Shown: positions 1-64,000 of the stretch, piece after piece
Numbering within the stretch: the stretch's first letter is position 1
How the letters are laid out: every line of letters begins with the position of its first letter
IMG/VR virus record: IMGVR_UViG_3300010885_032796
Coordinates: 56,050 to 120,049 of that record
Source of the DNA: a virus
Length of the DNA: 64,000 bases
Reading direction: 5' to 3' (one strand)
Program-made: the position numbers and the translations under genes
Notes under the pieces: generated by a model
Told to the model about the DNA's origin: nothing
The model's database searches: none
The model's input: only the letters and a program-made list of their open reading frames with translations

Positions 1-3000
1 TCTACCGGCCGCTGCTCTGCGTACGATACTGACGTGCCCATGCCCTGTTGGTGTGCTTGTTGCGTGGCTTCTGGTGTCATACCTACTGTCGGTGTTTGCT
101 GCTCATTTTTGTCTATTGCTGTAACAAGCCGGTCAAAATTTTGTGCTTCAGCGCCACTCAATCCAATTCCATATTTACTGAGTGCGCTGTTGTTGAGCCC
201 CTTCATTCTTTCAAGGGCCGCTTTGCGTTCGGCCGCTGGCAACTTGTTGAACATATCAACAGCCGCTTGGTCTGGAATAGTAAGCAACTGCGCACGCAAG
301 CCGCGCTTATCTTTATCCTGCATTATGGCGGCAAACGTGCCGCCAGTCGGATCTTGGCTTATGTCCTGCAACAGTTTTTTCTGTTCTGCTGTCAGTTCTT
401 TCTTAACGCCCAGTTTGTCGTAATCGTAGTTCAGCTGACCGTCTGAGCTCACGCCAGTTACGTTGCCAACAGCAGCGGCTGCTGCCGCCGCCTCTGCTTC
501 TCTCGCGGCCCGCGCTTCGGGTGTTTGCTCCAGCCCCGCGCTCTCTAGCCCGCCAAGTCGTGAAGCTTCTCTAAGCGACTTGGACAACGCCAGCGCCTCT
601 TCTTGTCGCTGCTTAGACAGCCCACCGCCAAAAAAGCCGCCTTTGATTTTCTTTTCAAATCCCGCTGAGTCGCTATCAAGGGCCAGCTTTGCAAATTCTT
701 TGATATCTTTTTCACTAGCCCTCGGCCCAAGGAACTGCTGCGCCATAGCGCGCGCGCCAGCTGCCACGTGCTCTGGCGTGCCGATGTTATGCGCGTTAAA
801 AATGATGTTGGCGCGTTGTTTTTCAGCGTCGCTTTTTGCATTCTGGTACATACTACTTGCAACTTTAAGCCCGCCTCGCATTTCGGGCGCATACCGCTGC
901 AAGATATCTTCACCAAATTGCACGTTACCCACGCGCTTTAACGAGTCACTGAAGCTACCGGACTTGCCTTCCCCCAGACGATCCAATTCTTCGCCAATAC
1001 GCTGCGATAACGCCGCTTCGTTTCCGGCAGAGACAGCAGCGCTTTGGTCTGCTTGCGCGCTAACAGTACCGCGCTGTTGTTCTGCCGCTTTGAGCACTTT
1101 TTCTGCGTACGTCTGCGTATGCGCTGCCATGTTGCGCCCGGTTGTGTACGTTAGCCGCGCGCTCATTTCGCCGTATATGGTGTTAAACCCAGTCGCACGT
1201 TCCGATTCGGTTTTCCCCACCATATGTTCGAGATGTTGCTGCGCCATAGCTTTTGCTTTTGAGGCGCTATGTCCGCCGCCGGCTTTAGACATGAAGTGCT
1301 CGGTCAGTATTTCTTTACTGCGGCGCTCCATTACTTTTGCTCGCGAGTCTGCCGACATGTCCGCTGTTTCGTCCATGATGACGTCGGCTAGTTTTCTAGT
1401 TAACAGCGTAGACGTCTGCTCACTGCGATTGCGGTATTCTGTGTCTGACATGCCGCTAGGCTTTAACGCCTGCTTTGCCTCTTTTGACGACAATCTACCG
1501 CGCATTTCGCCGCTGCTTGTTACTGACGCGTCGTTCAACAGGCGCTCTCGTTGAATTCGCATGCCGTAATCGGTCGTTGTGTAGGCTTCCGTATTTTCTT
1601 TGTCTCGAAAATACGCGTAGAGCTGTGCGTTAGACGCACCAGACTCGCGGGCCATGTTAAACACGCCGCTTACACCACGCTTAGCGGCCATTTCGGTAAG
1701 ATTGACAGTCTTGCCGTTATACTCATACGTAGCCGCACCTTTGCGGTATGCTTCTACGGCAGCTGCCAGTTCGGTGCCCTTGTACTTATCTGGGCTTTCG
1801 CTGACCACGCGATTTAGGGTCGCTAACGACTGCCCAATACTAGATTTGTCGCCGCGTAGGCTGAGCATGCGCCTATTCTGTTCGGCTTCTGCTCGGTTCA
1901 TTTTCCCTGCGCCCGCGGTGTCAAACATACCCGCGTCGGCCATTGCTTTTCCGCCAAGATTGCGCATCGCCTGTCCGCGATCAACAGTGCTTTCAGACAG
2001 CCCAATTTGTTGGCCGTAATTAAGGTCTTGTTGATGCGTTGCGACTAATTCAGCTGCGGACATGCCAGTCTGCCGCGCGACTACGCGCATCTCACGAACG
2101 AGCTTTTCGACCTTTTGCGGCGACAGCGCTGTTTGCGCGCCATTTGTTAACTGTTGCAACGCAGCCATTAACTCTGGCACTGGCGCGTTTGGCCGCCCGT
2201 TGTCGCCAAAAATTTCTCGCATTGCTGCAAGTGCGCCGGTATGTTCTTTGACAATTCTGCCCGCACGTCGCGCGTCGAGCGCATTTGCGGCGGTAGAGAA
2301 ACCGCCCATTTGCTCAATCTCTTCTGCAGATTTAGAGCGCGGATCATTTTTGCTGAACTTGTCAATTTCTTTAAACGTTGTTTGCAGTTGCGTTTTATAC
2401 TTACCGACTTTTTGCGCAAGTATGCCTTTACGTTCATCGCCATTCGCGGCTGCGTAATCTGAGTCTGTTGCCATTAAATCATCGTGGCCAAACTTTTCCG
2501 CCATGCGCTGTATTGTCTTGTCGTCGCGTTTTGCCGTGCCCATGACACGCACACGCTCCGCTGCCGTCATACCGCCAAGACTGCGCGACAACTTGCCCTG
2601 TTGAAAGAGCGTTTTTGTTATTTCACCGGCAGCGATTCCGCCAAAACCGTGCATTTCATCAAGGTTAGCGTCTTCGCCAAACATCGTGTCGTGCATCTGC
2701 GTCGAAAAACTATCCAACGACGCAGCCGACATACGCCGCGCGCCCGTAGCCGCGTCTGGTCGGTAAAATCCCATGCTGTGCACGGCTGCGGCAGTAGCTG
2801 AAGGATCGCCACGCCGGCCAAACATAACGCCTTCTAGGTTCTCTGGCCCTATTTGCTGAGCCATAAAACTTTTGAACACCGGGTTATTCAACACAGCCGC
2901 GCCTGTATGGGCGTTAGCTATGTCTAGCTTCGAGGCTGGTTTTCCACCGTTTTTGGCAGCTTCAAAACCCAGCAGCTTTTTGGCTACCTCGGCGTTACCC

Positions 3001-3254
3001 GCAGCGTTGGCCGTAGCAATGGCCTGCTCGCCGGCTTGTTGATATTGCGCAGCCCGGAACGTGTCGGTTAGCGCTTGGCCGGGGTTTTGGTTGGCTAAGA
3101 AAGCATCTGGACCGCCCAAGCCGCGTACAAGCCCGGGGCCGTAAGTATTGGCCAGATACCCAAATGCGTTATCTATCTGGTACGGATTGCCCACAGGCGA
3201 GTACGCTGGCGCGGAGTACGGCTGCTGTATCCGGTTTGTAACGTATCCAGCCAT
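1..3254 (-). CDS. Large Ala-rich virion protein, tape-measure candidate (3' end cut off)
   Basis: An open frame begins at ATG 3254 (MAGYVTNRIQQPYSAPAYSP...) behind a GAGG ribosome site and runs off the left edge without a stop, giving more than 1,080 residues. The protein is rich in Ala, Glu, Lys and Gln, looks mostly helical, and has an Ala run near the visible end. I see no enzyme motif. It directly follows a pair of overlapping genes that look like tail assembly chaperones, which in many tailed phages precede the tape measure protein. That position, the size and the helical composition are the basis for the call. It could also be another large internal tail or virion protein. Confidence 0.6.
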   Translation of the reverse strand, partial: MAGYVTNRIQQPYSAPAYSPVGNPYQIDNAFGYLANTYGPGLVRGLGGPDAFLANQNPGQALTDTFRAAQYQQAGEQAIATANAAGNAEVAKKLLGFEAAKNGGKPASKLDIANAHTGAAVLNNPVFKSFMAQQIGPENLEGVMFGRRGDPSATAAAVHSMGFYRPDAATGARRMSAASLDSFSTQMHDTMFGEDANLDEMHGFGGIAAGEITKTLFQQGKLSRSLGGMTAAERVRVMGTAKRDDKTIQRMAEKFGHDDLMATDSDYAAANGDERKGILAQKVGKYKTQLQTTFKEIDKFSKNDPRSKSAEEIEQMGGFSTAANALDARRAGRIVKEHTGALAAMREIFGDNGRPNAPVPELMAALQQLTNGAQTALSPQKVEKLVREMRVVARQTGMSAAELVATHQQDLNYGQQIGLSESTVDRGQAMRNLGGKAMADAGMFDTAGAGKMNRAEAEQNRRMLSLRGDKSSIGQSLATLNRVVSESPDKYKGTELAAAVEAYRKGAATYEYNGKTVNLTEMAAKRGVSGVFNMARESGASNAQLYAYFRDKENTEAYTTTDYGMRIQRERLLNDASVTSSGEMRGRLSSKEAKQALKPSGMSDTEYRNRSEQTSTLLTRKLADVIMDETADMSADSRAKVMERRSKEILTEHFMSKAGGGHSASKAKAMAQQHLEHMVGKTESERATGFNTIYGEMSARLTYTTGRNMAAHTQTYAEKVLKAAEQQRGTVSAQADQSAAVSAGNEAALSQRIGEELDRLGEGKSGSFSDSLKRVGNVQFGEDILQRYAPEMRGGLKVASSMYQNAKSDAEKQRANIIFNAHNIGTPEHVAAGARAMAQQFLGPRASEKDIKEFAKLALDSDSAGFEKKIKGGFFGGGLSKQRQEEALALSKSLREASRLGGLESAGLEQTPEARAAREAEAAAAAAAVGNVTGVSSDGQLNYDYDKLGVKKELTAEQKKLLQDISQDPTGGTFAAIMQDKDKRGLRAQLLTIPDQAAVDMFNKLPAAERKAALERMKGLNNSALSKYGIGLSGAEAQNFDRLVTAIDKNEQQTPTVGMTPEATQQAHQQGMGTSVSYAEQRPV

Positions 3255-3261
3255 GGCAGCC

Positions 3262-3648
3262 TCAATTGTTGTCCGCAACCATTTTTTTGTACCGCTCAAT
3301 CAATTCGGCGGTTTCGCTGTCTATTATTGTATCGTTTTGCCCTGTAGATGACGGCGCTGCCGTTTTTGCCCACGGAAACGTTATTTGCCGCAATTCACTG
3401 AGTAATTCAACTGTTTCTTGTTTAGTCTGTTTGAAACTGTCCTCAGTCAGATTACCGTGAGCCAACAACGCAAGGCGATGCGCGTAAGTATCGCGCAACA
3501 CCGACAAATTTTCTTTTCTCGCTACTTCGGACAGCAACAGCTGGTGCTTTATTCGCCATTTGGTGTTTCGGGGATCGGCACCGGTGTAGTCCATTACACC
3601 AGTCGCGGCAGCGCGCACCATCATCGCTGCTATTCGATCCCTGTCCAA
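3262..3648 (-). CDS. Probable frameshift extension of the tail assembly chaperone
   Basis: A 128-codon frame whose first possible start is TTG at 3648; the first ATG is only at codon 9. It lies in the -1 frame relative to the upstream 339-residue gene and overlaps its last 19 bases. A TGA at 3660-3658 closes the frame just upstream, so any shift must occur between there and the upstream stop. The absence of a good start or ribosome site, plus the location just before the tape-measure-like gene, suggests it is translated as a -1 frameshift fusion (gpG-GT style). Independent translation from TTG or the internal ATG is the alternative. The product is helical with no known domain visible. Confidence 0.65.
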   Translation of the reverse strand: MDRDRIAAMMVRAAATGVMDYTGADPRNTKWRIKHQLLLSEVARKENLSVLRDTYAHRLALLAHGNLTEDSFKQTKQETVELLSELRQITFPWAKTAAPSSTGQNDTIIDSETAELIERYKKMVADNN

Positions 3649-4649
3649 AAACTTGGCTCAAGCGCTACAGCTTCCAGAGCCTCTACAAGCCGCTGAAACC
3701 GCCGCAACTGCGCTTGCACAATCCTGCGCGTTACTTCGTGTGCCAGTGCTGTTTTGTTAAGCGTGGCGCGCATTGTGACAAGCGCAGTTTCGTTTTGTTT
3801 ATCCGCAGGTGGCGTAAATACAACGTCTGCTAATTCTGGGTGCATCAGTACAGGTTTTCCGCGGCTGTCGATAATGCGTTCCAGAGAACAAGCCATTCGA
3901 TACTCGGCAAACCGCACAAACCACTCAGACTCAGACAGGATGTCGCCGGCTGCTTGATCTAGCAGCAATTGGCGCTGCACCAAAAAATTCTCGTCAGCAA
4001 GCATGCTTCGAAACGTCACAATCATTTTTCCGCCGGCAATCTCGTAATCGCGACGAAACCGCGCGCCGCCGAGCAGCACAGCGATGAAATCTTCTTTGTC
4101 GTTCTCGGCAATTTCTACGTCAAATTTCTGTTTCATGTCCCAGCCGCAACGAGGACAAAACGGCAACACTGGCTCTGGCCCGCCAAGACCCGCGTCTGCC
4201 GCCCCCTCAATTGTCGGGTCAATTGGCGCGTCCGGCGCTGCTTCTGGGGTCGCCGCCGCTGTTGGCTCTGGCGCTACAGTAGCTGGCGCTGTTACGTTGG
4301 CGCGGTCGTCGACAATTTGCGGGGTTTCTTGAAGAAACTTCTGGTACACCTCACGTACACTCGGCGACATATTGGCGGTCTGTGCTTCTAGTTGTTGCGC
4401 CGCAGCGTTGTTAGCCTCGACATTTATTGCGGCCGCAAGCACATTTTTTACCTGTGCAATGTCGTCGGGCTGCATGTCCTCAATTGCGATAAGCACGTCG
4501 CTACGCGCGGAGGCTGTTGGCAGGCGATCTTTGATCTGCACTAGCAGTTCGCCTAATGTGTGCGGAATAGGCTGTCCGTCTTGCCAGCCAAACTGCGTCA
4601 GCGTTTTTTTCGTGAAGTCAGACAGGTACGCGCTTTCGATAAGTTCCAC
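3630..4649 (-). CDS. Probable tail assembly chaperone
   Basis: A 339-residue protein with a helical N-terminal part (about 1-115), an Ala/Pro/Thr-rich linker (about 120-165), then a short CPRCGW motif (about 170) and a compact C-terminal region (about 175-339). It sits after the spike gene and directly before the overlapping -1 frame and the tape-measure-like gene, which is the usual place of a tail assembly chaperone. The TAG stop lies just after the T-rich slip candidate. The CPRCGW motif has only one CxxC pair, so a full zinc site is not evident. The function is inferred from position; I do not recognise the sequence family with certainty. Confidence 0.55.
   Translation of the reverse strand: MELIESAYLSDFTKKTLTQFGWQDGQPIPHTLGELLVQIKDRLPTASARSDVLIAIEDMQPDDIAQVKNVLAAAINVEANNAAAQQLEAQTANMSPSVREVYQKFLQETPQIVDDRANVTAPATVAPEPTAAATPEAAPDAPIDPTIEGAADAGLGGPEPVLPFCPRCGWDMKQKFDVEIAENDKEDFIAVLLGGARFRRDYEIAGGKMIVTFRSMLADENFLVQRQLLLDQAAGDILSESEWFVRFAEYRMACSLERIIDSRGKPVLMHPELADVVFTPPADKQNETALVTMRATLNKTALAHEVTRRIVQAQLRRFQRLVEALEAVALEPSFWTGIE
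3645..3653 (-). promoter_or_regulatory. Candidate -1 ribosomal slippery site
   Basis: On the minus strand the upstream gene reads AGT TTT TGG here. A Phe tRNA on TTT can slip back one base onto TTT within the run of five T's and continue as TTG in the frame of the 128-codon gene. It is not a canonical X XXY YYZ heptamer, because the A-site codon does not re-pair perfectly. The site falls inside the only window (TGA at 3660, TAG at 3632-3630) where the two frames can be joined. Confidence 0.45.
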
Positions 4650-4659
4650 TGGTTACTCC

Positions 4660-7536
4660 TTAGCGTCCAATAATGGGGTAGTTGCCGTTAATCTTTTTCT
4701 TCTGACTGGCATTGCTTTTGAACGACGGCGCTTTGTACGCGTCGTTCAGGTTATCTACAGCGCCGCGGTCTTTATCCCGCAGTGCGCCGCCGTTGTTTTC
4801 AACAATGCCCATATCCTGTTCAATATACGCATCGTTGTCGGCAAGCCATTTTTTGCCCGGGAACGGCCAAGTCTCGTCGCAGATCTTAGACTTAACTGGC
4901 TTCTCTGTCCACTTGTCTAGGCTGGCGTTGCCTATTCGCGCCATTTGCTGCCACCGGTCTTCATACAGCAAGAAGTCTGGAATGGCGTACTGCTCGTCAG
5001 TCCTGAATGAGAACTCCATAATGTCGACAACGCGGTCATTTCCGGGTTGTTTGTCGTCGTACCACAGTTGGCCCAGATACGTTTCGTCGACGTTTGTGCC
5101 CAGCTCTGGTAGCGTCTTGTCGATGTAATCGCGTACCTTGTCAATGCCTTCGTTGACCTGCGTCTGGCATTTGTCGTCACATGGCGCCACAAACTGCGCG
5201 CCTTTTGCGGCGGCTTTTGTGATGATGTGCCCCTTGCTGGCCAGAAAACCAATCGAGCCGTTGCAGAGCACATTGCCGTTGAGAATGATATCTTTATCAA
5301 TCCCCAGCGGCCCGTTTAGCAGCGTAAAACCGCCACGGAACATGTTCGACTTCGTAACTGGGCCTTCTTCAGTTGGCTTAAAGAAGTGCAGGATCTCGCC
5401 GTCTTCAGAGACGTAGTTGTACATAGCCTGCGACTTCGTGACGATATCTGCTGTGCCCTTACCGGCGTCTAGCATGATATTGCCGGCGCCGCTATTCTCG
5501 CCATCAACTGTGCGCAGGTACATCTGGTTACCGAGCGCGACAATATTGGAGTTGGGCGCCCGCAGCACTACCCCGCCAAATTGCACGTCGTCACCGCACT
5601 TTTCGAAGTCATACGTCTTTTTGGCTGACCGGCTCTCGATAAGCACGCCGCCGTCATTGTTGCCGTTGCCAGCCATCACCATGACGTGCTTTTCGCTCTT
5701 GATGCGCACACTTTGCTTGGTTGTCGAAACGTCTACGCCCTCGTTAGCTCGCAGCACGCAGTTACCGCCAGCCCACATTTGCGCGTCACGGCCCGACTTG
5801 ATCCAAACGTCTCCGGGCGCAGAAAGCACAAGGCAGCCGGCAGACATGCGAATTTCAGCACCATAGCCGTCTCCGATGACAACGCTGCCGTCTTCCAGCA
5901 ACGACACAAAGCTTTCTGTCTCGTAGAAGTTCTGTTTGCCGTAGCGGTGGTCGATATTCAGCGAAACAGGCTGCGGCTCTTTCAGGTACATAGAGCCTTT
6001 GAGCGAGCTAAAGTCAGGCAGGCGCTGGTTGCATGTTGCGTACTCCAGCTCAGACTGTTCCCACGTTTTGTAGTCTTTGGTGTGCCAGTAAAACGGGTGC
6101 AGGCCGGAGTAGTTGAACAGGTAGCCGTGAAGGTCTAAAACAGCCGCTGCGCGCTGTAGGTTAGGGTGCGCGCTGTCTGTAGTCTGGATGTCGCCCGTAA
6201 TCTTGTGCTCAGGGCCGTTGCCGTACTTACTGGCGGCTTTGTACGCTTGTTCGGTGTCGTCGCCCTTGCCAGACTCGGGTCGCTTGAGACGCTGCGGCAT
6301 AGGGAGCAGCATGCGTTTAGATATCACAATCCCCTTGGCCGACGCTATGAACCGCCGCCCGTCTTGCCCGGTGTTGTCTTCAGCCAGCCCGTAAGCTGGT
6401 TTTTCTTCGTGCGTACGGGATTTGTCTTTACCGTTACCGGGGGCATCTGGCGCAAAACCACCTGTACTTGTGACTTTGGAGTCGTACGGCTGTGGCGGCG
6501 TACCAGCTGTATCGGGCTTGTAGGTCCAGAAATCAAGGCCCTGTGGCGGCGCGTGGACCACAGTTCGTCCGCCTTGCCCCAGATAACCAAAAAACTTCTG
6601 GGTGCGGTGATACGGCTGCTGGAACTCGTTTTTGTTTTCCCAGTGCGAGTAGTGGGGTCTGCCTAGTGTGTTGTGGTAATCATCGGGCATGTAGACTTCA
6701 ATGCCGTCACCGGGTTTCAACATCCCGACAGCTTCCCACGGATATGGCGAGTAACCGTTTGTGTCGTTGCACTCTGCCTGATCCATGTAGGCGTCACGCT
6801 CGCTGCCAGCTGTCCACACCTGCAGGTTGTAGCCAGCCACGCGCAGCAACTGATCGTGGTAGAACCCGTAAATACCGCAAAACTCATTTACGGCAAGCTG
6901 CAGCATGAAGTCGTCAATGCTTAGCCGAATGCCGGTTGTTGAGATAGCGCCCCACTCGCCGGCAAGCGTAGCGTCGAACGGCCGCCAGTTGCTCCAATCA
7001 ACCATCTGACCGTTGAGCCGCTCTTTGATGTATTTCTTGTGGCAGTCGTCGACACGCTTGCGCGACGCCTGCGCGATGTAATCGTGGTACGCGCCACGAC
7101 CAGTGCCCAGTACGCTAGGGTACGCGCCAAGGATGAACGCCTGCCCGATTTTGTCGTGCAGCATAATAATTACAGACGTGCCGGGCGTGTACGTATTAAT
7201 TGACGTAGCGCCAAGGCAATTATTGCTTGTGTGCGTTGTCGCCTGCGCAATTACAGGCGCACGACCCTTCTCGACGAACACCTTGTAGCAATTCGCTATT
7301 GCTGTTCCGTCGACAATTTTGCCTAGACACACCCGGCCGGTGTCCTGAAACCCAAGCTTAAATCCGCATAGCTTAGAGAGCGGATCTGCTGCCGCCACAC
7401 CTTGATTGCCGTTAGGCGGACTGGCAAATTGCGTATTGTTCTGCAGCCGCCTAACAGCCTGTGTCGGGTCGTAAGCGTACTGCGACGCGGAAGCCATAGG
7501 TTGCCCCACCGGCTTCGAAGGCGGATTGCTGCTCAT
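4660..7536 (-). CDS. Baseplate spike / hub-like protein with beta-helix-like region
   Basis: A 958-residue protein. Residues about 75-145 (around GTSVIIMLHDKIGQAFILGA) resemble the OB-fold of tail spike and VgrG-like proteins. Residues about 530-720 form repeated short beta segments of the kind seen in spike beta-helices (for example MSAGCLVLSAPGDVWIKSG, VLRAPNSNIVALG, YLRTVDG). A mixed region with many aromatic residues links them. It follows the tube gene, as expected for a central spike or baseplate protein. I infer a puncturing or hub role. No lysozyme domain is visible, unlike T4 gp5. Confidence 0.6.
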   Translation of the reverse strand: MSSNPPSKPVGQPMASASQYAYDPTQAVRRLQNNTQFASPPNGNQGVAAADPLSKLCGFKLGFQDTGRVCLGKIVDGTAIANCYKVFVEKGRAPVIAQATTHTSNNCLGATSINTYTPGTSVIIMLHDKIGQAFILGAYPSVLGTGRGAYHDYIAQASRKRVDDCHKKYIKERLNGQMVDWSNWRPFDATLAGEWGAISTTGIRLSIDDFMLQLAVNEFCGIYGFYHDQLLRVAGYNLQVWTAGSERDAYMDQAECNDTNGYSPYPWEAVGMLKPGDGIEVYMPDDYHNTLGRPHYSHWENKNEFQQPYHRTQKFFGYLGQGGRTVVHAPPQGLDFWTYKPDTAGTPPQPYDSKVTSTGGFAPDAPGNGKDKSRTHEEKPAYGLAEDNTGQDGRRFIASAKGIVISKRMLLPMPQRLKRPESGKGDDTEQAYKAASKYGNGPEHKITGDIQTTDSAHPNLQRAAAVLDLHGYLFNYSGLHPFYWHTKDYKTWEQSELEYATCNQRLPDFSSLKGSMYLKEPQPVSLNIDHRYGKQNFYETESFVSLLEDGSVVIGDGYGAEIRMSAGCLVLSAPGDVWIKSGRDAQMWAGGNCVLRANEGVDVSTTKQSVRIKSEKHVMVMAGNGNNDGGVLIESRSAKKTYDFEKCGDDVQFGGVVLRAPNSNIVALGNQMYLRTVDGENSGAGNIMLDAGKGTADIVTKSQAMYNYVSEDGEILHFFKPTEEGPVTKSNMFRGGFTLLNGPLGIDKDIILNGNVLCNGSIGFLASKGHIITKAAAKGAQFVAPCDDKCQTQVNEGIDKVRDYIDKTLPELGTNVDETYLGQLWYDDKQPGNDRVVDIMEFSFRTDEQYAIPDFLLYEDRWQQMARIGNASLDKWTEKPVKSKICDETWPFPGKKWLADNDAYIEQDMGIVENNGGALRDKDRGAVDNLNDAYKAPSFKSNASQKKKINGNYPIIGR

Positions 7537-7592
7537 TATGCCACCAAATGGTGTGGTTACGGGCTGTTGCCCAAGGCGTATAGCCTAATACC

Positions 7593-7629
7593 ATAAACGG
7601 CGGTCGCGTAAAACGCAACCGCCGTTTAT
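7593..7629 (-). terminator. Hairpin between tube and spike genes
   Basis: Perfect 12-bp arms ATAAACGGCGGT / ACCGCCGTTTAT around a 13-base loop. Both strands carry T-rich sequence after the stem (stronger on plus), so it could end transcription in either direction. It lies in the 158-base gap between the tube and spike genes. Confidence 0.6.
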
Positions 7630-7694
7630 TTTGTCTTCCATTACAGTTAGCGCCGCAAAAATTAAACGCGCGGCTAAACTGCTATCGTGCTTGC

Positions 7695-8165
7695 TCAGGT
7701 CTGGGCGTAATCAAGATCCAGAAACATAAACGCCAAATTTTCGCTGACCACTACTTCTTGCGCGGACACGCTGCCGCCAATGCTGGTCAGTGTTGCGCTC
7801 TTTAATTCGTAGGACAGGCTTGCTTTGTTTTTGCCGCAGGCAGAACTAGACATTCCCAGCTTAAGGTGCGCCGGCGTGCACATATTTCCGTACGCCGTAA
7901 CCATAGCCCCGAAGTTTTTTGAGCCGCTAACGAGTCGCGTGATCTGCGCCTGCCCTTGGCGCCGATTACCAGAATAATACACGTTTGCCGACCCAATTTC
8001 ATACAGCATGTTAATTTGACGCGTTAACGTAAATTGAATCTGCTGCACAAGTGCGCCTGTGCCGTCGCCAACGCCGTTGGGCAACGTTAACGTCAGATCT
8101 TCTGCGCGAAAAGATCCGCCGTGCGTTTGAAAAGGAAGCGCTGCTGAACCAAAAACTGAGGCCAT
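7695..8165 (-). CDS. Tail tube protein
   Basis: A 156-residue protein that directly follows the sheath gene, the standard order in contractile-tailed phages. The sequence alternates beta strands (LTLTLPNGVG, QIQFTLTRQINMLYEIGS, SLSYELKSATLTSIGGSV), which fits the simple beta-barrel of gp19-like tube subunits, and the length is typical. The tube forms the inner channel inside the sheath. The call rests on the neighbour and fold-like pattern more than on a specific motif. Confidence 0.75.
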   Translation of the reverse strand: MASVFGSAALPFQTHGGSFRAEDLTLTLPNGVGDGTGALVQQIQFTLTRQINMLYEIGSANVYYSGNRRQGQAQITRLVSGSKNFGAMVTAYGNMCTPAHLKLGMSSSACGKNKASLSYELKSATLTSIGGSVSAQEVVVSENLAFMFLDLDYAQT

Positions 8166-8201
8166 AGTTCACCTAATGGTTGTGAGATGTGCGTACAAAC
8201 C

Positions 8202-11093
8202 TTAAACGACCAAGTGCAGCTCAATATTGTTAAGCGGCGCCGGGACAACCAGATCAAGCACAATCTCGATCCGGTCTTTGAGAAGCGGATGGAGTTGCAG
8301 GGTACGAATTGTGCCCGAGATCAACTGTGACCCCAGTTCTTCTGTGTAACCGTTTGCGGTCAGAAAATCGATGACTGTGGTTACTTCGAACCGCAGCCGG
8401 CGAACCATGCCCTCTTGCGCGTTGGTGCGCCCGATAAACGGACGCAGCCGGCGCAGGAACAAGTAAGACATGCTGTCGACGTTTCGGCGGATCATCTCTT
8501 CCCGACGATTCAGGTCAAGATTGTCCGTGGTCAGAGCGTGACGAGTAAACGGCGTGCCATCCTTGTCTTCAGTGACGATCCACACGCCAGCTTCGGCAAG
8601 CCGATTGAGCTGTGTCTCGTTGAAGTACTGGTACGACCGGCTGTAGTCGTCAAACCCGGCAACCTCGACGTTCGTGAGGGGCTGGTGTGGCACAACGCCG
8701 CTCGCCAGACCACCAAGAGCCGCAGCAAGGAAAAATCCGGGCTGAATAACGCCAGCCTCGCCAACCTGATCGGGCCACACGCCGCACACGCGCCGGTTCG
8801 ACAGCGAACCAGCCTGCTGCACAACGTCTTCAACGATCTCGTTACGGTTTCGATTGTGATAGATTTCAACCCGCTGCGGAACGGTCACAACCTCGTCAAC
8901 ACCCGAGAACAGGAGGAGCGTAGATTCAGAAAGCACGCTGTCTACAACGTACTCGCTGTACTGCTCTTCGCCGAACGAGTCCACCGTGTACATGTACCGG
9001 ACAATGTCGCCGGGCCGCACGTCATTGGTGATGAAATAACCGTTGCCGCTGGTGACTTCCAGCCGCGTGTACTGCGTGCCAGTAGCCCCGGGATCATCGG
9101 CAACCGTGGCCAGCACCAAAGAATCAACAGTGTTAGCCAGCACGCCACCAATGGTCACGCCCTGCCCAACAACCTTGGCGACCGGATGCGCCTGCAGCGC
9201 AAAGAAAGCGGCTTTCCAGTTGTTGGCAACTTCGTTCGACTCGCCGCCGATGTGTGCAGCGTAAAGATCCTGCACAAGCCGGTCAAACGTGAGCGGGACG
9301 AGATTGTACATATCGTCGCGGCCCTTGATTCGCGTCAGCACCTCAACCCAGCTATCGAGCGATCCGGGGTTGGTGACAGCCGTATACTTCACCGCCGTGC
9401 CGTTAGAATTGGACAGCGCCTTGTAGACGCCCCACTTCAACGGGTTGTCGGGGTGCAGCTGGCCGGGAATGTTATCAATATCTGCCACGTCTGTGAGCGT
9501 ATTGACCTGATCCGCCAGCGTCGACAGCCACTCACGGTACTCGATGTACAGCTTGCCGCCGTGTACTTCTAGCGGCAGCTCAACGCCACCGTCGGTCCAC
9601 TCGGGATAGTAGGCAACCATGCCTTCTTGCACGCACAGCTGCGTAGCTTCGGCGTAGTAGTTAGTCAGCGGAGCAAAACCAAGCCGGCTAGCCGAGACTT
9701 CAATGTCATCCTTGATGAACATTTTCATTTCAAGGTGGCAATTCTCGTCACGCATAGCGACCGGCAGGTCGTCACGCAGAATGAGCTCGTTCACAGCGCC
9801 GCTACCTGACGCTGTAACCGTGATATACCACTTGTCGCCCTTGCGCATTCCGGCCACAGCGTCAGCTGCGCCGCTAACGCCAGTGAACTTCACCTTAACG
9901 CCGCGCGTGCCAATTGCTGTGCTAACAGCGTTGGTGCTGACGCCGTCGTCCGACACGACAGTTGGGCCGGAGAAATCAAGACCCTTCACAGTGCGCGCCG
10001 TGATCTGTGGCTTAACAGTTCCGGCAAACGTTCCACCGCGCACGCACTCGATGATGTACGTGTCGTCCTTGGCGCCCGTGTAGCCGGCAAGAATATTGCC
10101 GCTGCCGTCTGTACCGTCACTCGAAACGGCGTCAGAAATAGCGTTGACTTTTTCAAACACGCTGGTCACAACAACCCGCCATGTCTGCCCGGGCACAAAC
10201 TCTTCGGGGCTTACACCAGCGGCAGTCGCAGCGGCACTGCATCCAACTGCGCCGTCGTTGTTGTAAAACACAACTTTCAGGCCGCGGGTGCCGATGTTGG
10301 TGTCTTCGCCGAACTCGGCCAACACCTCAGCCACGTCGTCTGTACCGCTCGCCGACCTGACCCGCAGGTTAGCCTGACTGCAATTACCAGCAGACGCGGT
10401 GATAGCCTCGATCACGTACTCTTCAGTGACCCGGCCAGAAGCCGCGCCGTCGTAGGCGTTGTTATCAGAAATCTCGACTGTAATGCAGTTATCTGGCCCG
10501 GCAACTTTCGTGACGGTAGCCGACGCGGCCACTGTGCCTTGATTGTTGACGTCAGAAACAGCAGGCGCAATCAAAGAGTCCGTCTTGCGGCTAACAAAAC
10601 CGGTGATTGTCGTAGTCAGGTTGCTCTCAACACACGCGTTGTCGGGGTCAACAAACCGCAGCTTCACAACATCGCCAATCTTGACATCGCGGTCCTTGAA
10701 AGCAGCGCTGCGCGGATAGGCTGCGCCATTCGACTTAAACGACAGGCCCCACGCTTTAACATGATTTGGCTTGTTGCAAACAGCGTGAATGTGCGAGCAA
10801 CCACAGGCGCTAGCAGCAAAGTCGTAATACAGCAACAGCGCGTCGTCGACGTACAGCTTTGTGTACTTGTCGTCAACGAGCGAACCGGGATTGCGGTGCG
10901 GCCACGCGTAGCACACATCTTGCAGCCGGTCGTACTCGCCGAGCAGGCTTTGTGGCTTTTCCGAAGAAACAGCATACCGGTGCAGCACAGCATTCGGACC
11001 AGAGATATGCGCGCGCAGCGGCTCCGTGATCTCAGTCGGGATGATCTTGAACTCTTGGAAAACAAGAACTTGGGGTTTTACGTAGCTCGACAT
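8202..11093 (-). CDS. Contractile tail sheath protein with two inserted repeat domains
   Basis: A 963-residue protein starting at ATG 11093 after a GGAGG site. The C-terminal about 170 residues match the sheath pattern: an aromatic-rich strand, FTRHALTTD, then RREEMIRRNVDSMSYLFLRRLR, FIGRTNAQEGMVRRLRFE and a final beta-rich handshake region. Residues about 222-312 and 344-427 are a tandem duplication, each starting (Y)xIE and carrying IGTRGLKV or IGTRGVKV followed by W-(R/Y)-(V/I)-x-VT. These look like surface domains inserted into the sheath. The protein is longer than T4 gp18 (659 residues) because of them. It contracts around the tube to drive DNA injection. Confidence 0.9.
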   Translation of the reverse strand: MSSYVKPQVLVFQEFKIIPTEITEPLRAHISGPNAVLHRYAVSSEKPQSLLGEYDRLQDVCYAWPHRNPGSLVDDKYTKLYVDDALLLYYDFAASACGCSHIHAVCNKPNHVKAWGLSFKSNGAAYPRSAAFKDRDVKIGDVVKLRFVDPDNACVESNLTTTITGFVSRKTDSLIAPAVSDVNNQGTVAASATVTKVAGPDNCITVEISDNNAYDGAASGRVTEEYVIEAITASAGNCSQANLRVRSASGTDDVAEVLAEFGEDTNIGTRGLKVVFYNNDGAVGCSAAATAAGVSPEEFVPGQTWRVVVTSVFEKVNAISDAVSSDGTDGSGNILAGYTGAKDDTYIIECVRGGTFAGTVKPQITARTVKGLDFSGPTVVSDDGVSTNAVSTAIGTRGVKVKFTGVSGAADAVAGMRKGDKWYITVTASGSGAVNELILRDDLPVAMRDENCHLEMKMFIKDDIEVSASRLGFAPLTNYYAEATQLCVQEGMVAYYPEWTDGGVELPLEVHGGKLYIEYREWLSTLADQVNTLTDVADIDNIPGQLHPDNPLKWGVYKALSNSNGTAVKYTAVTNPGSLDSWVEVLTRIKGRDDMYNLVPLTFDRLVQDLYAAHIGGESNEVANNWKAAFFALQAHPVAKVVGQGVTIGGVLANTVDSLVLATVADDPGATGTQYTRLEVTSGNGYFITNDVRPGDIVRYMYTVDSFGEEQYSEYVVDSVLSESTLLLFSGVDEVVTVPQRVEIYHNRNRNEIVEDVVQQAGSLSNRRVCGVWPDQVGEAGVIQPGFFLAAALGGLASGVVPHQPLTNVEVAGFDDYSRSYQYFNETQLNRLAEAGVWIVTEDKDGTPFTRHALTTDNLDLNRREEMIRRNVDSMSYLFLRRLRPFIGRTNAQEGMVRRLRFEVTTVIDFLTANGYTEELGSQLISGTIRTLQLHPLLKDRIEIVLDLVVPAPLNNIELHLVV

Positions 11094-11138
11094 GCGTCAG
11101 CCTCCGTGCCTATTTGTGTGCGGTTTTGCGGTCACTGG

Positions 11139-11162
11139 GTAGTATACCTCACTACCCATTTC
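11139..11162 (-). promoter_or_regulatory. Hairpin in the sheath gene leader
   Basis: The minus strand reads TGGGTAGT, a seven-base loop containing GAGGTAT, then ACTACCCA, an 8-bp perfect stem about 45 bases before the sheath start. It has no T-run, so it is more likely an RNA processing or stability element than a terminator. Confidence 0.45.
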
Positions 11163-11186
11163 AAAAACAAAACCAGTAAAGTGAAT

Positions 11187-11897
11187 TTAACAAGACAGTA
11201 AATCTGATGCCTTGAAGACAATCCGCTTTAGGCGCGGTGCATACGGCTGGAGCGTCCAAGCTTCCTCGGCCATGTATGACACAGTGACAGGTACGGCATA
11301 TCCCTGCACAACTTCTTGAACCTCTCCTGCTCCGCCAACCTCAGACACAATGAACTTATGCAAGTCCATTTGGTCGCGAATCATTGGCGAAAAATGACCT
11401 AAAAACCTGACAACTTCGGCGGCTAAGTATTCGTTCTCAGAGCCGGTGGCAGCTAAACAGAACAATGTGTGGCTGCCGGCCCAAAGCCCGGCATATGAGT
11501 TAGCTCCAGTATAATCATTCTGCCCACTCAAATCACCAATACCCTGCCGCTGCCATTGCCACGCATTTCGTTTAATCAACACGGCCGGGCGTTTATCAGC
11601 TGTATTTGGGGCCCAGCGCGTAATACTCTCAATCAGAATTCCGCCGGCGTTTAACCCGTTATCAACCGGTCGCCAAGCTCCAAGATCTTGTACCTGCCTA
11701 CGCACACGCGGCTCGTCTACATTGTCGGCGTCTGCAAAGTGCGTAATAAGCAGTTGGCGCAGCAGTCCTGTCATTACGTGGGGGCGCATGCCGTAAGAAC
11801 ACAGCGAGCTAACTTTGCCTACGCGGTTCTCTGGTGTGCTGCCGGCCGGGAATTCAGCTTCTACTTCTGGCGGGTTTAACGGATCGCAGGTGCTCAC
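11187..11897 (-). CDS. Probable neck / tail terminator protein
   Basis: A 236-residue protein starting with GTG at 11897, seven bases after AAAGGA. It lies between the connector-like genes and the sheath, the place of neck or tail-completion proteins. It contains a mixed alpha/beta sequence with a run WAPNTADKRPAVLIKRNAWQ, which is similar in style to tail terminator proteins that cap the tube. I do not recognise a definite family. The 93-base gap downstream holds a hairpin and the sheath ribosome site. Confidence 0.45.
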   Translation of the reverse strand: MSTCDPLNPPEVEAEFPAGSTPENRVGKVSSLCSYGMRPHVMTGLLRQLLITHFADADNVDEPRVRRQVQDLGAWRPVDNGLNAGGILIESITRWAPNTADKRPAVLIKRNAWQWQRQGIGDLSGQNDYTGANSYAGLWAGSHTLFCLAATGSENEYLAAEVVRFLGHFSPMIRDQMDLHKFIVSEVGGAGEVQEVVQGYAVPVTVSYMAEEAWTLQPYAPRLKRIVFKASDLLSC

Positions 11898-11911
11898 GGC
11901 AAAATCCTTTG

Positions 11912-13237
11912 TTAGATGTTCCAGAAGTCGTCGGCTGGGTCAACCGGGCCGCAGATCTTTTCTGTGCCGTCTGTAACCACATCGACGTTGTCTTCAGTAA
12001 TGATAAGCTCTTCTTCGTTAACAACTGGCGTGGTCGGATCGTCGGAAGTGCCTTGCAGTTGTTGCTCGGACAGCCAGACGCAGCGGAGAGTAGCGCCGGC
12101 AGCCACAACCGTAATAATTTGAATGTCCGGGCCGTAATCGCCGGGTTTTTCAAACAACAGCGCGTAATCACCCTCGTCTAGCTGCACAGCCGTTGTCCAG
12201 CGCCCGTTTGCGGATGTTGTTGTCACAGCGACGGCGTCAGTGCGGTCTGGCATAGCTGGATACGCTGCGTCATACACTGCTTTTGTGAACACATAGACAT
12301 ACGCGCCTTCGACAGCGCAATCTGTTCCGTCTGTGTAGGCTAAAGCGTCTGGCGCGCCGTAATTGTGGTCAACCGTGATCGCGCCACAGCCTTCAATAGG
12401 CAGCGCATACACGGGCGGCGGGTTTGCTTCGCCGTACACTTCAAGTCCGTACGCCGTGTTGTTGAATGGAAGCAGGCCAAGCTGCACTGTATATACGAGC
12501 GGTACGTTACGAATAGCGGCAGCTGTCTGGATGCTTTCAACCAGCCAGCGTTCGTCACTAGCGCCGTTGACCCAGATATCGTTTTTACTGAGCGCCGGAA
12601 AACCGATTACGCGCGCTGTCACATACGGGTTATCGCGGGTTGTGCCCTTCGCCTGATCGTCAATCTGGGTCTGATTTGTCTGCGGTGACAAGTCCCAACA
12701 CTGCATTTCAAGCGGCGGGTGATAGCCTGTCTCAAAGCCTGTACCTTTGCAAACAGCGCAGTTCGAGTCTGTGATCTCTTGCGTCAACGGGTCTAAACAC
12801 CGCCGACAGGGCTGACCAAACCGCATGGGCTTTAAGAGGTACCCGGGAGTTGATACATACCGGTGGCGCAGTTTCTCTTTACGGATAACCTCGCGCGACA
12901 ACACCCAGTCTTTTTCGGGTAGCTCGCCAAAACAGCTTGCGGCCTGAGATACGTACAGGTCGCTGGGCGTGGTTAGCGTAACGCGGTAGTGGCTAAGCAG
13001 CTCATAGCCAGATGTGTGCCAGCTTGGGTCATACGCTAAGTAGCTATCTGTGACCGGCGCGCCGATGTTTGTCCAGTCTACGGCGTCACGCAGGCCGGTT
13101 TTGCCGAGCTGTAACTGGAATACATACGGGCCGGGCTGGTTAAAAGTCGGCTCCAGCTGCCACCAAACGCGCGTGTTGCCGCGGACCATATGATCCACGG
13201 ACACACGGCGGAACGGGAAAATACGAGATTGCGACAT
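11912..13237 (-). CDS. Head-tail connector-like protein with zinc finger and CnaB-like domain
   Basis: A 441-residue protein. Near residues 135-165 it has CRRC and CAVCKGTGF, two CxxC pairs suited to bind zinc and similar to neck or adaptor proteins of large myoviruses. Residues about 300-390 resemble a carboxypeptidase-regulatory/transthyretin-like beta sandwich (VYVFTKAVYDAAYP..., TTSANGRWTTAVQL, YALLFEKPGDYGP). The acidic C-terminus follows. It sits among head-completion genes, between the capsid and sheath genes. The structural role is inferred from context. Confidence 0.55.
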   Translation of the reverse strand: MSQSRIFPFRRVSVDHMVRGNTRVWWQLEPTFNQPGPYVFQLQLGKTGLRDAVDWTNIGAPVTDSYLAYDPSWHTSGYELLSHYRVTLTTPSDLYVSQAASCFGELPEKDWVLSREVIRKEKLRHRYVSTPGYLLKPMRFGQPCRRCLDPLTQEITDSNCAVCKGTGFETGYHPPLEMQCWDLSPQTNQTQIDDQAKGTTRDNPYVTARVIGFPALSKNDIWVNGASDERWLVESIQTAAAIRNVPLVYTVQLGLLPFNNTAYGLEVYGEANPPPVYALPIEGCGAITVDHNYGAPDALAYTDGTDCAVEGAYVYVFTKAVYDAAYPAMPDRTDAVAVTTTSANGRWTTAVQLDEGDYALLFEKPGDYGPDIQIITVVAAGATLRCVWLSEQQLQGTSDDPTTPVVNEEELIITEDNVDVVTDGTEKICGPVDPADDFWNI

Positions 13238-13239
13238 GC

Positions 13240-14256
13240 TTAGTACCGAATACGAATAGCGTCTGTGTAAGAGCTGTACTTATACGTAGAAGACACCTCG
13301 CCGTAGCAGCTTTCCAGATTGATACTCGCCTTCGTAGCCCGCACCCAGTCCTTGTAGGCTTGCCAGCGCATTTGGGCAGCGCGCTCGTAGCTAGACTCTT
13401 TGTTCTGGTCAGCAACAGACAGGCCGGCAGCGCTGTAGTCGAGCTGATTGCGCCGAAACTGCTCTGCTACCATCATAAACAAATTGGCGCAGATACCTTC
13501 CAGCCAATGATATCTAAACGGAAAATTCTGAGTGTTGTAAACAGCGTCCAGCGGCGGCGGGATCTCGTTCCAGTACATAACAGGCCGCGTAATCGCTAGC
13601 GCAATCTCTGCGTTGTCGAACATTAAGTTATCTAAAAGAAAACTCTCGGACGGCGCTGAATCGCGCAAGTGCAGGCGAATCTCGGCAATACTGGGCGGGC
13701 CGCCTTGCGTATTCAACGTGTCAAACGTGCTGCGCGCGATCACCACCGAAAACGTATTCGAAAAGATGACGCACGGCGTATTGGCTGCTTGGGCCGGAAT
13801 ACTGACCAGCGCAAACTCGCCGTAGTAGATACCCGGCACGCCGACCATATTGGCGGTAAGGTCGGCCTCTACTTGGCCAACTGTGCCATCGCCCACGCGC
13901 GCCAGCACCTCTACGGGCAACTGCCAGTTACCGAGCGACAGCTGCTCTTTCAGGCGCAGTACAACCTTGAAATTACCGGTCTGCTCGTTGTTTACGCCAG
14001 CGCCTAACCCGGCGCCAGTGAGATTTACGGGGTTGCCAGCTTTATCGTGCATCTGCCACGCAATTGTGCTGCACTGCCCCTGCGTAAGCTCCACAGAGCG
14101 CATACGGGTGTTGTTCGGCACCCCGTTCACGGTAGAGATAGCCGGGCTGATGATATTCTGGCCCACGCACGAAACAGGCGTCAGCTCCTGCCCGCTTGTG
14201 TCGTTAACACAGCAGTTTACGATAGGATGCGGGGCAGGAGTGGCAATAACAGGCAT
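13240..14256 (-). CDS. Virion structural protein, probable neck component
   Basis: A 338-residue protein with a beta-rich N-terminal half (residues about 30-175, resembling a phage Ig-like or baseplate-type sandwich) and a helical C-terminal half (about 230-320, with WLEGICANLFMMVAEQFRR). It contains several cysteines near the start (NCCVNDTSG). It lies 2 bases from the zinc-finger connector gene and just after a strong terminator, so it may have its own promoter. I do not recognise the family. Confidence 0.5.
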   Translation of the reverse strand: MPVIATPAPHPIVNCCVNDTSGQELTPVSCVGQNIISPAISTVNGVPNNTRMRSVELTQGQCSTIAWQMHDKAGNPVNLTGAGLGAGVNNEQTGNFKVVLRLKEQLSLGNWQLPVEVLARVGDGTVGQVEADLTANMVGVPGIYYGEFALVSIPAQAANTPCVIFSNTFSVVIARSTFDTLNTQGGPPSIAEIRLHLRDSAPSESFLLDNLMFDNAEIALAITRPVMYWNEIPPPLDAVYNTQNFPFRYHWLEGICANLFMMVAEQFRRNQLDYSAAGLSVADQNKESSYERAAQMRWQAYKDWVRATKASINLESCYGEVSSTYKYSSYTDAIRIRY

Positions 14257-14300
14257 AGCGACTCTCCGTTAGTGAGTTAAGCATCCAATATACAAATAGA

Positions 14301-14328
14301 AAGGGCTGGCCAGTGACGGCCAGCCCTT
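14301..14328 (-). terminator. Intrinsic terminator after the 121-residue gene
   Basis: Perfect 11-bp stem AAGGGCTGGCC / GGCCAGCCCTT with a six-base loop, followed on the minus strand by TCTATTTGTA. It ends the capsid-region transcript that finishes at the TAG codon at 14356-14354. Confidence 0.8.
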
Positions 14329-14353
14329 CCGTAAAACTGCTGTTGCAAAACGA

Positions 14354-14719
14354 CTAGGCGTCGTTGGCGTTGAGGTCGCCTTCGGTGTAGTCGCCACCAC
14401 CCGTCCACGACGGAGCCGTCGTGCCGAGTTCCTTGGTCGACGCCATACCGAGTTCGCGCGTCACGCCACCGGTCTCGCTGAGGATGTACACAGACGGAGA
14501 CTTGATGATCGACAAATCACCGTTCACCAGCGCGCTTTCGAGCGCCTTGAACTGCCGCTGTGCCCGCTTGCTGCCCAGCTTGGTGACAAGGTCACCCGGC
14601 TGAGTGTACGTCTCGTTATTCGCGAGGCGCTTGCCGTGCGTGCCAAGAAATCCGAACACTCGCTCGGCTCCCGACACATTTTTCACGGTCGTATACAGAT
14701 CTGTTGACGTATTAGGCAT
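14354..14719 (-). CDS. Small virion protein, unknown
   Basis: A 121-residue protein (MPNTSTDLYTTVKNVSG...) with an N-terminal beta-like region, a basic centre (KLGSKRAQRQFKALESAL) and a Gly/Asp-rich tail. It is the last gene before a strong terminator and lies among capsid genes, so a small head or connector role is likely. It ends with TAG just before the terminator, which shows that TAG is used as a real stop in this genome. Confidence 0.55.
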   Translation of the reverse strand: MPNTSTDLYTTVKNVSGAERVFGFLGTHGKRLANNETYTQPGDLVTKLGSKRAQRQFKALESALVNGDLSIIKSPSVYILSETGGVTRELGMASTKELGTTAPSWTGGGDYTEGDLNANDA

Positions 14720-14738
14720 GTGTTGTCACTCCCATTGT

Positions 14739-15125
14739 TCACTGTGTGTCTTGCAGAGCCGAAGCAGCAGCTGCCTGTAACATCAGAACAGCCTGCGCAA
14801 TAGCCGGCTGCTCTGCTGCCACGTCGGCCGCACTGCTGAACGCAGCCGATTTCTCAACCGGACCACCGAGGCCCGCGGCGGCAAGCATCGCGTCGAGTTG
14901 CTGGTTATGAGCAACTAACGTCGATGCTTGCGCAGCCGCGACCTTTTCCTGCTCTGCCGTGTAGAGCACGTGGAGCTTAGAGGCAGCTGACCACATTTCT
15001 GCAGCTTCACTCTCGGAACGCGGGTTAACCCCGTATGCCGAAAGCTTCTCGAAGAAATACGGCGCGGCAAGCTCCGTCACCATTGTGGCGTACGCCTGCT
15101 CAGCCGCCTCTTTGACATTGTCCAT
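14739..15125 (-). CDS. Small helical virion protein, unknown
   Basis: A 128-residue, Ala- and Glu-rich, largely helical protein (MDNVKEAAEQAYATMVTELA...). It lies directly after the major capsid gene behind a GGAG site. The composition resembles small head-associated or internal proteins. No motif supports a firm function. Confidence 0.5.
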   Translation of the reverse strand: MDNVKEAAEQAYATMVTELAAPYFFEKLSAYGVNPRSESEAAEMWSAASKLHVLYTAEQEKVAAAQASTLVAHNQQLDAMLAAAGLGGPVEKSAAFSSAADVAAEQPAIAQAVLMLQAAAASALQDTQ

Positions 15126-15162
15126 GACTAGTGCTCCTGTGGTTTTTAACCGTTACACGACA

Positions 15163-16089
15163 TTACTTGAAGTCAACGCGAGCCAGACCGTTGGTATGGC
15201 CGAAAGAGCCACCCTGTGTCTGGTAGGCAAAGTACTCAAGCATGAAAGCTTCACGACGGATGTACATCGTGGTGGGTTCCAGCTCGTAGTTCTTGCCGAT
15301 GAACTTGGGCGAGGCAAACATAAAAAGACTATCGTCGGGGACCAAATCGCGCTTGATAGTCACAATCCAACGGCAGTTGAGGAAGTTAGTTTCCGCCCAG
15401 CCGTTCTTGATGATGTCCTGCGAGAAGTCACCGCCCATTTCGTCGCGGCCGAACTTCAGCAGCTCCTTGATGGTGATGTTATTCACCAAGCAAGTTTCAA
15501 CTTCGAAGTGGCTGGACGTACGGGGCATGACCTTCAGGGCGTCAACAAGGGTCTCACGAGTGATACCGCCGCTGATCTCCTCGTACTGCACATAGCCAGA
15601 AGCCGGATTAGTGGCGCCAGCGGTGGGCAGCACAGCATTGAAGGCAGCAATGAACTTGCTATCTTCTTCAGCCAGCATGTCCTTGATCATGTTGTCCGAC
15701 AGAACCTGACGAATGTCGATCACATACGTCCGCAGCTCGTCGACGTCCTTCACAGCGCGAGGCGACACGATCCGGTCAAACATGACGCGGTAACGTGGGC
15801 CACGGATGTAGAAGTTAATCGGGAGCGTCGCGAACGGAAGCGACACAGCCGCCGGGGAATCGGGTTCCTTGTCCACAACCTTAACGGGCTTGTCAGTATC
15901 AACCTGACGGTCAAGCTCGTCGTTGGTGATGGTCAGCGGGGGCATAATCCGCCGATAGAACCCGTCTTCACGCATCTTGGTGCGCGTGAAGTCGTTAACA
16001 GCGTCGATGGCCTGCTTCTGCATGCCGGGGGTATCGAGCTGCTCAAAAAGAGTCTCATTGAGCAATTGAACTTCTTGCTGAGTGGGCAT
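15163..16089 (-). CDS. Major capsid protein (HK97 fold)
   Basis: Start chosen at ATG 16089, behind GGAGGT; an earlier in-frame ATG at 16104 overlaps that ribosome site. The 308-residue protein has the layout of phage capsid subunits: a helical N-arm, a long helix with DVDELRTYVIDIRQVLSDNMI, and beta strands around YRVMFDRI and CRWIVTIKRDLVPDDSLFMF. It is preceded in the operon by a decoration-like gene, a scaffold-like gene and the prohead protease, which fits a head assembly cluster. It forms the capsid shell. Confidence 0.8.
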   Translation of the reverse strand: MPTQQEVQLLNETLFEQLDTPGMQKQAIDAVNDFTRTKMREDGFYRRIMPPLTITNDELDRQVDTDKPVKVVDKEPDSPAAVSLPFATLPINFYIRGPRYRVMFDRIVSPRAVKDVDELRTYVIDIRQVLSDNMIKDMLAEEDSKFIAAFNAVLPTAGATNPASGYVQYEEISGGITRETLVDALKVMPRTSSHFEVETCLVNNITIKELLKFGRDEMGGDFSQDIIKNGWAETNFLNCRWIVTIKRDLVPDDSLFMFASPKFIGKNYELEPTTMYIRREAFMLEYFAYQTQGGSFGHTNGLARVDFK

Positions 16090-16127
16090 TATTGGAACCT
16101 CCATGTTCCTAGTAGTTAGTAAGTGGG

Positions 16128-16697
16128 TCAGTCGATAGTGGCGGCAGTGCCAGCTGGCAGGTACACGCTCCAGAACGAAAGAGTCAGCACGCCATTGTGA
16201 TTACGGGATGCGCCGCTGGAAACAACGCCGCAAACCGCGTTAACGTACTGGACAGCGCTCTGATTGGTCAGCACGCCGCCTGTGGAGAGAGCACTTGTCG
16301 ACGTACCAGCTGTGAGCGTGTCGCCCGGGGCGTACGTCTGCGTGGAATCAAATTCCGTGGACGCAATTTCGTACCCGCCAGTTGCAACAAGACCAGACAA
16401 CTTGCCCGAAGGCGAAATAGCCTGATGCATGAAGTTACCGCCAGCTGTGGTGCCGGGGTTGCTCACATCAGCATCGCCGGAGCCATTGAGCAAGAAGATG
16501 CCCATGTGCGCAGCGCTGACGCCCGGAAGGAACACTTCCTTGCCGCCAGACAACTCAAGATGCACAACGCGACCGCGCGGAACTGTGAACGAAACGCTGC
16601 TCGACAACTTTGCAGAGTAGTCGAGGCTAGCCATATCGAACCAGCCCTTCTTCACGTCAAGGCCGTGCTCGAACATCAAATCAGGGGCAGTAGCCAT
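16128..16697 (-). CDS. Capsid-associated (decoration-like) protein
   Basis: A 189-residue, beta-rich protein without lysines in long stretches (SVSFTVPRGRVVHLELSGG, VNAVCGVVSSGA, GVLTLSFWSVYLPAGTA). It immediately precedes the major capsid gene in transcription. Small beta-rich proteins next to the capsid gene are often head decoration or stabilisation proteins. It has a GGAGG site before ATG 16697. The function is inferred from position and composition. Confidence 0.5.
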   Translation of the reverse strand: MATAPDLMFEHGLDVKKGWFDMASLDYSAKLSSSVSFTVPRGRVVHLELSGGKEVFLPGVSAAHMGIFLLNGSGDADVSNPGTTAGGNFMHQAISPSGKLSGLVATGGYEIASTEFDSTQTYAPGDTLTAGTSTSALSTGGVLTNQSAVQYVNAVCGVVSSGASRNHNGVLTLSFWSVYLPAGTAATID

Positions 16698-16725
16698 CGT
16701 AAGACCTCCATGTCTTTGTCAATTT

Positions 16726-16740
16726 CGGGAATCATTCCCG
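16726..16740 (-). promoter_or_regulatory. Short perfect hairpin in leader of the decoration-like gene
   Basis: CGGGAA-TGA-TTCCCG on the minus strand, about 30 bases before the start at 16697. It is followed by A-rich sequence, not T, so it is not a typical terminator. It may protect or regulate the transcript of the two highly expressed genes that follow. Confidence 0.4.
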
Positions 16741-16756
16741 GGGTAGTAAAACGAGC

Positions 16757-17188
16757 TCAAGAAGTGGGCGGATTGAGTCCAAGACCCGTGAAAAATTTCA
16801 CGTCGGAAGCTTTGAGGCGACCGTCGCGGGCACCCACATACCCGCTCGTCAAACTAGAGTCAGGGTTGTAGCCGGCGGTCTTCGTGGTCGACCCAACCGG
16901 TGTGCCAATACGAGCCATCTCGGCAGCGTTTTTGTGCGACGCCAGCTTGATAACAAGCTCCATCGCGCGCACCGGATCACGAAGCGCTGCATCCAACGCT
17001 TCCTTCTGGTGTGCTTCGATGCGCTCGTTATCGAGGCAAGCTTTAACAGCAGCAGGAACTAAGCTAGCCAGCTTTGCCTGCGTGTCGTCTTGCGCCTTGA
17101 TAGCGGCCGCGGCCTTTGTCAGCGCTGCATCGGAATAACCGATGTAGTCGATGACTTTCTGGACAAGAGCGGTATTGCTTGTGGACAT
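16757..17188 (-). CDS. Small helical head-region protein
   Basis: Start set at ATG 17188 after GGAGGT; the ATG at 17200 overlaps that ribosome site. The 143-residue product is helical with Ala and Lys (ALTKAAAAIKAQDDTQAKLA) and ends with a Gly/Pro-rich tail. It lies between the scaffold-like and decoration-like genes. Scaffold, core or internal head functions are possible; no family is recognised. Confidence 0.5.
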   Translation of the reverse strand: MSTSNTALVQKVIDYIGYSDAALTKAAAAIKAQDDTQAKLASLVPAAVKACLDNERIEAHQKEALDAALRDPVRAMELVIKLASHKNAAEMARIGTPVGSTTKTAGYNPDSSLTSGYVGARDGRLKASDVKFFTGLGLNPPTS

Positions 17189-17204
17189 GAAAACCTCCAA
17201 GAAA

Positions 17205-18542
17205 TTAACGACTGATCAGTTCGATGATGTGCTGCTTCATGCTGTCACGCAACTGGCGCGACCGCTTAGTGCGAGCTTCCTTAACCTGAAACTTACCGGA
17301 GCGCTTGAAGTCAACAACCATGCGCCCAATCGAGTCCAGAGCCGCCGCCATCTTGGCCTCAGCAGCTGCGGGATCGCCGCCCATAGCGGCAGCAGGGTCA
17401 GCCGGCGGCATGCCGCCAGCTTCTGCGCCGGGAGCGCCGCCAGCCTCAGCGCCACCGTGTGACAGGGCCTGCAGCAGCGCTTCCGGTGGGATGCCAAGCT
17501 CTTCGAGGGCCATGGCCAACTCCTGAACAGCCTCTTCGTTACCGGGCTGTCCGCCACCCTCTTCGCCGCCCATCTCACCGCCCATTTCGCCACCCATCTC
17601 GCTGCCCATTTCGCCGCCCGCCATCGGCGGAGCCTCGCTCAGGCCAGATTCCATGTCGCCGGGAGCGGAGTGATCTTCACCCTCTGCAGCGTCATCGGTC
17701 GGATCGGCACCAGCGGCTTTGGACGACAAGAACCCGATAAACAGGTCAGCCATCTCGTCGGCCTCGCGCAGTGTGTTTGCGCACACCTCGCGAACAGACG
17801 CTTCAGCAGCTTCCTTATCCAGTCCAATCGCAGCCGCCAGTTCGTAGCCGGCCTTGAAGGCAGAAGCCTTAACACCAGCGTCAGAAGGCTCAAGGTCAAC
17901 AGACTTGTCCTTGCCTTCGCCCGGCATCTTCACAGCCTTCGTGCCCGACTCTTCAGCCTTTTCCTTAGCCGAAGACTCAGACGACTCGTGAGCCGAGCTG
18001 CCCTCAATCTTCTTCTTCAAGAACTCAGGCATCTCAGACTGTTTGGTCAAGTTAGCTGTACCGAAGTTAATCAGGTTCGCAAGGATCTCGTTACCAAGCG
18101 CGCCGCAATTAGCGCGGGCTTCCTTGAACGACACAGCGCTGTACTTCTCGCCGCTGTCAGCCTTAGCTGGGTGAGTAGTGCCCGGATCGTCCTTGGTGCC
18201 CTTGTAATCCTTTTCAGCTGCGGGGTCTTCACCAGTGGCAGCGGTGTTCGTGTTGATATTCAGCTGGACGTCATCCTGCCGGCCTTCTTGCGAAAGGGGA
18301 GCAGTGCTGTCAACACCGAGCGGGCCCTGCTGCTTCTTCATGTCCGCTTCGTACTCAGCGCTGCGCGCGCCCTCTGAGGCGACCTGCACGTTGTTGTCAA
18401 CATGGGCCGTGGGGTGCGTGGACGCACCGACGTAAGTACCCGGATCAGCTGGCGTAGGCGCTGCCGACTTTACAGCGCCTTCCGAGATCTCAGCAGCCAG
18501 CGCGTTGAGTTGTGCGAACAGTGAACGTGTCGTCCGTGCCAT
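17205..18542 (-). CDS. Acidic scaffold-like protein
   Basis: Start set at the second ATG, 18542, because the first (18548) touches the AAAGGAG site. The 445-residue protein is very acidic and rich in Ala, Gly, Glu and Ser. It contains Met-Gly-Gly-Glu repeats (about residues 310-330) and a basic helical C-terminus (FKRSGKFQVKEARTKRSRQLR). An acidic, low-complexity body with a basic capsid-binding tail, placed between the prohead protease and the capsid gene, is typical of phage scaffolding proteins. The role is inferred from this. Confidence 0.6.
   Translation of the reverse strand: MARTTRSLFAQLNALAAEISEGAVKSAAPTPADPGTYVGASTHPTAHVDNNVQVASEGARSAEYEADMKKQQGPLGVDSTAPLSQEGRQDDVQLNINTNTAATGEDPAAEKDYKGTKDDPGTTHPAKADSGEKYSAVSFKEARANCGALGNEILANLINFGTANLTKQSEMPEFLKKKIEGSSAHESSESSAKEKAEESGTKAVKMPGEGKDKSVDLEPSDAGVKASAFKAGYELAAAIGLDKEAAEASVREVCANTLREADEMADLFIGFLSSKAAGADPTDDAAEGEDHSAPGDMESGLSEAPPMAGGEMGSEMGGEMGGEMGGEEGGGQPGNEEAVQELAMALEELGIPPEALLQALSHGGAEAGGAPGAEAGGMPPADPAAAMGGDPAAAEAKMAAALDSIGRMVVDFKRSGKFQVKEARTKRSRQLRDSMKQHIIELISR
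17571..17625 (-). repeat. Short tandem coding repeat (MGGE units)
   Basis: Three to four imperfect copies of a roughly 12-15-base unit encode Glu-Met-Gly-(Gly/Ser)-Glu-Met-Gly-Gly inside the scaffold-like gene. Replication slippage could change the copy number. Confidence 0.7.
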
Positions 18543-18560
18543 GGTCATCTCCTTTGGGGT

Positions 18561-18579
18561 CTAATCGTTAAACGATTAG
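18561..18579 (-). promoter_or_regulatory. Palindromic hairpin just before the scaffold ribosome site
   Basis: A perfect inverted repeat CTAATCGTT-A-AACGATTAG, followed on the minus strand by ACCCCAAAGGAG and the scaffold start. It could be a protein-binding operator or an RNA hairpin that affects access to the ribosome site. Confidence 0.5.
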
Positions 18580-18586
18580 CTTCCGT

Positions 18587-19423
18587 TCATGTGACATAAT
18601 TTTGCAGTACACAATGGTTTGTTGTCAACCAATTCTTTCCATATTTTTCGCAAACAACGGCGAGGGCAGCAATCTTATACAACGCGTAATGTTGCGCAAG
18701 TGCTGTTTCTGCATTACTGCTCGCCCGCTTCTCCGATGGAAACTCAACTGATTGAACGTTACGCAATGCAGCCAAATAAGCGCGTTTTTCAACGTTACTC
18801 GGCAACACGCTGTGCGTATAACTCACACGCTCTGCCCACGCTCTAGTGAGCGGCGAAGCAGCGGGTGCAGGTAAATATGCGTTGTGTTCAAGCTGGCTCA
18901 CAATGTCTGCATCGTTAGCCAACTTAGAGAAAATGTTAGGCAGCGCATATGCAACAGCGCCTACCAGTTTCTCGTCCGCAGACTTAACTGTCAACGCTAA
19001 GAAATCCCGCAACGGCAGAATTACACCAGCGTCGGCAAGTCCACGTAACACCTCGGCCATTTTAACAGATTGGCACTGCATAACATCAATAGCTGGTTGC
19101 ACATCTCGCGATGTTGCAAGCGCTACTTGTGTCCAACTCGGCGCCATGTGTGTAGCTTGCTTCTCTGCCTGTACCAGCTCAGCCAATACTTCCAGTTGCA
19201 GTTGTGCATACTTGGATGTAACGCCATCAGTATCAAACCCAATCGGAGCTGTTACGCCAAGCTGCTCAGCCAGCTCTGCGCCTGACAGCGTGACTGCGCC
19301 AGCGGCTTTTTCCAGCCGACCGGACACATAGGCAATACGGTCAGCCGGGCGGAAAACGTGGGAGATATCGAAGAAACTGGGGTTTGGATTATCAGCGTGC
19401 AGCACATGCCCATCTTCAAGCAC
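18587..19423 (-). CDS. C-terminal part of prohead protease, in frame after an amber codon
   Basis: A 278-residue frame that continues the protease frame exactly, after TAG at 19441-19439. The codons directly after TAG read RNIGRVLEDGHVLHADNPNP. The possible start GTG 19423 has no convincing ribosome site. The segment VLHADNPNPSFFDISHVFRPADRIAYV is of the kind that normally follows CSxCGNxAxTRxEYCD in one protein in related phage proteases. The rest is helical with several cysteines and may hold the self-cleavage or core-binding region. I infer that it is made by readthrough of the amber codon, or that the gene is interrupted. Confidence 0.6.
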   Translation of the reverse strand: MLEDGHVLHADNPNPSFFDISHVFRPADRIAYVSGRLEKAAGAVTLSGAELAEQLGVTAPIGFDTDGVTSKYAQLQLEVLAELVQAEKQATHMAPSWTQVALATSRDVQPAIDVMQCQSVKMAEVLRGLADAGVILPLRDFLALTVKSADEKLVGAVAYALPNIFSKLANDADIVSQLEHNAYLPAPAASPLTRAWAERVSYTHSVLPSNVEKRAYLAALRNVQSVEFPSEKRASSNAETALAQHYALYKIAALAVVCEKYGKNWLTTNHCVLQNYVT

Positions 19424-19438
19424 GCGGCCAATGTTGCG

Positions 19439-19441
19439 CTA
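19439..19441 (-). other. In-frame amber codon inside the protease gene
   Basis: The minus strand reads GGA TTG TAG CGC AAC. The upstream and downstream frames are the same, with no frameshift, so one base change or suppression of TAG would give a single 486-codon protease gene. Confidence 0.85.
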
Positions 19442-20047
19442 CAATCCGCCAGCTTTACAATGGCCGCCGCTCTCGACTGCATCACAATACTCAGCGCGGG
19501 TCTTGGCTGTGTTGCCGCAAGCAGAGCACTTATCAAACGGAATCTTGCAGGCCATAGAAACGGCGATGTCTCTGTCTTGCGACAGCTTCTCCATTTCTTT
19601 GTCTGCAATCAGCCCGCCATTACGGTCGGCAGCTTCTTTCGAGCCGTTCAGCGCAACAACAAGTTCGATCCGGCGCATGGGTTCGTGGTAAGCAGACGCC
19701 TTTACGATACCGAAGCTTTTGGCTTGATCCTTGTTGGCGTGGTCGCGATAGAACCGAGCAAACTTTGTGAACGTCGGGTGATACCGCTGGCAGCATTCGC
19801 GCGTGAAACCGTCGCCGTTGCGGTTCGGGCCGTAGTCTTCCGTAGCGCCAATAGCGATCATGTGTACGGGAATCTCGTCTTTGGCAAACTTGATGTTTTC
19901 AAGCTTGTGCGCAAACTCCGCGCCGGCCCGTTTGATCAGGTCAGCCTTGTCTGAGCCGAGCAGCCCGCGACTAGATAACTTAATCAACGAAGCAACTGGC
20001 TCGCTGAAGTCTTGCGCGTGCGGCTGGATAACTTTGATCATGCTCAT
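19439..20047 (-). CDS. Prohead maturation protease, N-terminal catalytic part
   Basis: A 202-residue frame (MSMIKVIQPHAQDF...). It contains IGATEDYGPNRNGDGF, then FYRDHANKDQAKSFGIVKAS and MRRIELVVALNG, a layout of phage prohead serine proteases (herpes assemblin-like fold), with the His of RDHANK a likely catalytic residue. It continues to CSACGNTAKTRAEYCD and stops at TAG 19441-19439, in the middle of a region usually continuous in such proteins. It cleaves scaffold and other head proteins during maturation. It is followed by scaffold-like and capsid genes, supporting the role. Confidence 0.7.
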   Translation of the reverse strand: MSMIKVIQPHAQDFSEPVASLIKLSSRGLLGSDKADLIKRAGAEFAHKLENIKFAKDEIPVHMIAIGATEDYGPNRNGDGFTRECCQRYHPTFTKFARFYRDHANKDQAKSFGIVKASAYHEPMRRIELVVALNGSKEAADRNGGLIADKEMEKLSQDRDIAVSMACKIPFDKCSACGNTAKTRAEYCDAVESGGHCKAGGL

Positions 20048-20059
20048 GTTGGTACTCGG

Positions 20060-21433
20060 TTAGCTGAGTGCGCGGCCTATTTCTTGCGATTCCAGATTGT
20101 TCTTCCGGCTTTCGGCTTTCAGCTTCTCTAGTTCGACCATCTGTTTCACGTCAAAATCAGCGAATTGCCCAGCCTCCAGCCGCTTGCGCAACAGCGACTG
20201 CATTGCCGCGCCGGAGTCCGTAAAGCTGGGCGCCATCTCTGCAATCTGGTTGTAGGCTGATGCAACTTCGTGCGGGTCATAGCCAGAGATTACAGGGTCG
20301 TTCAAAATAAGGTCGTTCAGCACGCCGCGGGACTTGATTTGCTGCAGTTTCTGCTCGTGATCAGCGTCTGACAGTGACGCGTAGGCTTTTTGGCGCTGTG
20401 CTGTTGGCTCTGTCTTCTTGCTCATATCCGGCGGTAAGTCTGAGCCCTGACCCATAATGCCACCCAGCGTGGCCATCGTGTTGCCAAATGACATACCGGG
20501 TGTAGGCGCCGGCGCAGCAGGGCCGGGTTCTTTAGCGGCTGACTTCAACGTCAGCGGCTCGTTTTGCTGCTCAAACATAATTGAGCCTGTAAGAAACTCT
20601 GGCGCTGTTTTCTTCCAGTTGGCCGCCGCAGTCTTCTCGGGCAGCACGTAACTTTGCGCTAAGTTGTACGCAGCAACGTCTTCCAGCACACCTGCAACAA
20701 GTCGCACTGGCAGCAAATCACCAAAGTGCGATTCTTTTGTCGCGGCTTGCTTTTCAACATGCGGGTAAACAGCGGCTACCTTGCGCAGCACCATCTCGCC
20801 GTCATTGCCAAGGCGCCGGCTAACTTCTCGCACAGCGTCACCGAATGTCATGCTGCCGGGTACGCGGAAATAGCTGCACAGCTTTTCCATGCTGGCGGCT
20901 GCTTTTTGATACGCCGCGCTAGCCTGTCGGCGCAGTTCTTCTGCCGCGCGCTTGTCAGCCATCTTTTTGCTGTAAACACGCTCTGCCGCAGACTTCTCGT
21001 CACGGGGCGGCGGTGTCCATTGATTCGCGGGCAAGGCAACTGTCGCGGCTGCTTGTTTGGTCAGCGCGCTGTTACGCCGGGCAAGAAAGCCAGTTGGCGA
21101 CACTGCATACTCAGTCGACACGATGGACGACTGTGTAACTTCGCCAGCTGTCTTGACATGCTTGGGGTACAGTGCGTCCATGACAACATTGACGTCGGCT
21201 AACTGGAAGTCAGCGGCTTTTTCCAGCGCGTCTTCACCTTGTTCGCGCTGCTTTGTTGTCCGCCCGGTGTTGTAGGCGTGCACCATGAGATTGATGTGGC
21301 CAGCCGGGATGTTAGACGCTGTGGCACTCTTGATGATTGCGTCGTTCGGGCTGGAGCCGGCGTTGACAAGCTCAGCCGCTTTTTCAATAGCGGCAATCAG
21401 CGTCTGCTCGGCTTGTTTATTTAGTGGCCGCAT
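20060..21433 (-). CDS. Helical virion or core protein, unknown
   Basis: A 457-residue protein, rich in Ala, Lys and Glu and mainly helical, with a Pro/Ala/Gly linker (about residues 300-345). It lies directly before the prohead protease in transcription, where head core or portal-associated proteins often lie. It overlaps the previous gene by 17 bases. No domain is recognisable. Confidence 0.5.
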   Translation of the reverse strand: MRPLNKQAEQTLIAAIEKAAELVNAGSSPNDAIIKSATASNIPAGHINLMVHAYNTGRTTKQREQGEDALEKAADFQLADVNVVMDALYPKHVKTAGEVTQSSIVSTEYAVSPTGFLARRNSALTKQAAATVALPANQWTPPPRDEKSAAERVYSKKMADKRAAEELRRQASAAYQKAAASMEKLCSYFRVPGSMTFGDAVREVSRRLGNDGEMVLRKVAAVYPHVEKQAATKESHFGDLLPVRLVAGVLEDVAAYNLAQSYVLPEKTAAANWKKTAPEFLTGSIMFEQQNEPLTLKSAAKEPGPAAPAPTPGMSFGNTMATLGGIMGQGSDLPPDMSKKTEPTAQRQKAYASLSDADHEQKLQQIKSRGVLNDLILNDPVISGYDPHEVASAYNQIAEMAPSFTDSGAAMQSLLRKRLEAGQFADFDVKQMVELEKLKAESRKNNLESQEIGRALS

Positions 21434-22364
21434 CGGTAGCCTCCGGGTAACGCAGTTCTTGAATCATTTTTTGATCTTGCACGTCGCCGCCAACAGCAAG
21501 GGTCATGAGTTCGTCATTGCGTAACTCAGCAGCGCCATTATCAAAAGGTAACATTTTTAGGGTCGAAGAATCCAGTTTTGTACCCACGCGGAACGGCAGG
21601 GCTGCAAGCATAGCCCCGATGTTCTCGACAATTGTGCTGTGTGCTTTACTGGCGTTTGCAGTTGTACGCTCAATTTCGACGTATTTAACAAACGAGTCGA
21701 TGAGCGGCAGTTGCGTGTGCGAGTTAACCTGCACGGTCAACGCCGCAAGCGCTGCCTTGTACTTCATTGTATTAACAGCGAAGTCTTGGAAGAAACCAGC
21801 CACGGCGTCAGGCGCCTCTGGCTTAGCGGTAGGCGTAAACTTGCCGATAATGGCGCTTAGCGTGTGCTCGCCACCGTGATAGCCCATAAGCTTCCACAGC
21901 AGGTCATATTGGCGCTCTGATAGGCCGCGGGTAACAGCGTCGGCAAGGACCACGTTCAAGATGTAGTCCGTATGCGCCATTTTCTCGCGAATGTCAAAGA
22001 AGACATGCGCGAAAGCTGCAACAACGCTTGGCTCTATGCCTAATTTGGCCGCAATGCTCTCGTCTGTTTCGCCAGCCAGAATGCGGGCCTCGATAGCCCA
22101 GCGTGTTGGGGCTTTGTCTTCTATCCAGATTGAGTGGGCCCAGAAAAGATCCCTGTCGCGCTGCAGCAACGCGTAAAGCGCAGCCGGGCGACTGTTAGCC
22201 AGATCAAAATGGCGCTTGAGCTTGACGGCCCTGCGGATCCACGTAAAGCCCTCTGCGCCGTCTAGCGTGCGCGAAGCCCGTGGCCCGCCCTTGTCGATCT
22301 GTAGCGCGCGCAACCAGCGCCAGTGCGGCGCGCGTTGCGGGCTATCGCGGAAATCATTGAGCAT
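21417..22364 (-). CDS. Unknown virion-region protein with a helix-turn-helix-like segment
   Basis: A 315-residue protein. Residues about 90-125 (ARILAGETDESIAAKLGIEP and following) resemble a sigma-type or resolvase-type helix-turn-helix: an acidic helix, a Gly-like turn and a second helix. The N-terminus is basic and Trp-rich (PHWRWLRALQ). It could bind DNA and perhaps guide the phage polymerase, but it lies in a structural block and may be a head protein. The start ATG overlaps the stop of the previous gene, so translation is coupled. Confidence 0.45.
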   Translation of the reverse strand: MLNDFRDSPQRAPHWRWLRALQIDKGGPRASRTLDGAEGFTWIRRAVKLKRHFDLANSRPAALYALLQRDRDLFWAHSIWIEDKAPTRWAIEARILAGETDESIAAKLGIEPSVVAAFAHVFFDIREKMAHTDYILNVVLADAVTRGLSERQYDLLWKLMGYHGGEHTLSAIIGKFTPTAKPEAPDAVAGFFQDFAVNTMKYKAALAALTVQVNSHTQLPLIDSFVKYVEIERTTANASKAHSTIVENIGAMLAALPFRVGTKLDSSTLKMLPFDNGAAELRNDELMTLAVGGDVQDQKMIQELRYPEATDAATK

Positions 22365-22762
22365 TAGCGCAGCGTCGGGGTGTCAACGGTTACAGACAAC
22401 ACGAAGTTCTTGGCCCCAGACCCCGCTGGCGTGATCTTCAGATAAAGATATCTTTGCGGGTTTGTGGGCGTTCCGTCACGATTGAGATAAGACAGTGACA
22501 GGTCATTGTTTTCAGAAACAGCCACATTGTTAGCGGCCGTAAACGTAGCAAGGTGGAACACGCTGGCGGGCAGGGTGCTATTTGGCTCGGTGTCCTGCTT
22601 GCTGGTATACAAGTCGGCCGTAAACCCGGCGTTTGTGCCGGAAGCCTGCGCCAAGGTAGCCCGCTTCAGGATACCGCGATGCGGCATCGGGATAGCGACG
22701 ACAGTGGCAGTAGCGCTTGTAGCCGTAAACGTCTTTTCGCCGGACCAAACTGTACTGGGCAT
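22364..22762 (-). CDS. Small beta-rich structural protein
   Basis: A 132-residue protein with alternating strands (KTFTATSATATVVAIPM, YLYLKITPAGSGAKNFVLSV), resembling small fibre or head-decoration subunits. It lies 11 bases after the 793-residue gene and overlaps the next start. No specific family is recognised. Confidence 0.45.
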   Translation of the reverse strand: MPSTVWSGEKTFTATSATATVVAIPMPHRGILKRATLAQASGTNAGFTADLYTSKQDTEPNSTLPASVFHLATFTAANNVAVSENNDLSLSYLNRDGTPTNPQRYLYLKITPAGSGAKNFVLSVTVDTPTLR

Positions 22763-22773
22763 GTTTCCACCTG

Positions 22774-25155
22774 TTACGAGTTAGCGACAGAGCTGAGATC
22801 GACGTCCTGCGCGGCTTCTTCTGGGTACGCCTCAATCGTCTTCTGCTTCAAGAACAGAATCACGTCGCCCAGCATTTCAAAAGCATTGCGCAGCGAATCT
22901 TCCAGCTCCGGCATGTCAGACTTGCCGTACCGCTCAGCGAACCGGTCGCCGTGCCAGTAAAACATGAATAAGATACGGCCGAGCTTGTCGAGGCCCTTGG
23001 TCAGATCGCCCATGTAACGATCAACCATACCGTCATCGCGGACAGCCTTGAGCATGCTGCCGATCATTGCCGTGTCGAACACCTCGCGCTGACCGCTTTG
23101 GGCTGCGTCTGTGATCGACCGGATGTCTTTCTTGTCCAGCAGCGTGTTGGGGTTGTAAATACTGCGGTCTGTGTTGCTGGCGCTCATACTCGACACGGGC
23201 ACGCCCACGTCGATACCCAGCTGGGTTGGCACACTTGTCCCCATGATGGTTTCGCCGCCCATCACCGGACCCGGGTCGGTCGGGGCGTTAGGCGCGCTGT
23301 TAATCATCATTGGCCCGCCGTACGGGTCGGCGTACTTGATGCGACCGCTGTATTTGCGCTTCGCGGCAGCCTGCTTCAGAATGTCGCGAGCGGCCGTTTC
23401 ACGCAGACCGTGAGTCTGCACCAGCGATACAAGGCCGCTCATGGGGCCCATGCGCTCGCCGTTGATCTCCACCGTCGTGCCGTTGTGGTACACAGTCAGC
23501 GCCGCCGTCTTGTTCAGCAGCGACAGCTGTGCGTCAGCCAGATTGCCCGGCATCAGCGGCGAATTTTTGCTTTCGCCGCAACCACACGCATTTTGACCGG
23601 CTTCTTCGGCGTCAGCTACGTCATCTTCGCCGGGGGAGCACTTTAACGACTTGAAACCCTCTGGCACGAAGATATCGCCCATGCTCGACCGCAGCTTGGA
23701 GCCCTTGCTGGAGCCGAGATGGATACGCACACCGTCGCGATACTTGTCGTAGTTCAGCTGATCCGTGTAGCAGCAGCCGCTAATGTGGCCGCGGGGTGGA
23801 TGCTTGCTGTGGTCTTCCAGATGGACTTCGTATGATGTCGTCCCGTATTGGCTTTCGCCGTACTCACGAATCATGCGCACAGGCACAGTGGCGTCACCGC
23901 TCTTGTTCAAGAGCATAACGCGGCCCCTACCAGACGGCAGGCTTGTGGCTTCGGGCAGCGCGTCGAACCACTCGTCAAACTCTTCACCTTCAATGCGCGA
24001 CAGCGCAAAAACTTGGTCAGCCCGCGTGTTAATCCAGTCTGGCGTGCCTTCAACGCGCACAACCGTAATGAAGTCAGCGCGCTTGGCAGCACCTTGTGGA
24101 TGCACAGCAACGTAACAGCGCTCGACGTTACCCGGCTTGACAAGGATCTCGTACAGGCCAGACGACGATGGCGTGAACAGCTTCTTCTCAACTTGAATGT
24201 CGTACGGCACCGAAACGTTGTCGCGGTCCCGCTCGTCCTTGATCAGCACGCCGTCCCGCAGCAGTTTCTCTTGATCGTCTTCACTGTAACCGGCAGGTAG
24301 CTTAGTTTGGATCGTCAGATCAAACGTAATAATCTTCAGCCCCTTTGCAGACGCTGGCTCGGCTGGCGCCTCAGACAACACGCTGGCCACTTTTACCTGA
24401 CTCTCGCGAGCCTTGGCCAGTGCAACAGCTTCCTTAATGATATCTAAACCGTGAAACTCCGAGATAGCTTCGGCCACAGCTGGCGCATACTGGCATGTTT
24501 TGACCAGCATGTTCAGCGTTTCAAGCCGGGCTTCTTTCAGAAACTTCTTCAGGTCCATCAGCTGACCAATTTCAGCAAAGACGGCATTTGTGTTCTGCGT
24601 AGCGGTCTTGGCAAATGGCGCCATGACAGCAGTGATCATCTCTTTGAGCGTCGGCTGTGCGGAGCCGAACTTAGCCGGGCTGCGCGAAAGCTGCGTAAAA
24701 TCAGGGTTACGCTGGCCAAACTGCGAAAGATTCTTGTCGATGCCGCTGCCGAGAATATTGGGCTTGCGGTTCAGCAGGTAGTTAATCCAGTTCTCTTTCA
24801 ACGGCACGAAAACATCCTGATTCTTGATGTACAGGAGTTCGTGGCCCTTGAGATCGCCGTTCAGAAAGAACACAGGCGCGTACAGCCACTGCGAACCAAG
24901 CTTGAACGCAAACACACCAATAGCCTTGGTGTTTTCGCGGTTCCGGTCGAGCAGCTGAAAACCGATTTCGTGCTCAAGGAGCTTGGGCGCCGAGTCGCGG
25001 AGATAAGCGTGCGCCAGATTGCTGAACGACTGCTCAAATGAGGTGTCGTCGCCCCGGCCGCCGATGTCAGCTTGTTTTGTCTGGCTTCGGTCATGCGACC
25101 GAACGACTTTCAGCCAATGCTGCCACGACGCTTCTTTGCTTTTCTTGTTGTACAC
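22774..25155 (-). CDS. Large conserved virion protein of unknown function
   Basis: Start chosen at GTG 25155, directly behind GGAGGTGGCC; earlier starts at 25191 and 25167 overlap or precede that ribosome site. The 793-residue product has an N-terminal region with FKLGSQWLYAPVFFLNGDL, a basic central part, a Cys cluster (CCYTD, and later CSPGED...ACGCG, about residues 465-530) and a helical C-terminus with DKLGRILFMFYWHGDRFAERYG. It follows the polymerase C-terminal gene and precedes head genes. A portal-like or head-tail role is possible but not shown by a motif. Confidence 0.5.
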   Translation of the reverse strand: MYNKKSKEASWQHWLKVVRSHDRSQTKQADIGGRGDDTSFEQSFSNLAHAYLRDSAPKLLEHEIGFQLLDRNRENTKAIGVFAFKLGSQWLYAPVFFLNGDLKGHELLYIKNQDVFVPLKENWINYLLNRKPNILGSGIDKNLSQFGQRNPDFTQLSRSPAKFGSAQPTLKEMITAVMAPFAKTATQNTNAVFAEIGQLMDLKKFLKEARLETLNMLVKTCQYAPAVAEAISEFHGLDIIKEAVALAKARESQVKVASVLSEAPAEPASAKGLKIITFDLTIQTKLPAGYSEDDQEKLLRDGVLIKDERDRDNVSVPYDIQVEKKLFTPSSSGLYEILVKPGNVERCYVAVHPQGAAKRADFITVVRVEGTPDWINTRADQVFALSRIEGEEFDEWFDALPEATSLPSGRGRVMLLNKSGDATVPVRMIREYGESQYGTTSYEVHLEDHSKHPPRGHISGCCYTDQLNYDKYRDGVRIHLGSSKGSKLRSSMGDIFVPEGFKSLKCSPGEDDVADAEEAGQNACGCGESKNSPLMPGNLADAQLSLLNKTAALTVYHNGTTVEINGERMGPMSGLVSLVQTHGLRETAARDILKQAAAKRKYSGRIKYADPYGGPMMINSAPNAPTDPGPVMGGETIMGTSVPTQLGIDVGVPVSSMSASNTDRSIYNPNTLLDKKDIRSITDAAQSGQREVFDTAMIGSMLKAVRDDGMVDRYMGDLTKGLDKLGRILFMFYWHGDRFAERYGKSDMPELEDSLRNAFEMLGDVILFLKQKTIEAYPEEAAQDVDLSSVANS

Positions 25156-25201
25156 GGCCACCTCCATGCGGCACTGCAGACAATCGGACACTGCTAATAA
25201 T

Positions 25202-25234
25202 TTACAGTGTTTCAGCCCCTATATCCTACTGTAA
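25202..25234 (-). other. Inverted repeat over the stop of the beta' C-terminal gene
   Basis: Arms TTACAGT and ACTGTAA, 19 bases apart, enclose or touch the TAG stop at 25228-25226. The stem is 7 bp and not followed by a T-run. It may be a weak terminator or RNA-stability hairpin. Confidence 0.35.
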
Positions 25235-28200
25235 TGGTTTAGGCGCTTCCAGCGGCTTCCAGCCACTCGTTGTGCCAGTTACGCCAAACTGCTCGCCGTG
25301 AGCCAGCGCTGGGACATAGCTACTACCGGCCGAGTCGCTGCTCAGCCCGCGGTGCACGCTATTCAACAGGCCGCGCTCCTGATAAGAACCGAGCATTCGC
25401 GTCATCCAGTCAGGATCGTTCGAGATATTCGACATGCCGCGCACCATCTCTGGCTCAAACGGCGGCGGAGCTTTATGCGCTTGAATACTGTTAATGCCGT
25501 ACTTGTTCAAATTTGTGACGACATTTTTACCAATCTTTGTGCCGATTGAATAGTGCAATACTGGCTGCTCAAGATAATGGCCAGTTAACTCACTCGGTCG
25601 GCCGGCGACAGCGCCAGTTCTAGGCGTCCAGCCGCGCTCCAAAACAGAGTACGGAACAATGTCGTCGGGCGAATATTCACCCTGCTCGTCTGTCATGCGC
25701 ACGTGGTTAACCAGCCCGCGCGAAAGAAGCTCGATGTTTCGCCGGTGCGCTGGAATACCACTGTTTTGCATAACTTGCCGCATGGCTTGCACAAAGTACC
25801 GCCGGCCTTCACCAATGCCCTTGTGCTTAACGACTTCAGACGGGTTTGGCATGCCGTCAGACAACGAGTCGCCGGCCTCAAGTGTGTCGCCGCGCTTTAC
25901 AATCACCTCGCGCTCAGTCGGCACGTAGTGATCCTGCCCGTTGATCTGGACATAATGCCCGCCCTGTGGCGCTGGCCGAATACCCTGAACTTGGCCGTCT
26001 GTTTGAGCGTGCGTTGCGCCGCTTGGATACTTTTTCGGCACCTGCACTAGCGCGTTTAGCGCCTTGAAACCAGAAATAGCGCCAGCGCCGCCCACGCCGC
26101 CAGAGTGCTTTGATGAAATCTGCGACTGCGTGACCGGCTCAGAATTAGAGACAACAAGCCCGTTTTCCAGTAAAAACAAATGATCCGAATGCGCAATGTA
26201 TATGTCGTATGTCGGCCTGACGCCCGCGTCTTCTTCACGAACAAACCGCGCCCGTGTTGAGTCGTTTGTCTTTTTTGCCTCTACAACAATCTGCATTAGT
26301 TTTTCGTGTTTTACGCCGGGAATATAAAAATCTGCCAGTTTTTGTACCATGTCCCCGGCGTTGATTGTGAACACATACATGGGTCGAGCATTGTCGGCCT
26401 TCTTTTGCGACAGGCGCACAGCAGATCCGTAAATACCAAAACGCACCGCAAGAAGCTCTTTAATCCCAACAATTAATTCGCGGCTTGTGGCTCCAAACCC
26501 AATGCCATTGCTGTGTTCGTTTTTAATCACGTAGCCATCAGTGGCAAGAATTCCAGCAATATATGCACGTATTGACGCGTTTGACCACGACCATATTGTG
26601 CGCGGCAACTGTTTTTCGTAGGAATGACAACCCCATAAACCCTCGCCGCTCAGCCAATGCTTGAGCCGATTACGGTACTGCTTATTGTCAGTTTCTTTCA
26701 TGTACACAGAATCTTCATCACGAATTCGATATTCGGGGTGCGCGCCTGTCAAACTAAAACCCAGCGGACGCAATAACGCCGGTAAGTCATCGGCTAGCTC
26801 TTTGTCATAACACGTAAATCGCACAGCGTTCTCAGTTGTCAGGCAGCCGTCGCCAGTCAGGATACCGGCCAATAACGCGTACGGCTCTTCGCGCGTATCT
26901 GTGTCATCAAAACTTGTCGCGAGCTTAGCGCAAATATAGTCATGCGCGTTTGGCGGTTGAAAACCAAGCGGGCGCGTAGCTATGGCGTCAAAGTACGCCA
27001 GCCGGTTAGCGGCAGCTTTGTTAGTGCGAACAACAACTTCAGTCAGAATTTTGTGCTCACGCGTGCCGATAACTGACAGGTAGTCTTCGTCGTTTACGGC
27101 GCCTGTGCCGCGGCGATACAGCACACGTACGCACGATTTATCGCCGCTGTACTGCTGCGCCAGCACAGGTACCGGGCAGACAACGCCAGAAATTGAGCAC
27201 CCCAGCACAATGTCACCCGCAACGATGTCCTCAATCTTTTTCACAGACCCGTCAGCCATGCGTACGCGCGTGCCTGCGGCTAAACAGAGCGCCTGCGCGG
27301 CGGCGATTCCGACGTAGTCGCCAATCGGCGGGAGCCGGCCTTTTTCGCGGTAGCCGACGTCTTTGGCGTAAACGCCGCCGTCTTCAGGACCGCCAGTAAT
27401 AGGGCTGCGGACTAAGATATCTTTAACGCCCGACTGCCGTAAGTCCTGCAGGATTTTGCCCGTAAGCCGCGTGTTGCGCTTGTAGCCGCCAGCCGCGCGC
27501 GACAGAAACGCACCTTCGTTGTCCGGGTCGTCTACTTCGGTCGGCATGCCGCGCTCTTCGGCCGTCCGTAAACGCTCGGGATCGTCCTCGTCGTCATGCG
27601 TAACAAGTAGCCTGTGCGCCATTTGCGTAAGCTGCTTGCCGTAAAACCCGGCGTCAGCCGTGGCGGTCTTGAGGTCGATAACGCCTTTGCGCGTACCGAA
27701 CGCGCCGGCAAAATACTCGACCGGCGTCAAACCAGCACCGTAACCGCGCAACACGGGAATTGGAATTGGCTCGCCGCGGTGGTCTAGGTACTGCATGTCA
27801 GCGCCAATCAACGAGTTCAGCTGGAACTTATTGCCGACGCCACTGCCGAGAATCTGATGGGCTAACGGGTTATCCTGCCCCTGCGCCTCGGTAAATACTT
27901 TCTCGACCAGATCGCGCTGCGCGTTTGACGCAAGTTCGAGCAACTTGAGGTTCTTCTGCTTTTCGGTCGACTGCCGGTCGCTCAAAATCTCGTGCATCGC
28001 CGCGTGCGTCTTTATCTGCGCGTTACGTGCCGCCAGTGTTGGCCGAATGTCGTTCAAACCAAAAGACAACCCGTTTGTAGAGTAACCAGCGTCCCGGCCC
28101 ACGTCGTGCAGCGCCTTCATCACCTTTTTGTATTTGTCAGGGTGCTGTTCGGCTAGTTGAGTGGCCAACGTGCCCATCGTTTTCTTTGTCAGCACGCGCT

Positions 28201-28267
28201 CGTAGTCACGCATTTCAGGCGGCAAAGCTTCGTTGATCAGAACTTGACCAAGCGTAGTTTTCAGCAT
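25226..28267 (-). CDS. RNA polymerase beta' subunit, C-terminal half, with intein
   Basis: Start set at ATG 28267; a TTG at 28285 is possible. The host protein has the beta' pattern after the catalytic centre: LTPVEYFAGAFGTRKGVIDLKTATADAGF (about 180-210), then the trigger-loop region GIAAAQAL / SEPVTQSQISSKHSGG. An intein splits this motif. After removal about 633 residues remain. The catalytic DFDGD lies in the separate fused beta-beta'N protein, so the two must join in one enzyme. Downstream, RGDTLEAGD and the C-terminal helices fit a beta' tail. It transcribes phage genes, perhaps from within the virion. Confidence 0.85.
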   Translation of the reverse strand: MLKTTLGQVLINEALPPEMRDYERVLTKKTMGTLATQLAEQHPDKYKKVMKALHDVGRDAGYSTNGLSFGLNDIRPTLAARNAQIKTHAAMHEILSDRQSTEKQKNLKLLELASNAQRDLVEKVFTEAQGQDNPLAHQILGSGVGNKFQLNSLIGADMQYLDHRGEPIPIPVLRGYGAGLTPVEYFAGAFGTRKGVIDLKTATADAGFYGKQLTQMAHRLLVTHDDEDDPERLRTAEERGMPTEVDDPDNEGAFLSRAAGGYKRNTRLTGKILQDLRQSGVKDILVRSPITGGPEDGGVYAKDVGYREKGRLPPIGDYVGIAAAQALCLAAGTRVRMADGSVKKIEDIVAGDIVLGCSISGVVCPVPVLAQQYSGDKSCVRVLYRRGTGAVNDEDYLSVIGTREHKILTEVVVRTNKAAANRLAYFDAIATRPLGFQPPNAHDYICAKLATSFDDTDTREEPYALLAGILTGDGCLTTENAVRFTCYDKELADDLPALLRPLGFSLTGAHPEYRIRDEDSVYMKETDNKQYRNRLKHWLSGEGLWGCHSYEKQLPRTIWSWSNASIRAYIAGILATDGYVIKNEHSNGIGFGATSRELIVGIKELLAVRFGIYGSAVRLSQKKADNARPMYVFTINAGDMVQKLADFYIPGVKHEKLMQIVVEAKKTNDSTRARFVREEDAGVRPTYDIYIAHSDHLFLLENGLVVSNSEPVTQSQISSKHSGGVGGAGAISGFKALNALVQVPKKYPSGATHAQTDGQVQGIRPAPQGGHYVQINGQDHYVPTEREVIVKRGDTLEAGDSLSDGMPNPSEVVKHKGIGEGRRYFVQAMRQVMQNSGIPAHRRNIELLSRGLVNHVRMTDEQGEYSPDDIVPYSVLERGWTPRTGAVAGRPSELTGHYLEQPVLHYSIGTKIGKNVVTNLNKYGINSIQAHKAPPPFEPEMVRGMSNISNDPDWMTRMLGSYQERGLLNSVHRGLSSDSAGSSYVPALAHGEQFGVTGTTSGWKPLEAPKPLQ
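26144..27286 (-). mobile_element. Intein with LAGLIDADG endonuclease inside beta'
   Basis: 381 residues from CLAAGTRVRMADGSVKKIED (Cys1, block A) to DHLFLLENGLVVSN followed by Ser (+1). Block B is IGTREHKIL. Two LAGLIDADG-type motifs are present, LLAGILTGDG and YIAGILATDG, each with an acidic residue, so the endonuclease may be active. The penultimate residue is Ser rather than the usual His before the final Asn. It is inserted at GIAAAQAL|SEPVTQ, at the trigger-loop motif of RNA polymerase. Confidence 0.88.
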
Positions 28268-28268
28268 G

Positions 28269-28508
28269 TTAAGGCGTCCAAACAAGATTCTGAATTGGTT
28301 TTGGCTTGAAGTCTGTAACTACAACTGTCTTATCAACGCCTAACGCGCGTAACACGTTATGGAAATCTTTTTCGCCCGGCGTTGAGTACACAATAGCTTC
28401 GTCAACTTGAATAGCCACAAAGATCGGATTGCCCATGTCATCTTCGACAATGATGCTGTGGGCCTTCTGTTCGACTGGCTGCAAGTGATGCTGCGTCTTA
28501 ACTAGCAT
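28269..28508 (-). CDS. Small protein between the polymerase genes
   Basis: A 79-residue protein (MLVKTQHHLQPVEQKAHSIIV...) with mixed strands and helices. It overlaps the Pro-rich gene start by 11 bases and ends one base before the beta' C-terminal start, so it is translationally coupled. It could be a small subunit or assembly factor of the polymerase, but only the position suggests this. Confidence 0.5.
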   Translation of the reverse strand: MLVKTQHHLQPVEQKAHSIIVEDDMGNPIFVAIQVDEAIVYSTPGEKDFHNVLRALGVDKTVVVTDFKPKPIQNLVWTP

Positions 28509-29241
28509 TGCCTGACAGACTCCGGCTAAGCGCCATAACGGCCGCGGCTTTTAACTGCATCTGAGTTGGGCCCGTATACGACGGGTCTTCAAACTGCACC
28601 AAGTCAGCCGGCACCGGTCGGCCGATGTACGACGCAGACTTTGGTTGCTCTGCGGCAAGCCACCACGCGCCCTTAACTGCGCCGGCGTTTGGATCAGCGC
28701 CCGGAGGCAGCGGCCCGCCCGGAGGAAGCGGCCCGCCCGGATCCTGCGGGCCAGCCGGGGCATTTGGATCTTGCTGTGCGCCAGCATTGGGGTCTTGCTG
28801 GGGCGGCGGCGCCATTGGCCCGCCCGGCAATGCAGACTCAGCTGGCGGGGCGCCGTTGCTGCCGGGAGGAAGTACCAACGACTCAGGCGGCACTTGTACA
28901 TTCATGGCGTTCATGATCGCCGTAAGCTGCTGCTGCATGTTGTACAGCCGGAAGTCGATCATCTTCATCATGTCTTCAGGCTTGGGTTTCTGCGCTGCAG
29001 GCGCAGCCGCCGGGGCCACTGGCGCAGCAGCGGCTACGGGAGCCTGCGGTTGCATAGCGCTCATTGCGGCGGCATTTGGGTCCATCGGCGGCGCGCCGCC
29101 CATCGACGGATCAGCTGGAGGTGCCGCGCCGGCCATTGCCGGATCCATTGGAGGTGCGCCGCCCATCATAGGGGGGCCGTCAGCCTGCTTCGCAAAATAC
29201 GCGCGGGCAATCGAGATCAGTTCTGGATTAACGGTGTGCAT
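28498..29241 (-). CDS. Pro/Ala/Gly-rich low-complexity protein
   Basis: Start set at ATG 29241 behind GGAGGT; in-frame codons further up, including the ATG at 29253, precede that site. The 247-residue product has repeats of GGAPPMDP type and GGPLPP type, with a short helical core (MMKMIDFRLYNMQQQLTAIMNAM) in the middle. It sits between the two polymerase genes. Low-complexity Pro-rich proteins with a helical core can be linkers or oligomerising virion proteins. No function is evident. Confidence 0.5.
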   Translation of the reverse strand: MHTVNPELISIARAYFAKQADGPPMMGGAPPMDPAMAGAAPPADPSMGGAPPMDPNAAAMSAMQPQAPVAAAAPVAPAAAPAAQKPKPEDMMKMIDFRLYNMQQQLTAIMNAMNVQVPPESLVLPPGSNGAPPAESALPGGPMAPPPQQDPNAGAQQDPNAPAGPQDPGGPLPPGGPLPPGADPNAGAVKGAWWLAAEQPKSASYIGRPVPADLVQFEDPSYTGPTQMQLKAAAVMALSRSLSGNAS

Positions 29242-29263
29242 AGAAACCTCCATGTTGAGCACG

Positions 29264-32200
29264 TCATGTATTATCTTCCACAATATGTACCGGGGTGTCC
29301 ACTTCTATTTCCCCGCGGTGATAGGCGTGAACAGCGTCTTTCTTTGTGCGATACACCCGCGGTTTAGCTTTGTTGTTGATCCGACTAGCCGCCAAATACA
29401 GGCCAGTCTGATAATCTTTGTTCGGCACGTAATGCGCTTTGAACGACGAAGCCGAGAATAAATTCTTGCTCGGCAGCATTTTCTCGACGGCTTCTTTTGC
29501 GGCGTCTTCGGTGCTGGGCACGTGATACTGCATAGCGTCGCCGTCAAAATCTGCGCCGAAACCCTTGGTGATAACCGGGTTAACTTCCATGACTTTGTTC
29601 TTGGTGAGCCGCGGATAGAACGCCATCATGCCATACCGGTGCAACACAGGCGCGCGGTTAATCACAATTGGCCGGCTGTTCATTTGCGTGTTCAACTCGT
29701 CTGCGGCCGCTTTGCTCTTGTCAACAACAGCCTGTAACGCCTGCATTCTTGGTAAGCCGCGGCGCACAAGGCCACGCACAACGAATGGCTTGTAGATATC
29801 CCACGCTTTTTCTTCTGGCAAGGCTACTTCGTCCATGTCCAAGTCTGGGTTGGGCGTAATGACAGCACGCCCGACAAGATCGACTGTGCTGCTGAGAAGT
29901 TTACGCTGCATTGTGCCGTACTTGGGGGAGTTGCCAAATACGTGCGACAGGAAACCTTTTACGTTACGCTCGACGTTTTTGGGCTGCTGCGGATCACCCA
30001 ACCCAGTCACGGCCTTCAGCGAGTCGTATACGCCCAGACGCTCGTCGCTATATTCAGACAGTGCACCAGATGCTTCTTTCAGCGCGCCGTTAGCGTCCAG
30101 CAGCTCTTTGTACAGATAGTTAGCGTCAGCCACGAGCGGTAGTTTCTTGGGGCCCATCGTAGATACGGGCCTGAAGATTGGCGGCAGTACGGGGACTTTA
30201 GTCAGCATCCAGTCTTTCGGATGCACGCCGGTAGCCTGCGAACTCTTGAGGAAACCCAATCGGCGCACAGCCGCGTCACGAAGAGTACTCCGCCCGCTTT
30301 TGATATCTTCACGGGCTTGCTCTATGGCGTGCGGGACGTTTACTTTGGCCAAGGCTTTTTGAATTGCCTGCGGGCCAGTTGAGTCAAACAACGTCGCTTG
30401 GCCAGCCAGTACGCCGCGGAACTGCTTCTCTGTCAGACCCAACACGCGCCTAATCGGGTCTTCCATGATTGGGTTGGGCATTGGCTCGTGCAGCGTAATC
30501 TTCGACCAGCGATTGCCGCCGTGTCCGCCTGTCAGCGCCTCGTCAAACAAGCCGCCCGGAACTGGCTTCATGCGCCCCTTCCAGTCCACAGTCTCAGAGT
30601 TCTGGATTTCGCGCGTACCAGATAGCTGATCGACGTCTTTATCCGTCATCGCCATGATGTTCGTCTTTGTGCCTTGCCGCGTCACGTTGATTCCAGACGC
30701 GCGCAGCTGGCCGACAAACTTCTCGTACACATGCGGGATCTTCGGAAGCGGCGGGGCGTAACCAGCCATAAACTGCGACCAGTAATCAGGATTAGCTTGC
30801 CCGCGCACCATTTTGGCATCACGGATAACTTTGCCGGCACCGTGAGACAACAGCGCGCCAAGGTCCAGCATGCCGACGCGCTTTGCACCTTCCGAGCCGC
30901 CCTTTGCTGGCGTACCCTCGGCGGTGTAACTTCCCATTGACCGGCCCTGCGCCTTGGATTCGCTGGTGTGGTGCAGCTTCATGAAGAACCGGCTGCCAGT
31001 TAACACACCCGGAATCTTGCGGCCTGTTTCAGGGTCAAACAGGTCTTCTTTGTCAGATAGGCCGTGCTTGTCCAACTCACTCTGGGCAAAATCAATCAGA
31101 CTGTTTTGGTTGTCGAAGTCTTTGATCTTGTACGGCTTACCGGTCTTGTCCGCTACTTTACCCAGCGTAGCCTCAATGACCTGCGCTGGATTTACGCGGC
31201 TGATTAAACCAAGTGGACTAACCAGCACTTCAAATGGGTTGCCGTCTTTATCATGCGGCATCTGGTGATCTGGCACAATTTCGGCAATCACACCCTTGTC
31301 GCCAAATCTACCTGTGAGCTTGTCGCCAACTTCCATGACCGACTGGTTTTTTACAACAACGCTCACGCCCTTGTCTGTGTGCTCTACGTCGGTAACAACC
31401 CCGGGCGAATGATGATCCCACGTCACGGTTTCGTCTGTGAAACTACCAGCACGACCGCGATGCACTTTGCCGTACACCGTGTCTTTTTTCTTCGCGACAA
31501 GCACAAGGGGATCGCCGTAGTTAACAGTTGTGCCCTTTTGAATAGCGCCTTTGTCGTCAAAGTTGTCGAGCAGCTTCTTGTCGTACACAGCGGGAAACAA
31601 GCTGGTAAAAGCTTTCTTGCCTACGTGCGTGTTCTCGTCCCATTGCGCTTCATGCTGGTACATGTGCTCGCTGGTCAGACGCTTGGCCGCACTCTCTGAG
31701 ATCACGCTGGCGTCTTCGTAGTTCTTGCCTCTAAACGGCAGATAGGCCACGCGCATGTTCAAGCCAAGTGCTGCGCTACCCTTGTCGTCCGTGAAGTTAG
31801 ACCGCGCAAGAAGCTGGCCGGGTTTTACAACGTCGCCGGGCTGAACCATCGGCGTCTGGTGTAAAAACGTCTTCCGGTTGTACGGCATGTCGTTGTACAG
31901 CTCGATAGTCTTCTTGTTGCCGTCTTTATCGCGCAGCACAATTCCATCAGGAGACACCGACACAACCTGCCCGTGTGCTTCTGCGCGCGTAGCTCCAAGC
32001 CGCGTACCCATCTCGTCTTCGTGCGATGTGGTAGGGTCGTCTGCTGTGGCTGATTGGACATGCGGGGCCTGCGCGCCAACGAGCGGCAGTGCTTGGGTGA
32101 ACATGCGCGCACCCATGATGACGCGGTGGCCTTTCACCATGGTCTTCATCGGCACCATGTTGCTCAAGCTAGACAGCGTTGAGTCCATGTGCGGTAAGCT

Positions 32201-33664
32201 GTATTGCGTCTCTTCACGCGGCACATACTTCAGCCGGCCGTTGACAAGCGCAGCGACCACGGGCAACTTGTTGTGCTCTTCGCCCGGGAACACAAGCGGC
32301 GTGTCGGCCAGCTCTTGCGGCGTTTTGAAGATCTTTTCGCCGGTTTTGTTATCTATAACGGGCGTATAGATCTTGCCGTCAGCGCCCTTCATGGCACCGC
32401 GGGCAAAACGCATGTCTACGCCGACTTTTCCGCTCTCTGGTGTGCGGAGATAATCGATGAACCCAAGGTGGCTGGGCTGGACGCTACGTGATTCAGCGGG
32501 CACAGCATCGAGCGACGATATGCCGCCTTCGCCCATGCGCGTAACGCGGGTCTGGTGGTCGTAAATCTCAGCCGGGTTGATTTCTTCCAAGCTCGACCCA
32601 AGGCCAGAGCCAATTAAGGCAGCTTGAATAGACTTGTCGAACACGCTGCTGGGAATGTGGTCTACGGACTTCTTGGCCGTTGCGCGCCACAGAAGCTTAT
32701 TCAGGCCCATGCGGTCTTTGCCAAAACGCTCCGCAATCAGATCTTCAGGGCCAGCGACAGACTGAAACACCATGTTGTCACGGTCGTCTGGGTCTGACTC
32801 GCGCCTGTTCACAGCCAACAGCTTTTTGGTGATGGCTAAAATAGTTTCAGGGTTAATAGTCGTGTGCCCTGTGCCGAGCGTGCGGGTTGTGACTTCGGGA
32901 TCGAGTTGCGTCTTGGCAAACTCGGCCATGATTGCTTGCTGCTTGGCTACAGAATCAGCGCCCTCGACTTGTTTGTTCACAAGCCGCTGATAGAGCTTAT
33001 CCAGCGTGCCGGCGTCGCCCTTCTCCATATTGACTGCGGTGATGTCGTTACCCCAGTGCTCGCGCAGCTGAGTGTCAGTGACGCCCATTTGCTTGAGCAG
33101 CGGCATAAGCGGAATTTGCGCCTGCCCGATGCTGATCTTGAACACGCCCGTAGCAGGGTCGAGAAAATACCGGTGGGAGCGGCCTTTACCGGGAAGCGTG
33201 TTAACGTGCGCTTCGATTTCGCCGTTGTCTTTTTCGCGGGTAAATACACCGGGGCGCAACCGCATCTGGTGCGCTAGCGTGTACTCGACGCCGTTGTTGA
33301 CGAACGTACCGGAGTCTGTGAGATACGGCACATGGGCAATCGTCGTCTTACGCTGGCCAACTGTCTCGCCGGTTTTGTTATCTATAAGATTCCACGTGCC
33401 CTGCATTCGGCGCGACAACGAACTTTTTGTCAGAACTGCGCGCTTCTGATCAACGCGCGTAAACGTTTCTGGGCCAGCGTAACTAACGTCGGCAAGGTTC
33501 AACGAGTACAGGTCGTTTTGTACCGGTTTGATCGTCTGTGCGCTTTTCAGCGCCTGATCAAAGATATTCTGCCGCATACCAGACACGTCCCCAAACGCTC
33601 GCATGGCGGGCGCGGGAAGTGGTTGCGGCGGAGTAGTAAGCGGCGGCAGTTCGGGCGCTGGCAT
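29264..33664 (-). CDS. RNA polymerase beta subunit fused to N-terminal half of beta'
   Basis: A 1,466-residue protein. The beta part has GKNYEDASVISESAAK (about 646-661), GDKLTGRFGDKGVIAEIVPD (about 780-799), PLGLISRVNPAQVIEATLG and the clamp-proximal GSYTAEGTPAKGGSEGAKRVG (about 911-931). The beta' part starts at about 970 and has KVPVLPPIFRPVS, KYGTMQRKLLSSTVDLVGRA (1248-1267), RPIVINRAPVLHRYG and the catalytic GADFDGDAMQYHVP (DFDGD at 1372-1376). The chain ends shortly after, and the rest of beta' is a separate gene. Natural beta-beta' fusions exist (for example Helicobacter), but here the join runs only through the catalytic half. No sigma or alpha gene is seen in the window. Confidence 0.9.
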   Translation of the reverse strand: MPAPELPPLTTPPQPLPAPAMRAFGDVSGMRQNIFDQALKSAQTIKPVQNDLYSLNLADVSYAGPETFTRVDQKRAVLTKSSLSRRMQGTWNLIDNKTGETVGQRKTTIAHVPYLTDSGTFVNNGVEYTLAHQMRLRPGVFTREKDNGEIEAHVNTLPGKGRSHRYFLDPATGVFKISIGQAQIPLMPLLKQMGVTDTQLREHWGNDITAVNMEKGDAGTLDKLYQRLVNKQVEGADSVAKQQAIMAEFAKTQLDPEVTTRTLGTGHTTINPETILAITKKLLAVNRRESDPDDRDNMVFQSVAGPEDLIAERFGKDRMGLNKLLWRATAKKSVDHIPSSVFDKSIQAALIGSGLGSSLEEINPAEIYDHQTRVTRMGEGGISSLDAVPAESRSVQPSHLGFIDYLRTPESGKVGVDMRFARGAMKGADGKIYTPVIDNKTGEKIFKTPQELADTPLVFPGEEHNKLPVVAALVNGRLKYVPREETQYSLPHMDSTLSSLSNMVPMKTMVKGHRVIMGARMFTQALPLVGAQAPHVQSATADDPTTSHEDEMGTRLGATRAEAHGQVVSVSPDGIVLRDKDGNKKTIELYNDMPYNRKTFLHQTPMVQPGDVVKPGQLLARSNFTDDKGSAALGLNMRVAYLPFRGKNYEDASVISESAAKRLTSEHMYQHEAQWDENTHVGKKAFTSLFPAVYDKKLLDNFDDKGAIQKGTTVNYGDPLVLVAKKKDTVYGKVHRGRAGSFTDETVTWDHHSPGVVTDVEHTDKGVSVVVKNQSVMEVGDKLTGRFGDKGVIAEIVPDHQMPHDKDGNPFEVLVSPLGLISRVNPAQVIEATLGKVADKTGKPYKIKDFDNQNSLIDFAQSELDKHGLSDKEDLFDPETGRKIPGVLTGSRFFMKLHHTSESKAQGRSMGSYTAEGTPAKGGSEGAKRVGMLDLGALLSHGAGKVIRDAKMVRGQANPDYWSQFMAGYAPPLPKIPHVYEKFVGQLRASGINVTRQGTKTNIMAMTDKDVDQLSGTREIQNSETVDWKGRMKPVPGGLFDEALTGGHGGNRWSKITLHEPMPNPIMEDPIRRVLGLTEKQFRGVLAGQATLFDSTGPQAIQKALAKVNVPHAIEQAREDIKSGRSTLRDAAVRRLGFLKSSQATGVHPKDWMLTKVPVLPPIFRPVSTMGPKKLPLVADANYLYKELLDANGALKEASGALSEYSDERLGVYDSLKAVTGLGDPQQPKNVERNVKGFLSHVFGNSPKYGTMQRKLLSSTVDLVGRAVITPNPDLDMDEVALPEEKAWDIYKPFVVRGLVRRGLPRMQALQAVVDKSKAAADELNTQMNSRPIVINRAPVLHRYGMMAFYPRLTKNKVMEVNPVITKGFGADFDGDAMQYHVPSTEDAAKEAVEKMLPSKNLFSASSFKAHYVPNKDYQTGLYLAASRINNKAKPRVYRTKKDAVHAYHRGEIEVDTPVHIVEDNT

Positions 33665-33668
33665 TACG

Positions 33669-34562
33669 TCACCCGATTTGTGATTGGGCAGCCTGCTGCT
33701 TTAACGAGGCAATTTCGTCGGGGTCTACGTATGTTGGCAAAATTCCAGCAATTCTCGCTTTTGACTTAGCAGCGTCTTCAACAGCCTTGGCGTGCGCCCG
33801 TTCTTTTGCGCGGTCGTACATGAGCTTGGCGGCAAGCCCGCCCATACCCAGCCCAGTGGCAACATATGCGCCGCCAACAGCCCCCGGTACGCGCTTGGCT
33901 ACATCTGTAATGTCATTCAGCCATTGCGGCCACGCGACTTTCTCTGCGGCAGCTTTCTCGACAGCCGTGTCGTACACGCCGTCTAAGTTGTTCTTGGCGC
34001 TGCGGCCCAGTAACGCGTCGTGATATTCTTTTTCGGCAGCGTCGATTTCAGCTTGCCGGTTTTGCTGCTTTTTACGTTTGTGCAACATGCTCACAAGCCC
34101 AGTCCCGCCGGCCAATCCAAGCGCGCCAGCGCCAAGAGTAGCGCCTGTACCGAAAGACGACCGAATAATGTTTGGGTCGTACGTACCCGGAGACGTCTGG
34201 TCGATAATTGGGGAAAGCGGACGCAGCAGATCGATAATCTTGGACGGCAGCATGCCGCCAATGCCTTCAGTTATGTTGTCGTAAATTCCGGCAAACTTGG
34301 CTGGCTCTTCTTCTTCCTTGCGCTTCGCGCGCTCGCGGGCAGCCTGCGACAGACTTCGAGCAAGATAATACAAGCCAGCAGCGCCAACGCCAACACCCAG
34401 CCCAGTCCCGCCAGCGCGCAGAATACGGTCGCCCCAGAAACGCTTAAGATCGGGCTCTGTAGGCGCGCTAGCGCCGGATACAGCGGGTTTTGCTGCATAG
34501 TTGCCTGCTTGTGCGCCGAAAGTGGAGTCCATGCCGCCAATTGCTTGCTTCTCTCGCTGCAT
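33669..34562 (-). CDS. Membrane-interacting Gly-rich virion-like protein
   Basis: A 297-residue protein with hydrophobic Gly-rich segments near residues 50-70 (GGTGLGVGVGAAGLYYLA), 140-165 (GATLGAGALGLAGGTGLVSML) and 225-250, separated by charged helices. This resembles glycine-zipper-like proteins thought to cross membranes in DNA ejection. It ends 5 bases before the RNA polymerase fusion gene. The function is inferred. Confidence 0.5.
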   Translation of the reverse strand: MQREKQAIGGMDSTFGAQAGNYAAKPAVSGASAPTEPDLKRFWGDRILRAGGTGLGVGVGAAGLYYLARSLSQAARERAKRKEEEEPAKFAGIYDNITEGIGGMLPSKIIDLLRPLSPIIDQTSPGTYDPNIIRSSFGTGATLGAGALGLAGGTGLVSMLHKRKKQQNRQAEIDAAEKEYHDALLGRSAKNNLDGVYDTAVEKAAAEKVAWPQWLNDITDVAKRVPGAVGGAYVATGLGMGGLAAKLMYDRAKERAHAKAVEDAAKSKARIAGILPTYVDPDEIASLKQQAAQSQIG

Positions 34563-34574
34563 AAGTGCACCTGC

Positions 34575-34925
34575 TTATTTTGCGGGCGGTACTAGGCCGT
34601 ATACCTGATACCACTCCATCCAAATACGGTAGTGTTTTTGTTGTTCGTCCCAGTTATCGGTTCGTTTAACGAGCCGATACCAGCCGTTCACTAGTTTATC
34701 ACTTATGTCGTCAAACATCGCCTTGTCGACAGGATCCCACAGCAAAAACATACGCGACTTAAAATCGCGACGCTCGTCTAGGTTCTCAACCTCTTCTTGT
34801 TTCAGGTCGCGATGCGCAGAGTCGGTCGCCAATACGGGCAGCCCGTCTATTGTGCCGGGCCACTGTAACCGTAAATCGCCGTGCTGCGCGCCACCAATTT
34901 CGCCGTGATATTTACTCAGGCTCAT
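34575..34925 (-). CDS. Unknown small protein
   Basis: A 116-residue protein (MSLSKYHGEIGGAQHGDLRLQ...), rich in Trp, Asp and Lys, with no membrane segment. It is followed after 12 bases by the Gly-rich membrane protein gene. I do not recognise it. The coupled position suggests a virion or assembly role. Confidence 0.5.
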   Translation of the reverse strand: MSLSKYHGEIGGAQHGDLRLQWPGTIDGLPVLATDSAHRDLKQEEVENLDERRDFKSRMFLLWDPVDKAMFDDISDKLVNGWYRLVKRTDNWDEQQKHYRIWMEWYQVYGLVPPAK

Positions 34926-34928
34926 TTG

Positions 34929-35288
34929 TTATCCTGCTGGGCGGTACAACCGTAACTTATGATTTACCTTGGCACGGGCTGCGTACGCCTTGTACGCTGC
35001 GGCTAATTCTCGTGCCTTAATGTCTTCTTCGTCAATGTCAGGTTCTGTAAGCTTAGCGGCAGTGTGCCCGAGCAGACCGCCGCCTACGGTAGCCAGCGCC
35101 AGCGGTGTGTACGCGATATTGCCAAGCGCATTTGTAACTGTTTGCATGTCAGGCAACCCAAACGCGGCTGTTTTGACATACTGATCTGCGCTGGTAATCC
35201 GGTGAGTTAACTCGTCGCCAACAAGACCCTCTTCGGCGCAGCGCTGCAGGAAACCGCGCTTGAAAGCTTCTTTTTCAGTCTCTGCCAT
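34929..35288 (-). CDS. Small membrane protein, unknown
   Basis: A 119-residue protein. A hydrophobic segment (about 60-82, YTPLALATVGGGLLGHTAAK) may cross a membrane, followed by an acidic then basic helical tail. Its start overlaps the stop of the 164-residue gene. It may be a virion internal protein; no motif supports a function. Confidence 0.5.
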   Translation of the reverse strand: MAETEKEAFKRGFLQRCAEEGLVGDELTHRITSADQYVKTAAFGLPDMQTVTNALGNIAYTPLALATVGGGLLGHTAAKLTEPDIDEEDIKARELAAAYKAYAARAKVNHKLRLYRPAG

Positions 35289-35782
35289 CAGTAGTCTCCC
35301 GGCAAAATCAGTTTTTTGGGTGGTGCCCCTACTGCGAAATCTGGGGTGGCATACCGGCCTGTGTCTCTCCCCAGTGGTAGGGCGCCGGGCAGCGCTGACT
35401 TGAAATTAGCGCCGCTGGCCATTGATATCTTACTCTTTCGACCCGGGCGGTGTCGCTTGAACCATGCATCTACGGCCGGATCATCGCGGTCGCCTTGCTC
35501 TTTGGCTTCCCGGGTGCAGGCAATCATGTTATCGATTGCCTGTTGTAACTCCATTCGGTCGGCGCTCAGCCAGACCGCTGCAGATGGATTATCTGCTGCC
35601 ATTACACGCATGCGCTGCGCTTCCTCGCCAATGGCTTGGGCGCGCAAAAGAAACTCTTTACGCGTCAACACGTAAAACTCGCCTGTCTCCTCGTCATGCA
35701 AACAGACAAAGCCGTTCTGGGCGTAGAATTTCAGGCCGCGGTACGTGAAGCACTTACCCGTAACCGTCTGCAGATCAGGCAT
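35288..35782 (-). CDS. Unknown soluble protein
   Basis: A 164-residue protein with a mixed N-terminal region (CFTYRGLKFYAQNGFVCLHD, perhaps a small beta domain) and a helical central part. The C-terminus is Gly/Pro-rich. It overlaps the following gene by one base, so it is part of the same coupled cluster. Not recognised. Confidence 0.5.
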   Translation of the reverse strand: MPDLQTVTGKCFTYRGLKFYAQNGFVCLHDEETGEFYVLTRKEFLLRAQAIGEEAQRMRVMAADNPSAAVWLSADRMELQQAIDNMIACTREAKEQGDRDDPAVDAWFKRHRPGRKSKISMASGANFKSALPGALPLGRDTGRYATPDFAVGAPPKKLILPGDY

Positions 35783-35815
35783 TTAGCACCCGTAAAAAGA
35801 TAAGATAACCAGCCG

Positions 35816-36169
35816 TTACTTAACGATTGTGCCGGACTTTGTGATTGTTCCGGTGGTAACAACCGGCAGTGGCCGCTCCTGCAGTTTCATAATCGGCGCG
35901 GTGCCAGACGTACTCTTAGGGCGATAATTGGCGCACTTGGTCCAGCCCTGCCCGTCGCCGGACGGCACTTTCCCTGTGCCGCCGCATGTCAGGCAGTCCT
36001 TGTGGTCGACCTCCGGGTTTACTGGCCCGACGGGGGCCAACGGCGAGCCATGAAGTAAAGCAGAGTAAGAAACCTCTGCAGCGACCAACCCGATAACGTC
36101 TTTTTGGGTCGGCTTCGCATCTGGCACCACCGCAACCGGAGTGAAAAACAGCATGAGCCACTCAAACAT
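35816..36169 (-). CDS. Membrane-anchored small protein with CxxCxGxG motif
   Basis: Start set at ATG 36169, behind AAAAGGACA. The 117-residue product begins with a short hydrophobic segment (MFEWLMLFFTPVAVV) and has one CLTCGGTGK motif followed 13 residues later by a lone Cys, like half of a DnaJ-type zinc finger. An envelope or small structural role is possible. It lies directly after the papain-like gene. Confidence 0.5.
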   Translation of the reverse strand: MFEWLMLFFTPVAVVPDAKPTQKDVIGLVAAEVSYSALLHGSPLAPVGPVNPEVDHKDCLTCGGTGKVPSGDGQGWTKCANYRPKSTSGTAPIMKLQERPLPVVTTGTITKSGTIVK

Positions 36170-36205
36170 GTGTTGTCCTTTTGCGATTACTGCGACACGT
36201 TCCAA

Positions 36206-37234
36206 CTATATGTTGCCGAGAGCGCCATAACTTTTCAACTTCTTTGGCGGCCAGCCGTTAACACCAGACATCGCGATCATATACCGATTTTTGATATCCG
36301 CCCACCGTACCCAGAATGCGCCAACAGGAATATCAATAATAGTTCCGAAGATACGGCGCCCGCCGGAGTTCCAGTCGCCCCAGCTCTGCTGCAGCAACAC
36401 AAGCGGCCCGCCGTAGAGTTTAATGATTTCTGGCCTGTCGTCTACAGCAAGATACGCCATCGCGTGAGCCCAGCCAGCACGAGTGCGGGCCGACACGCCA
36501 TTAATGTCGCGCTCGTCCGAAAAACTTTCACCGCCGCATGAACTTACGCAGTAGCCGTTCGCGAGTAAGTCGCGCAGCACTTCGTACGACTCGACTTCGG
36601 TGATTGTCTGAACAAGGTGGTCTTTGCCGACAGCCAACCAAGTTTTAGGGGGCTCTTTTGAGCCGTAAATACCAGCGTTCTTCGAGCTGTACGACGTAAA
36701 ATCGACGTTGATTTCAGGGTATTCTTTGCGCAGCCACAAGCCGCTCTCGTTCAGCACTACAGCTGCAGCTTCAGGACACGACCAGCCGTCGCCGCCGTGC
36801 CGGCGCCAATTGTAGATCGCCTCTGTAGACAACACGCCGGAAAGAATACCGGCGGGGCTAACTTCAGGCGCGCTTTCAAGTTTACCCGTCTTCGGGTCGG
36901 GTACGCCGCTGGTAATGTCGCAGCACATGGTGCCAAGACACGCATTACGGGTTGACCAGCTTACACAGTCGCCGCGACCTTGGGCTCCACCCGGGAGGCA
37001 ACCCGGGTAGAGCTTCAAGATCTCAAGAACTGGCAGGCTCAACTTGCCCTTGCCAGTTTCTTCCAAGTTATATGCCGAGCACGCCATTGCGCCGTCGGGA
37101 ATACCGCCGGCCGCACTGATCTGATCGCGCAGTTTTTCAGCGGCTTCTGGGTTGCTACGCGCCCCCACAAAGCCCTTTTCGTACGCTGCCTTAACGTCGT
37201 AAACGCTTGTAAAAAACTGCTCTTTGTCGTCCAT
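36206..37234 (-). CDS. Papain-like cysteine peptidase
   Basis: A 342-residue protein. It has the C1-family pattern: GAQGRGDCVSWSTRNACL (Cys90 as nucleophile, with a Gln before it), GWAHAMAYLAVDD (His257) and LQQSWGDWNSG, where the usual Asn of NSWG is Gln283. It may cleave proteins or peptidoglycan-linked peptides in the envelope. No signal peptide is present. It is followed by membrane and lysis-like genes. The Gln substitution could reduce activity or replace the Asn role. Confidence 0.6.
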   Translation of the reverse strand: MDDKEQFFTSVYDVKAAYEKGFVGARSNPEAAEKLRDQISAAGGIPDGAMACSAYNLEETGKGKLSLPVLEILKLYPGCLPGGAQGRGDCVSWSTRNACLGTMCCDITSGVPDPKTGKLESAPEVSPAGILSGVLSTEAIYNWRRHGGDGWSCPEAAAVVLNESGLWLRKEYPEINVDFTSYSSKNAGIYGSKEPPKTWLAVGKDHLVQTITEVESYEVLRDLLANGYCVSSCGGESFSDERDINGVSARTRAGWAHAMAYLAVDDRPEIIKLYGGPLVLLQQSWGDWNSGGRRIFGTIIDIPVGAFWVRWADIKNRYMIAMSGVNGWPPKKLKSYGALGNI

Positions 37235-37255
37235 GACATGTCTCCGGCAAAAAGA

Positions 37256-37759
37256 TCAATTGCTCTCGGTCTCGTCGGCAACAGGTGCATCGGCTACGAC
37301 ATTCTCGCTGACCAGCGTCACGGCAAAACCACCGGGCTGGGCAGGAGCAAGCGTGTCCTCAGCTGTAAACTCAAGCGTGGCAGGCACAGACTTGTTGCCA
37401 ACATCGTCCACATCAATCAGCGACAGCACAACCTGCGCACCCTGCGGAACTTCAATCGCACCCAAATTAGTAGCCGTGCCGGCCAGCACAGTTGCGGGCT
37501 GCTCAACGCCATTCACCGTCACGGTCAGAACGCGAGACCCAACGTCTGCATCGACCGGGGGCGCCACAGAAACGTTATACGTATACGTCAGAACATTTGC
37601 CATAGAATCACTCCTTAATTGCACCACTCTCAACCCAAACGGCGCGGACACGCCGCTGTTCGTTTCACACAAAAAAATGTACGACGCGGTCAGCACAAAA
37701 ATACAGAACAGTAAAATAACCAGACCTGTCGGCGATAACGCCACCCCAAGCGTCGGCAT
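37256..37759 (-). CDS. Membrane-anchored Ig-like protein with an internal start
   Basis: Start at ATG 37759, one base after the previous TAG. The 167-residue product has a transmembrane segment (about 10-32, GLVILLFCIFVLTASYIFL) and a C-terminal beta sandwich (about 55-150). A strong AAGGAGT site lies 9 bases before an internal ATG at 37603, which would give a soluble 116-residue form (MANVLTYTYNVSVAPPVDAD...). Both may be made. It could be a tail or envelope-binding protein. Confidence 0.5.
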   Translation of the reverse strand: MPTLGVALSPTGLVILLFCIFVLTASYIFLCETNSGVSAPFGLRVVQLRSDSMANVLTYTYNVSVAPPVDADVGSRVLTVTVNGVEQPATVLAGTATNLGAIEVPQGAQVVLSLIDVDDVGNKSVPATLEFTAEDTLAPAQPGGFAVTLVSENVVADAPVADETESN

Positions 37760-37760
37760 G

Positions 37761-38258
37761 CTACTTCTTCTCCGCGATAATTGGCTTAGCCTGTCGCGCA
37801 GAACTGGCAATCGTCTCGCACACGTCGATGATCTTTTTCAGCATGTCTGGCGTAATTGACTGCACTTCTTTTGAGCCAATAGCCGCGTCAAACAACTGCT
37901 CAATCGCGACATCTAGGCCGGGATACGTGCCCGGCTTCTCAATAGCCAGCTGCAGCGTGTTGGTTTGAATGTCGTGGAGCTGCTCTGTGGTGTTCACGCG
38001 CGCGCTGTTGTCCCGCGTAAGCACGCGCGCTAAGCCTGTGTAAACGCTATCAGTGCGGGCTTTGTCTTCGGGCGTAGCGTTGGCCAACAAAGTCAAAATA
38101 CCCGCGTCAGTTGCATGCTCAACAACTGGCGCAACAGGTGCCACGACTGGTTCAGGCTTGGCCATAAACGCGCCGGGGCCGTTAGGAAACAACAGTGAAA
38201 TAGCCAGCAAAACGCCAGCTAACAGCACTAATTTGGTACCGCAGTTTTTGCAGTTCAT
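37761..38258 (-). CDS. Exported or membrane-anchored protein
   Basis: A 165-residue protein starting MNCKNCGTKLVLLAGVLLAI, with a short Cys motif then a transmembrane segment, a Pro/Ala-rich linker and a helical domain. It looks like a periplasmic spanin-like or structural protein, but no lipobox is clear. It overlaps the next gene by 4 bases and ends with TAG. The function is unknown. Confidence 0.5.
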   Translation of the reverse strand: MNCKNCGTKLVLLAGVLLAISLLFPNGPGAFMAKPEPVVAPVAPVVEHATDAGILTLLANATPEDKARTDSVYTGLARVLTRDNSARVNTTEQLHDIQTNTLQLAIEKPGTYPGLDVAIEQLFDAAIGSKEVQSITPDMLKKIIDVCETIASSARQAKPIIAEKK

Positions 38259-38554
38259 ACAACACCCTTAGACGGTTGCTGAAACTCGACAATCACACGC
38301 AAGAGCACAGTACACGCCTCTACGCCATCTTTGCAATCTTCTGCAGAAAGACGGTCGCGAAGATTGGTGACCGCAACAATGTCGTTCACCAGATTTACGG
38401 CAATGGACGGCTGCACAACAGGCGCAGTAGCTGCGGCTGGAACACCCACATTAGCGCCAAAAAGCTTGCGAATGATAGCGCCGATCTGTGCGCGATACAC
38501 AAGAAACACGGCTACGGCAAACAAACCAGCGCAGATAAGTTGGAACTCAGTCAT
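38255..38554 (-). CDS. Small membrane protein
   Basis: A 99-residue protein with an N-terminal membrane segment (about 6-20, LICAGLFAVAVFLVY) and a soluble tail. It lies between the metallopeptidase and the exported protein, in the lysis-like gene group, and overlaps the next gene by 4 bases. It could be a holin- or spanin-associated protein. Confidence 0.5.
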   Translation of the reverse strand: MTEFQLICAGLFAVAVFLVYRAQIGAIIRKLFGANVGVPAAATAPVVQPSIAVNLVNDIVAVTNLRDRLSAEDCKDGVEACTVLLRVIVEFQQPSKGVV

Positions 38555-38588
38555 GGTAACTCCAGTTTAAGACAGGTGCTGTAGTGTA

Positions 38589-39401
38589 TCAGGTTTGCGG
38601 AACAAGGACATATGGCCGCCCGTTAATCAACAACGTGCCGTGAATTTGGGGCGCAGCGTCTTTTGTAATTGGGTAACGTTCGGTGCGGGGGCCGTACAAC
38701 TTCACAATTTCTTCAATGTCGCCCGTCTGCGGCTTTGTCATGTTCGGGTCGTAGTAGGGCGCCATGAGATTACCGGAATTCAAGTGCGGCAGCCCCAAGG
38801 CGTGGCCCAGCTCGTGGCAGATCACAGCCACTGCCATGTTGAAACTCCACGACTCAGCCTCGTCAAACATCTGGTCGAGCTGGATATTTGGCGCTACGCC
38901 GCACGGTAACTCACTCCACGCGAGCGTCCCGCCTTTGTTATCTAAACCGTGTTTCGCACCCATGCCAGACCGCGCATAGATGTTAGCCAAGCTCTGGTTG
39001 TCGACCCGGACGGGGTCTATGTTGCACACCTCTGCCCACTGCGAAAACGCGATGTCGTAGGCTTGCGCGATCTGTTCTTTGTTCAGACCGGGCAGATTGA
39101 TCTCGTGGAAGTAGGCTATCTTCTCCATAGGCCACTTGCAGATCTCGCCACCCGGGGCTGTGATATTGAAATCAGGCAGCCCGCAGCGTGGCCGGTTAAT
39201 CCGGTGCGCTGTCTTAGGGCCGACCTTGCCAGTGGGGTCCAGACCGTTGAACTCCTGATAAGCCTTGATGGCTTTCTGGAGTTCTGGGCCTGAAATCTTT
39301 TTCACTGCGGCCATCGACTTGTCGCCAAAGTACCCAAGCCCGTGCAAGCGCTTTAAGATATCTAAGACGGGGATGACGTGCTCAAACGGTTTGCGTGCCA
39401 T
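38589..39401 (-). CDS. Matrix-metalloproteinase-like zinc protease with cysteine switch
   Basis: A 270-residue protein with the full layout of an MMP zymogen: a peptidoglycan-binding-like helical prodomain (about 8-70, ELQKAIKAYQEFNGL), the cysteine switch PRCGLPD with Cys73, a beta-alpha catalytic domain, the zinc motif HELGHALGLPH (196-206) and the Met turn NLMAPYY (Met213). It probably cleaves host proteins or envelope peptides after removal of the Cys from zinc. No signal peptide is seen. Its position near holin-like genes suggests a role at the envelope. Confidence 0.85.
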   Translation of the reverse strand: MARKPFEHVIPVLDILKRLHGLGYFGDKSMAAVKKISGPELQKAIKAYQEFNGLDPTGKVGPKTAHRINRPRCGLPDFNITAPGGEICKWPMEKIAYFHEINLPGLNKEQIAQAYDIAFSQWAEVCNIDPVRVDNQSLANIYARSGMGAKHGLDNKGGTLAWSELPCGVAPNIQLDQMFDEAESWSFNMAVAVICHELGHALGLPHLNSGNLMAPYYDPNMTKPQTGDIEEIVKLYGPRTERYPITKDAAPQIHGTLLINGRPYVLVPQT

Positions 39402-39425
39402 GTGTGCGTCCTTGCATAGCGTGGG

Positions 39426-39833
39426 TTATTGCGCTTCTTCCTGCGCTATCGCAATCAGAGCGTCAAGCGCAGCGTCATCGGCAGATTCGCTGATGTCGTA
39501 CAACGCCGTCAAAATAGGATTCGGCTTAGTCTTGCTAACCGCATGCCCCGCAAACTTCTCGCTGTACAGAGCGTTCATTCGCCGCCGCAGCCGGATAAGT
39601 TTTCTCGGCGGCAGCGTGCGAATGTCTCGAATGCTCTGCTTCAGGTCTTTGGGCTTGTTGGGATTGCAGTACATAAACAACTGCACACAAATCGAAATGA
39701 TCGTGATGATCGTAATCGGATCGAACTGCGCCGATTGCTCAGACTGAAAATCAAGCTCATCAGCTAGCTTGTTCTTCAGCGCTTTAAGCTCCGGCGTAGC
39801 GTCGATCCTACGTTGCAGTTCGGTAAGCTCCAT
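39426..39833 (-). CDS. Small protein with one membrane segment
   Basis: A 135-residue protein with charged helices around a single hydrophobic stretch (DPITIITIISICVQLFMYC, about residues 38-56) and a helical acidic C-terminus. It lies between a holin-like gene and the MMP-like protease. It begins three bases after the previous TGA, in the same frame. A membrane role in lysis is possible. Confidence 0.45.
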   Translation of the reverse strand: MELTELQRRIDATPELKALKNKLADELDFQSEQSAQFDPITIITIISICVQLFMYCNPNKPKDLKQSIRDIRTLPPRKLIRLRRRMNALYSEKFAGHAVSKTKPNPILTALYDISESADDAALDALIAIAQEEAQ

Positions 39834-39836
39834 GGC

Positions 39837-40214
39837 TCAGCCCTGCCGCGCTTGCATACGCTCAACAGCCTGCATACGCTCAACAGCCACGATTTCCATG
39901 AGCTTGTACCGCGACTCAATCAGCTTGAGCTTTACGGCAGTCCGCCCAGAGATGTACTTCCAGATCAGCGCACTATTGAGCACAAGAATTTGTGTCGCGC
40001 CAACAACAGCAGTCACAGCCTTAAGCACAGTGTCAGCGTCAGACTGGTTGATCCAACCCAACATGACGGCCACGGCTACCAAGTTGGCCACGGCGCCAGC
40101 GGCCATAGTCCAGAACTCAGCCGTCAACCAGCTTCCGCCGGTGTCTTGGGCTGTATCAGCCACAGTGTTGTTCAAAACGCGCAGCTCTTCACGGGCGGTA
40201 TCGATAGCTTGCAT
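39837..40214 (-). CDS. Holin-like two-segment membrane protein
   Basis: A 125-residue protein with two hydrophobic segments (about 36-55, TMAAGAVANLVAVAVMLGW, and about 66-85), charged ends and a tandem C-terminal VERMQAVERMQA, from an 18-base direct repeat at 39854-39888. Size and layout fit a holin. An 8-bp hairpin lies directly before its GGAG ribosome site. There is a second holin-like gene at 43322, so one may be an antiholin or have another role. Confidence 0.5.
   Translation of the reverse strand: MQAIDTAREELRVLNNTVADTAQDTGGSWLTAEFWTMAAGAVANLVAVAVMLGWINQSDADTVLKAVTAVVGATQILVLNSALIWKYISGRTAVKLKLIESRYKLMEIVAVERMQAVERMQARQG
39854..39888 (-). repeat. 18-base tandem direct repeat
   Basis: GCATACGCTCAACAGCCT appears twice in a row (second copy nearly complete) inside the holin-like gene, encoding the repeated VERMQA. 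Confidence 0.75.
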
Positions 40215-40225
40215 GGCAATGCTCC

Positions 40226-40246
40226 TAGAGTTAGTGGGTAACTCTA
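40226..40246 (-). promoter_or_regulatory. Perfect hairpin before the holin-like gene
   Basis: TAGAGTTA-CCCAC-TAACTCTA on the minus strand, directly followed by GGAGC and the ATG at 40214. It may control access of the ribosome to this gene. Confidence 0.5.
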
Positions 40247-40283
40247 TTGTGCCAAAGCAGGCAAGCTAGCGCAACACAACTAG

Positions 40284-41312
40284 CTATCGCGCGCCAAAAA
40301 GCGGCGGAATTATGGCGTGCATCATGCCGCCCCACAAACCCATGTCTTGTAACTTATTCTGGCCCTCGGGTGTTAACCCGGCCATTGCCGACAGCGCCCG
40401 GCCAGCTATGTTAGCTGTGGCTAACCCAACGCCCGCTGACGCAATCCCGTGAATGACGTCAATTGGCCTGATAATAGGCGACCGCTGGCTGGCGCCGATA
40501 CCAGACATAAGGCCGGTAGCTGCTGCAGCATATTGCGGCGGCGTATGTGTTTGAAAGCCGTTGGCAAAGCCGCGCTGCACATCGTTCCACGCGGCTTGAT
40601 TGAACTGCGATACGTGCACGTTAGGCTGGTACAGCGGCATTCCCGGGTAAGCGCCAGTGTCGTCATACGACATAGCAGCTTTTTCTGGTAACTGCTCGTG
40701 CGGATATTCAAACGGCGTGTCGTTGCGCGTGACTAACCCCTTAAGCATGCTTGTGCGCATAGCTTTGGCGTTCGAATACGCGTTGACGCCGCCAGTTGCC
40801 AGCCCGCCAAGCGCGCCAATCATGCCGAGCGTCCGACGTAGTTTACCGCGCTGTATATAACGTTCTGGAAACAGCTGCTCCGCCAGCGCGCCAGCGCCGT
40901 AGCCAAGCCCGCCAGCCAGCAGGCCGGTCATAAGCCCATTGGATAGCGGCGTCGGGCCACCAAGCATGGCAGTTCCAGTATTCCACACTGCTGGCAACCC
41001 GGGCACTACAGAACCGCGCTTGATAATAATCTCTTTGTCCCAGTCCGGGGTCGTGGCGGCAAACGTCGTCATAACAGGCGTTTTACCAAGCAGTTCGGCA
41101 AGCTTGATCCGGGCGCTATCAGTCGGAAGCGTTGGCCCGTAAACGGTAATTTGATTTGCGCTTGGCGCCCATGTAGCCACGCTAGTAGACAGCAAATCAA
41201 CAGCAACAGCCGCGCGCTCGTAGGCTAGCTTCACGGTAAATGCGTACGGCAGCAGTTCTGCTACGCGCGCAGGCACCAGTCGCCATTCGTAGAACGTAGC
41301 TGTATTTGCCAT
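40284..41312 (-). CDS. Large membrane-associated virion-like protein
   Basis: A 342-residue protein. The N-terminal 95 residues are compact; then hydrophobic Gly-rich segments occur around residues 125-145 and 165-180, and again near 300-315. The central part is soluble (PGMPLYQPNVHVSQFNQ). It resembles other glycine-rich proteins of this phage and may be an internal virion protein. A 69-base gap follows. Not recognised. Confidence 0.5.
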   Translation of the reverse strand: MANTATFYEWRLVPARVAELLPYAFTVKLAYERAAVAVDLLSTSVATWAPSANQITVYGPTLPTDSARIKLAELLGKTPVMTTFAATTPDWDKEIIIKRGSVVPGLPAVWNTGTAMLGGPTPLSNGLMTGLLAGGLGYGAGALAEQLFPERYIQRGKLRRTLGMIGALGGLATGGVNAYSNAKAMRTSMLKGLVTRNDTPFEYPHEQLPEKAAMSYDDTGAYPGMPLYQPNVHVSQFNQAAWNDVQRGFANGFQTHTPPQYAAAATGLMSGIGASQRSPIIRPIDVIHGIASAGVGLATANIAGRALSAMAGLTPEGQNKLQDMGLWGGMMHAIIPPLFGAR

Positions 41313-41624
41313 TCACTTACCCGACAGCGCCATAAAAAGGTGCAACATGAACCGAACAAACACGACCAGCCACGCCAATGCGCCGCTAATAGCTAAAAAA
41401 ACGACTACGCTCGTGGCCGTGAGCGCCGGAAACAGCTTGTGTACGGGGATAGTCTTGAACAGCTGCCACGCCCGAATGTAACCCAGTGGGCCGGCTGGCT
41501 TAGTTGGCTCTGGCTCTGGTACTGGTGTTGGGCCGGGAGCTGGTTTTGGCTTGGGCTTAAACCAGTCTACAAGTCCGCCAAGAATAGGCCGCACTGGCTT
41601 GCCGTCTTTTTCAGTGTCAACCAT
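41313..41624 (-). CDS. Small membrane protein with Pro-rich N-terminus
   Basis: Start set at ATG 41624 with AGGTGGG upstream; the GTG at 41636 lies before that site. The 103-residue product has a Lys/Pro-rich stretch (PKPKPAPGPTPVPEPEP), then a hydrophobic segment (about 68-90). It overlaps the 2H gene stop by 8 bases. A TonB-like linker shape is suggested, but the function is unknown. Confidence 0.5.
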   Translation of the reverse strand: MVDTEKDGKPVRPILGGLVDWFKPKPKPAPGPTPVPEPEPTKPAGPLGYIRAWQLFKTIPVHKLFPALTATSVVVFLAISGALAWLVVFVRFMLHLFMALSGK

Positions 41625-43152
41625 TTTTGCGCCCACCTAAGTTTTTCAATGAGTCAAAGATATCATTACCGTACATTTGCGTCGCTTTGTCCAGCGGGTT
41701 CATCTGAGGCAGCGTTCCGTGTACAGCAGCCAACGCCATTTGATATCTATACTGCGGGTCGAGCTGCGTGCGGTACATGTGCATGTTCTGCCGCGAGTTC
41801 AAAATGAAATCGCCGCGCTGCTTTGCTTTTGACAAGTGATCCATGACGTTGGCAAACACTGGCTTAGCGTTGTCGTACACAAGCGGGTGCTGGAAGTTCA
41901 TCAGATTTGCAAACTGCTGTGCGTACACGCTGCCGTCTGTGTTGGGCACATTGAAAGCCGCTTTTACGCCGCTTGGAATAGTCGTCGGGTCAGTGTGGAA
42001 CCGGAACTTGGTCGGCATGTGCGTAATGCCCTTGAACTTGGGCGCGTCGTCGTCGATCTGCCAGTCTTGCGGCGACTGCGACATAAGCTTCCTGAGAATC
42101 TGCGCCTTGTGGCCGTAACGCTTGTTGTCAGAGTGATTCTTGGCCGCGAGCAATTCTTCGATGATCTGCGCGCGGGAAAGCTTCTCTATGAGCTTTTCTT
42201 TTGCGTAGTAGGCGGGGTCACTGGACAGGTGATCCTTGGCAATTTCTTTGGCGATTTGATCATTGTCTGTGTGTTCGTGTTCATCGGCTTGTCCTTCTGC
42301 GAGGGCTTTTGAAGAAAAATCCCGGTCGGGAACATTATCAGCTTTTCCACCATGTAACAGGTCTTTTGTTACCGTGCGGGAAAGTGTGTTAGAGTGCTGT
42401 ATTTCAGCAGTAGATGCAGCTTTACACCTGCCACAGCCCGTTTTTTTGCATACGCATGTTTCAGGGCACGTGCACGGGCCAGAACAACCGCACTCGTATG
42501 TTGTGTCTGTAGCCGCGGCTGCTTTCAGCTCGCCACGACTGGAACTCTGCATAGGCATACCGTCATCGGTGGCGTTGCCCTTGCTTATGCCGTTGGGCTG
42601 CAGCACGTTTTTACGGCGCGCGGCAATTGTGATGTGAAACTGGTGGTCGCCGTTAGGCATGGGTGACAGGCCGTAGCTCTTGCGCAGCGCTGTAAGCCCG
42701 GGCGCAGTCACGGTCATCACCCAGACTTTGCTGACGTTGCCAGCTTTGGGCGTGAACTCTTCAAGCTTGCCCAGTGAGTAATGAAACGTGTGGCCGCGCT
42801 CGTTGATCTTGTCTGGGCCAATCTTTTCAACTTCTTCGGCAGACATGACAGAGATATGCGCGTTCATTACGTCTGGCTTGTCGTCGTCGAGGCCCCACAC
42901 GCCTTTTGTGGGAAGCTCTGCGCCCGGGGCTGTCATGGCGTCAAACAAGCCACGGACAAACGCATTGGGGACAGACAAGAGCAGCCAATTGGACTTAGAC
43001 AGATACAGCCGGCCTGAAAACGCGTGGTTTGTGCTGGCCTGCTTGTCGCCCCGGTACAGCCAACCGAAGGCGTTGCCGGCTACATAGGCCGGATGCTCTC
43101 TGAGATATGCCGGATCCCATGCCAAGGGATCGAGGGCTGATAGGCTGTCCAT
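41617..43152 (-). CDS. 2H phosphoesterase-like protein with Cys-rich insert
   Basis: A 511-residue protein. Residues 98-102 (AHISV) and 172-176 (FHITI) form the two H-x-(S/T) motifs of 2H phosphoesterases, 74 residues apart, with strands around them. Residues about 219-245 are Cys-rich (ECGCSGPCTCPETCVCKK), likely a metal site. The C-terminal half is helical and structural-looking. 2H enzymes open cyclic or 2'-5' phosphodiesters; the phage anti-CBASS protein Acb1 is one. A defence-evasion or RNA-repair role is possible but is inferred from motifs only. Confidence 0.6.
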   Translation of the reverse strand: MDSLSALDPLAWDPAYLREHPAYVAGNAFGWLYRGDKQASTNHAFSGRLYLSKSNWLLLSVPNAFVRGLFDAMTAPGAELPTKGVWGLDDDKPDVMNAHISVMSAEEVEKIGPDKINERGHTFHYSLGKLEEFTPKAGNVSKVWVMTVTAPGLTALRKSYGLSPMPNGDHQFHITIAARRKNVLQPNGISKGNATDDGMPMQSSSRGELKAAAATDTTYECGCSGPCTCPETCVCKKTGCGRCKAASTAEIQHSNTLSRTVTKDLLHGGKADNVPDRDFSSKALAEGQADEHEHTDNDQIAKEIAKDHLSSDPAYYAKEKLIEKLSRAQIIEELLAAKNHSDNKRYGHKAQILRKLMSQSPQDWQIDDDAPKFKGITHMPTKFRFHTDPTTIPSGVKAAFNVPNTDGSVYAQQFANLMNFQHPLVYDNAKPVFANVMDHLSKAKQRGDFILNSRQNMHMYRTQLDPQYRYQMALAAVHGTLPQMNPLDKATQMYGNDIFDSLKNLGGRKNG

Positions 43153-43179
43153 GTCGTGCTGGCCTGTTGTTAGGGGCGC

Positions 43180-43341
43180 CTAGTTTGGCGCGGCGTACGC
43201 TGGTTTGGCATTACCGCTTACCTGTGCGTCATGCTGTTTGTGGGCCGCAGCCGCAAACGCTGAAAACAACAGCATGGCGCAGCAGAACAGGGACGCCACC
43301 CACGCCATGACGCTCAATTGCTTACGAATCGTGATGCTCAT
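43180..43341 (-). CDS. Small membrane protein, possible spanin component
   Basis: Start set at ATG 43341 behind GAGGAGCC, 12 codons after an earlier possible start. The 53-residue product has a membrane segment (VMAWVASLFCCAMLLFSAFA) and a short polar tail. It overlaps the holin-like gene by 20 bases. Small proteins next to a holin can be spanins, but the type is not certain. Confidence 0.5.
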   Translation of the reverse strand: MSITIRKQLSVMAWVASLFCCAMLLFSAFAAAAHKQHDAQVSGNAKPAYAAPN

Positions 43342-43678
43342 GCTTTGGCTCCTCGATGTGTTCGCGTTCATGGACAATCGTGACTTTGATGCCTGAGCCA
43401 GCCAGTAAAGATATCAATAAGTCAGTCAACGTTGAACCACCCATGCCAGCGAGTACGCAAACGCCAATCAAGCCATATACGTTCTCGGCTTTCCTGTAGT
43501 TTTGGTACCAAAGCAACGCAATCGCTAACCCCATGAACCCGGCGTTAAGCATGGCGCTGACTACAGCTAGTTTAGAGAGTTTCTTGGCAAACCGCAAAAG
43601 CGTAGCCAGACCCGCAAACGCAGCTGCGCCAAACGCGCTGACGAACACACCCAGCGATGTAGAAAGCTCGTCGCTCAT
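43322..43678 (-). CDS. Holin-like membrane protein
   Basis: A 118-residue protein with three hydrophobic segments (about 9-27, 38-58 and 67-95) and a charged, His-rich C-terminus (HEREHIEEPKHEHHDS). This is the layout of three-segment holins that make holes in the inner membrane at lysis. It is followed by a spanin-like small gene. The 358-base stretch before it holds hairpins and a -10-like site, so it may have its own control. Confidence 0.6.
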   Translation of the reverse strand: MSDELSTSLGVFVSAFGAAAFAGLATLLRFAKKLSKLAVVSAMLNAGFMGLAIALLWYQNYRKAENVYGLIGVCVLAGMGGSTLTDLLISLLAGSGIKVTIVHEREHIEEPKHEHHDS

Positions 43679-44036
43679 GGTATTTAACTTCTTTGCTACG
43701 CTGTGTTTACGTCAACCAGATTAATTATACAAATGCACCAAAAGCCCTTGCGATCCCCTTCCGCAAGTCCAGTTTCAACCGAAGTCGAAAATCCACGGCG
43801 ACTTACAAAGGCGCTAAGCGCCTCGTGTGGCATTCGCCGTTCCTCCACCCGCGCGCTCGACAAAATCTGACCGCGGAACCTGTAAAGCCATTGGCATCCC
43901 TGCCGCAGACAATACGCCTAACCAGCCGGCCACCACGACTAACTTTTGGTGCACTTCAAGTTTAGCAAATTCATACCCCACTACAGAGTACGAACCCAGA
44001 CCAGCAAATTGTCAAAGAACACTGCGAATTACGCGC
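43679..44036 (-). other. Gene-free structured region upstream of the holin
   Basis: 358 bases with no supported gene. The minus strand contains several hairpins: AGGCGCTTAGCGCCT (43811-43825), TTTCGAC-TTCG-GTTGAAA with a UUCG tetraloop (43773-43790), and CTTGCG...CGCAAG (43748-43768). A TATAAT hexamer lies at 43729-43724, about 45 bases before the holin start; no clear -35 is seen. It may be a leader RNA or a promoter region for the lysis genes. Confidence 0.5.
43724..43729 (-). promoter_or_regulatory. TATAAT, possible -10 for the holin gene
   Basis: The minus strand reads GTGCATTTGTATAATTAATC. The -10 hexamer is perfect and the local sequence is AT-rich, but no matching -35 is at the usual distance. 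It lies 46-51 bases before the holin start. Confidence 0.4.
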
Positions 44037-44495
44037 CTAAATATAGCGTGCCGGCTCATTGCTGCACAGGCCAGCCGGCTCGTGGTCGAAAAGCCAGTTG
44101 CTGTCAGCCATTTCGGGGAACACAGCGATAGAACGCGGGGCTAACTCACGAGGCGGCAGGGTCCAGATAAACTGCGAGCTGGTCAGGGTCAGCGGCGACT
44201 CTGTAGCTAGCACAGCATGCGCGCCAATGTTGCACAGCGCGTCTAGCGTTTCGGCGTTCTGGCACCGGCTCCACACGCGATGCTTTGAAAAGAAACTGGG
44301 TGGAACTGGTGTAAAACCGCTGGCGTGCGGCAAAAGAAAACCGCCACTCCTGAACACGACGTCCACGCATATGTGCCAGCCAGCTTTGAGCGCTTCTTGG
44401 AGATATTTCAGCGTGTTTTCCTGCTCTGGAATGCGCCCGTTGATGTTGCCCAAGTGTGAGATGATAATCCCGTCAAACCTCTGATTTTGTGCCAT
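44037..44495 (-). CDS. Glycerophosphodiester phosphodiesterase-like protein
   Basis: Start chosen at ATG 44495, with AAGGAC before it; an earlier in-frame start lies too far up and overlaps a terminator. The 152-residue product has the GDPD/PI-PLC-like pattern ISHLGNINGRIPEQENTLKY, then KAGWHICVDVVFRSGGFLLPH, RCQNAETLDALCNIGAHAV and SQFIWTLPPRELAPRSIAVFPE. The HxG, E..NT and strand-DV features match; the usual Glu before DV is Val and the HD after the loop is PH, so activity may be altered. It may act on lipids or nucleotides in the host. It ends with TAG. Confidence 0.6.
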   Translation of the reverse strand: MAQNQRFDGIIISHLGNINGRIPEQENTLKYLQEALKAGWHICVDVVFRSGGFLLPHASGFTPVPPSFFSKHRVWSRCQNAETLDALCNIGAHAVLATESPLTLTSSQFIWTLPPRELAPRSIAVFPEMADSNWLFDHEPAGLCSNEPARYI

Positions 44496-44514
44496 ACAAC
44501 CGTCCTTGTTGCAA

Positions 44515-44573
44515 ATAAAAACGCCCGGTGGTTCCCTCGCTTTCATCCTTGTCGGAGAGCGCTGGGCCGGGCG
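44515..44573 (-). terminator. Intrinsic terminator after the actin-like gene
   Basis: Arms CGCCCGG and CCGGGCG, followed on the minus strand by TTTTTATTTGC. The 38-base loop region can form a smaller inner stem. It ends the actin-like gene transcript in the gap 44547-44627. Confidence 0.7.
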
Positions 44574-44627
44574 ATGTACTGTGGCTTTGTATGGTACTGA
44601 ACTGGCCTCAACCTGTCCACAATTTGA

Positions 44628-45638
44628 TCAGAGAATTTTGGCCGCAATCAGACAGCCGCGGACAACAGCGTGCAGCGGGTCATTGGCGTGCCGAACTTCT
44701 TTCACAGCCAATGGAAAACCGTTCTCTTCCAGCTTGACTTTGAACATCTCGACAAAGCCCTTGGCCTGCGTTGTGCCGCCTGCCAAAGAGATCACAAGGG
44801 GCGCCGTGAACTTGGGCAAAGACTTGTGCCCCTTGAGCGCCGCAGCCAGTTGCTTGACCGTGTAGTCAATAAGCCGTTCGTAGTAGGCGCTCACAGCTGA
44901 CAGCACCGGATTGTCGTTCTGCTCGCCAATCACAAACGTGCCGTGCTCTTTCTCAGCTTGAACTACCGAATCTGACTCGGCAGTTGCGACAGCGGTCATG
45001 CGGTCGATCCAGTCGCCCGAGCGTGTCGTCGAGAACAGCACTGTGGGCTCGCCGTTGAGCATTACGCACACGTTGACCATACCTGCGCCCCACGAGAGCC
45101 CAATGCCCGTGTAGTCGTCATTTTCGAGCTCTGAGTAGCACAGCGCTTCAGCCTCGTTGATAGCGCGCGGGCTGTACCCGACGCCGGTTAAGATAGCTTT
45201 AACAGTGTCCTCGTGGTAGCCAACGTCAAAGTCTTCGTCGCCCTTGTCTACAGGCTGCGCTGGAATACAGAACACGATCTTCTCGTCGGGCTCTGTGGCT
45301 TGGCCGGCTACTTCCTGCAGAATGAAAGCCAGCACGCGCTTGGCGTCTTTCTCTTTGGGAGAAACTACGCCGCGGTACATCGGGCGCTTGGCCGAGTCAT
45401 TGCGCTCTACAGCTTTCTCGATAGCGTCTTGGCCCAGCAAAATAAAGCTTCCGTCGCTGTCTTTGACGAAGACTTTACCAGTCAGGCCCTTTTCGATCAT
45501 CTTCGTGGCCACAGGCGTCGTGGGTTTGATCACGTAGAAAGCATCGCGGAAGTCTTTGTAGGCGATGTTCGCGTTGTTCTCAGTGCTGTCTTGGGCCAGC
45601 ACGATAAAAGAAGTACCGACGTCTAAACCTTTGGCCAT
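44628..45638 (-). CDS. Actin-like ATPase
   Basis: Start set at ATG 45638, behind AAAGGA, four bases after the previous stop. The 336-residue protein shows the actin-family motifs: phosphate 1 LDVGTSFIVLAQ (residues 5-16), INEAEALCYSE (connect 1), phosphate 2 GIGLSWGAGMVNVCVM and adenosine LVISLAGGTTQAKGF. It resembles ParM and FtsA-like or Alp proteins. It may form filaments for DNA partition, phage positioning or a nucleus-like structure. A membrane-anchored protein gene sits directly upstream and may be its partner. Confidence 0.8.
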   Translation of the reverse strand: MAKGLDVGTSFIVLAQDSTENNANIAYKDFRDAFYVIKPTTPVATKMIEKGLTGKVFVKDSDGSFILLGQDAIEKAVERNDSAKRPMYRGVVSPKEKDAKRVLAFILQEVAGQATEPDEKIVFCIPAQPVDKGDEDFDVGYHEDTVKAILTGVGYSPRAINEAEALCYSELENDDYTGIGLSWGAGMVNVCVMLNGEPTVLFSTTRSGDWIDRMTAVATAESDSVVQAEKEHGTFVIGEQNDNPVLSAVSAYYERLIDYTVKQLAAALKGHKSLPKFTAPLVISLAGGTTQAKGFVEMFKVKLEENGFPLAVKEVRHANDPLHAVVRGCLIAAKIL

Positions 45639-45639
45639 G

Positions 45640-45975
45640 TCATTTTCCTTTGAGCTGCGCAAGTTTCGAGATCGAAGAAGTTATATCATCCTGTGTTTCT
45701 GTCGTTTTGCCAAGTGAAACAGGCTGGGTTTTTGCCATAGACGCGGTGCTTATCTTCGAGACAAACGTGCGGTCGTCTATCGATATCTGGTTAGCTGGCG
45801 CTGTAACGACAGGCGCAGTTCGCTCTGGTTCGCGGGCTTTGCCGTCTGTTAGCCAACTTGACGCTGGTTGTACAGGATGCGAGCAAGCCACGTCGAGCCG
45901 GCCGATGACGTAGCCTACAATCCCGCCGACGAGCAACAACAGAAAGCTGGTCGCGTACTGGTTGTACAGCTCCAT
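45640..45975 (-). CDS. Membrane-anchored protein, possible partner of the actin-like ATPase
   Basis: Start set at ATG 45975 (MELYNQYATSFLLLLVGG...). The 111-residue product has one N-terminal membrane helix (about 9-26), a polar linker with Pro and Thr, and a conserved-looking C-terminal peptide (ISSSISKLAQLKGK-like). A single membrane helix followed by a flexible linker and a short helix is the layout of filament anchors or adaptors. It ends two bases before the actin-like gene start. Function is inferred from this layout. Confidence 0.5.
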   Translation of the reverse strand: MELYNQYATSFLLLLVGGIVGYVIGRLDVACSHPVQPASSWLTDGKAREPERTAPVVTAPANQISIDDRTFVSKISTASMAKTQPVSLGKTTETQDDITSSISKLAQLKGK

Positions 45976-45983
45976 AGATGTGC

Positions 45984-46604
45984 TTAGCCTTTGCGCCAGC
46001 CCTTGTGTTGGTGTCGTGTGCCCCGTGTGACGCACCGCATGTTTGCCCTATTTAAGCCGTGTTTCTTGCAGAACTGCCTCATGTTTACGGCTGTTATGCG
46101 CTCACCGGCTGGCGAAATGAGCTTACACACGCTGGCTGTCTGTGCTGCGCGGGTCTTGCCGCCCTTTTTACCGCCAGCAGAAGAATGTGCGCTGTGCTCT
46201 GCTGTTGTCATGCGGCTAAACCCAGAGCCGCCCGCAAGAGACCGCGCATATGCCTGCTTGCGCTGCGCTTCTGTCAGGATAAACCGCCCGCGCACGTTGC
46301 GGTTCAGGCACAGCTTCAGGCCGTCGTTCATCATGGCGTCTTTGATAAGCGTTTCTTCAGCGCGCCACAAAGCCTGCGCGTTTCGCTTATTCGCCAGCAC
46401 GTATCGGCACTTTAACACGACTTTCAACGCATTTCGCTGGTACTCAGGGTGGCCGGGCGTGTTGTACTTCTTGAACGTAACCATAGAGCCAAAATACGCA
46501 TGGTCATCAACCGGGCTGCGCGCCGTAATGCGCGAGCCGTAGTACACACGATGCGCTATGTCAGGGTAGACAATCGCGTACGTGTAATGCCACCGCTTTT
46601 GCAT
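45984..46604 (-). CDS. GIY-YIG-like homing endonuclease
   Basis: A 206-residue protein. The start YTYAIVYPDIAHRVYYGSR resembles the GIY-YIG core, followed by ALKVVLKCRYVLANKRNAQALWRAEETLI. A basic, Lys/Gly-rich middle and a C-terminal DNA-binding module ending FCKKHGLNRANMRCVTRGTR, of the NUMOD type, complete the layout. It stands alone as a free homing endonuclease gene between the actin module and small genes. The catalytic Arg and Glu positions are plausible but not proven. Confidence 0.65.
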   Translation of the reverse strand: MQKRWHYTYAIVYPDIAHRVYYGSRITARSPVDDHAYFGSMVTFKKYNTPGHPEYQRNALKVVLKCRYVLANKRNAQALWRAEETLIKDAMMNDGLKLCLNRNVRGRFILTEAQRKQAYARSLAGGSGFSRMTTAEHSAHSSAGGKKGGKTRAAQTASVCKLISPAGERITAVNMRQFCKKHGLNRANMRCVTRGTRHQHKGWRKG

Positions 46605-46711
46605 ACACTGACTCCATTCAGTGTGGCTCGCAGTGTAACCAGATCCATCTAGTTACTGCCGACTAGTTTACTTTGTCGGCACCCGGTTGACCTAGTTACA
46701 GCAAACAGCGG
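46605..46711 (-). promoter_or_regulatory. Hairpin-rich leader of the homing endonuclease gene
   Basis: On the minus strand, ACACTGA-ATGGAG-TCAGTGT (46605-46624) ends directly at the ATG and puts the GGAG site inside the loop. Further up, TGCCGAC...GTCGGCA (46657-46683) and GTAACTAGATGGATCTGGTTAC form two more inverted repeats. These structures may repress translation of the endonuclease. Confidence 0.5.
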
Positions 46712-47359
46712 TCATTTCATTGTGACGGTCAGCGGCGCTTTGTATTGCTTCAGGTAGCGCTTGTATACCACAGGGTTTGGGTTCTCTACCGTAGGTATGC
46801 TGCTGGCTTCTTCTGGCGTAGCGATGACTTGGTGTACAGCTTCGCCAGAAAGTGTGTCGCACCAGACTACGTTTTCAAGCTTAAGCCCGTCAGCGTCGTG
46901 GATAACAGCCACGTCTGGGATCTCGCTCGCCCTGCCTGCGTCAAAGATCATTTCTCGTCTCCTGTGTTTTTCTGGCGCGTCCAACTCAAACATTTTGATA
47001 ACTAAGTCCAAAGCTACTGCACACATGACTTCCAGCGCTGTATCTGACTGGCACTCTGGGCACGTACGCTTGTGCTCTTCCAGCTGCTTTTCAAGAGCGG
47101 CAATATCCGCGTCTAGTCTAGCTTTTTTATCTTGCTCAAAAGCGGCAAGCACGTGATCTGGAAGCCGGCCGATCAATTTTGTTTCTCGATCTTTATCGTC
47201 CATGGTTTCTTCAGCTTTCATTCTGGCCACACGGGAGGAGATATGCGCGTCTAGTCTAGCTCTAGCGAGTGCGCTGGCGTCCGGCGCCATAGCCTTCCTA
47301 AAAGCAACGAGGGTCTCGCGGGTGAAACCACCGGCAAACTCATCTTGGTTGTCTGGCAT
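46712..47359 (-). CDS. Hypothetical charged protein, possible product of a duplication
   Basis: A 215-residue protein with TAGGAGACAC before ATG 47359. The N-terminal 50 residues include HISSRVARMKAEETM, which matches in DNA and protein the junction of the next two genes (47615-47665). A coiled-coil helix (DKKARLDADIAALEKQLEEHKRTCPECQSD) with a CxxC pair follows, then a mixed domain. It is not recognised. The internal ATG after the shared segment (about 47203) could be the original start. Confidence 0.5.
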   Translation of the reverse strand: MPDNQDEFAGGFTRETLVAFRKAMAPDASALARARLDAHISSRVARMKAEETMDDKDRETKLIGRLPDHVLAAFEQDKKARLDADIAALEKQLEEHKRTCPECQSDTALEVMCAVALDLVIKMFELDAPEKHRRREMIFDAGRASEIPDVAVIHDADGLKLENVVWCDTLSGEAVHQVIATPEEASSIPTVENPNPVVYKRYLKQYKAPLTVTMK

Positions 47360-47368
47360 CTGTGTCTC

Positions 47369-47617
47369 CTACAAAAAATCCGCTTCAAGTAACTTACGCC
47401 GCGCAACGGGGTCACTTGGAAGCGTCGCCATGGCTAGTGCAGTGGCATCTATTTTACCTTGCGCATATTGCGCAAAAGCAACACGCACGGAACTAGTATA
47501 AAAAAAGTTTACAGGGCCGCTTTCTTTTACGAGTTCACCAAGCCGTTGAGTGCCACTTCTGGCACTTAACTCGTCTTTTTTGTCGCAAGGTGCCAACTCT
47601 GTCACTTTATCGGCCAT
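47369..47617 (-). CDS. Hypothetical small protein
   Basis: Start set at ATG 47617, behind GAGGAAACT; the earlier ATG at 47644 lies inside the duplicated junction. The 82-residue product (MADKVTELAPCDKKDELSAR...) is helical and charged. It shares its leader with the internal part of the 215-residue gene. No function is recognisable. Confidence 0.5.
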   Translation of the reverse strand: MADKVTELAPCDKKDELSARSGTQRLGELVKESGPVNFFYTSSVRVAFAQYAQGKIDATALAMATLPSDPVARRKLLEADFL

Positions 47618-47631
47618 AGTTTCCTCAGCTT

Positions 47632-48282
47632 TCATTCTGGCCACTCAGGGGGAGATATACGCGCTTCTTCCTCAGTAAATAACTGCAGCACCAAAATCTT
47701 TTGTTGAATTTCGGGCGGTAGTTTGTTGAGGTATGTGTCAACAAGATCTATACGCGCCCCTTTAGCCAGATGCGTAAACATGTTGGAGACAATGCGCACC
47801 CGAATCGACGCGCTATTACGGTGATATATCGACAATGCTGTGAAAGTCATTGGGCTAAGTGCGTCTTGAACAAGCCGTAATTCCTTGGTTTGGCCATGTA
47901 AGTCATCGACGTACGGCGGCGGGGCTACGGTGTGCGCCGCTGCAACAGGCGTCACGCGGCGGCGGTAGATGATAGACGGATACTTATGGCCCCCATGCCT
48001 GTGCGTCGGCAGCCTCAACCACTCACGTTGGTTGTCTCGATAAGCCGATTCGTCACCCTCCTGCAAAACATCTTCCGGCCCAAGCTCGCGCCAACCCTCG
48101 CCAACGTCTGGCTTATCGCCGTCGATTTCCACGGGTTTATCGAGCTCTTTGATCGCCGCGTCTGCAATGGCGACTGCCCGGGCGGCTACGTCAGCGACAA
48201 AAGCGGCATCGAGAGTGTTGCCAGTATACGACGCACACAAGCCATTTAACGCTGCCTTAACAAACTCTTCGCGCGGACTCAT
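47632..48282 (-). CDS. Hypothetical protein with a WR/GDE module
   Basis: A 216-residue protein with AAAGGA before ATG 48282. Residues 63-109 (GWRELGPEDVLQEGDESAYR to IIYRRRV) form a small module also found in the 167-residue gene at 48924. This module is common in phage hypotheticals. The C-terminal half is helical. Function unknown. Confidence 0.5.
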   Translation of the reverse strand: MSPREEFVKAALNGLCASYTGNTLDAAFVADVAARAVAIADAAIKELDKPVEIDGDKPDVGEGWRELGPEDVLQEGDESAYRDNQREWLRLPTHRHGGHKYPSIIYRRRVTPVAAAHTVAPPPYVDDLHGQTKELRLVQDALSPMTFTALSIYHRNSASIRVRIVSNMFTHLAKGARIDLVDTYLNKLPPEIQQKILVLQLFTEEEARISPPEWPE

Positions 48283-48342
48283 GTAATGTTCCTTTGGTTA
48301 CCTACTACACAAAACATTGCACAAACTTGAATCTTCTGTAGA

Positions 48343-48368
48343 CCATTTCGCTGACGTCAACGAAATGG
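48343..48368. repeat. 26-base near-perfect palindrome
   Basis: CCATTTCG-C-TGACGTCA-A-CGAAATGG: 12 of 13 base pairs match, with a perfect TGACGTCA centre. It lies about 60 bases before the 216-residue gene and just after the deoxyribosyltransferase-like gene. It may be an operator for a dimeric repressor or a long RNA hairpin. Confidence 0.65.
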
Positions 48369-48434
48369 TGCAGCGGCGGCGGAGAGAGGATACCGGTTTA
48401 TCAATTCGGTCCTCGCTCCGCCGCAAGCGCCGCT
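48367..48434 (-). repeat. Structured repeat, copy 1 (3' side of the deoxyribosyltransferase-like gene)
   Basis: The minus strand has AGCGGCGCTTGCGGCGGAG, an inner stem, and CTCCGCCGCCGCTGCACC, forming a long hairpin with a bulge. The 5' arm codes for the last residues (KAALAAERGPN) of the gene at 48401 and includes its TGA. The outer arms are shared with copy 2. Confidence 0.7.
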
Positions 48435-48784
48435 TTTAGATCTTGTATTGAGTAGTACACAGGCTTACCGGCTTGAATAAAATACCGCACTTCTGAGTCA
48501 GCCCCAGAAGATTCCGCCTGTTGATACGAGTATTCGTTAAACAACGCCACCAGACGCAGGCATATATCACAACGCGACACGATTTCCCTGTCGTACGCCA
48601 GCCAGTGCTCGTATGGCCGCGGAAACGACAAATGCTGAAAATGCGACCACAACGGTGCAATCGGTACAACCCCAAGAGACAGCAGCTCATCGAATACTGC
48701 CAATTGAAACCGCACGTTAATTGCTGTGTCGCCCTTTGTGTACGGGCTGGCAATGTAGACCCGCGGTTTTTCATTTACCGGCAT
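48401..48784 (-). CDS. Nucleoside 2-deoxyribosyltransferase-like protein
   Basis: Start set at ATG 48784 behind AAAGGA; the ATG at 48799 overlaps that site. The 127-residue product has RVYIASPYTKGDTAINVR, a Rossmann-like pattern, then GVVPIAPLWSHFQHLSFPRP, DICLRLV and SSGADSEVRYFIQAGKPVYY, as in DUF4406 and deoxyribosyltransferase-like proteins. The typical final Asn/Glu region is partial. It may act in nucleotide salvage or base modification. It is bracketed by two copies of a hairpin repeat. Confidence 0.65.
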   Translation of the reverse strand: MPVNEKPRVYIASPYTKGDTAINVRFQLAVFDELLSLGVVPIAPLWSHFQHLSFPRPYEHWLAYDREIVSRCDICLRLVALFNEYSYQQAESSGADSEVRYFIQAGKPVYYSIQDLKAALAAERGPN

Positions 48785-48803
48785 ATTTAATCCTTTCATG
48801 TGT

Positions 48804-48875
48804 GGTGCAGCGGCGGCGGGGTGCTTAGGGAGCCAGCCATGCACAGCCAACCCACACCCCGCCGCAAGCGCCGCT
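48804..48875 (-). repeat. Structured repeat, copy 2 (5' side of the deoxyribosyltransferase-like gene)
   Basis: The minus strand has AGCGGCGCTTGCGGCGGGG, an inner stem and CCCCGCCGCCGCTGCACC. The inner pair is GGGGTG/CACCCC here and GGAG/CTCC in copy 1, so both arms changed together. This supports a real RNA or DNA hairpin. Confidence 0.7.
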
Positions 48876-48923
48876 ACTAGCTTCTCTGCCACCGAGTTCC
48901 CCAGCAGCAAAGAGAACTTTCAT

Positions 48924-49427
48924 CTATGTTGTTGCCGACTTTACGCGGCGGCGGTGAAAACCTCCAACAGCGCCGACGCACTTGCCAATAGTGCGGCGTG
49001 TCACTAAAACCCAAAGGCCGGCGTCGCTACTCTCGTACTCGTCGCCAGCCGCGATTACCTCGTTAGCTTTCAGCAGCCGCCACTCTTCGCGCACAACGAG
49101 CTGCGCCGGTTTGTCGGGTTCGGCCGCCGTATGCCGCGCAACAATGTCGTTAAGCGTAACAGCCCACGAAGGTGTGTTGTCGCAAACAGCTGACATAGCA
49201 GCATCTGCTATAGCGTCCAGCTCGTGCTGCGTCAGCAACTCGCGCGGAGTCAAACCGGTGTCCATCTGCACGTATACGTCGCCATCACGTACGGACAACG
49301 TGCAGTCTTGCTCTGCATAGCGCCTGATAACTTCTTCCAGCGTCCGCACTTTTTGCAGGGCAGCGTGTAGTTCGTGCCTCATGCCGACAAGCTCTTTGCA
49401 GCACCGGCCCAAAGGATCATCTGTCAT
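48924..49427 (-). CDS. Hypothetical protein with coiled coil and WR/GDE module
   Basis: A 167-residue protein. The N-terminal about 40 residues may form a coiled coil (LHAALQKVRTLEEVIRRYAE). The C-terminal part, EEWRLLKANEVIAAGDEYES...FHRRRV, is the same module as in the 216-residue gene at 47632. It ends just upstream of the repeat copy 2. Function unknown. Confidence 0.5.
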   Translation of the reverse strand: MTDDPLGRCCKELVGMRHELHAALQKVRTLEEVIRRYAEQDCTLSVRDGDVYVQMDTGLTPRELLTQHELDAIADAAMSAVCDNTPSWAVTLNDIVARHTAAEPDKPAQLVVREEWRLLKANEVIAAGDEYESSDAGLWVLVTRRTIGKCVGAVGGFHRRRVKSATT

Positions 49428-49480
49428 TACTCACCTACAATAAGTTTTTTTGCATGAAAACTTGACAACTGTTCCGCAGT

Positions 49481-49765
49481 TTATTTGTTGTCTTTAATTT
49501 TTCGCCTGCGTACCCAGTTTTTTGGTAAAGATCCGTTAGGGTAATCAAGCGGCACATAAAACCCGCCAAAAGTCCCGTCAATGTCTATTTGCCGTTTGAC
49601 TAGGTTGAACGTGCCGGCATTCCATGAGCCGTCAATCATTAGGTCTGCAATCGGCGGGCAATACACCTCGACTGGCTCCCCGTGACGATACCGCCAAGCC
49701 GGGTCAAATTCAAGGGTAGGTACCGCAATCACGGTGACCAAGAAAGCTCTGCGGGTAAAGCTCAT
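49481..49765 (-). CDS. Small Tat-signal-like protein, copy A
   Basis: Start ATG 49765 overlaps the previous gene's stop (ATGA). The 94-residue product begins MSFTRRAFLVTVIAVPTLEF, a twin-arginine-like signal (S-x-TRRxFL). The rest has a KRQIDIDGTFGGFYVPLDYP...LPKNWVRRRK motif that matches copy B (49762-50064). The two genes are tandem duplicates. They may be exported in a folded state; function unknown. Confidence 0.6.
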   Translation of the reverse strand: MSFTRRAFLVTVIAVPTLEFDPAWRYRHGEPVEVYCPPIADLMIDGSWNAGTFNLVKRQIDIDGTFGGFYVPLDYPNGSLPKNWVRRRKIKDNK

Positions 49766-50064
49766 TTTTCGGGACTCTTCTTGCGCACCCAATTTCTCGG
49801 CAACGGCATATCAGCGTAATTAAGTGGTATGTGAAAACTGCCGCCGGGCTTAAAAACGTCTATTTGCCGTTTGCGTAAGTTAAACATACCGTCGCGCCAT
49901 TTGCCGTTTTTGCCCTCAAGCCAGCCGCTGCCGCTTAGCAAATCAGCTACGTCTGGAATCCACACCTGCACCGGATCGCCGTCACAATGCGGCCACGCTT
50001 GCTCAAATTCAAGCGCCGGGACTGTGATTACAGTTGCCAAGAAGGCTCTGCGGGTGACGCTCAT
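49762..50064 (-). CDS. Small Tat-signal-like protein, copy B
   Basis: A 100-residue protein starting MSVTRRAFLATVITVPALEF, with the same twin-arginine-like pattern as copy A and a shared C-terminal LRKRQIDVFKPGGSFHIPLNY...LPRNWVRKK. Between them the length varies (GSGWLEGKNGKWRDGMFN). The hydrophobic core after RR is short, so export by Tat is possible but uncertain. Confidence 0.6.
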   Translation of the reverse strand: MSVTRRAFLATVITVPALEFEQAWPHCDGDPVQVWIPDVADLLSGSGWLEGKNGKWRDGMFNLRKRQIDVFKPGGSFHIPLNYADMPLPRNWVRKKSPEK

Positions 50065-50078
50065 TTATGTCGCGTGGT

Positions 50079-50192
50079 TTAGCCGCGGCTCCACCGGCCA
50101 GCAAAGAACGCCAGCACAGACATTGCAAGGGCAACCCACGGCCACTGCATAGAAAACGACAGGTACATAAACACAGCTGCTGCGCTATTCAT
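50079..50192 (-). CDS. Tiny membrane protein, 37 residues
   Basis: An ORF from ATG 50192 (MNSAAAVFMYLSFSMQWPWV...) to TAA at 50079. It has a hydrophobic, Trp- and Ala-rich stretch (WVALAMSVLAFFAG) that may cross the membrane. It overlaps the stop of the 115-residue gene at 50185, so it is coupled, with an AAAGGA site nearby. Too short for family recognition. Confidence 0.5.
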   Translation of the reverse strand: MNSAAAVFMYLSFSMQWPWVALAMSVLAFFAGRWSRG

Positions 50193-50532
50193 CTGGCATT
50201 TCCTTTGTTGTCATTGGTTCCGCGCTACACAAATACTCGGTATGTATTTCTGGGCTATGCAAATACTCGACGCGTAGCGGTGCCGGATGTTGGCGGCGTT
50301 CAACTTTAACTTTTCCTTTGTCAGATTGCCCGAAAAACGATACTGCGTAGCTCCAACAAAGCCGGCCATCTGCGTTAAAAACGATATGATCAGCTTCGCC
50401 TGTATCAGTGTTGCACCACCGCACGTAATGCAACTCCACACCGTTAGCGTCAAATACCTGACAACTTGCGGTACGTAAAACAGTGTTGCTACCTTCAGTG
50501 TCTAAGATCAGCTGTTTAATGTCTAAAATCAT
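50185..50532 (-). CDS. Hypothetical small protein
   Basis: Start ATG 50532, with GGAGAAGACAG before it; it overlaps the previous TGA. The 115-residue product has strands and a Cys (CQVFDANGVELHYVRWCN) and an acidic C-terminus. It ends with TAG and overlaps the 37-residue gene start. Not recognised. Confidence 0.5.
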   Translation of the reverse strand: MILDIKQLILDTEGSNTVLRTASCQVFDANGVELHYVRWCNTDTGEADHIVFNADGRLCWSYAVSFFGQSDKGKVKVERRQHPAPLRVEYLHSPEIHTEYLCSAEPMTTKEMPDE

Positions 50533-50735
50533 CTGTCTTCTCCTTTGATTACCCACTCGAACTTAGGCTCGCCGTCTTCGTCACTGACCCACTTCGCCGC
50601 GCCGACCTTTATAGCCTCGCGACGCACGTCTCGTTCCCCGATGTCCACACCTCTAAGCACGCTGAGAATAGAAATTGCGGACAGCATTACCAGCATAAAA
50701 ACAAGGACTACAGCAATTTCTTTCGTAGATATCAT
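50529..50735 (-). CDS. Small membrane protein, tandem copy A
   Basis: Start ATG 50735 behind AGGAGAAGGCAA. The 68-residue product has a membrane helix (about 7-26) and a C-terminal RDVRREAIKVGAAKWVSDED...KFEWVIKG. The same C-terminus occurs in the next gene (50732-50938), so the pair is a tandem duplication. The ribosome site is also duplicated. Confidence 0.6.
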   Translation of the reverse strand: MISTKEIAVVLVFMLVMLSAISILSVLRGVDIGERDVRREAIKVGAAKWVSDEDGEPKFEWVIKGEDR

Positions 50736-50938
50736 TTGCCTTCTCCTCTGATTATCCACTCAAACTTAGACGCACCATTTTCGTCACTGACCCACCGCGC
50801 CACGCCGGTCTTTATGGCCTCTTGGCGCACGTCTTGCCTACCGCTCACTACGCCTTTAAAAAAGCCCATCATTACACCGACTATAAGCAGTGCCGCTGTA
50901 AGTAGAAGAACAACTCGCGCCTCGTTATCAGTCGCCAT
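50732..50938 (-). CDS. Small membrane protein, tandem copy B
   Basis: A 68-residue protein (MATDNEARVVLLLTAALLIV...) with one membrane helix and a C-terminal RQDVRQEAIKTGVARWVSDE...KFEWIIRG. It overlaps the coming copy A by 4 bases. The motif W-V-S-D-E-(N/D)-G is conserved in both, which suggests a conserved soluble function next to the membrane. Confidence 0.6.
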   Translation of the reverse strand: MATDNEARVVLLLTAALLIVGVMMGFFKGVVSGRQDVRQEAIKTGVARWVSDENGASKFEWIIRGEGK

Positions 50939-51351
50939 TATTTGTCTTTCTCTACGTGATCGTAATCAAATAGCTTTTTCATGATGCCCTTTAGCGTCAG
51001 TCGCTCTAAAATTGAGTTTAGCGCTGCCGCTACGTCATCGCCTTTATATAGTGCTGGCACTGCGGGATTGTTGTTGAAGCCGTTGCAGCTGCCACACGCA
51101 TTCGCAGCTTCTTTTAAGGCCCAGATTTCGACGTCGGTGAGCTGTAATTGCATTGCCTTTTCCCGCAGCCGCTGAATTTCAGCGTCGGCCACAGCAAATC
51201 TTGTATTCGGGGCTGCGCGTAGCTGCGTAATTTCAACTGCTGCCTCAAGCAATAGATCATTAGTGTACTCTTGCGTATAGGCCGACAGGCTATCTTCAGC
51301 AGCTGCCGTAACAGCTCTGGCATTTAAGCGCGGCACGATGTCATAATTCAT
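50938..51351 (-). CDS. Helical protein with CxxC pair
   Basis: A 137-residue protein, mostly helical, with a possible coiled coil (AVADAEIQRLREKAMQLQLT) and an ACGSCNG motif. It overlaps its neighbours by 1-4 bases. A small regulatory or structural role is possible. Not recognised. Confidence 0.5.
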   Translation of the reverse strand: MNYDIVPRLNARAVTAAAEDSLSAYTQEYTNDLLLEAAVEITQLRAAPNTRFAVADAEIQRLREKAMQLQLTDVEIWALKEAANACGSCNGFNNNPAVPALYKGDDVAAALNSILERLTLKGIMKKLFDYDHVEKDK

Positions 51352-51677
51352 TTGCCAGCCTCCATCGCCTTCAACAGCCGTACAGCCTTGAGCAGATCAA
51401 TGGTGACAGCGCCACCGTTTTCGTCTCGCACCTGAATGCGCGATGTGCCGTCTTTGTCAGCAATGATTGCCCAGCCGTAGATGCCGTCTTGCGTGCGGGC
51501 ACCAACGTATGCATCGCCTCGTTCACAAGCCAACGTGACGTGTTGCATTTTGTCGGGGCCGCAAAAGAACGCAAACTTGTCGTCGTTATGCGTGCTGAAT
51601 ACAAACTGAGTCGGCAACGCAGCTGCAAGGCACAGGGCGCAAAGAGCAGAAAGAACACAAGCAAAAGCAGTCCGCAT
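51348..51677 (-). CDS. Small exported protein
   Basis: Start ATG 51677, behind AGGAGTTTTATC. The 109-residue product has a signal-peptide-like start (MRTAFACVLSALCALCLAAA), then a mature region with strands. It has two Cys in the signal, which could make a lipobox-like site (CALC). It probably acts in the periplasm. Function unknown. Confidence 0.55.
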   Translation of the reverse strand: MRTAFACVLSALCALCLAAALPTQFVFSTHNDDKFAFFCGPDKMQHVTLACERGDAYVGARTQDGIYGWAIIADKDGTSRIQVRDENGGAVTIDLLKAVRLLKAMEAGK

Positions 51678-51731
51678 GATAAAACTCCTAGGTAAATGAA
51701 ACAAAACTCAACTCAGGTTCACCGCGTTAAC

Positions 51732-51998
51732 TTATTCGCTGATATTCGCTTCTGCCTGCCGCTTTGAGCACGGGCAGTCTGGGTGATGCACGAAGTGGTG
51801 TATCGACTCTACCCACAAATGGTTATCGTGCGTGACGGTCTGCATGCCCCACGCCGCTGACGGACTAACGGCAGTTGTTTCACTATTAAGGGGCTTGGGT
51901 ATTCGCATCATCAGCTGGAACACCAGCGCAATCAGCACTAAGCTTACGCCTCCAGCCACCATACCGTCAACCAGCGTAAAACCACTACGTTGATTCAT
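51732..51998 (-). CDS. Small protein with prepilin-like leader
   Basis: An 88-residue protein starting MNQRSGFTLVDGMVAGGVSL. The sequence SGFTLVDGMVAGG matches the type IV prepilin cleavage pattern (G|FTL(V/I)(E/D)), with Asp in place of the usual Glu5. A hydrophobic helix follows. The C-terminal half is His- and Cys-rich (HHFVHHPDCPCSK). It could be processed by the host prepilin peptidase or interfere with pili. The call rests on the N-terminal pattern only. Confidence 0.5.
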   Translation of the reverse strand: MNQRSGFTLVDGMVAGGVSLVLIALVFQLMMRIPKPLNSETTAVSPSAAWGMQTVTHDNHLWVESIHHFVHHPDCPCSKRQAEANISE

Positions 51999-52005
51999 GT
52001 TGCAT

Positions 52006-52383
52006 TTACAACAACCTTTCTATGATTGCCTTTGTGCCGGCATTGAACTTATGCAAAATATCAATTTCTTTGTGGGCTGCCGCAAGCCGCAGCCGGGCAA
52101 TCTCCGCGTCGCCCCGTAGCCGCTTGATCTCTTCTACCATGGCCGCTGACAACTCGTCGCAGCGTACACTGCCGGCTCTCTCTACCACCAGCCCAAGATC
52201 CGTGAGCTGCTTCTCTATGGTTGTGTGCTCGTCGCAGGAGCTTGAGATTAGCTCGTCGTTTAGCTGGTTTATGCGGTCAATTTCATCAAGCACAAGTTGG
52301 TCTTCATCGCTCCAGCTAATCCGGCTGCTGAACTGGCTGTAAACACGCGTACGAAATTTTGCAATGATGTCACTGTCAAACAT
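52006..52383 (-). CDS. Helical coiled-coil protein
   Basis: Start ATG 52383, with AAGGGGAC before it. The 125-residue product has an N-terminal helical region and a long coiled-coil-like C-terminus (EEIKRLRGDAEIARLRLAAA). It follows the first copy of the KQKEGDKD leader cassette. Function unknown. Confidence 0.5.
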   Translation of the reverse strand: MFDSDIIAKFRTRVYSQFSSRISWSDEDQLVLDEIDRINQLNDELISSSCDEHTTIEKQLTDLGLVVERAGSVRCDELSAAMVEEIKRLRGDAEIARLRLAAAHKEIDILHKFNAGTKAIIERLL

Positions 52384-52666
52384 CTTTGTCCCCTTCTTTC
52401 TGCTTGGATAAGCCGAGAAAACTTTGGCGGGAGCGGTAGTAGTACTTAAAGTCATCGTCTGCAACTCGCGCGTTGAGTTCGTTTAGCTGCGTCTGCAAAT
52501 ACCCAACAACAGCCAGCAATTCAGAGGCTGTCATCCGCTCAACAGGCTCACCAAAAAACATCAAGTCTCTGGCCGCAAGCCAGCAGTCAGCGACAAGTTC
52601 GGCCCGCCGGCTTTGCTCTTTTGAGTCAAACTCTGCCATGTTCATTGGTACAACACGCTTAGGCAT
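52376..52666 (-). CDS. Hypothetical helical protein ending in the KQKEGDKD peptide
   Basis: A 96-residue protein (MPKRVVPMNMAEFDSKEQ...). Its last residues are LSKQKEGDKDV and the same DNA serves as the ribosome site of the next gene. It overlaps a 15-codon mini-ORF at its start. Not recognised. Confidence 0.5.
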   Translation of the reverse strand: MPKRVVPMNMAEFDSKEQSRRAELVADCWLAARDLMFFGEPVERMTASELLAVVGYLQTQLNELNARVADDDFKYYYRSRQSFLGLSKQKEGDKDV

Positions 52667-52706
52667 CTTTGTCTCCCTCTTTCTGTTTGTTCAATATCTT
52701 TTCCAT
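52659..52706 (-). CDS. 15-codon mini-ORF, copy of the 83-residue gene's C-terminus
   Basis: Encodes MEKILNKQKEGDKDA and stops with TAA just inside the next gene. The 83-residue gene at 53009 ends MKKILDKQKEGDKDA. So a copy of the last 15 codons stands alone here and mainly supplies a ribosome site and coupling for the next gene. It may be a leader peptide or a remnant. Confidence 0.5.
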   Translation of the reverse strand: MEKILNKQKEGDKDA

Positions 52707-52725
52707 GATTGTTTTAACGCGTCAC

Positions 52726-53016
52726 TTAATCCTCAAATTCAAATTGGTCAGCGTCAAACACAATGATTGAATGCCCAAAAATATTGTGCCCGCCGCGCAT
52801 CGTTGGCGCACCCGGCTTAAAAGCAGCGATTGCAATGTCTAGCGCGACTTCAAAATTACGCGGCAAATACACGTACTTTGCCCCGCCGCAGTGAGACTCG
52901 CCCCACCTTAACGGCTCAGATATACGCTGCATATAGGCAGCAAGACAAGCTTGATACACACTCCAAGCCAACTCTTCTACAGTAGAAAAATCATCAGTGG
53001 TTACAGGTTCAGGCAT
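52726..53016 (-). CDS. Hypothetical small protein
   Basis: A 96-residue protein (MPEPVTTDDFSTVEELAWSV...) with a helical N-terminus and a strand-rich C-terminus (SIIVFDADQFEFED). It begins right after the KQKEGDKD cassette of the previous gene. Function unknown. Confidence 0.5.
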   Translation of the reverse strand: MPEPVTTDDFSTVEELAWSVYQACLAAYMQRISEPLRWGESHCGGAKYVYLPRNFEVALDIAIAAFKPGAPTMRGGHNIFGHSIIVFDADQFEFED

Positions 53017-53260
53017 CTTTGTCTCCCTCTTTCTGCTTGTCTAAGATCTTCTTCATGACTTCAGGCGCTACTGGGATCTGCATCGCGTGCCTGTAGATCG
53101 GCCGGATCTTGTTCCCCTCGTACACCTCGTCGATGTCATACCGGTGCAGGCTGTGGCCGTCGATCATCATGATGGTCTCTTGGTCGGGCGGCACGGCAAG
53201 CACAATGCCGTCGAAGGGCCCGCCGTATAGCTCGTGCTTGACTAGTTTTTGTTTAGCCAT
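53009..53260 (-). CDS. Small conserved-looking phage protein
   Basis: An 83-residue protein (MAKQKLVKHELYGGPFDGIV...). The motif ELYGGPFDG followed by a Pro- and acidic-rich part and a YxxR segment occurs in phage hypotheticals. The C-terminus MKKILDKQKEGDKDA overlaps the next gene start and is duplicated at 52659. Function unknown. Confidence 0.55.
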   Translation of the reverse strand: MAKQKLVKHELYGGPFDGIVLAVPPDQETIMMIDGHSLHRYDIDEVYEGNKIRPIYRHAMQIPVAPEVMKKILDKQKEGDKDA

Positions 53261-53281
53261 AAATAGCGCCTCCGTGCGCTC

Positions 53282-53425
53282 CTACTCATCCTTGAAGTAT
53301 CTGTACTTCTCGCCTTGCTTGAGGAACATGTGCAGGTTGAAAATCAGGCTAATGAGAGCTGCGGCTGTAATCAAGGCGGCAGCGTACAGCAGGTGTTCAA
53401 CCACAAGCCATATGTAGATCAGCAT
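53282..53425 (-). CDS. Tiny membrane protein, 47 residues
   Basis: From ATG 53425, with GGAAGC before it, to TAG 53282. The product MLIYIWLVVEHLLYAAALIT... has one long hydrophobic helix and a basic tail (KQGEKYRYFKDE). It is compact and well-placed before the 83-residue gene. A membrane micro-protein; function unknown. Confidence 0.55.
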   Translation of the reverse strand: MLIYIWLVVEHLLYAAALITAAALISLIFNLHMFLKQGEKYRYFKDE

Positions 53426-53429
53426 GTGC

Positions 53430-53728
53430 GTAGCTTCCAGACGTAATAAAAAGCAGGTTGAACGTTAGCAACAGAACCGCTCGTGTCCTGTTTGTGCTCG
53501 ATATCGGCCGGGGCGAAAGGAAACGGTTGAACTCCGTAAAAAACCCAGCAACCAACGTTCGGCGCCCACGGCTAGCTCAAGTGGGTGCAAGTTTTGGAGG
53601 AAGGAAAACAAAACTCTGCGGTTACACTCCTGCGAGCAACGGGCGTAAAAGTGAGGATTGCTTTTACGTGCGCTCAAGCTGGCACCTCGCCGCAACTCTC
53701 CTGCAAGGACAAAGATATCAAAATCCGG
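53430..53728 (-). other. Gene-poor stretch after the methyltransferase
   Basis: About 300 bases without a convincing gene. The minus strand has a hairpin CGTAAAAG...CTTTTACG (53647-53671). A frame at 53465-53695, starting with TTG after GGAGAG, codes for a Cys-rich peptide (KSNPHFYARCSQECNRR) that looks a little like a zinc-finger remnant of an HNH-type gene. It could be a decayed gene. Confidence 0.4.
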
Positions 53729-54376
53729 TCATTCTGGCGCGTCGAAAACTCCAGCAAAGAACCTACCGTGCAAATGAACTTCGTCGTAAGCGTAATCGCC
53801 TGTAAGCGTGGCCCGCGGAATCCAGTCGCGCAGCTTGAAATTGTGCAGAATCATGTTGGGTTTAATCGTGTGCAAATGACCTTCATAGGGCGGCATGTCA
53901 GTCCACTCGAAAATCCTGACGCGCTTGGCTACCTGCATAGCGTTCGCCAAGATAAGCTGCGGGTCTATCACGTGTTGCAGGCAGTTGTAGATCCAAGCCT
54001 CGTCAAACGTGCCCAGTATCTCGCGGGGGCCGGGGAGCGTGATGTCTTCGCCCCGCATGCAAATACGCGTAATGTTCCAGCCCTGCTCTGCCAGTATCCT
54101 ATAAGGCTCATCCAGCGACCCGTAGTCCAGCGGGTCGAGACACACAGCGCGCTTGGCCTGAATACTCTGCAGCAGTGAAAACGGCCCGCAGCCAATGTCC
54201 AGTACGCTCTTGTCGCGAATATCAGCTGGCCGGATGCTCATCAGGCCCGCGACGATCTGGCCTTTCTTGATCTCCATGCCGTGATGCTCAGGATAAGTGT
54301 GCCACCACGTGCGTTCCCACTTCTGCGCGTCTTCCCACTGTTTGAGCAGCGGTAGATCGGGGGTTTCTGCCGTCAT
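53729..54376 (-). CDS. SAM-dependent methyltransferase
   Basis: A 215-residue protein. VLDIGCGPFSLLQ (about residues 58-70) is motif I of class I methyltransferases; VCLDPLDY follows as the acidic ribose-binding loop. WIYNCLQHVIDP and the helices after it match the rest of the Rossmann fold. The substrate cannot be inferred; small molecule, sugar or nucleic acid are all possible. The start overlaps the stop of the 52-residue gene. Confidence 0.75.
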   Translation of the reverse strand: MTAETPDLPLLKQWEDAQKWERTWWHTYPEHHGMEIKKGQIVAGLMSIRPADIRDKSVLDIGCGPFSLLQSIQAKRAVCLDPLDYGSLDEPYRILAEQGWNITRICMRGEDITLPGPREILGTFDEAWIYNCLQHVIDPQLILANAMQVAKRVRIFEWTDMPPYEGHLHTIKPNMILHNFKLRDWIPRATLTGDYAYDEVHLHGRFFAGVFDAPE

Positions 54377-54531
54377 TTGTTGTTTTCTTTCTTTGCGTCT
54401 ATTTCTGCTGCTTCTTCTTCCGTGATCTCGCGCTTCGGAAATACGTCACGGATGTCTGGTCGCGTGTCGATAGCCGCCCACATTTCGCACCACCGGGCAA
54501 ACAACGTATCGTGTAAATCCGGGGCTGTCAT
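54373..54531 (-). CDS. Small hypothetical protein, 52 residues
   Basis: From ATG 54531 (MTAPDLHDTLFARWCEMWAA...) to TGA overlapping the methyltransferase start. Helical, acidic, with a Lys-rich end. It fills the gap between the 71-residue gene and the methyltransferase. Function unknown. Confidence 0.5.
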   Translation of the reverse strand: MTAPDLHDTLFARWCEMWAAIDTRPDIRDVFPKREITEEEAAEIDAKKENNK

Positions 54532-54534
54532 TCT

Positions 54535-54750
54535 TTATGCCTGTGGTTCATTTGCGTGTTTTTTCATGCTGTCAAAAAACGCCACTTCGTCTGCCGTAAG
54601 CATGTCCCGTATTGAGTTAGCCCGCAATACTTCACGCATGTCTACGTGGCTGGTTTTGAACAACTCTATCAACCCAGCATCTGTAAGAAATGCGTTCATT
54701 ATTGTGGCGCATTCTTCTGTTGTTAGCTGCGGTATTTGCTCAGCTGTCAT
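54535..54750 (-). CDS. Small hypothetical protein, 71 residues
   Basis: A 71-residue helical acidic protein (MTAEQIPQLTTEECATIMNA...). Its start overlaps the stop of the previous gene (ATGA). The first five codons resemble those of neighbouring small genes (MTAE, MTAP, MTDE), which suggests they share a leader or derive from duplication. Function unknown. Confidence 0.5.
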   Translation of the reverse strand: MTAEQIPQLTTEECATIMNAFLTDAGLIELFKTSHVDMREVLRANSIRDMLTADEVAFFDSMKKHANEPQA

Positions 54751-54872
54751 TCGGCACCTTCTGTTTGAGTATCTGGAGTGGGCCGCGGTATCACACGGAA
54801 CGGGATTACGTGATCCAGTGCGATAGCCTCTTTGAAGCGCTGGATTATTTCAGCCTGCTGTTCGTCTGTCAT
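54747..54872 (-). CDS. Small hypothetical protein, 41 residues
   Basis: From ATG 54872, inside the stop of the ferritin-like gene (ATGA), to TGA 54747. The product MTDEQQAEIIQRFKEAIALD... is helical and Pro-rich at the end. It is part of a chain of overlapping genes that links ferritin-like, small proteins and methyltransferase. Function unknown. Confidence 0.5.
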   Translation of the reverse strand: MTDEQQAEIIQRFKEAIALDHVIPFRVIPRPTPDTQTEGAE

Positions 54873-55480
54873 TCGGCATCTTTGGGATTGGGCAACGAGG
54901 CGCCATCTTCCAGTACAACCAACTCGCCGGGAAAGTGTTTGGGCATAGTAGGCGTAGTACGTGACACAAAAAGAGAGCCCGGCACATGTGCATAACCGTG
55001 GGCCATAGTCCACAGCTTTCGGGCATCTTCGTAGCTGTCTGCCAGCTGAGCCTCATAGAACAACTTGAGCTGGATTGACGCCGGTGTCGGCACCAACGTT
55101 TCAAGCGCCCGAATTCGCTGCGCGTATTTCAGCGATACTGCCATTTCCATATTAAAAAGCACATGGGTCCGCAGATCGCAAAGGGACGTTGAGCCGCCGC
55201 GAATCTGAGTGTCAGGGTATGGCGCGGCGATTTCTTGCCCCGGAGTGCCGCCAAGTTTATAGATCATTTCCTGAAACTGCTGAACGTGTTTGATCTCGCT
55301 TTGAATACCCTCTTCCACCACTTTTTTGACGCTGTCGTAGGTGTACGGAACCGGCTCACTGGCGCCGTATAGATACATTTGCAGGTGCATGCGCTCGTTC
55401 TTGAGGTCTTCCTGCAGCCAGTCAAGAATGATGTCTTTGGAGACTTGATAGCCGTAGACTGGGACGCCTGCTTCTGACAT
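54869..55480 (-). CDS. Ferritin-like (diiron-type) protein
   Basis: Start ATG 55480, after a GGAAAGG site; an upstream start would cross the terminator. The 203-residue product has a four-helix-like pattern with EDLKNERMHLQMYLYG, EEGIQSEIKHVQQFQEMIYK (E..H pair) and VLFNMEMAVSLKYAQRIRA, as in ferritin- or bacterioferritin-like proteins. It may store iron, protect DNA from oxidation or act as a structural four-helix bundle. The metal ligands are only partly checked. Confidence 0.65.
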   Translation of the reverse strand: MSEAGVPVYGYQVSKDIILDWLQEDLKNERMHLQMYLYGASEPVPYTYDSVKKVVEEGIQSEIKHVQQFQEMIYKLGGTPGQEIAAPYPDTQIRGGSTSLCDLRTHVLFNMEMAVSLKYAQRIRALETLVPTPASIQLKLFYEAQLADSYEDARKLWTMAHGYAHVPGSLFVSRTTPTMPKHFPGELVVLEDGASLPNPKDAE

Positions 55481-55501
55481 GGGTGTTGCGCCTTTCCGGG
55501 T

Positions 55502-55538
55502 AAAAAACAGCCAGCTGCGCAACACACTGCGCAACTGG
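55502..55538 (-). terminator. Strong intrinsic terminator after PhoH
   Basis: Minus strand CCAGTTGCGCA-GTGTGT-TGCGCAGCTGG, an 11-bp stem with one G-U pair, followed by CTGTTTTTTA. It lies 62 bases after the PhoH stop and just before the ferritin-like gene. Confidence 0.85.
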
Positions 55539-55599
55539 CCAAATAGTCTACACGCGGAAAACCAACGCGCAAGTATTTTGTCTGAGAAATTACCCAGAC

Positions 55600-56322
55600 T
55601 TACAGCTGCTTGAGAATAGTCGCCACAAGTGGGTGGCGAACTACGTCGCTGTGGGCAAACTGGACAATGTCTATGCCAGCTATACCTTTCAGCCGGCTTA
55701 CCACGTCTCCCAATGGCGGCGGGCTGAACGGCAGGTCGCTCTGTTTCAAGTCGCCAGTCACAATGACCTTGGTGTTCTGGCCGAATCTACTGAGAAAGAG
55801 CTTGAGTTGGGCATACGTGGCGTTCTGGGCCTCGTCAAAGATGCAGATAGCGTCGTTGAACGTCCGGCCGCGCATGTAGCACAGCGGAGCTAGGACGATG
55901 CTTTTGTTGATGTGCTCACGCTTGGCGCCAAACTTACCCAGCAGCGTGTCCATCGTGTCGAACAGCGGCTGCATGTACGGGTTGACCTTGTCGCCAAACG
56001 TACCCGGGAGAAAGCCCAGCTTCTCGCCAGCGTCTACGATGGGCCGGGTCAGCACAATAGACGTGTGCCGGCGGGCTAGAACCTCGTTGATCGCGTAGGC
56101 CATACCCAAGAAAGTCTTGCCCGAACCAGCTGAGCCAAGCAAGAACGTGATGTCGTGCGCATGCAACGACTGCCACGCTTGCTTCTGCATCTCTGTCCGC
56201 CACGTTATGTCAACGGGCTGAAGCGCAGCTGTCTCTTTAGCCTGCTGGTCTTGCTTGCGTTTGGCTTTCTTGTCAGCAACGCGGGAAACATTGGGCTTAT
56301 CGCCAGTGGCTTTTTTGCGCAT
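55600..56322 (-). CDS. phoH: PhoH-like ATPase
   Basis: A 240-residue protein with Walker A GSAGSGKT (63-70), then the PhoH pattern RPIVDAGEKLGFLPGTFGDK, Walker B CIFDEAQNA and VIVTGDLKQSD (sensor). The basic N-terminus may bind RNA. PhoH proteins are common in large phages and may act in RNA metabolism or under phosphate stress. It stands before a strong terminator, so its transcript ends here or is attenuated. Confidence 0.9.
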   Translation of the reverse strand: MRKKATGDKPNVSRVADKKAKRKQDQQAKETAALQPVDITWRTEMQKQAWQSLHAHDITFLLGSAGSGKTFLGMAYAINEVLARRHTSIVLTRPIVDAGEKLGFLPGTFGDKVNPYMQPLFDTMDTLLGKFGAKREHINKSIVLAPLCYMRGRTFNDAICIFDEAQNATYAQLKLFLSRFGQNTKVIVTGDLKQSDLPFSPPPLGDVVSRLKGIAGIDIVQFAHSDVVRHPLVATILKQL

Positions 56323-56388
56323 ACGTGAAGTACCTTCCTTGGTGTGAAAAACGCGCAGACAGCAGTGAGCGGGATTATGTTATCTAAG

Positions 56389-58431
56389 TCAGAGGATTTG
56401 CTGCCTCCGTGCGTTCTGCATTTCGCCTTGCTGGAATTCACCAGTGGCTGGGCCAGCACCGGGGCCAACAGCGTTTTCTATCTGCTGGCCTTGTTGCCGC
56501 ACAGCGTCACGCCGCCGAATACGAGACTGCTGCGCTGCCGCCCACGCATTACCAGCGCTATTTTGATTTTGTGCCGGCGCAGGTGCAGGCGCTGGAGCCG
56601 GGGCAGGTGCAGGAGCTGCTGCGGGAGCGCGACCCTGATCCCACGTTAATGGCGACCGCACATTTGGAACGTATGTTCGAGCTGTCTGCGCGGCACCGCG
56701 CGCTGCGTTACCGACACCAGCCACGGCGTTGCCAATAGCCCGGCCAGTTCCGGTTACAGCGTTGCCCACAGCTTGCCCGGCGCCCGTGACAGCACCAGTG
56801 ACATTGTTTACAGCGTTTGTGGCGTCGCTGTGCAGCTGGTTGCCGACTGATTGCCCAAACTGCCCGGCGAGATTGGCGTATGGCTGCGTGATAGGCTGTG
56901 TAAGTTTATGCGCGCCATAACCAATCGCTGCTGCAGCCGGTAATGCTGTCGCAACACGATTAGCGGCACCTGTAGCCGCGCTACCAAGCAGGTTTGCGCC
57001 TTGGCCAGCTACGTTTGCCACGCCGCCAAGCGCAGCCTGCGCTCCGCCACCAACAGCGCGCGCTGCGCCGCCCCAGCCGCCTGTAGCAGCGCCAGCACTG
57101 GCTCTGGCCGCGCCATTCGTCATTGCATCGGTGCCACGCGTTACAAGACCTTTACCGACACTTGAGGCCGCAGAGCCAAATCTTCCCGCAATGCTTTTAG
57201 CCGCGTTGCCAATTCCGGGTAACACAGTTTTTGCCACAAGGGAACCCAAGCCAGCAGCTTCTTTGTAGTTACCGGCAAACTTAACGCCCGCAGAAAAAGC
57301 GGCACTGGCTTTCATAGACCCGCTGCTTGTGCTGCTGTTGGCTAACTGCGGCATCATGCGACCCATTGCCTGCGTGTGCTGCTGCTGGTAGGGATTAGCG
57401 CCCTGCACAAATTGCATGTTGGGGTCGCCGCCCAAACCGCCACCTTGCTGCCCAAACAAAGCATTCGCGCCGTTGCGCACAAACTGCTGTGCGCCTTGGC
57501 CAAACATGCCCGCATGCGCTGCGCCTAATCCGGCCGCGCCAACACCCAGCGCGCCAAGACCCATGCCCAGCCCGCTGCCGCGTTCGCTGTTTCCGTGCAT
57601 ATACGCGCCCAGCAAAGCAGCGGGCACGCCGGCCCCAATAGCGTAGCGTGCTTCCATCGGTAGGCTGTTCCACATACCCATCAAACCGTCACCGCCACCG
57701 TTTTGATTGGGCAGGTTTAATCCACCGTTCGGCTGTCCTGTGTACTGCGCAAGTGTTGATGGCGACTTATCGCCGCCACCGGTAAGTGCGCTATAACCGC
57801 CGTAAGTTGCTGCGCCGCCAGCGCCCAGTACGCCAGCGCCAGTAGCAAGATTCAACGGATTGCGCGGATCTACAGTCGACCGCAGCCCGCCAGAAAACGG
57901 CAGATTGCGAGACTTAAGCTGCGCCGCCCCAATTGTGCGATTGCCGAGCAGCGCGCGCTGCGTGGCAGGAGTGCGGACAAAAGAGTCAGCAGCTGTAGAC
58001 GCATTCACGCCAGACAGCCCTGTACGCACCTCGTCGTCAAGGTAGTTGAGCCCTTTCCGCGTTGTGTTCAACGTTTTTTGGCCGAGGCCGCCGACAGCGT
58101 CTAACGCCTGCCCGGGCAGCGCTTTAACTTTGTCCCACGCCGCGCCGGGGTTATCGATTACGTTTTGGCCCGCCTGCATGGCTTGATTACCCCAATGGGC
58201 GCCCTGCGCTTTAGCAGCGCGGCCGGCAGCCTGTAACGTAGTAGCGCCTTGAGCTTGCGCGCGACTAAAGCCCTTAGCAGCCTGCGGCATCGCTCTTGTC
58301 GCTGCCTGCTGCGCTGCCGGAATAGCTTTGCGCGCCATTGACACGCCGCCTTGAAGCAATTTGGCCAACGGGCCGGCTGTTTTCTCGGAATACTGCTGGT
58401 CAAGAACGGCAATGAATTCTTGCGGTGTCAT
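56389..58431 (-). CDS. Large Gly/Ala-rich virion-like protein with EF tag
   Basis: A 680-residue protein. It begins MTPQEFIAVLDQQYSEKTAG, sharing the M-x-P-x-EF start with the genes at 58626 and 59286. Then come long amphipathic and Gly-rich segments (GVPAALLGAYM, GMGLGALGVGAAGLGAA), and a Pro-Ala run near 610-630 and a charged tail. It probably lies inside the virion and crosses a membrane on ejection. No enzyme motif. Confidence 0.5.
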   Translation of the reverse strand: MTPQEFIAVLDQQYSEKTAGPLAKLLQGGVSMARKAIPAAQQAATRAMPQAAKGFSRAQAQGATTLQAAGRAAKAQGAHWGNQAMQAGQNVIDNPGAAWDKVKALPGQALDAVGGLGQKTLNTTRKGLNYLDDEVRTGLSGVNASTAADSFVRTPATQRALLGNRTIGAAQLKSRNLPFSGGLRSTVDPRNPLNLATGAGVLGAGGAATYGGYSALTGGGDKSPSTLAQYTGQPNGGLNLPNQNGGGDGLMGMWNSLPMEARYAIGAGVPAALLGAYMHGNSERGSGLGMGLGALGVGAAGLGAAHAGMFGQGAQQFVRNGANALFGQQGGGLGGDPNMQFVQGANPYQQQHTQAMGRMMPQLANSSTSSGSMKASAAFSAGVKFAGNYKEAAGLGSLVAKTVLPGIGNAAKSIAGRFGSAASSVGKGLVTRGTDAMTNGAARASAGAATGGWGGAARAVGGGAQAALGGVANVAGQGANLLGSAATGAANRVATALPAAAAIGYGAHKLTQPITQPYANLAGQFGQSVGNQLHSDATNAVNNVTGAVTGAGQAVGNAVTGTGRAIGNAVAGVGNAARGAAQTARTYVPNVRSPLTWDQGRAPAAAPAPAPAPAPAPAPAQNQNSAGNAWAAAQQSRIRRRDAVRQQGQQIENAVGPGAGPATGEFQQGEMQNARRQQIL

Positions 58432-58458
58432 AGTGCGCGAGTCCTTACGTCACTGGGT

Positions 58459-58626
58459 TTAGTTATCTTTGTCTGTGTTTCGAGCTTCTGGCGCCGGCTT
58501 AGCGTATTCGCACCGGCCGCCTTCGCAGCATGTCTCAAGGATAATGTGGCAAAACGGGCACACAAGTTTGCCGCGAATCTCAATTGGCCGGCTTTCACAT
58601 ACCGGGCATGTAGTTCCGCCGGTCAT
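58459..58626 (-). CDS. Small zinc-ribbon protein
   Basis: From ATG 58626 (TAATG overlap) to TAA. The 55-residue product MTGGTTCPVCESRPIEIRGK... has CPVC, CPFC and a CCEGGRC cluster, suited to bind one or two zinc ions. The LVCPFCHIILETCCEG part resembles zinc ribbons found in small phage proteins. It may bind DNA or help transcription, but this is inferred. Confidence 0.65.
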   Translation of the reverse strand: MTGGTTCPVCESRPIEIRGKLVCPFCHIILETCCEGGRCEYAKPAPEARNTDKDN

Positions 58627-59261
58627 TACCAACCGCCTCCGTACGGGTCTGACCCGGAGGACGCCGACGAACTAGCCGCAGAAGATGACGAATTTGGCCA
58701 GTTTACCTCTACAGGCGGGCGCAATTTGACGCCAAAGTTAACGTCAAGCGGGTTACGCATACTGACACTGGGCAGCGGCAATTTTGGCGCAATGTTAGCG
58801 CCAGCAGCAAGTAAGCCGCCAGCTGCAAGTGTCGGAATGCCCATCGACGCTTCTGACAAGCCGCTCACACCTTTACCCACTTCGTCAATACCTTGGCCTA
58901 ACCAAGACACACCGCGACCCACGCCGCGTGTGAGCTTGCCGCCTAACCGCGCGCTGTGCCCAGTAGCCCCTACGACGTCGCGCAACGCGCCGCTGTACGC
59001 GCCTTTGTTTACTGGGCGAATGGCGCGGGCGCCGGCCGACATTCCAGCGCGCCCAATTGAGCGAATGCCTTCTCCAACAGCGTCTACGCCGCCACCAAGG
59101 CCGCTAATTGCGCCGCCCACGCCTTGCACAATGTTCTTTGAGCCCGCGTTTAGCTTGCTCAAAGCCCGCGCGCCAGTCATGCCAGCGCGAGCAAGCCCTT
59201 GGAAGAGCCCGGCTGCTTTTTCAGGCGCGCCAGCCATACGGCCAAATTCATACGGTGTCAT
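58626..59261 (-). CDS. Gly/Ala-rich virion-like protein with EF tag
   Basis: A 211-residue protein beginning MTPYEFGRMAGAPEKAAGLF, then Gly- and Ala-rich helical segments (VGGAISGLGGGVDAVGEGI, GIPTLAAGGLLAAGANI) and a Ser-rich tail. The N-terminal tag and composition link it to the genes at 56389 and 59286. Probable internal or membrane-interacting virion protein. Confidence 0.5.
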   Translation of the reverse strand: MTPYEFGRMAGAPEKAAGLFQGLARAGMTGARALSKLNAGSKNIVQGVGGAISGLGGGVDAVGEGIRSIGRAGMSAGARAIRPVNKGAYSGALRDVVGATGHSARLGGKLTRGVGRGVSWLGQGIDEVGKGVSGLSEASMGIPTLAAGGLLAAGANIAPKLPLPSVSMRNPLDVNFGVKLRPPVEVNWPNSSSSAASSSASSGSDPYGGGW

Positions 59262-59285
59262 CGTGTGATCCTTGGAGTGGGTAAA

Positions 59286-60110
59286 TTAGTACTTATATAC
59301 AATTGGTTTGCCAGTGTTGGAAAAACCTTGAACCGGCCTGTTTTGCATTGGCTGCTGGCCCATTTGTGGCTGGCCCATTGGCTGTTGCATCGGCATGTTG
59401 TTATCCATGGGCGGCTGCGCGGGCTGTGACTCACCCGGAGCAGCAAACATGCTGGCTGTGAGTATTGGATTACGCCCCGCTGCTCCGCCAAGATAGTTCA
59501 TGCCGCGGCTTACAACATTCTGGCCGGGCACGGTTGGCATCACGCTTGTTAAATTCTTGGCAAGGTTCGTGTTCATCTTGCCCACTTGGGTTACACCGCG
59601 CTGTGTGAGACTACCAAGCGCCTGCACACCTTTGCCAGCCGTGCTTGCAATCCCACTACCAAACACGCCCTTGGTTGCCTGTCGCGCGCCCCAGCTAGCA
59701 AGCCCCTTACCAGCAGCTGTCAGACCCTTTGCGTACGCGCCGCCGCCCGGAATGACTAAGCTACCGGCGGCGCCAAGCGCGTGACCAGCTGCGTCGCCCC
59801 AATTACCGGCCATCGCGGAGCTACCGGCGTCTACAAGCGACGGAATAGCGCCGACGCCGGGAAGCCACTTAGCCCCTTCCCACGCAACTGTGCCGGGATT
59901 GTTGTAAACGTAACTAGCTGCGTCGCCAAGCATGCCGGCTTCTTTGTCTTGATGCTTTTTACCTTGAATCACTTCCTTCTTGGTCTTCTTGCTACCTACG
60001 GGTCGGCATGAGCCCTCTGTATATGACTTTGTGCCCGGAACTGGTTCGTAGCCAGCCCAGCAACGCGCTGTCTTTTCGCCAATCACGTAGCCAAATTCGT
60101 ATGGATTCAT
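59286..60110 (-). CDS. Gly/Ala-rich virion-like protein with EF tag and WAGYEPVPGTK motif
   Basis: Start set at ATG 60110, overlapping the HNH gene's stop; a GTG 12 bases up is less likely. The 274-residue product starts MNPYEFGYVIGEK, then CWAGYEPVPGTKSYTEGSC, a Cys-bounded motif common in phage proteins of this type. A Gly-rich helical body and a Gln/Pro/Met-rich tail follow. A virion role, perhaps a small processing target, is possible. Confidence 0.5.
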   Translation of the reverse strand: MNPYEFGYVIGEKTARCWAGYEPVPGTKSYTEGSCRPVGSKKTKKEVIQGKKHQDKEAGMLGDAASYVYNNPGTVAWEGAKWLPGVGAIPSLVDAGSSAMAGNWGDAAGHALGAAGSLVIPGGGAYAKGLTAAGKGLASWGARQATKGVFGSGIASTAGKGVQALGSLTQRGVTQVGKMNTNLAKNLTSVMPTVPGQNVVSRGMNYLGGAAGRNPILTASMFAAPGESQPAQPPMDNNMPMQQPMGQPQMGQQPMQNRPVQGFSNTGKPIVYKY

Positions 60111-60478
60111 GTTTTCAAGCACCTTCTACTAAGCACAGCCTTGCGGTACTCAGCCACCATTTTGCGCACGTCTTTATTGTAGCAATGAAACGACCCTAAA
60201 TGCCCAAACACAATATGGCAACGAGAGCACAAAGTCATAAGGTTCGAGGGGTCGAGTTCTTTAGAAGGGTCAAAGCTTACCGGAATTACATGGTGCACAG
60301 CAAGCTCGACAGCGCGCATGCAGGCTTCACACTCTGAACACTTAACAAGCTGCGCGGCTCTGATTACGCGCCAGTGTCCAGCCCGTGCCCGCATGTCCAA
60401 GATATAGCGTGGGCGTAACCAATACGGCAGCCGATTGAAGAACGCACGGTACAGCGCGTATACGAAATCGGGCCACAT
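60107..60478 (-). CDS. HNH endonuclease
   Basis: A 123-residue protein. CSECEACM, VHHVIPVSFD, SNLMTLCSRCH form a full HNH core with two CxxC zinc pairs, His-His in the first strand and Asn. The N-terminal part is basic. Such genes may be homing endonucleases or aid packaging. It overlaps the next gene by 4 bases. Confidence 0.85.
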   Translation of the reverse strand: MWPDFVYALYRAFFNRLPYWLRPRYILDMRARAGHWRVIRAAQLVKCSECEACMRAVELAVHHVIPVSFDPSKELDPSNLMTLCSRCHIVFGHLGSFHCYNKDVRKMVAEYRKAVLSRRCLKT

Positions 60479-60481
60479 GGG

Positions 60482-60658
60482 TTACTCGCATTCTGGAGTA
60501 CGACTTGCGGAGTGCTTACTGGGTACTTGCGGGGTGTGTTCTGCTATCTGTCTGGCTCCGGGTTGATACTTAGGCGCATAGGGGCAGTTCTGGCACTTGT
60601 TGCCGCAACACATGCCATACCCCAAGAGCTTCTCGCGTGAGAGGGGTTTTGCTGGCAT
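60482..60658 (-). CDS. Small CCGNKCxNCPY-motif protein
   Basis: From ATG 60658 to TAA. The 58-residue product has GYGMCCGNKCQNCPYAP, the motif of DUF5522-type small proteins (CCGxGCxNCPY). The Cys group may bind an iron-sulfur cluster or zinc. The tail is Ser/Pro-rich. It is four bases before the HNH gene. Confidence 0.6.
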   Translation of the reverse strand: MPAKPLSREKLLGYGMCCGNKCQNCPYAPKYQPGARQIAEHTPQVPSKHSASRTPECE

Positions 60659-60688
60659 GGCGCAGACTCAGGCTGGTTTACTACACTA

Positions 60689-61042
60689 TCAGCGCGTAAT
60701 GGCTATTGTAGTAAAGTGCGCCTCAAACGCTGAGTATATTTCAGCGTACGCCACGCCCCATGTAGCGTCGTGGGCCAGCTTGTTGAACGCCTCGTCGTCT
60801 GCGGCGTTGTCCATGCGGTGGTTCCAAGCCCGAGCATGCGCCCACTCATGCACAAGAACTTCCATGGCTAGGTGCTCGTGCAGGCTCTTGTCCAGCTGGA
60901 TAATGAACTTCTTGCCGTGCTTCCAGCAGCGCCCGTTGTAATTAGATAACTTAACCCGCCGCACGCTTACTGGAAAAGCCGCCGGGAAGTCTTGCTTGAG
61001 TAGCTTTAAGAGGGCTCGGTAGCTGGAAAAGCGAGCAGCCAT
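60689..61042 (-). CDS. SprT-like zinc metallopeptidase
   Basis: Start set at ATG 61042 behind GGAGGTCAAGC. The 117-residue product has VLVHEWAHARAWNH (HExxH at about 73-77 with a likely third ligand further down) after a strand KFIIQLDK. It resembles SprT-like or phage putative metallopeptidases. It may cut host or phage proteins. No signal peptide. Confidence 0.75.
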   Translation of the reverse strand: MAARFSSYRALLKLLKQDFPAAFPVSVRRVKLSNYNGRCWKHGKKFIIQLDKSLHEHLAMEVLVHEWAHARAWNHRMDNAADDEAFNKLAHDATWGVAYAEIYSAFEAHFTTIAITR

Positions 61043-61067
61043 GCTTGACCTCCGTGTCAAAACAAAC

Positions 61068-61100
61068 CAAGCCTGCCGCACGTCATGTGGGGCAGGCTTG
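61068..61100 (-). terminator. Intrinsic terminator after the 533-residue gene
   Basis: Perfect 10-bp arms CAAGCCTGCC / GGCAGGCTTG with a 13-base loop, then GTTTGTTTTG on the minus strand. Confidence 0.85.
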
Positions 61101-61135
61101 ATTATACAGCCAGCGCTGCGATCTGTCAGATTCTG

Positions 61136-62737
61136 CTACTGGCCCAAGCGTCCTTGCAGGGCCAGCGCAGCCTTTTTGATAGCCGCAGCTTCCTTGGCTT
61201 CTTCTTCTTTGTCTTCTTTGTCTTTCTTAGGCGCAGTTTTCTTCTTCTGCGGCCCAAGTAAAGCTTTCGCACCTACGTGGCCCATGTAACCGCCGCCCAA
61301 AGCGCCCACGCCAGCCCCTAAGCCAGCCCCAAGGCCAGCCCCGGCACGCGTGTTGCCCGCTAATCTACCCAGTAACGCGCCTAAGCCAGCGCCGCCCAAT
61401 GCGCCCAAGCCCGCGCCACCCATAGCGCCCATATGTGTTCCGCCGCCGATGACAGCGCCCCGGCCAATACCTTCAGCTCTGTGGCCCGGCTCGCTAGTCA
61501 GGGCGCCTAAGCCAGCGCCGAGTGTAGCGCCGGCCAAGAAAGACTCTTTGCCCATCGCAGAACTAGGCTGACTGGGCGCAGACGATTTTTGCCACGACGG
61601 CTTGCCAAGCGCAGCACTTGTGGCTGCATAACCACCGGCGCCGCCAACCACACCACCCACAGGTGCGCCTATACCAACTGACATCAAAGCGTTTGCTAAA
61701 TTATGCCCGTTTACATCATTTTGCGTTACTTTACGCGCCGCAGAGCGTGCAGCGTTAGTCATGCCTTTGTGCATAAACGGCAGCCGCCGACCTTTGAGCA
61801 TCATTGCCGCGGCCAAAACACCCAACGGCATCCCGGCCAACGCGCCCAGTCCTGTGCCGGTGCCTTTAACAGCTCCCCGCGCAGCGCCTTCCATGCGGTG
61901 ACCTTCAGGAGAAGTCATAGCGCCTAAACCGCCGCCGACAAAAGACGCCATAAGCGCGCTTTTTACCTGATTGAGTGAAGAAGCTTTTGCCAGCATTGTC
62001 CGTTGCGCTGGCGCTACTGGTTGCGGCTCACGCATTTGGCGCGTTGGAACCGGGGCTGCGTCTGATGCAGCACCCAATTGGCTCAACTGCCGCAGCATAC
62101 GAGGAGCCTGCGCTACCTCGCCGCCGGCTGAACTACGCATGCTGTTCAGTCGCTGCCGCACCACATCAGCTTGGTCGCGAGGATGCGCGCTACTTGGGTT
62201 GGGTTTATACCCCGGAGCATTGCGCATTTTGTTGCTTTGGCTAAACAGCTTATCGGCCTGCTGCGCCATTGCGCGATCTTCGCCAGCGGAGAGAGACCCG
62301 CGCCCGAACGCAGCATCGCGCCGGCGCTGGTTAAGCTGCGCCAAAATAGCCTTGGCTTGGTCAGACGGATGTAACTCAGCAGGTTGTTGCGGGGCAGCTG
62401 GCTTAGGCGCTGGCGCGGGGCGCGACTTGGGGAAAGACTTAGGATTGGCTGCGACAACACCAGCGCCAGTCGAGGCCATGCCGCCCATGCCGCCAGCAGC
62501 GTAGGGGATAGTCGGCTTAGGCAGCATTTTGCCAACTGAATCAATTGCTTGCTGCCCGCCTTGGCTAAACAAATCCAAACCAGCTTGGGCGGGGCTGCGC
62601 CCGGCTTCAGGAGAAACAACGGCCGGCATTGAAGGCGTACTACCCGGTGGCGTCCAAGCTGTTTTTGCCATACGCGCCTGCGCTTGCGCCAGTAAATTAC
62701 GGTTAATTGAATTACCGACACTGTTAAGCTGCGACAT
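61136..62737 (-). CDS. Gly/Ala-rich protein with a duplicated Gly-zipper module
   Basis: A 533-residue protein. An N-terminal low-complexity half is followed by two related modules: SFVGGGLGAMTSPEGHRMEG (about residues 270-290) and GATLGAGLGALTSEPGHRAEG (about 400-420), each leading into long Gly-rich hydrophobic helices. The C-terminus is Lys-rich. Such zipper modules are seen in large phage proteins that may cross the membrane. It ends at a strong terminator. Confidence 0.55.
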   Translation of the reverse strand: MSQLNSVGNSINRNLLAQAQARMAKTAWTPPGSTPSMPAVVSPEAGRSPAQAGLDLFSQGGQQAIDSVGKMLPKPTIPYAAGGMGGMASTGAGVVAANPKSFPKSRPAPAPKPAAPQQPAELHPSDQAKAILAQLNQRRRDAAFGRGSLSAGEDRAMAQQADKLFSQSNKMRNAPGYKPNPSSAHPRDQADVVRQRLNSMRSSAGGEVAQAPRMLRQLSQLGAASDAAPVPTRQMREPQPVAPAQRTMLAKASSLNQVKSALMASFVGGGLGAMTSPEGHRMEGAARGAVKGTGTGLGALAGMPLGVLAAAMMLKGRRLPFMHKGMTNAARSAARKVTQNDVNGHNLANALMSVGIGAPVGGVVGGAGGYAATSAALGKPSWQKSSAPSQPSSAMGKESFLAGATLGAGLGALTSEPGHRAEGIGRGAVIGGGTHMGAMGGAGLGALGGAGLGALLGRLAGNTRAGAGLGAGLGAGVGALGGGYMGHVGAKALLGPQKKKTAPKKDKEDKEEEAKEAAAIKKAALALQGRLGQ

Positions 62738-62781
62738 GGAGTAACTCCGTAAACGGCGTTAGGGGTATGTGTATAACTAGT

Positions 62782-64000
62782 TTAAGCTCTAGTCGTCTGT
62801 GCTGCCAAACGAGCTTTATCGCGTTCTTGCTGCTTTCGGCTGCCTTCTTCGCGCAGGATCTTCCGAAACTGCTCGTTAAGTTGCTCTTTCTCGCCTGTAA
62901 GTCTCTCCAGCATCTCGTCGCCTGTTCTGTGGCGCTTGTACCCCATGAGCTTGCCGATAAAGCTAGGGTCTTCGGAGCTACTTAGATATCTTTGAACTGC
63001 AACGTTCTTGAGTTCTTCCGGCAACCCTACGTGCGAGTCAAACCGCAGGCCACGACCCTGAGCTTGCTGGGAGCGCGCCTCGTTCCAGTGCGGGTCCAGA
63101 AGCTGAATCAAGCTAGTCCCGCGCGTGCTTATTCCCTCGGCACCAGCAGGCCCGATAAGCAGCGCCCTGAGCTTGCCGGCGTTGTAAGCGTCTACAGCAG
63201 CTTGGCGGGCCTTGGGTGAAACTCCGCCGTGGAAGAATCCATGCGGAATCTTGGCTTTGTCCAGCGCAGCAGCATACGGCGACAGGCCAGAGTCTACGAA
63301 GTTCGAGTAGATGATGGCTTTCTTGCGCTTGTCGCTCTGCAGTGTTTCTTGCAGGTTCTTGAAAGCTGCCTGTAACTTAGACGACTGGCCGAAAGCTTTC
63401 CCGGGGTCTTTGTCTACCCGAAACGGCTGCGTGGAAAGACTCACTTGGCGCAGACCCGACATGAACGAATTGAGCTTGGCTAACTCTGCACGAGACAACG
63501 GGAACTCATGGTCCATCTTCCACAAGAATCCGGGCGGAACTTGCGTCCGAATAGCTTTCTGGATCTTCTGCTGCTCGGCTGACAAGGGCACCCGAATAGT
63601 CTGGGCGTTCACATTCACGCCTTCCGGTGTCTTGCTTGCTTGGTAGTCGACGTGGCCGCGCAGCAACCCACGCAACTCATTCTCATGGGCAACAACTGGC
63701 TTAACCCCAGCTTGAGCGCCACTGAGCCAGCCCCTGAAGCCCGGCCAGACTTTCTTCTGCCCCACGTATCTTTTCTCGAAGTCCTCTGGCGTGATCTGTT
63801 TTTCGTGTACCAATGAAAGCAAGTTAGCCAAATCACTGGGGTTGTTTGTGATGGGCGAGCCACTGAGCAAGAGAAGGCGCTTGGCGTTACGCGCTACTTC
63901 TGCGGCAGCTTGGGAACTAGCTGCGTTGGGATTACGAAGCCTGTGTGCCTCGTCCATGATGACAGTATCGGGCTGTTCTGTAAATTTTTTGCCCATACCC
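62782..64000 (-). CDS. SNF2-type helicase (N-terminus beyond window)
   Basis: Visible about 405 residues are the C-terminal two thirds of an SNF2/DEAH helicase: DTVIMDEAHRLRN (motif II), LLLLSGSPITNNPSD (motif III), AIIYSNFVDSG (IV), GPAGAEGISTRG (V) and SQQAQGRGLRFDSHV (VI, with the Arg fingers). The gene starts upstream of the right edge. It may be injected or act in host takeover, since it sits with virion-like genes. Confidence 0.8.
   Translation of the reverse strand, partial: GMGKKFTEQPDTVIMDEAHRLRNPNAASSQAAAEVARNAKRLLLLSGSPITNNPSDLANLLSLVHEKQITPEDFEKRYVGQKKVWPGFRGWLSGAQAGVKPVVAHENELRGLLRGHVDYQASKTPEGVNVNAQTIRVPLSAEQQKIQKAIRTQVPPGFLWKMDHEFPLSRAELAKLNSFMSGLRQVSLSTQPFRVDKDPGKAFGQSSKLQAAFKNLQETLQSDKRKKAIIYSNFVDSGLSPYAAALDKAKIPHGFFHGGVSPKARQAAVDAYNAGKLRALLIGPAGAEGISTRGTSLIQLLDPHWNEARSQQAQGRGLRFDSHVGLPEELKNVAVQRYLSSSEDPSFIGKLMGYKRHRTGDEMLERLTGEKEQLNEQFRKILREEGSRKQQERDKARLAAQTTRA

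Follow-up and report, generated by a model that had tools for sequence, protein, structure and literature searches.

Background

In Salmonella phage SPN3US, maturation of the head is reported to depend on cleavage of head proteins by the prohead protease, an essential step as shown with amber mutants in a non-permissive host (PMC9026906). The same paper describes an essential short form of T4 gp21 that arises from an internal start, as an N-terminal truncation of an unbroken gene. Gp222 of Salmonella phage Arash, which belongs to PHROG 2774, has been detected in virions by mass spectrometry with 84.93% coverage (PMC10585845). Stop codons within reading frames are familiar from phages that reassign TAG: in-frame TAG occurs in 41 ORFs of phAss-1 (PMC10607447), and 52% of predicted code-15 phages have a Sup-CTA tRNA (PMC11210395).

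The locus considered here is a protease gene interrupted by a single in-frame TAG. It lies in a stretch of 64,000 nucleotides (the window), which corresponds to positions 56050–120049 of a 120,049-base IMG/VR record. This contig is a genome fragment; near-complete relatives measure about 193–205 kb, and about 85 kb of the expected length of about 205 kb is missing. Comparison with relatives indicates that the TAG is very probably no recoding signal but a single nonsense codon, private to this record, in a protease gene that is strongly conserved and otherwise intact.

Gene organization and conservation among relatives

The gene occupies 18587..20047 on the minus strand. Its 5′ part, an ORF of 202 codons (19439..20047, minus strand), terminates at the TAG (19439..19441), after which the frame stays open for 283 codons (18587..19438) to a TGA at 18587. 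As the initial annotation had stated, with coordinates that proved exact, the TAG at 19441–19439 is the sole stop between two stretches of the same frame. The 5′ part carries the N-terminal region, the invariant residues His103 and Ser164, and a cysteine cluster, while the 3′ part carries the last strand of the protease fold followed by a helical C-terminal region. The next gene downstream on the same strand (17205..18548) encodes a 447-residue protein rich in Glu, Ala and Gly, which appears scaffold-like in composition and position.

When viral contigs were searched with the 5′ part, 43 relatives were obtained, all of which have single ORFs of 483–493 residues that begin at an equivalent start and run through the site. 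Both parts of the window gene align end to end with these uninterrupted ORFs in 43 of 43 close relatives. Consequently, the two stretches represent one gene, and the earlier view of the segments on either side of the TAG as one conserved region holds. When searches with the 5′ part, the 3′ part and the alignment were pooled by contig name, 81 distinct contigs were obtained. None of the 81 has a stop at or near the site, and none carries the protease as two separate proteins. The step used to confirm relatives translates through stops, so broken copies would have shown up rather than being filtered. A degenerate pattern allowing any stop in this sequence context found no other viral contig, and a search of bacterial genomes for the same gene found none.

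The residue at the TAG position is Lys in 42 of the 49 relatives tabulated and Arg in four, with Met, Ser and Gln once each; more distant relatives have Ala, Tyr and others. Across the family, the site thus tolerates K, R, Q, Y, M, S and A.

These comparisons bear directly on programmed readthrough, one of the explanations put forward at first, in which a short protease of 202 residues and a long one would be produced in a fixed ratio. The single frame on both sides of the TAG would suit such a mechanism, as would the constraint on the 3′ part, which a very young stop or a base error would predict just as well. The absence of the stop from all 81 relatives contradicts it. Moreover, the 100 nt that follow the TAG are no more structured than shuffled sequences (z +0.67), and the short form would end within the protease fold. 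Programmed readthrough is therefore extremely improbable. Recoding at the TAG would have made it a conditional switch for capsid maturation, an idea that the comparison leaves without support.

A working split gene, in which translation of the 3′ part begins at an internal start and both pieces act together, requires a usable start after the TAG. In-frame GTG codons are present at 19423 and 19405, and the short form of T4 gp21 offers a partial precedent, but as described in PMC9026906 it is an N-terminal truncation of an unbroken gene. The ribosome sites of the restart candidates are weak (−1.5 kcal/mol for GTG 19423; −4.3 for the best), in agreement with the original remark that the downstream part lacks a good ribosome site. 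That argument is soft, however, because the true start is itself weak (−2.5). Also against a split gene are that relatives do not preserve the codon at 19423 as a start, that none of them is split, and that the break lies inside the protease fold. The chance that two separately translated pieces form a functional enzyme is accordingly rated as slight in the extreme.

Assignment to the prohead protease family

The protease sequence gave no match in Pfam, NCBIfam or PDB sequences. PHROG 2774, of unknown function, matches the family broadly, and PHROG 18299, "head maturation protease", matches three of 34 members, with a best E value of 5e-7. A structure predicted for a full-length homolog was of low confidence and had no PDB match; consequently, a domain-only model built with more diverse relatives was used instead. 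This model, derived from 34 diverse natural homologs, reached a mean pLDDT of 79.9 and a pTM of 0.73. Foldseek alone gave no significant match between the domain model and the PDB. Realignment of the Foldseek candidates with VIA-align placed the T4 gp21 prohead protease (5JBL) first, with Z 8.9 and an rmsd of 3.6 over 134 aligned residues within model positions 1–209, followed by herpesvirus proteases (assemblins) at Z 6.1 and below. Given how far it stands above the rows that follow, and given the biology of the best-ranked rows, the match of the predicted structure to gp21 is credible. Among the viral structural matches, some predicted structures likewise carry the name prohead protease.

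Two residues are invariant across alignments A1 and A3, down to about 30% identity: His103 (codon 19739..19741, minus strand) and Ser164 in the motif VSMAC (codon 19556..19558, minus strand). Judging from this conservation, they are probably the catalytic residues. The gene lies upstream of the major capsid protein gene (15163..16104) on the same strand, whose product has 30% identity to the major capsid protein of Salmonella phage Arash. The predicted fold, the invariant His and Ser, and the position near the major capsid gene support the initial annotation of the gene as a head-maturation (prohead) protease, with a gp21/assemblin fold and predicted proteolytic activity. By the same token, a large uncharacterised family, PHROG 2774 and its relatives, can be assigned, at the level of modelled structure, to the gp21-type protease fold.

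Relatives L105, L110, L218, L221 and L216 carry inteins in the protease gene, where they sit at the probable active site. In four relative contigs, the intein follows VSMA at the Ser motif. L216 has two other inteins, the first preceding CNRNGDGF and the second preceding CNKDPQKSYG, next to the His motif.

Predicted consequence of termination

In the domain model, the TAG corresponds to residue 179, within the region matched to T4 gp21 (1–209). It falls just after the cysteine cluster CxxC...C...C (C174–C197; 19457..19528, minus strand), a possible metal knuckle, and precedes strand 201–205 and the block FFDISxVFRPADRIAY (19328..19375, minus strand), the most conserved stretch of the family. 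Termination at this codon would therefore cut inside the modelled protease fold. With a real TAG and no suppression, translation would end after residue 202. The short product would keep the probable catalytic His103 and Ser164 and the cysteine cluster. Missing from it would be the product of 283 codons in total, comprising the final strand of the fold, the near-invariant FFDISxVFRPADRIAY block and all that lies downstream. A protease truncated in this way should be inactive, and heads would be expected to fail to mature.

Genetic code and suppression

A change of the genetic code as a whole was considered and rejected. Among 99 homolog-supported gene ends in the contig, TAA closes 41, TGA 40 and TAG 18, which bears out the earlier observation that TAG is an ordinary stop elsewhere in this DNA. 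Over the roughly 84 kb of coding sequence that aligns to a relative, the protease TAG is the only in-frame TAG, and no other true internal stop or frameshift was found; the apparent exception in the coding scan, at 43325–43963, is a non-coding structured RNA.

A real amber allele could also be sustained by a suppressor tRNA that inserts an amino acid, encoded either by the host or in the missing part of the phage genome. The full constraint on the 3′ part is in line with this, and low-level suppression could suffice at a site that tolerates several residues, Gln and Tyr included. The 120 kb contig has a single tRNA, for Thr, and no anticodon CUA; the suppressor suggested initially was not found in this part, and the missing 85 kb or so leaves room for one. 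No anticodon CUA was found in relatives either (covering two entire genomes and the best-scoring tRNA loci in nine others), whose tRNAs read Lys, Leu, Val, Glu, Asn, Thr, Gln, Met and Ile codons and none of which reads UAG. A suppressor would, in addition, read through the 18 gene ends that use TAG. On balance, a suppressed allele is unlikely. The stronger proposition, in which the phage relies on a suppressing host, or on an unsequenced tRNA of its own, to read a lone amber codon in the head protease gene, is more doubtful still; if true, head maturation would be confined to suppressing cells.

Some relatives (G001 at 67951–68292, L119 and L139) have their own tmRNA gene within a tRNA cluster, and the corresponding part is missing from the contig of the window.

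Age and origin of the stop codon

A stop that had remained unsuppressed over much of the branch leading to the window should have left traces in the sequence behind it. No decay is detectable after the TAG. The ratio of nonsynonymous change in the C-terminal part to that in the N-terminal part has a median of 2.21 in comparisons involving the window, against 2.67 among relatives (95% range 1.83–3.71). Of 64 C-terminal columns that are invariant in all other relatives, one is violated in the window. The branch of the window is long, at 0.17 changes per column, with saturated synonymous sites. The lack of decay on such a long branch implies that the stop arose very recently, is suppressed or does not really exist. 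No relative close enough to date the stop was found among the records searched, from which near-identical ones may be missing, the nearest having about 80% protein identity and saturated synonymous sites.

The likeliest single reading is a wrong consensus base in the metagenome contig, which we judge to have about an even chance of being correct. Across seven genes around the TAG, there are four singular departures in 425 otherwise invariant positions, which is similar to the relatives. The contig is therefore not broadly error-ridden, and its cleanness speaks weakly against a base error. The recent inactivation proposed at first, through a nonsense allele that is very young and probably defective, is judged a serious though less probable possibility. 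An allele of this kind at consensus level would be hard to maintain where the product is essential in studied phages, and a base error is for this reason placed slightly ahead of it. The practical lesson is that, before recoding is proposed for a lone stop known from a single metagenomic record, the site should be compared with relatives.

Other features of the window

A structured RNA of about 218 nt at 43735–43952 (minus strand; model match 43719–43975) lies upstream of a 118-residue ORF (43322–43678). Its sequence in the window folds better than shuffles (z −2.9), and it was present in 12 of 12 close relatives tested. The alignment of 13 sequences supports 67 consensus pairs, with 97.7% of cells paired, and 41 pairs show changes on both sides, compared with 19.1 on average for shuffles and no more than 13 for slid controls. 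No Rfam family matched, even at relaxed thresholds (E 5). The covariance model R1 found the RNA in six further phages outside its training set, giving 18 relatives in all; five of the six further matches are modest, at 37–52 bits (E 3e-11 to 1e-16), and 18 other records had no match to the model. The RNA is a candidate for a new phage RNA family and deserves more attention than the TAG finding. Close to it, at 41617–43152 (minus strand), is a gene for a 511-residue protein with a 2H-SAK phosphoesterase domain (PF22547).

Several other genes on the minus strand are also worth recording. A single chain of 1466 residues (29264–33664) holds RNA polymerase domains of both the beta (Rpb2) and the beta′ N-terminal (Rpb1) type, and the beta′ C-terminal part is a separate gene (25226–28285). 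The latter bears an in-frame LAGLIDADG-type intein of 381 residues (26144–27286) just before the SEPVTQ motif; this intein is absent from the two relatives compared. The Volactin family of actin-like proteins is represented by a gene at 44628–45662 (PF25216, E 1.5e-62).

Comparison with known systems

The interrupted gene resembles those of TAG-reassigning phages (code 15, crAss-like and Lak phages) in having an in-frame TAG in a late structural gene. The difference is that this contig has one in-frame TAG, uses TAG as a normal stop and yielded no Sup-CTA tRNA. The SPN3US gp245 am strains share with it a nonsense codon in a prohead protease; these, however, are laboratory mutants, whereas the TAG of the window comes from one environmental record and may be an error. 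The PHROG 2774 homologs of Salmonella phage Arash (Gp222) and of Mycobacterium phages (Bixzunavirus) share a homologous core that spans the TAG site, but they are uninterrupted and not annotated as proteases, and the Arash homolog is without the second part of the cysteine cluster. T4 gp21 (5JBL) and the assemblins provide the closest parallel in fold, in the invariant His and Ser, and in the location of the gene upstream of the major capsid gene. The protease of the window differs from them in its extra cysteine cluster and its long helical C-terminal region.

What the first reader, a model, noticed from the sequence alone, without database searches (positions are those of the whole stretch)
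25226..33664. RNA polymerase with beta fused to the first half of beta', rest separate
The 1,466-residue gene has beta motifs and then beta' through the catalytic DFDGD. The bridge and trigger region is in another gene. Known phage multisubunit polymerases (phiKZ type) split beta and beta', but a fusion that joins beta to beta'N while splitting beta' after the catalytic loop looks unusual.
Basis: partly seen in the sequence, partly recalled or inferred. Interest (0 to 1): 0.85.

Follow-up and report, generated by a model that had tools for sequence, protein, structure and literature searches.

The report
Phage RNA polymerase with refitted subunits
A widespread group of large bacterial viruses carries its own bacterial-type RNA polymerase in which one whole large subunit and the front half of the other form a single protein chain, while the back half is a separate protein; in one cultured relative both pieces are among the most abundant proteins in the virus particle.

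Summary
Window 33664-29264(-) is one 1,466-aa ORF: a complete bacterial-type beta (res 1-995), joined almost without linker to beta' from its N-terminus (res ~1000) through the catalytic GADFDGD, with the beta' zinc-binding domain deleted. The rest of beta' (bridge helix, trigger loop) is in a second ORF, 28267-25226(-), about 1 kb downstream, interrupted by a 381-aa intein. It is not an artefact: 76 distinct single-ORF homologues occur in IMG/VR contigs and in cultured phages Arash (Salmonella) and D69 (Vibrio); none carries beta'C in the same ORF, and the best 80 GTDB loci are ordinary rpoB/rpoC. Both halves give congruent trees, so the fusion probably arose once. Each genome tested has one such RNAP and no recognisable alpha; 14 of 15 have a sigma-70-family factor related to Arash Gp10. 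In Arash virions Gp206 (fusion) has the most spectra, and Gp216 (beta'C), Gp10 (sigma) and Gp217 (SNF2 helicase) are also found (PMC10585845). Best reading: a two-chain, sigma-dependent, virion-borne RNAP for host-independent transcription. The fusion-plus-split layout is not described in the papers I could search; the beta' cut lies near that of phiKZ-type and cyanobacterial enzymes. New variant of a known kind.

The parts
29264..33664 (-). beta-beta'N fusion, 1,466 aa, single ORF
30680..33664 (-). beta part, residues 1-995 (complete beta to its C-terminus)
   Evidence: PRK00405 model end 1093/1096 at res 995
31289..31327 (-). beta active-site motif GDKLTGRFGDKGV, res 780-792 (lysines equivalent to E. 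coli K1065 and K1073)
   Evidence: invariant in the 21 fused representatives
29267..30667 (-). beta'N part, res ~1000-1466, zinc-binding domain deleted at about res 1048
   Evidence: hhalign E 7e-26; no Cys in res 975-1120
29537..29551 (-). catalytic DFDGD, res 1372-1376
   Evidence: DxDGD found in all distinct homologues checked
28498..29253 (-). Pro/Ala-rich protein conserved between the two RNAP genes (ORF listed from TTG 29283)
   Evidence: homologues in 45 of 66 related loci
28269..28508 (-). 79-aa conserved small ORF between the two RNAP genes
   Evidence: homologues in 38 of 66 related loci
25226..28267 (-). beta'C precursor: bridge helix, trigger loop, C-terminal module, plus intein
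   Evidence: rpoC_TIGR 546-1147; AF2 and Foldseek of an intein-free homologue
27617..27730 (-). bridge-helix region of beta'C (res 186-223)
   Evidence: single 36-residue helix in the homologue model
26144..27286 (-). intein, res 334-714 (Cys1 ... Asn|Ser+1), Hint plus LAGLIDADG, inside the trigger-loop motif AAQAL|SEPVTQ
26105..26107 (-). trigger-loop His (res 727, motif SSKHSGG)
   Evidence: read from the alignment
22774..25191 (-). homologue of Arash virion protein Gp218
   Evidence: HMM 7e-11
18587..20047 (-). two ORFs together homologous to Arash virion protein Gp222
15163..16104 (-). major capsid protein homologue (Arash Gp226)
   Evidence: 1.5e-34
62782..63999 (-). SNF2-type helicase, cut by contig end; 31% to Arash Gp217, which is in virions

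Best explanation
This is the catalytic core of a phage-encoded, bacterial-type multisubunit RNA polymerase rebuilt into two chains: one holds all of beta plus beta' up to and including the Mg-binding double-psi barrel, so both catalytic barrels are covalently joined; the second holds the beta' bridge helix, trigger loop and C-terminal module and matures by splicing out an intein. Joining the two barrels could replace the assembly role of the alpha dimer, for which no gene was found. A sigma-70-family factor encoded by the same phages most likely gives promoter recognition, docking on the beta' clamp coiled coil. By orthology with Salmonella phage Arash the enzyme, with sigma and an SNF2 helicase, is packaged and injected, starting transcription independently of host RNAP. 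Shown: architecture, conservation, active-site residues, common origin, gene content. Inferred: packaging in this phage, sigma-core pairing, intein splicing, rifampicin resistance.
For: Domain content; precise junction and ZBD loss; 76 distinct single-ORF homologues, none with beta'C attached; DxDGD found throughout, E813/K1065/K1073 equivalents kept; AF2 of res 600-1466 (pLDDT 78.7) matches both beta' (8gzh_D 5e-29) and beta (8gzh_C 2e-25) in one chain; beta'C homologue model matches RpoC, 1e-27, with one long bridge-like helix. Fused clade monophyletic in both trees. One RNAP per genome; no RNA_pol_L. Gp10-like sigma in 14 of 15 genomes, own contig included. RNAP genes lie in the capsid gene cluster, syntenic with Arash. 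Arash proteomics: Gp206 3516, Gp216 1210, Gp10 467, Gp217 1148 spectra (PMC10585845); divided by length about 2.3, 2.0, 2.0 and 2.4 per residue, compatible with similar molar amounts.
Against: Virion data are from a relative at ~32% identity; the Arash authors note that abundant intracellular enzymes may simply be carried over, and some proteins there have high counts on only 2 unique peptides. No biochemistry was found for any member. The sigma is divergent (own-contig copy: region 3 5.6e-8, region 4 sub-threshold) and its pairing with this core is untested. AF2 models were single chains, not the complex, and the overall superposition is loose (pTM 0.57; rmsd 7-12 A). Penultimate intein residue is Ser, not His, so splicing is not certain.
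Confidence: 0.75

Rival explanations
1. The same two-chain RNAP is a middle/late (non-virion) enzyme; its presence in Arash particles is carry-over and early genes are read by host RNAP.
For: Arash authors raise it (PMC10585845); only one RNAP per genome, so no vRNAP/nvRNAP pair as in phiKZ.
Against: Gp206 is the top protein by spectra, and sigma, beta'C and helicase are present at similar per-residue counts; the RNAP genes sit within the capsid gene cluster.
Confidence: 0.2
2. Frame error, assembly join or chimera between separate rpoB and rpoC genes.
Against: 76 distinct single-ORF proteins from many samples plus cultured phages; beta and beta'N trees congruent; conserved sequence across the junction.
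Confidence: 0.01
3. Recently captured host rpoBC, as in bacteria with natural beta-beta' fusions (Helicobacter, Wolbachia), then split.
For: The junction sits at the native rpoB-rpoC boundary with almost no linker; the Helicobacter-type rpoBC model scores best.
Against: Fused clade separate from all sampled bacteria in both trees; best GTDB hits 23-29% identity, ordinary rpoB/rpoC. Helicobacter and Wolbachia themselves were not in the tree.
Confidence: 0.05
4. These are (part of) the 'mReC' phage RNAPs of Weinheimer and Aylward 2020, whose fusion went unnoticed because one ORF satisfied both the beta and beta' searches. (A question of naming; compatible with the best explanation.)
For: Members pass both models at over 80 bits and 800 aa; 18 of 76 carry NADFDGD as required; fused members come from IMG samples numbered next to those of mReC1/3 (PMC7481178).
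Against: mReC capsids match PF07068; none found in 11 records of this clade, though that search had no positive control. The mReC contigs themselves were not found and supplements were not readable.
Confidence: 0.35

Closest known systems
Salmonella phage Arash RNAP (Gp206/Gp216; PMC10585845) and Vibrio phages D69/D181/D148
   Same: Same fusion over 97% of length at ~32% id, separate beta'C, synteny with capsid genes, sigma factor; SNF2 helicase in Arash.
   Different: Described only as 'beta' and 'beta'' (the Vibrio records as hypothetical); no intein in beta'C; more genes between the two RNAP genes in Arash.
phiKZ/AR9-type jumbo-phage RNAPs (vRNAP, nvRNAP)
   Same: Phage-encoded, alpha/omega-free, beta' cut after the catalytic barrel; a virion form exists (PMC7598289).
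   Different: There beta is itself split and never joined to beta'; core of 4-5 chains, two RNAPs per phage, no recognisable sigma homologue; sequences far more divergent (AR9 only 59 aa matched).
Cyanobacterial/plastid gamma + beta'' split
   Same: beta' divided after the catalytic domain; best structural match is the cyanobacterial gamma chain.
   Different: Beta separate; the phage cut is roughly 65-80 aa upstream of the cyanobacterial one.
Helicobacter/Wolbachia rpoBC fusion
   Same: Beta C-terminus joined to beta' N-terminus at the same boundary (own knowledge of the family).
   Different: Those carry all of beta' in the one chain; the phage protein lacks the zinc-binding domain and splits beta'.
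mReC phage RNAPs (PMC7481178)
   Same: Bacterial-like phage RNAP on a separate deep branch; jumbo-size contigs.
   Different: Reported as beta and beta' with no mention of fusion of their own; T4-like capsid PF07068 not found here.
crAss-like and YonO single-chain RNAPs
   Same: Both catalytic barrels in one polypeptide (literature).
   Different: Highly divergent; crAss RNAP gives no match to COG0085/COG0086 (PMC7481178); not split.

Membership tests
Bacterial-type multisubunit RNAP (double-psi barrel superfamily) | DxDGD triad on beta' barrel and two Lys on beta barrel | tested here: met
   DxDGD in all distinct proteins checked; Lys equivalents K1065/K1073 in 21/21 representatives
Bacterial-type multisubunit RNAP (double-psi barrel superfamily) | Bridge helix and trigger loop present | tested here: met
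   in beta'C ORF
Bacterial-type multisubunit RNAP (double-psi barrel superfamily) | alpha subunit encoded alongside (typical of cellular enzymes) | tested here: not met
   no PF01193 in 12 phage records, while 13 of 14 controls ring
phiKZ/AR9-type jumbo-phage RNAP | beta split into two or more chains, four or five core polypeptides | tested here: not met
   beta is whole and joined to beta'N
phiKZ/AR9-type jumbo-phage RNAP | two paralogous RNAPs per genome | tested here: not met
   one PF00562 match per genome, 15/15; PF00623 matches all lie in the fusion ORF
phiKZ/AR9-type jumbo-phage RNAP | beta' cut after the DPBB | tested here: met
   cut between rpoC_TIGR 535 and 546
Virion-packaged RNAP | enzyme present in particles | not testable with these tools
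   published for Arash only (PMC10585845)
Arash-type fused RNAP clade | beta-beta'N in one ORF, beta'C separate, monophyletic | tested here: met
Arash-type fused RNAP clade | Gp10-like sigma in the same genome | tested here: met
   own contig 51554-52372(-), E 5.5e-19, Sigma70_r3 5.6e-8
mReC | NADxDGD and both beta and beta' hits over 80 bits and 800 aa | tested here: inconclusive
   window has GADFDGD; 18 of 76 relatives have NADFDGD
Intein | Hint domain, Cys1, C-terminal Asn, nucleophile +1, absent in homologues | tested here: met
   penultimate residue Ser; splicing itself not tested

The most novel reading that the evidence does not exclude
A distinct class of phage RNA polymerase, widespread in aquatic and sediment viromes, that is a two-chain alpha/omega-free core (beta-beta'N + beta'C) delivered from the virion with its own sigma-70-family factor and an SNF2/RapA-like helicase: a pre-assembled, sigma-dependent virion holoenzyme, unlike phiKZ-type enzymes that lack recognisable sigma homologues and use two RNAPs.
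Probability: 0.5. Interest if true: 0.75.

Novelty: new variant of a known kind. Interest (0 to 1): 0.62.

Why it matters
It shows that the two-subunit layout of the universal transcription enzyme can be re-partitioned: barrels joined, beta' cut, zinc domain dropped, no alpha found. This separates what the catalytic core needs from what cells add for assembly, and bears on how multisubunit RNAPs assembled early on. It gives a testable, cultivable system (Arash in a laboratory Salmonella strain) for a virion RNAP that may use an ordinary sigma factor, and it corrects annotations: a phage clade of some 300 or more contigs currently shows up as 'beta subunit' or 'hypothetical', which would mislead trees built from beta and beta' as independent genes.

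Tried and rejected
Assembly/frame artefact: rejected. Sigma by Pfam r2 alone: negative in the own contig and all but a few relatives, later found with Arash Gp10 as query. Alpha: none. PF07068 capsid: none, but no positive control. Full-length-beta' phage alignment as query found only 3 IMG contigs, not fused. Search for mReC contigs by similarity to neighbouring-sample members did not reach 3300017989. Rfam and tRNA scans of the window: nothing. No archaeal outgroup could be obtained, so the rooting of the clade relative to Bacteria/Archaea is not addressed. Literature: no held paper that I read or searched describes a beta-beta'N fusion with separate beta'C; subscription papers are not covered.

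Full report
What is there. The window is bases 56050-120049 of a 120,049-bp IMG/VR viral record. On the minus strand, 33664-29264 encodes one open frame of 1,466 aa and 28285-25226 another of 1,019 aa. The first carries both beta (Pfam Rpb2_6, 8e-53; Rpb2_3) and beta' (Rpb1_2, 3e-24) domains and matches solved bacterial beta (1.7e-70) and beta' (about 1e-49) chains over consecutive stretches. The second carries Rpb1_5 interrupted by Hint and LAGLIDADG domains.

Exact anatomy. The rpoB model PRK00405 is matched to its last residues at position 995 (model 1093 of 1096), and rpoC_TIGR is matched 142-535 by the fusion and 546-1147 by the second ORF. A profile comparison of the junction with bacterial beta' puts the beta' N-terminus (residue 18 of the template) at window residue 1000, P 99.7, E 7e-26, with a gap of about 32 template residues that removes the Cys4 zinc-binding domain; there is no cysteine in residues 975-1120. 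So a complete beta is joined practically without linker to beta', as at the native rpoB-rpoC boundary, and beta' is then cut after the catalytic barrel. Relative to cyanobacteria the cut is roughly 65-80 residues upstream of the gamma/beta'' cut (fusion ends at rpoC1 552/619, beta'C residue 87 = rpoC2 residue 68).

It is real and shared. Searches of IMG/VR found 29, 80 (of 334 matching), 79 (of 329) and 80 (of 145) related loci, overlapping sets. In 177 loci, 76 distinct proteins, one ORF covers the query from beta to the end of beta'N; in none is beta'C in the same ORF, and it usually starts 0.8-1 kb downstream (also 32). The exceptions are contig-edge fragments, one contig with two overlapping frames, and Vibrio D181 (D148 behaves alike), where a homing-endonuclease insert interrupts the gene. 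Cultured phages Arash (Gp206, 1,525 aa; Gp216) and D69 have the same architecture at about 32% identity. A scan of 84,980 GTDB species returned, as best 80, bacterial rpoB/rpoC loci at 23-29% identity.

Active site and structure. DxDGD is found in all distinct proteins checked (GADFDGD 49, NADFDGD 18, others 9); equivalents of E. coli beta E813, K1065 and K1073 are kept (E813 as D in one representative). The trigger-loop His is read as H727 of the second ORF (alignment). AlphaFold2 of residues 600-1466 (43 sequences, pLDDT 78.7, pTM 0.57) matches in one chain both cyanobacterial gamma (5.1e-29) and beta (1.8e-25); an intein-free beta'C homologue (pLDDT 80.8) matches RpoC (1.3e-27) and shows one 36-residue helix at the bridge-helix position. 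These are fold-level matches; the overall superposition is loose.

Evolution. FastTree trees of beta and of beta'N each recover the fused clade as monophyletic (support about 0.97-1.0), Arash and D69 as sister to the IMG/VR members, and bacteria as a separate monophyletic group (1.0); other phage RNAPs (Carin-5, YerA41, Y65, Va2, IMG L129-131) lie on other long branches. The two halves agree, as expected for one fusion event. Without archaeal sequences I cannot root this.

Other parts of the system. Each of 15 genomes has one RNAP, and none of 12 has a recognisable alpha. Pfam sigma region 2 is missed in most, but Arash Gp10, a sigma found in Arash virions, has homologues in 14 of 15 genomes including the window's own contig (51554-52372, minus strand, about 4 kb outside the window; E 5.5e-19), with Sigma70_r3 at 5.6e-8. 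The RNAP genes sit within a capsid gene cluster syntenic with Arash: 15163-16104 is the major capsid protein (1.5e-34), and the ORFs next to the RNAP genes match Arash Gp218 and Gp222. An SNF2 helicase at 62782-63999 is 31% identical to Arash Gp217; an SNF2 helicase correlated with RNAP genes is also reported for phiKZ-group phages (PMC7824862).

Mechanism. In the Arash particle proteome Gp206 has the most spectra (3516), with Gp216 1210, Gp10 467 and Gp217 1148 (PMC10585845); divided by length these are 2.3, 2.0, 2.0 and 2.4 per residue, which would fit similar molar amounts (my own crude calculation; the table also lists proteins with many spectra and only two unique peptides). The simplest reading is a virion RNAP: a two-chain core, sigma-directed, injected and active before host RNAP can be recruited. 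Packaging in this particular phage, sigma-core pairing and splicing are inferences. The rifampicin pocket is altered (E. coli I572 equivalent D in 21/21 representatives, S574 mostly R, D516 mostly E), so rifampicin resistance is predicted.

Intein. Residues 334-714 of the second ORF (window 26144-27286) form an intein with Cys1 and Asn|Ser, splitting AAQAL|SEPVTQ in the trigger-loop motif. It is absent from the beta'C relatives of the first scan. Relatives carry in-frame intein-like inserts at other conserved RNAP sites: beta residues 360, 411 and about 521, and beta'C 208 and about 349.

Comparison with what is known. phiKZ and AR9 enzymes split beta and beta' into 4-5 chains and never join them (PMC7598289, PMC7824862). 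The cut in beta' is shared with them and, approximately, with cyanobacteria; the join is shared with Helicobacter and Wolbachia; the combination was not found described in the papers I could search. Arash's authors report Gp206 as 'beta' only. Whether the mReC set (PMC7481178) consists partly of such fusions is open: members would pass its filters as one ORF counted twice, but the named mReC contigs could not be retrieved. Verdict: observation confirmed, interpretation supported, new variant of a known kind, interest 0.62.

Noticed in passing
window 26144-27286 (-): LAGLIDADG intein inside the trigger-loop motif of beta'C, absent in the close relatives checked; relatives carry intein-like inserts at at least five other sites in their RNAP genes, so the RNAP is an intein hotspot in this clade.
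   Followed up: partly
own contig G000:C1 51554-52372 (-), outside the window: Divergent sigma-70-family gene related to Arash virion sigma Gp10, present in 14 of 15 genomes tested.
   Followed up: partly
window 28498-29253 and 28269-28508 (-): Two conserved genes of unknown function between the RNAP genes: a Pro/Ala-rich protein with a highly conserved core (LKPEQMMQMLDYRLYNMQQQLTAIMNAMGVQVPPESLVLPPG in relatives) and a 79-aa protein; possible RNAP or virion accessory factors.
   Followed up: partly
L165, L170, L163, L115, L113, L084 beta'C ORFs: beta'C has a C-terminal extension bringing it to about 1,110-1,260 aa in some relatives.
   Followed up: no
window 18587-20047 (-): Homologue of Arash structural protein Gp222 is split into two adjacent ORFs.
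   Followed up: no
L033 (Vibrio phage D181), fused RNAP gene: Homing-endonuclease-containing insert splits the fusion gene at about residue 510; D148 shows the same pattern in the hit table.
   Followed up: no
L110/L204 (IMGVR_UViG_3300008108_000260): Fusion broken at about residues 454-478 into two overlapping frames; sequencing error, intron or programmed event not resolved.
   Followed up: no
window 62782-63999 (-): SNF2 helicase related to Arash Gp217, cut by the contig end.
   Followed up: partly
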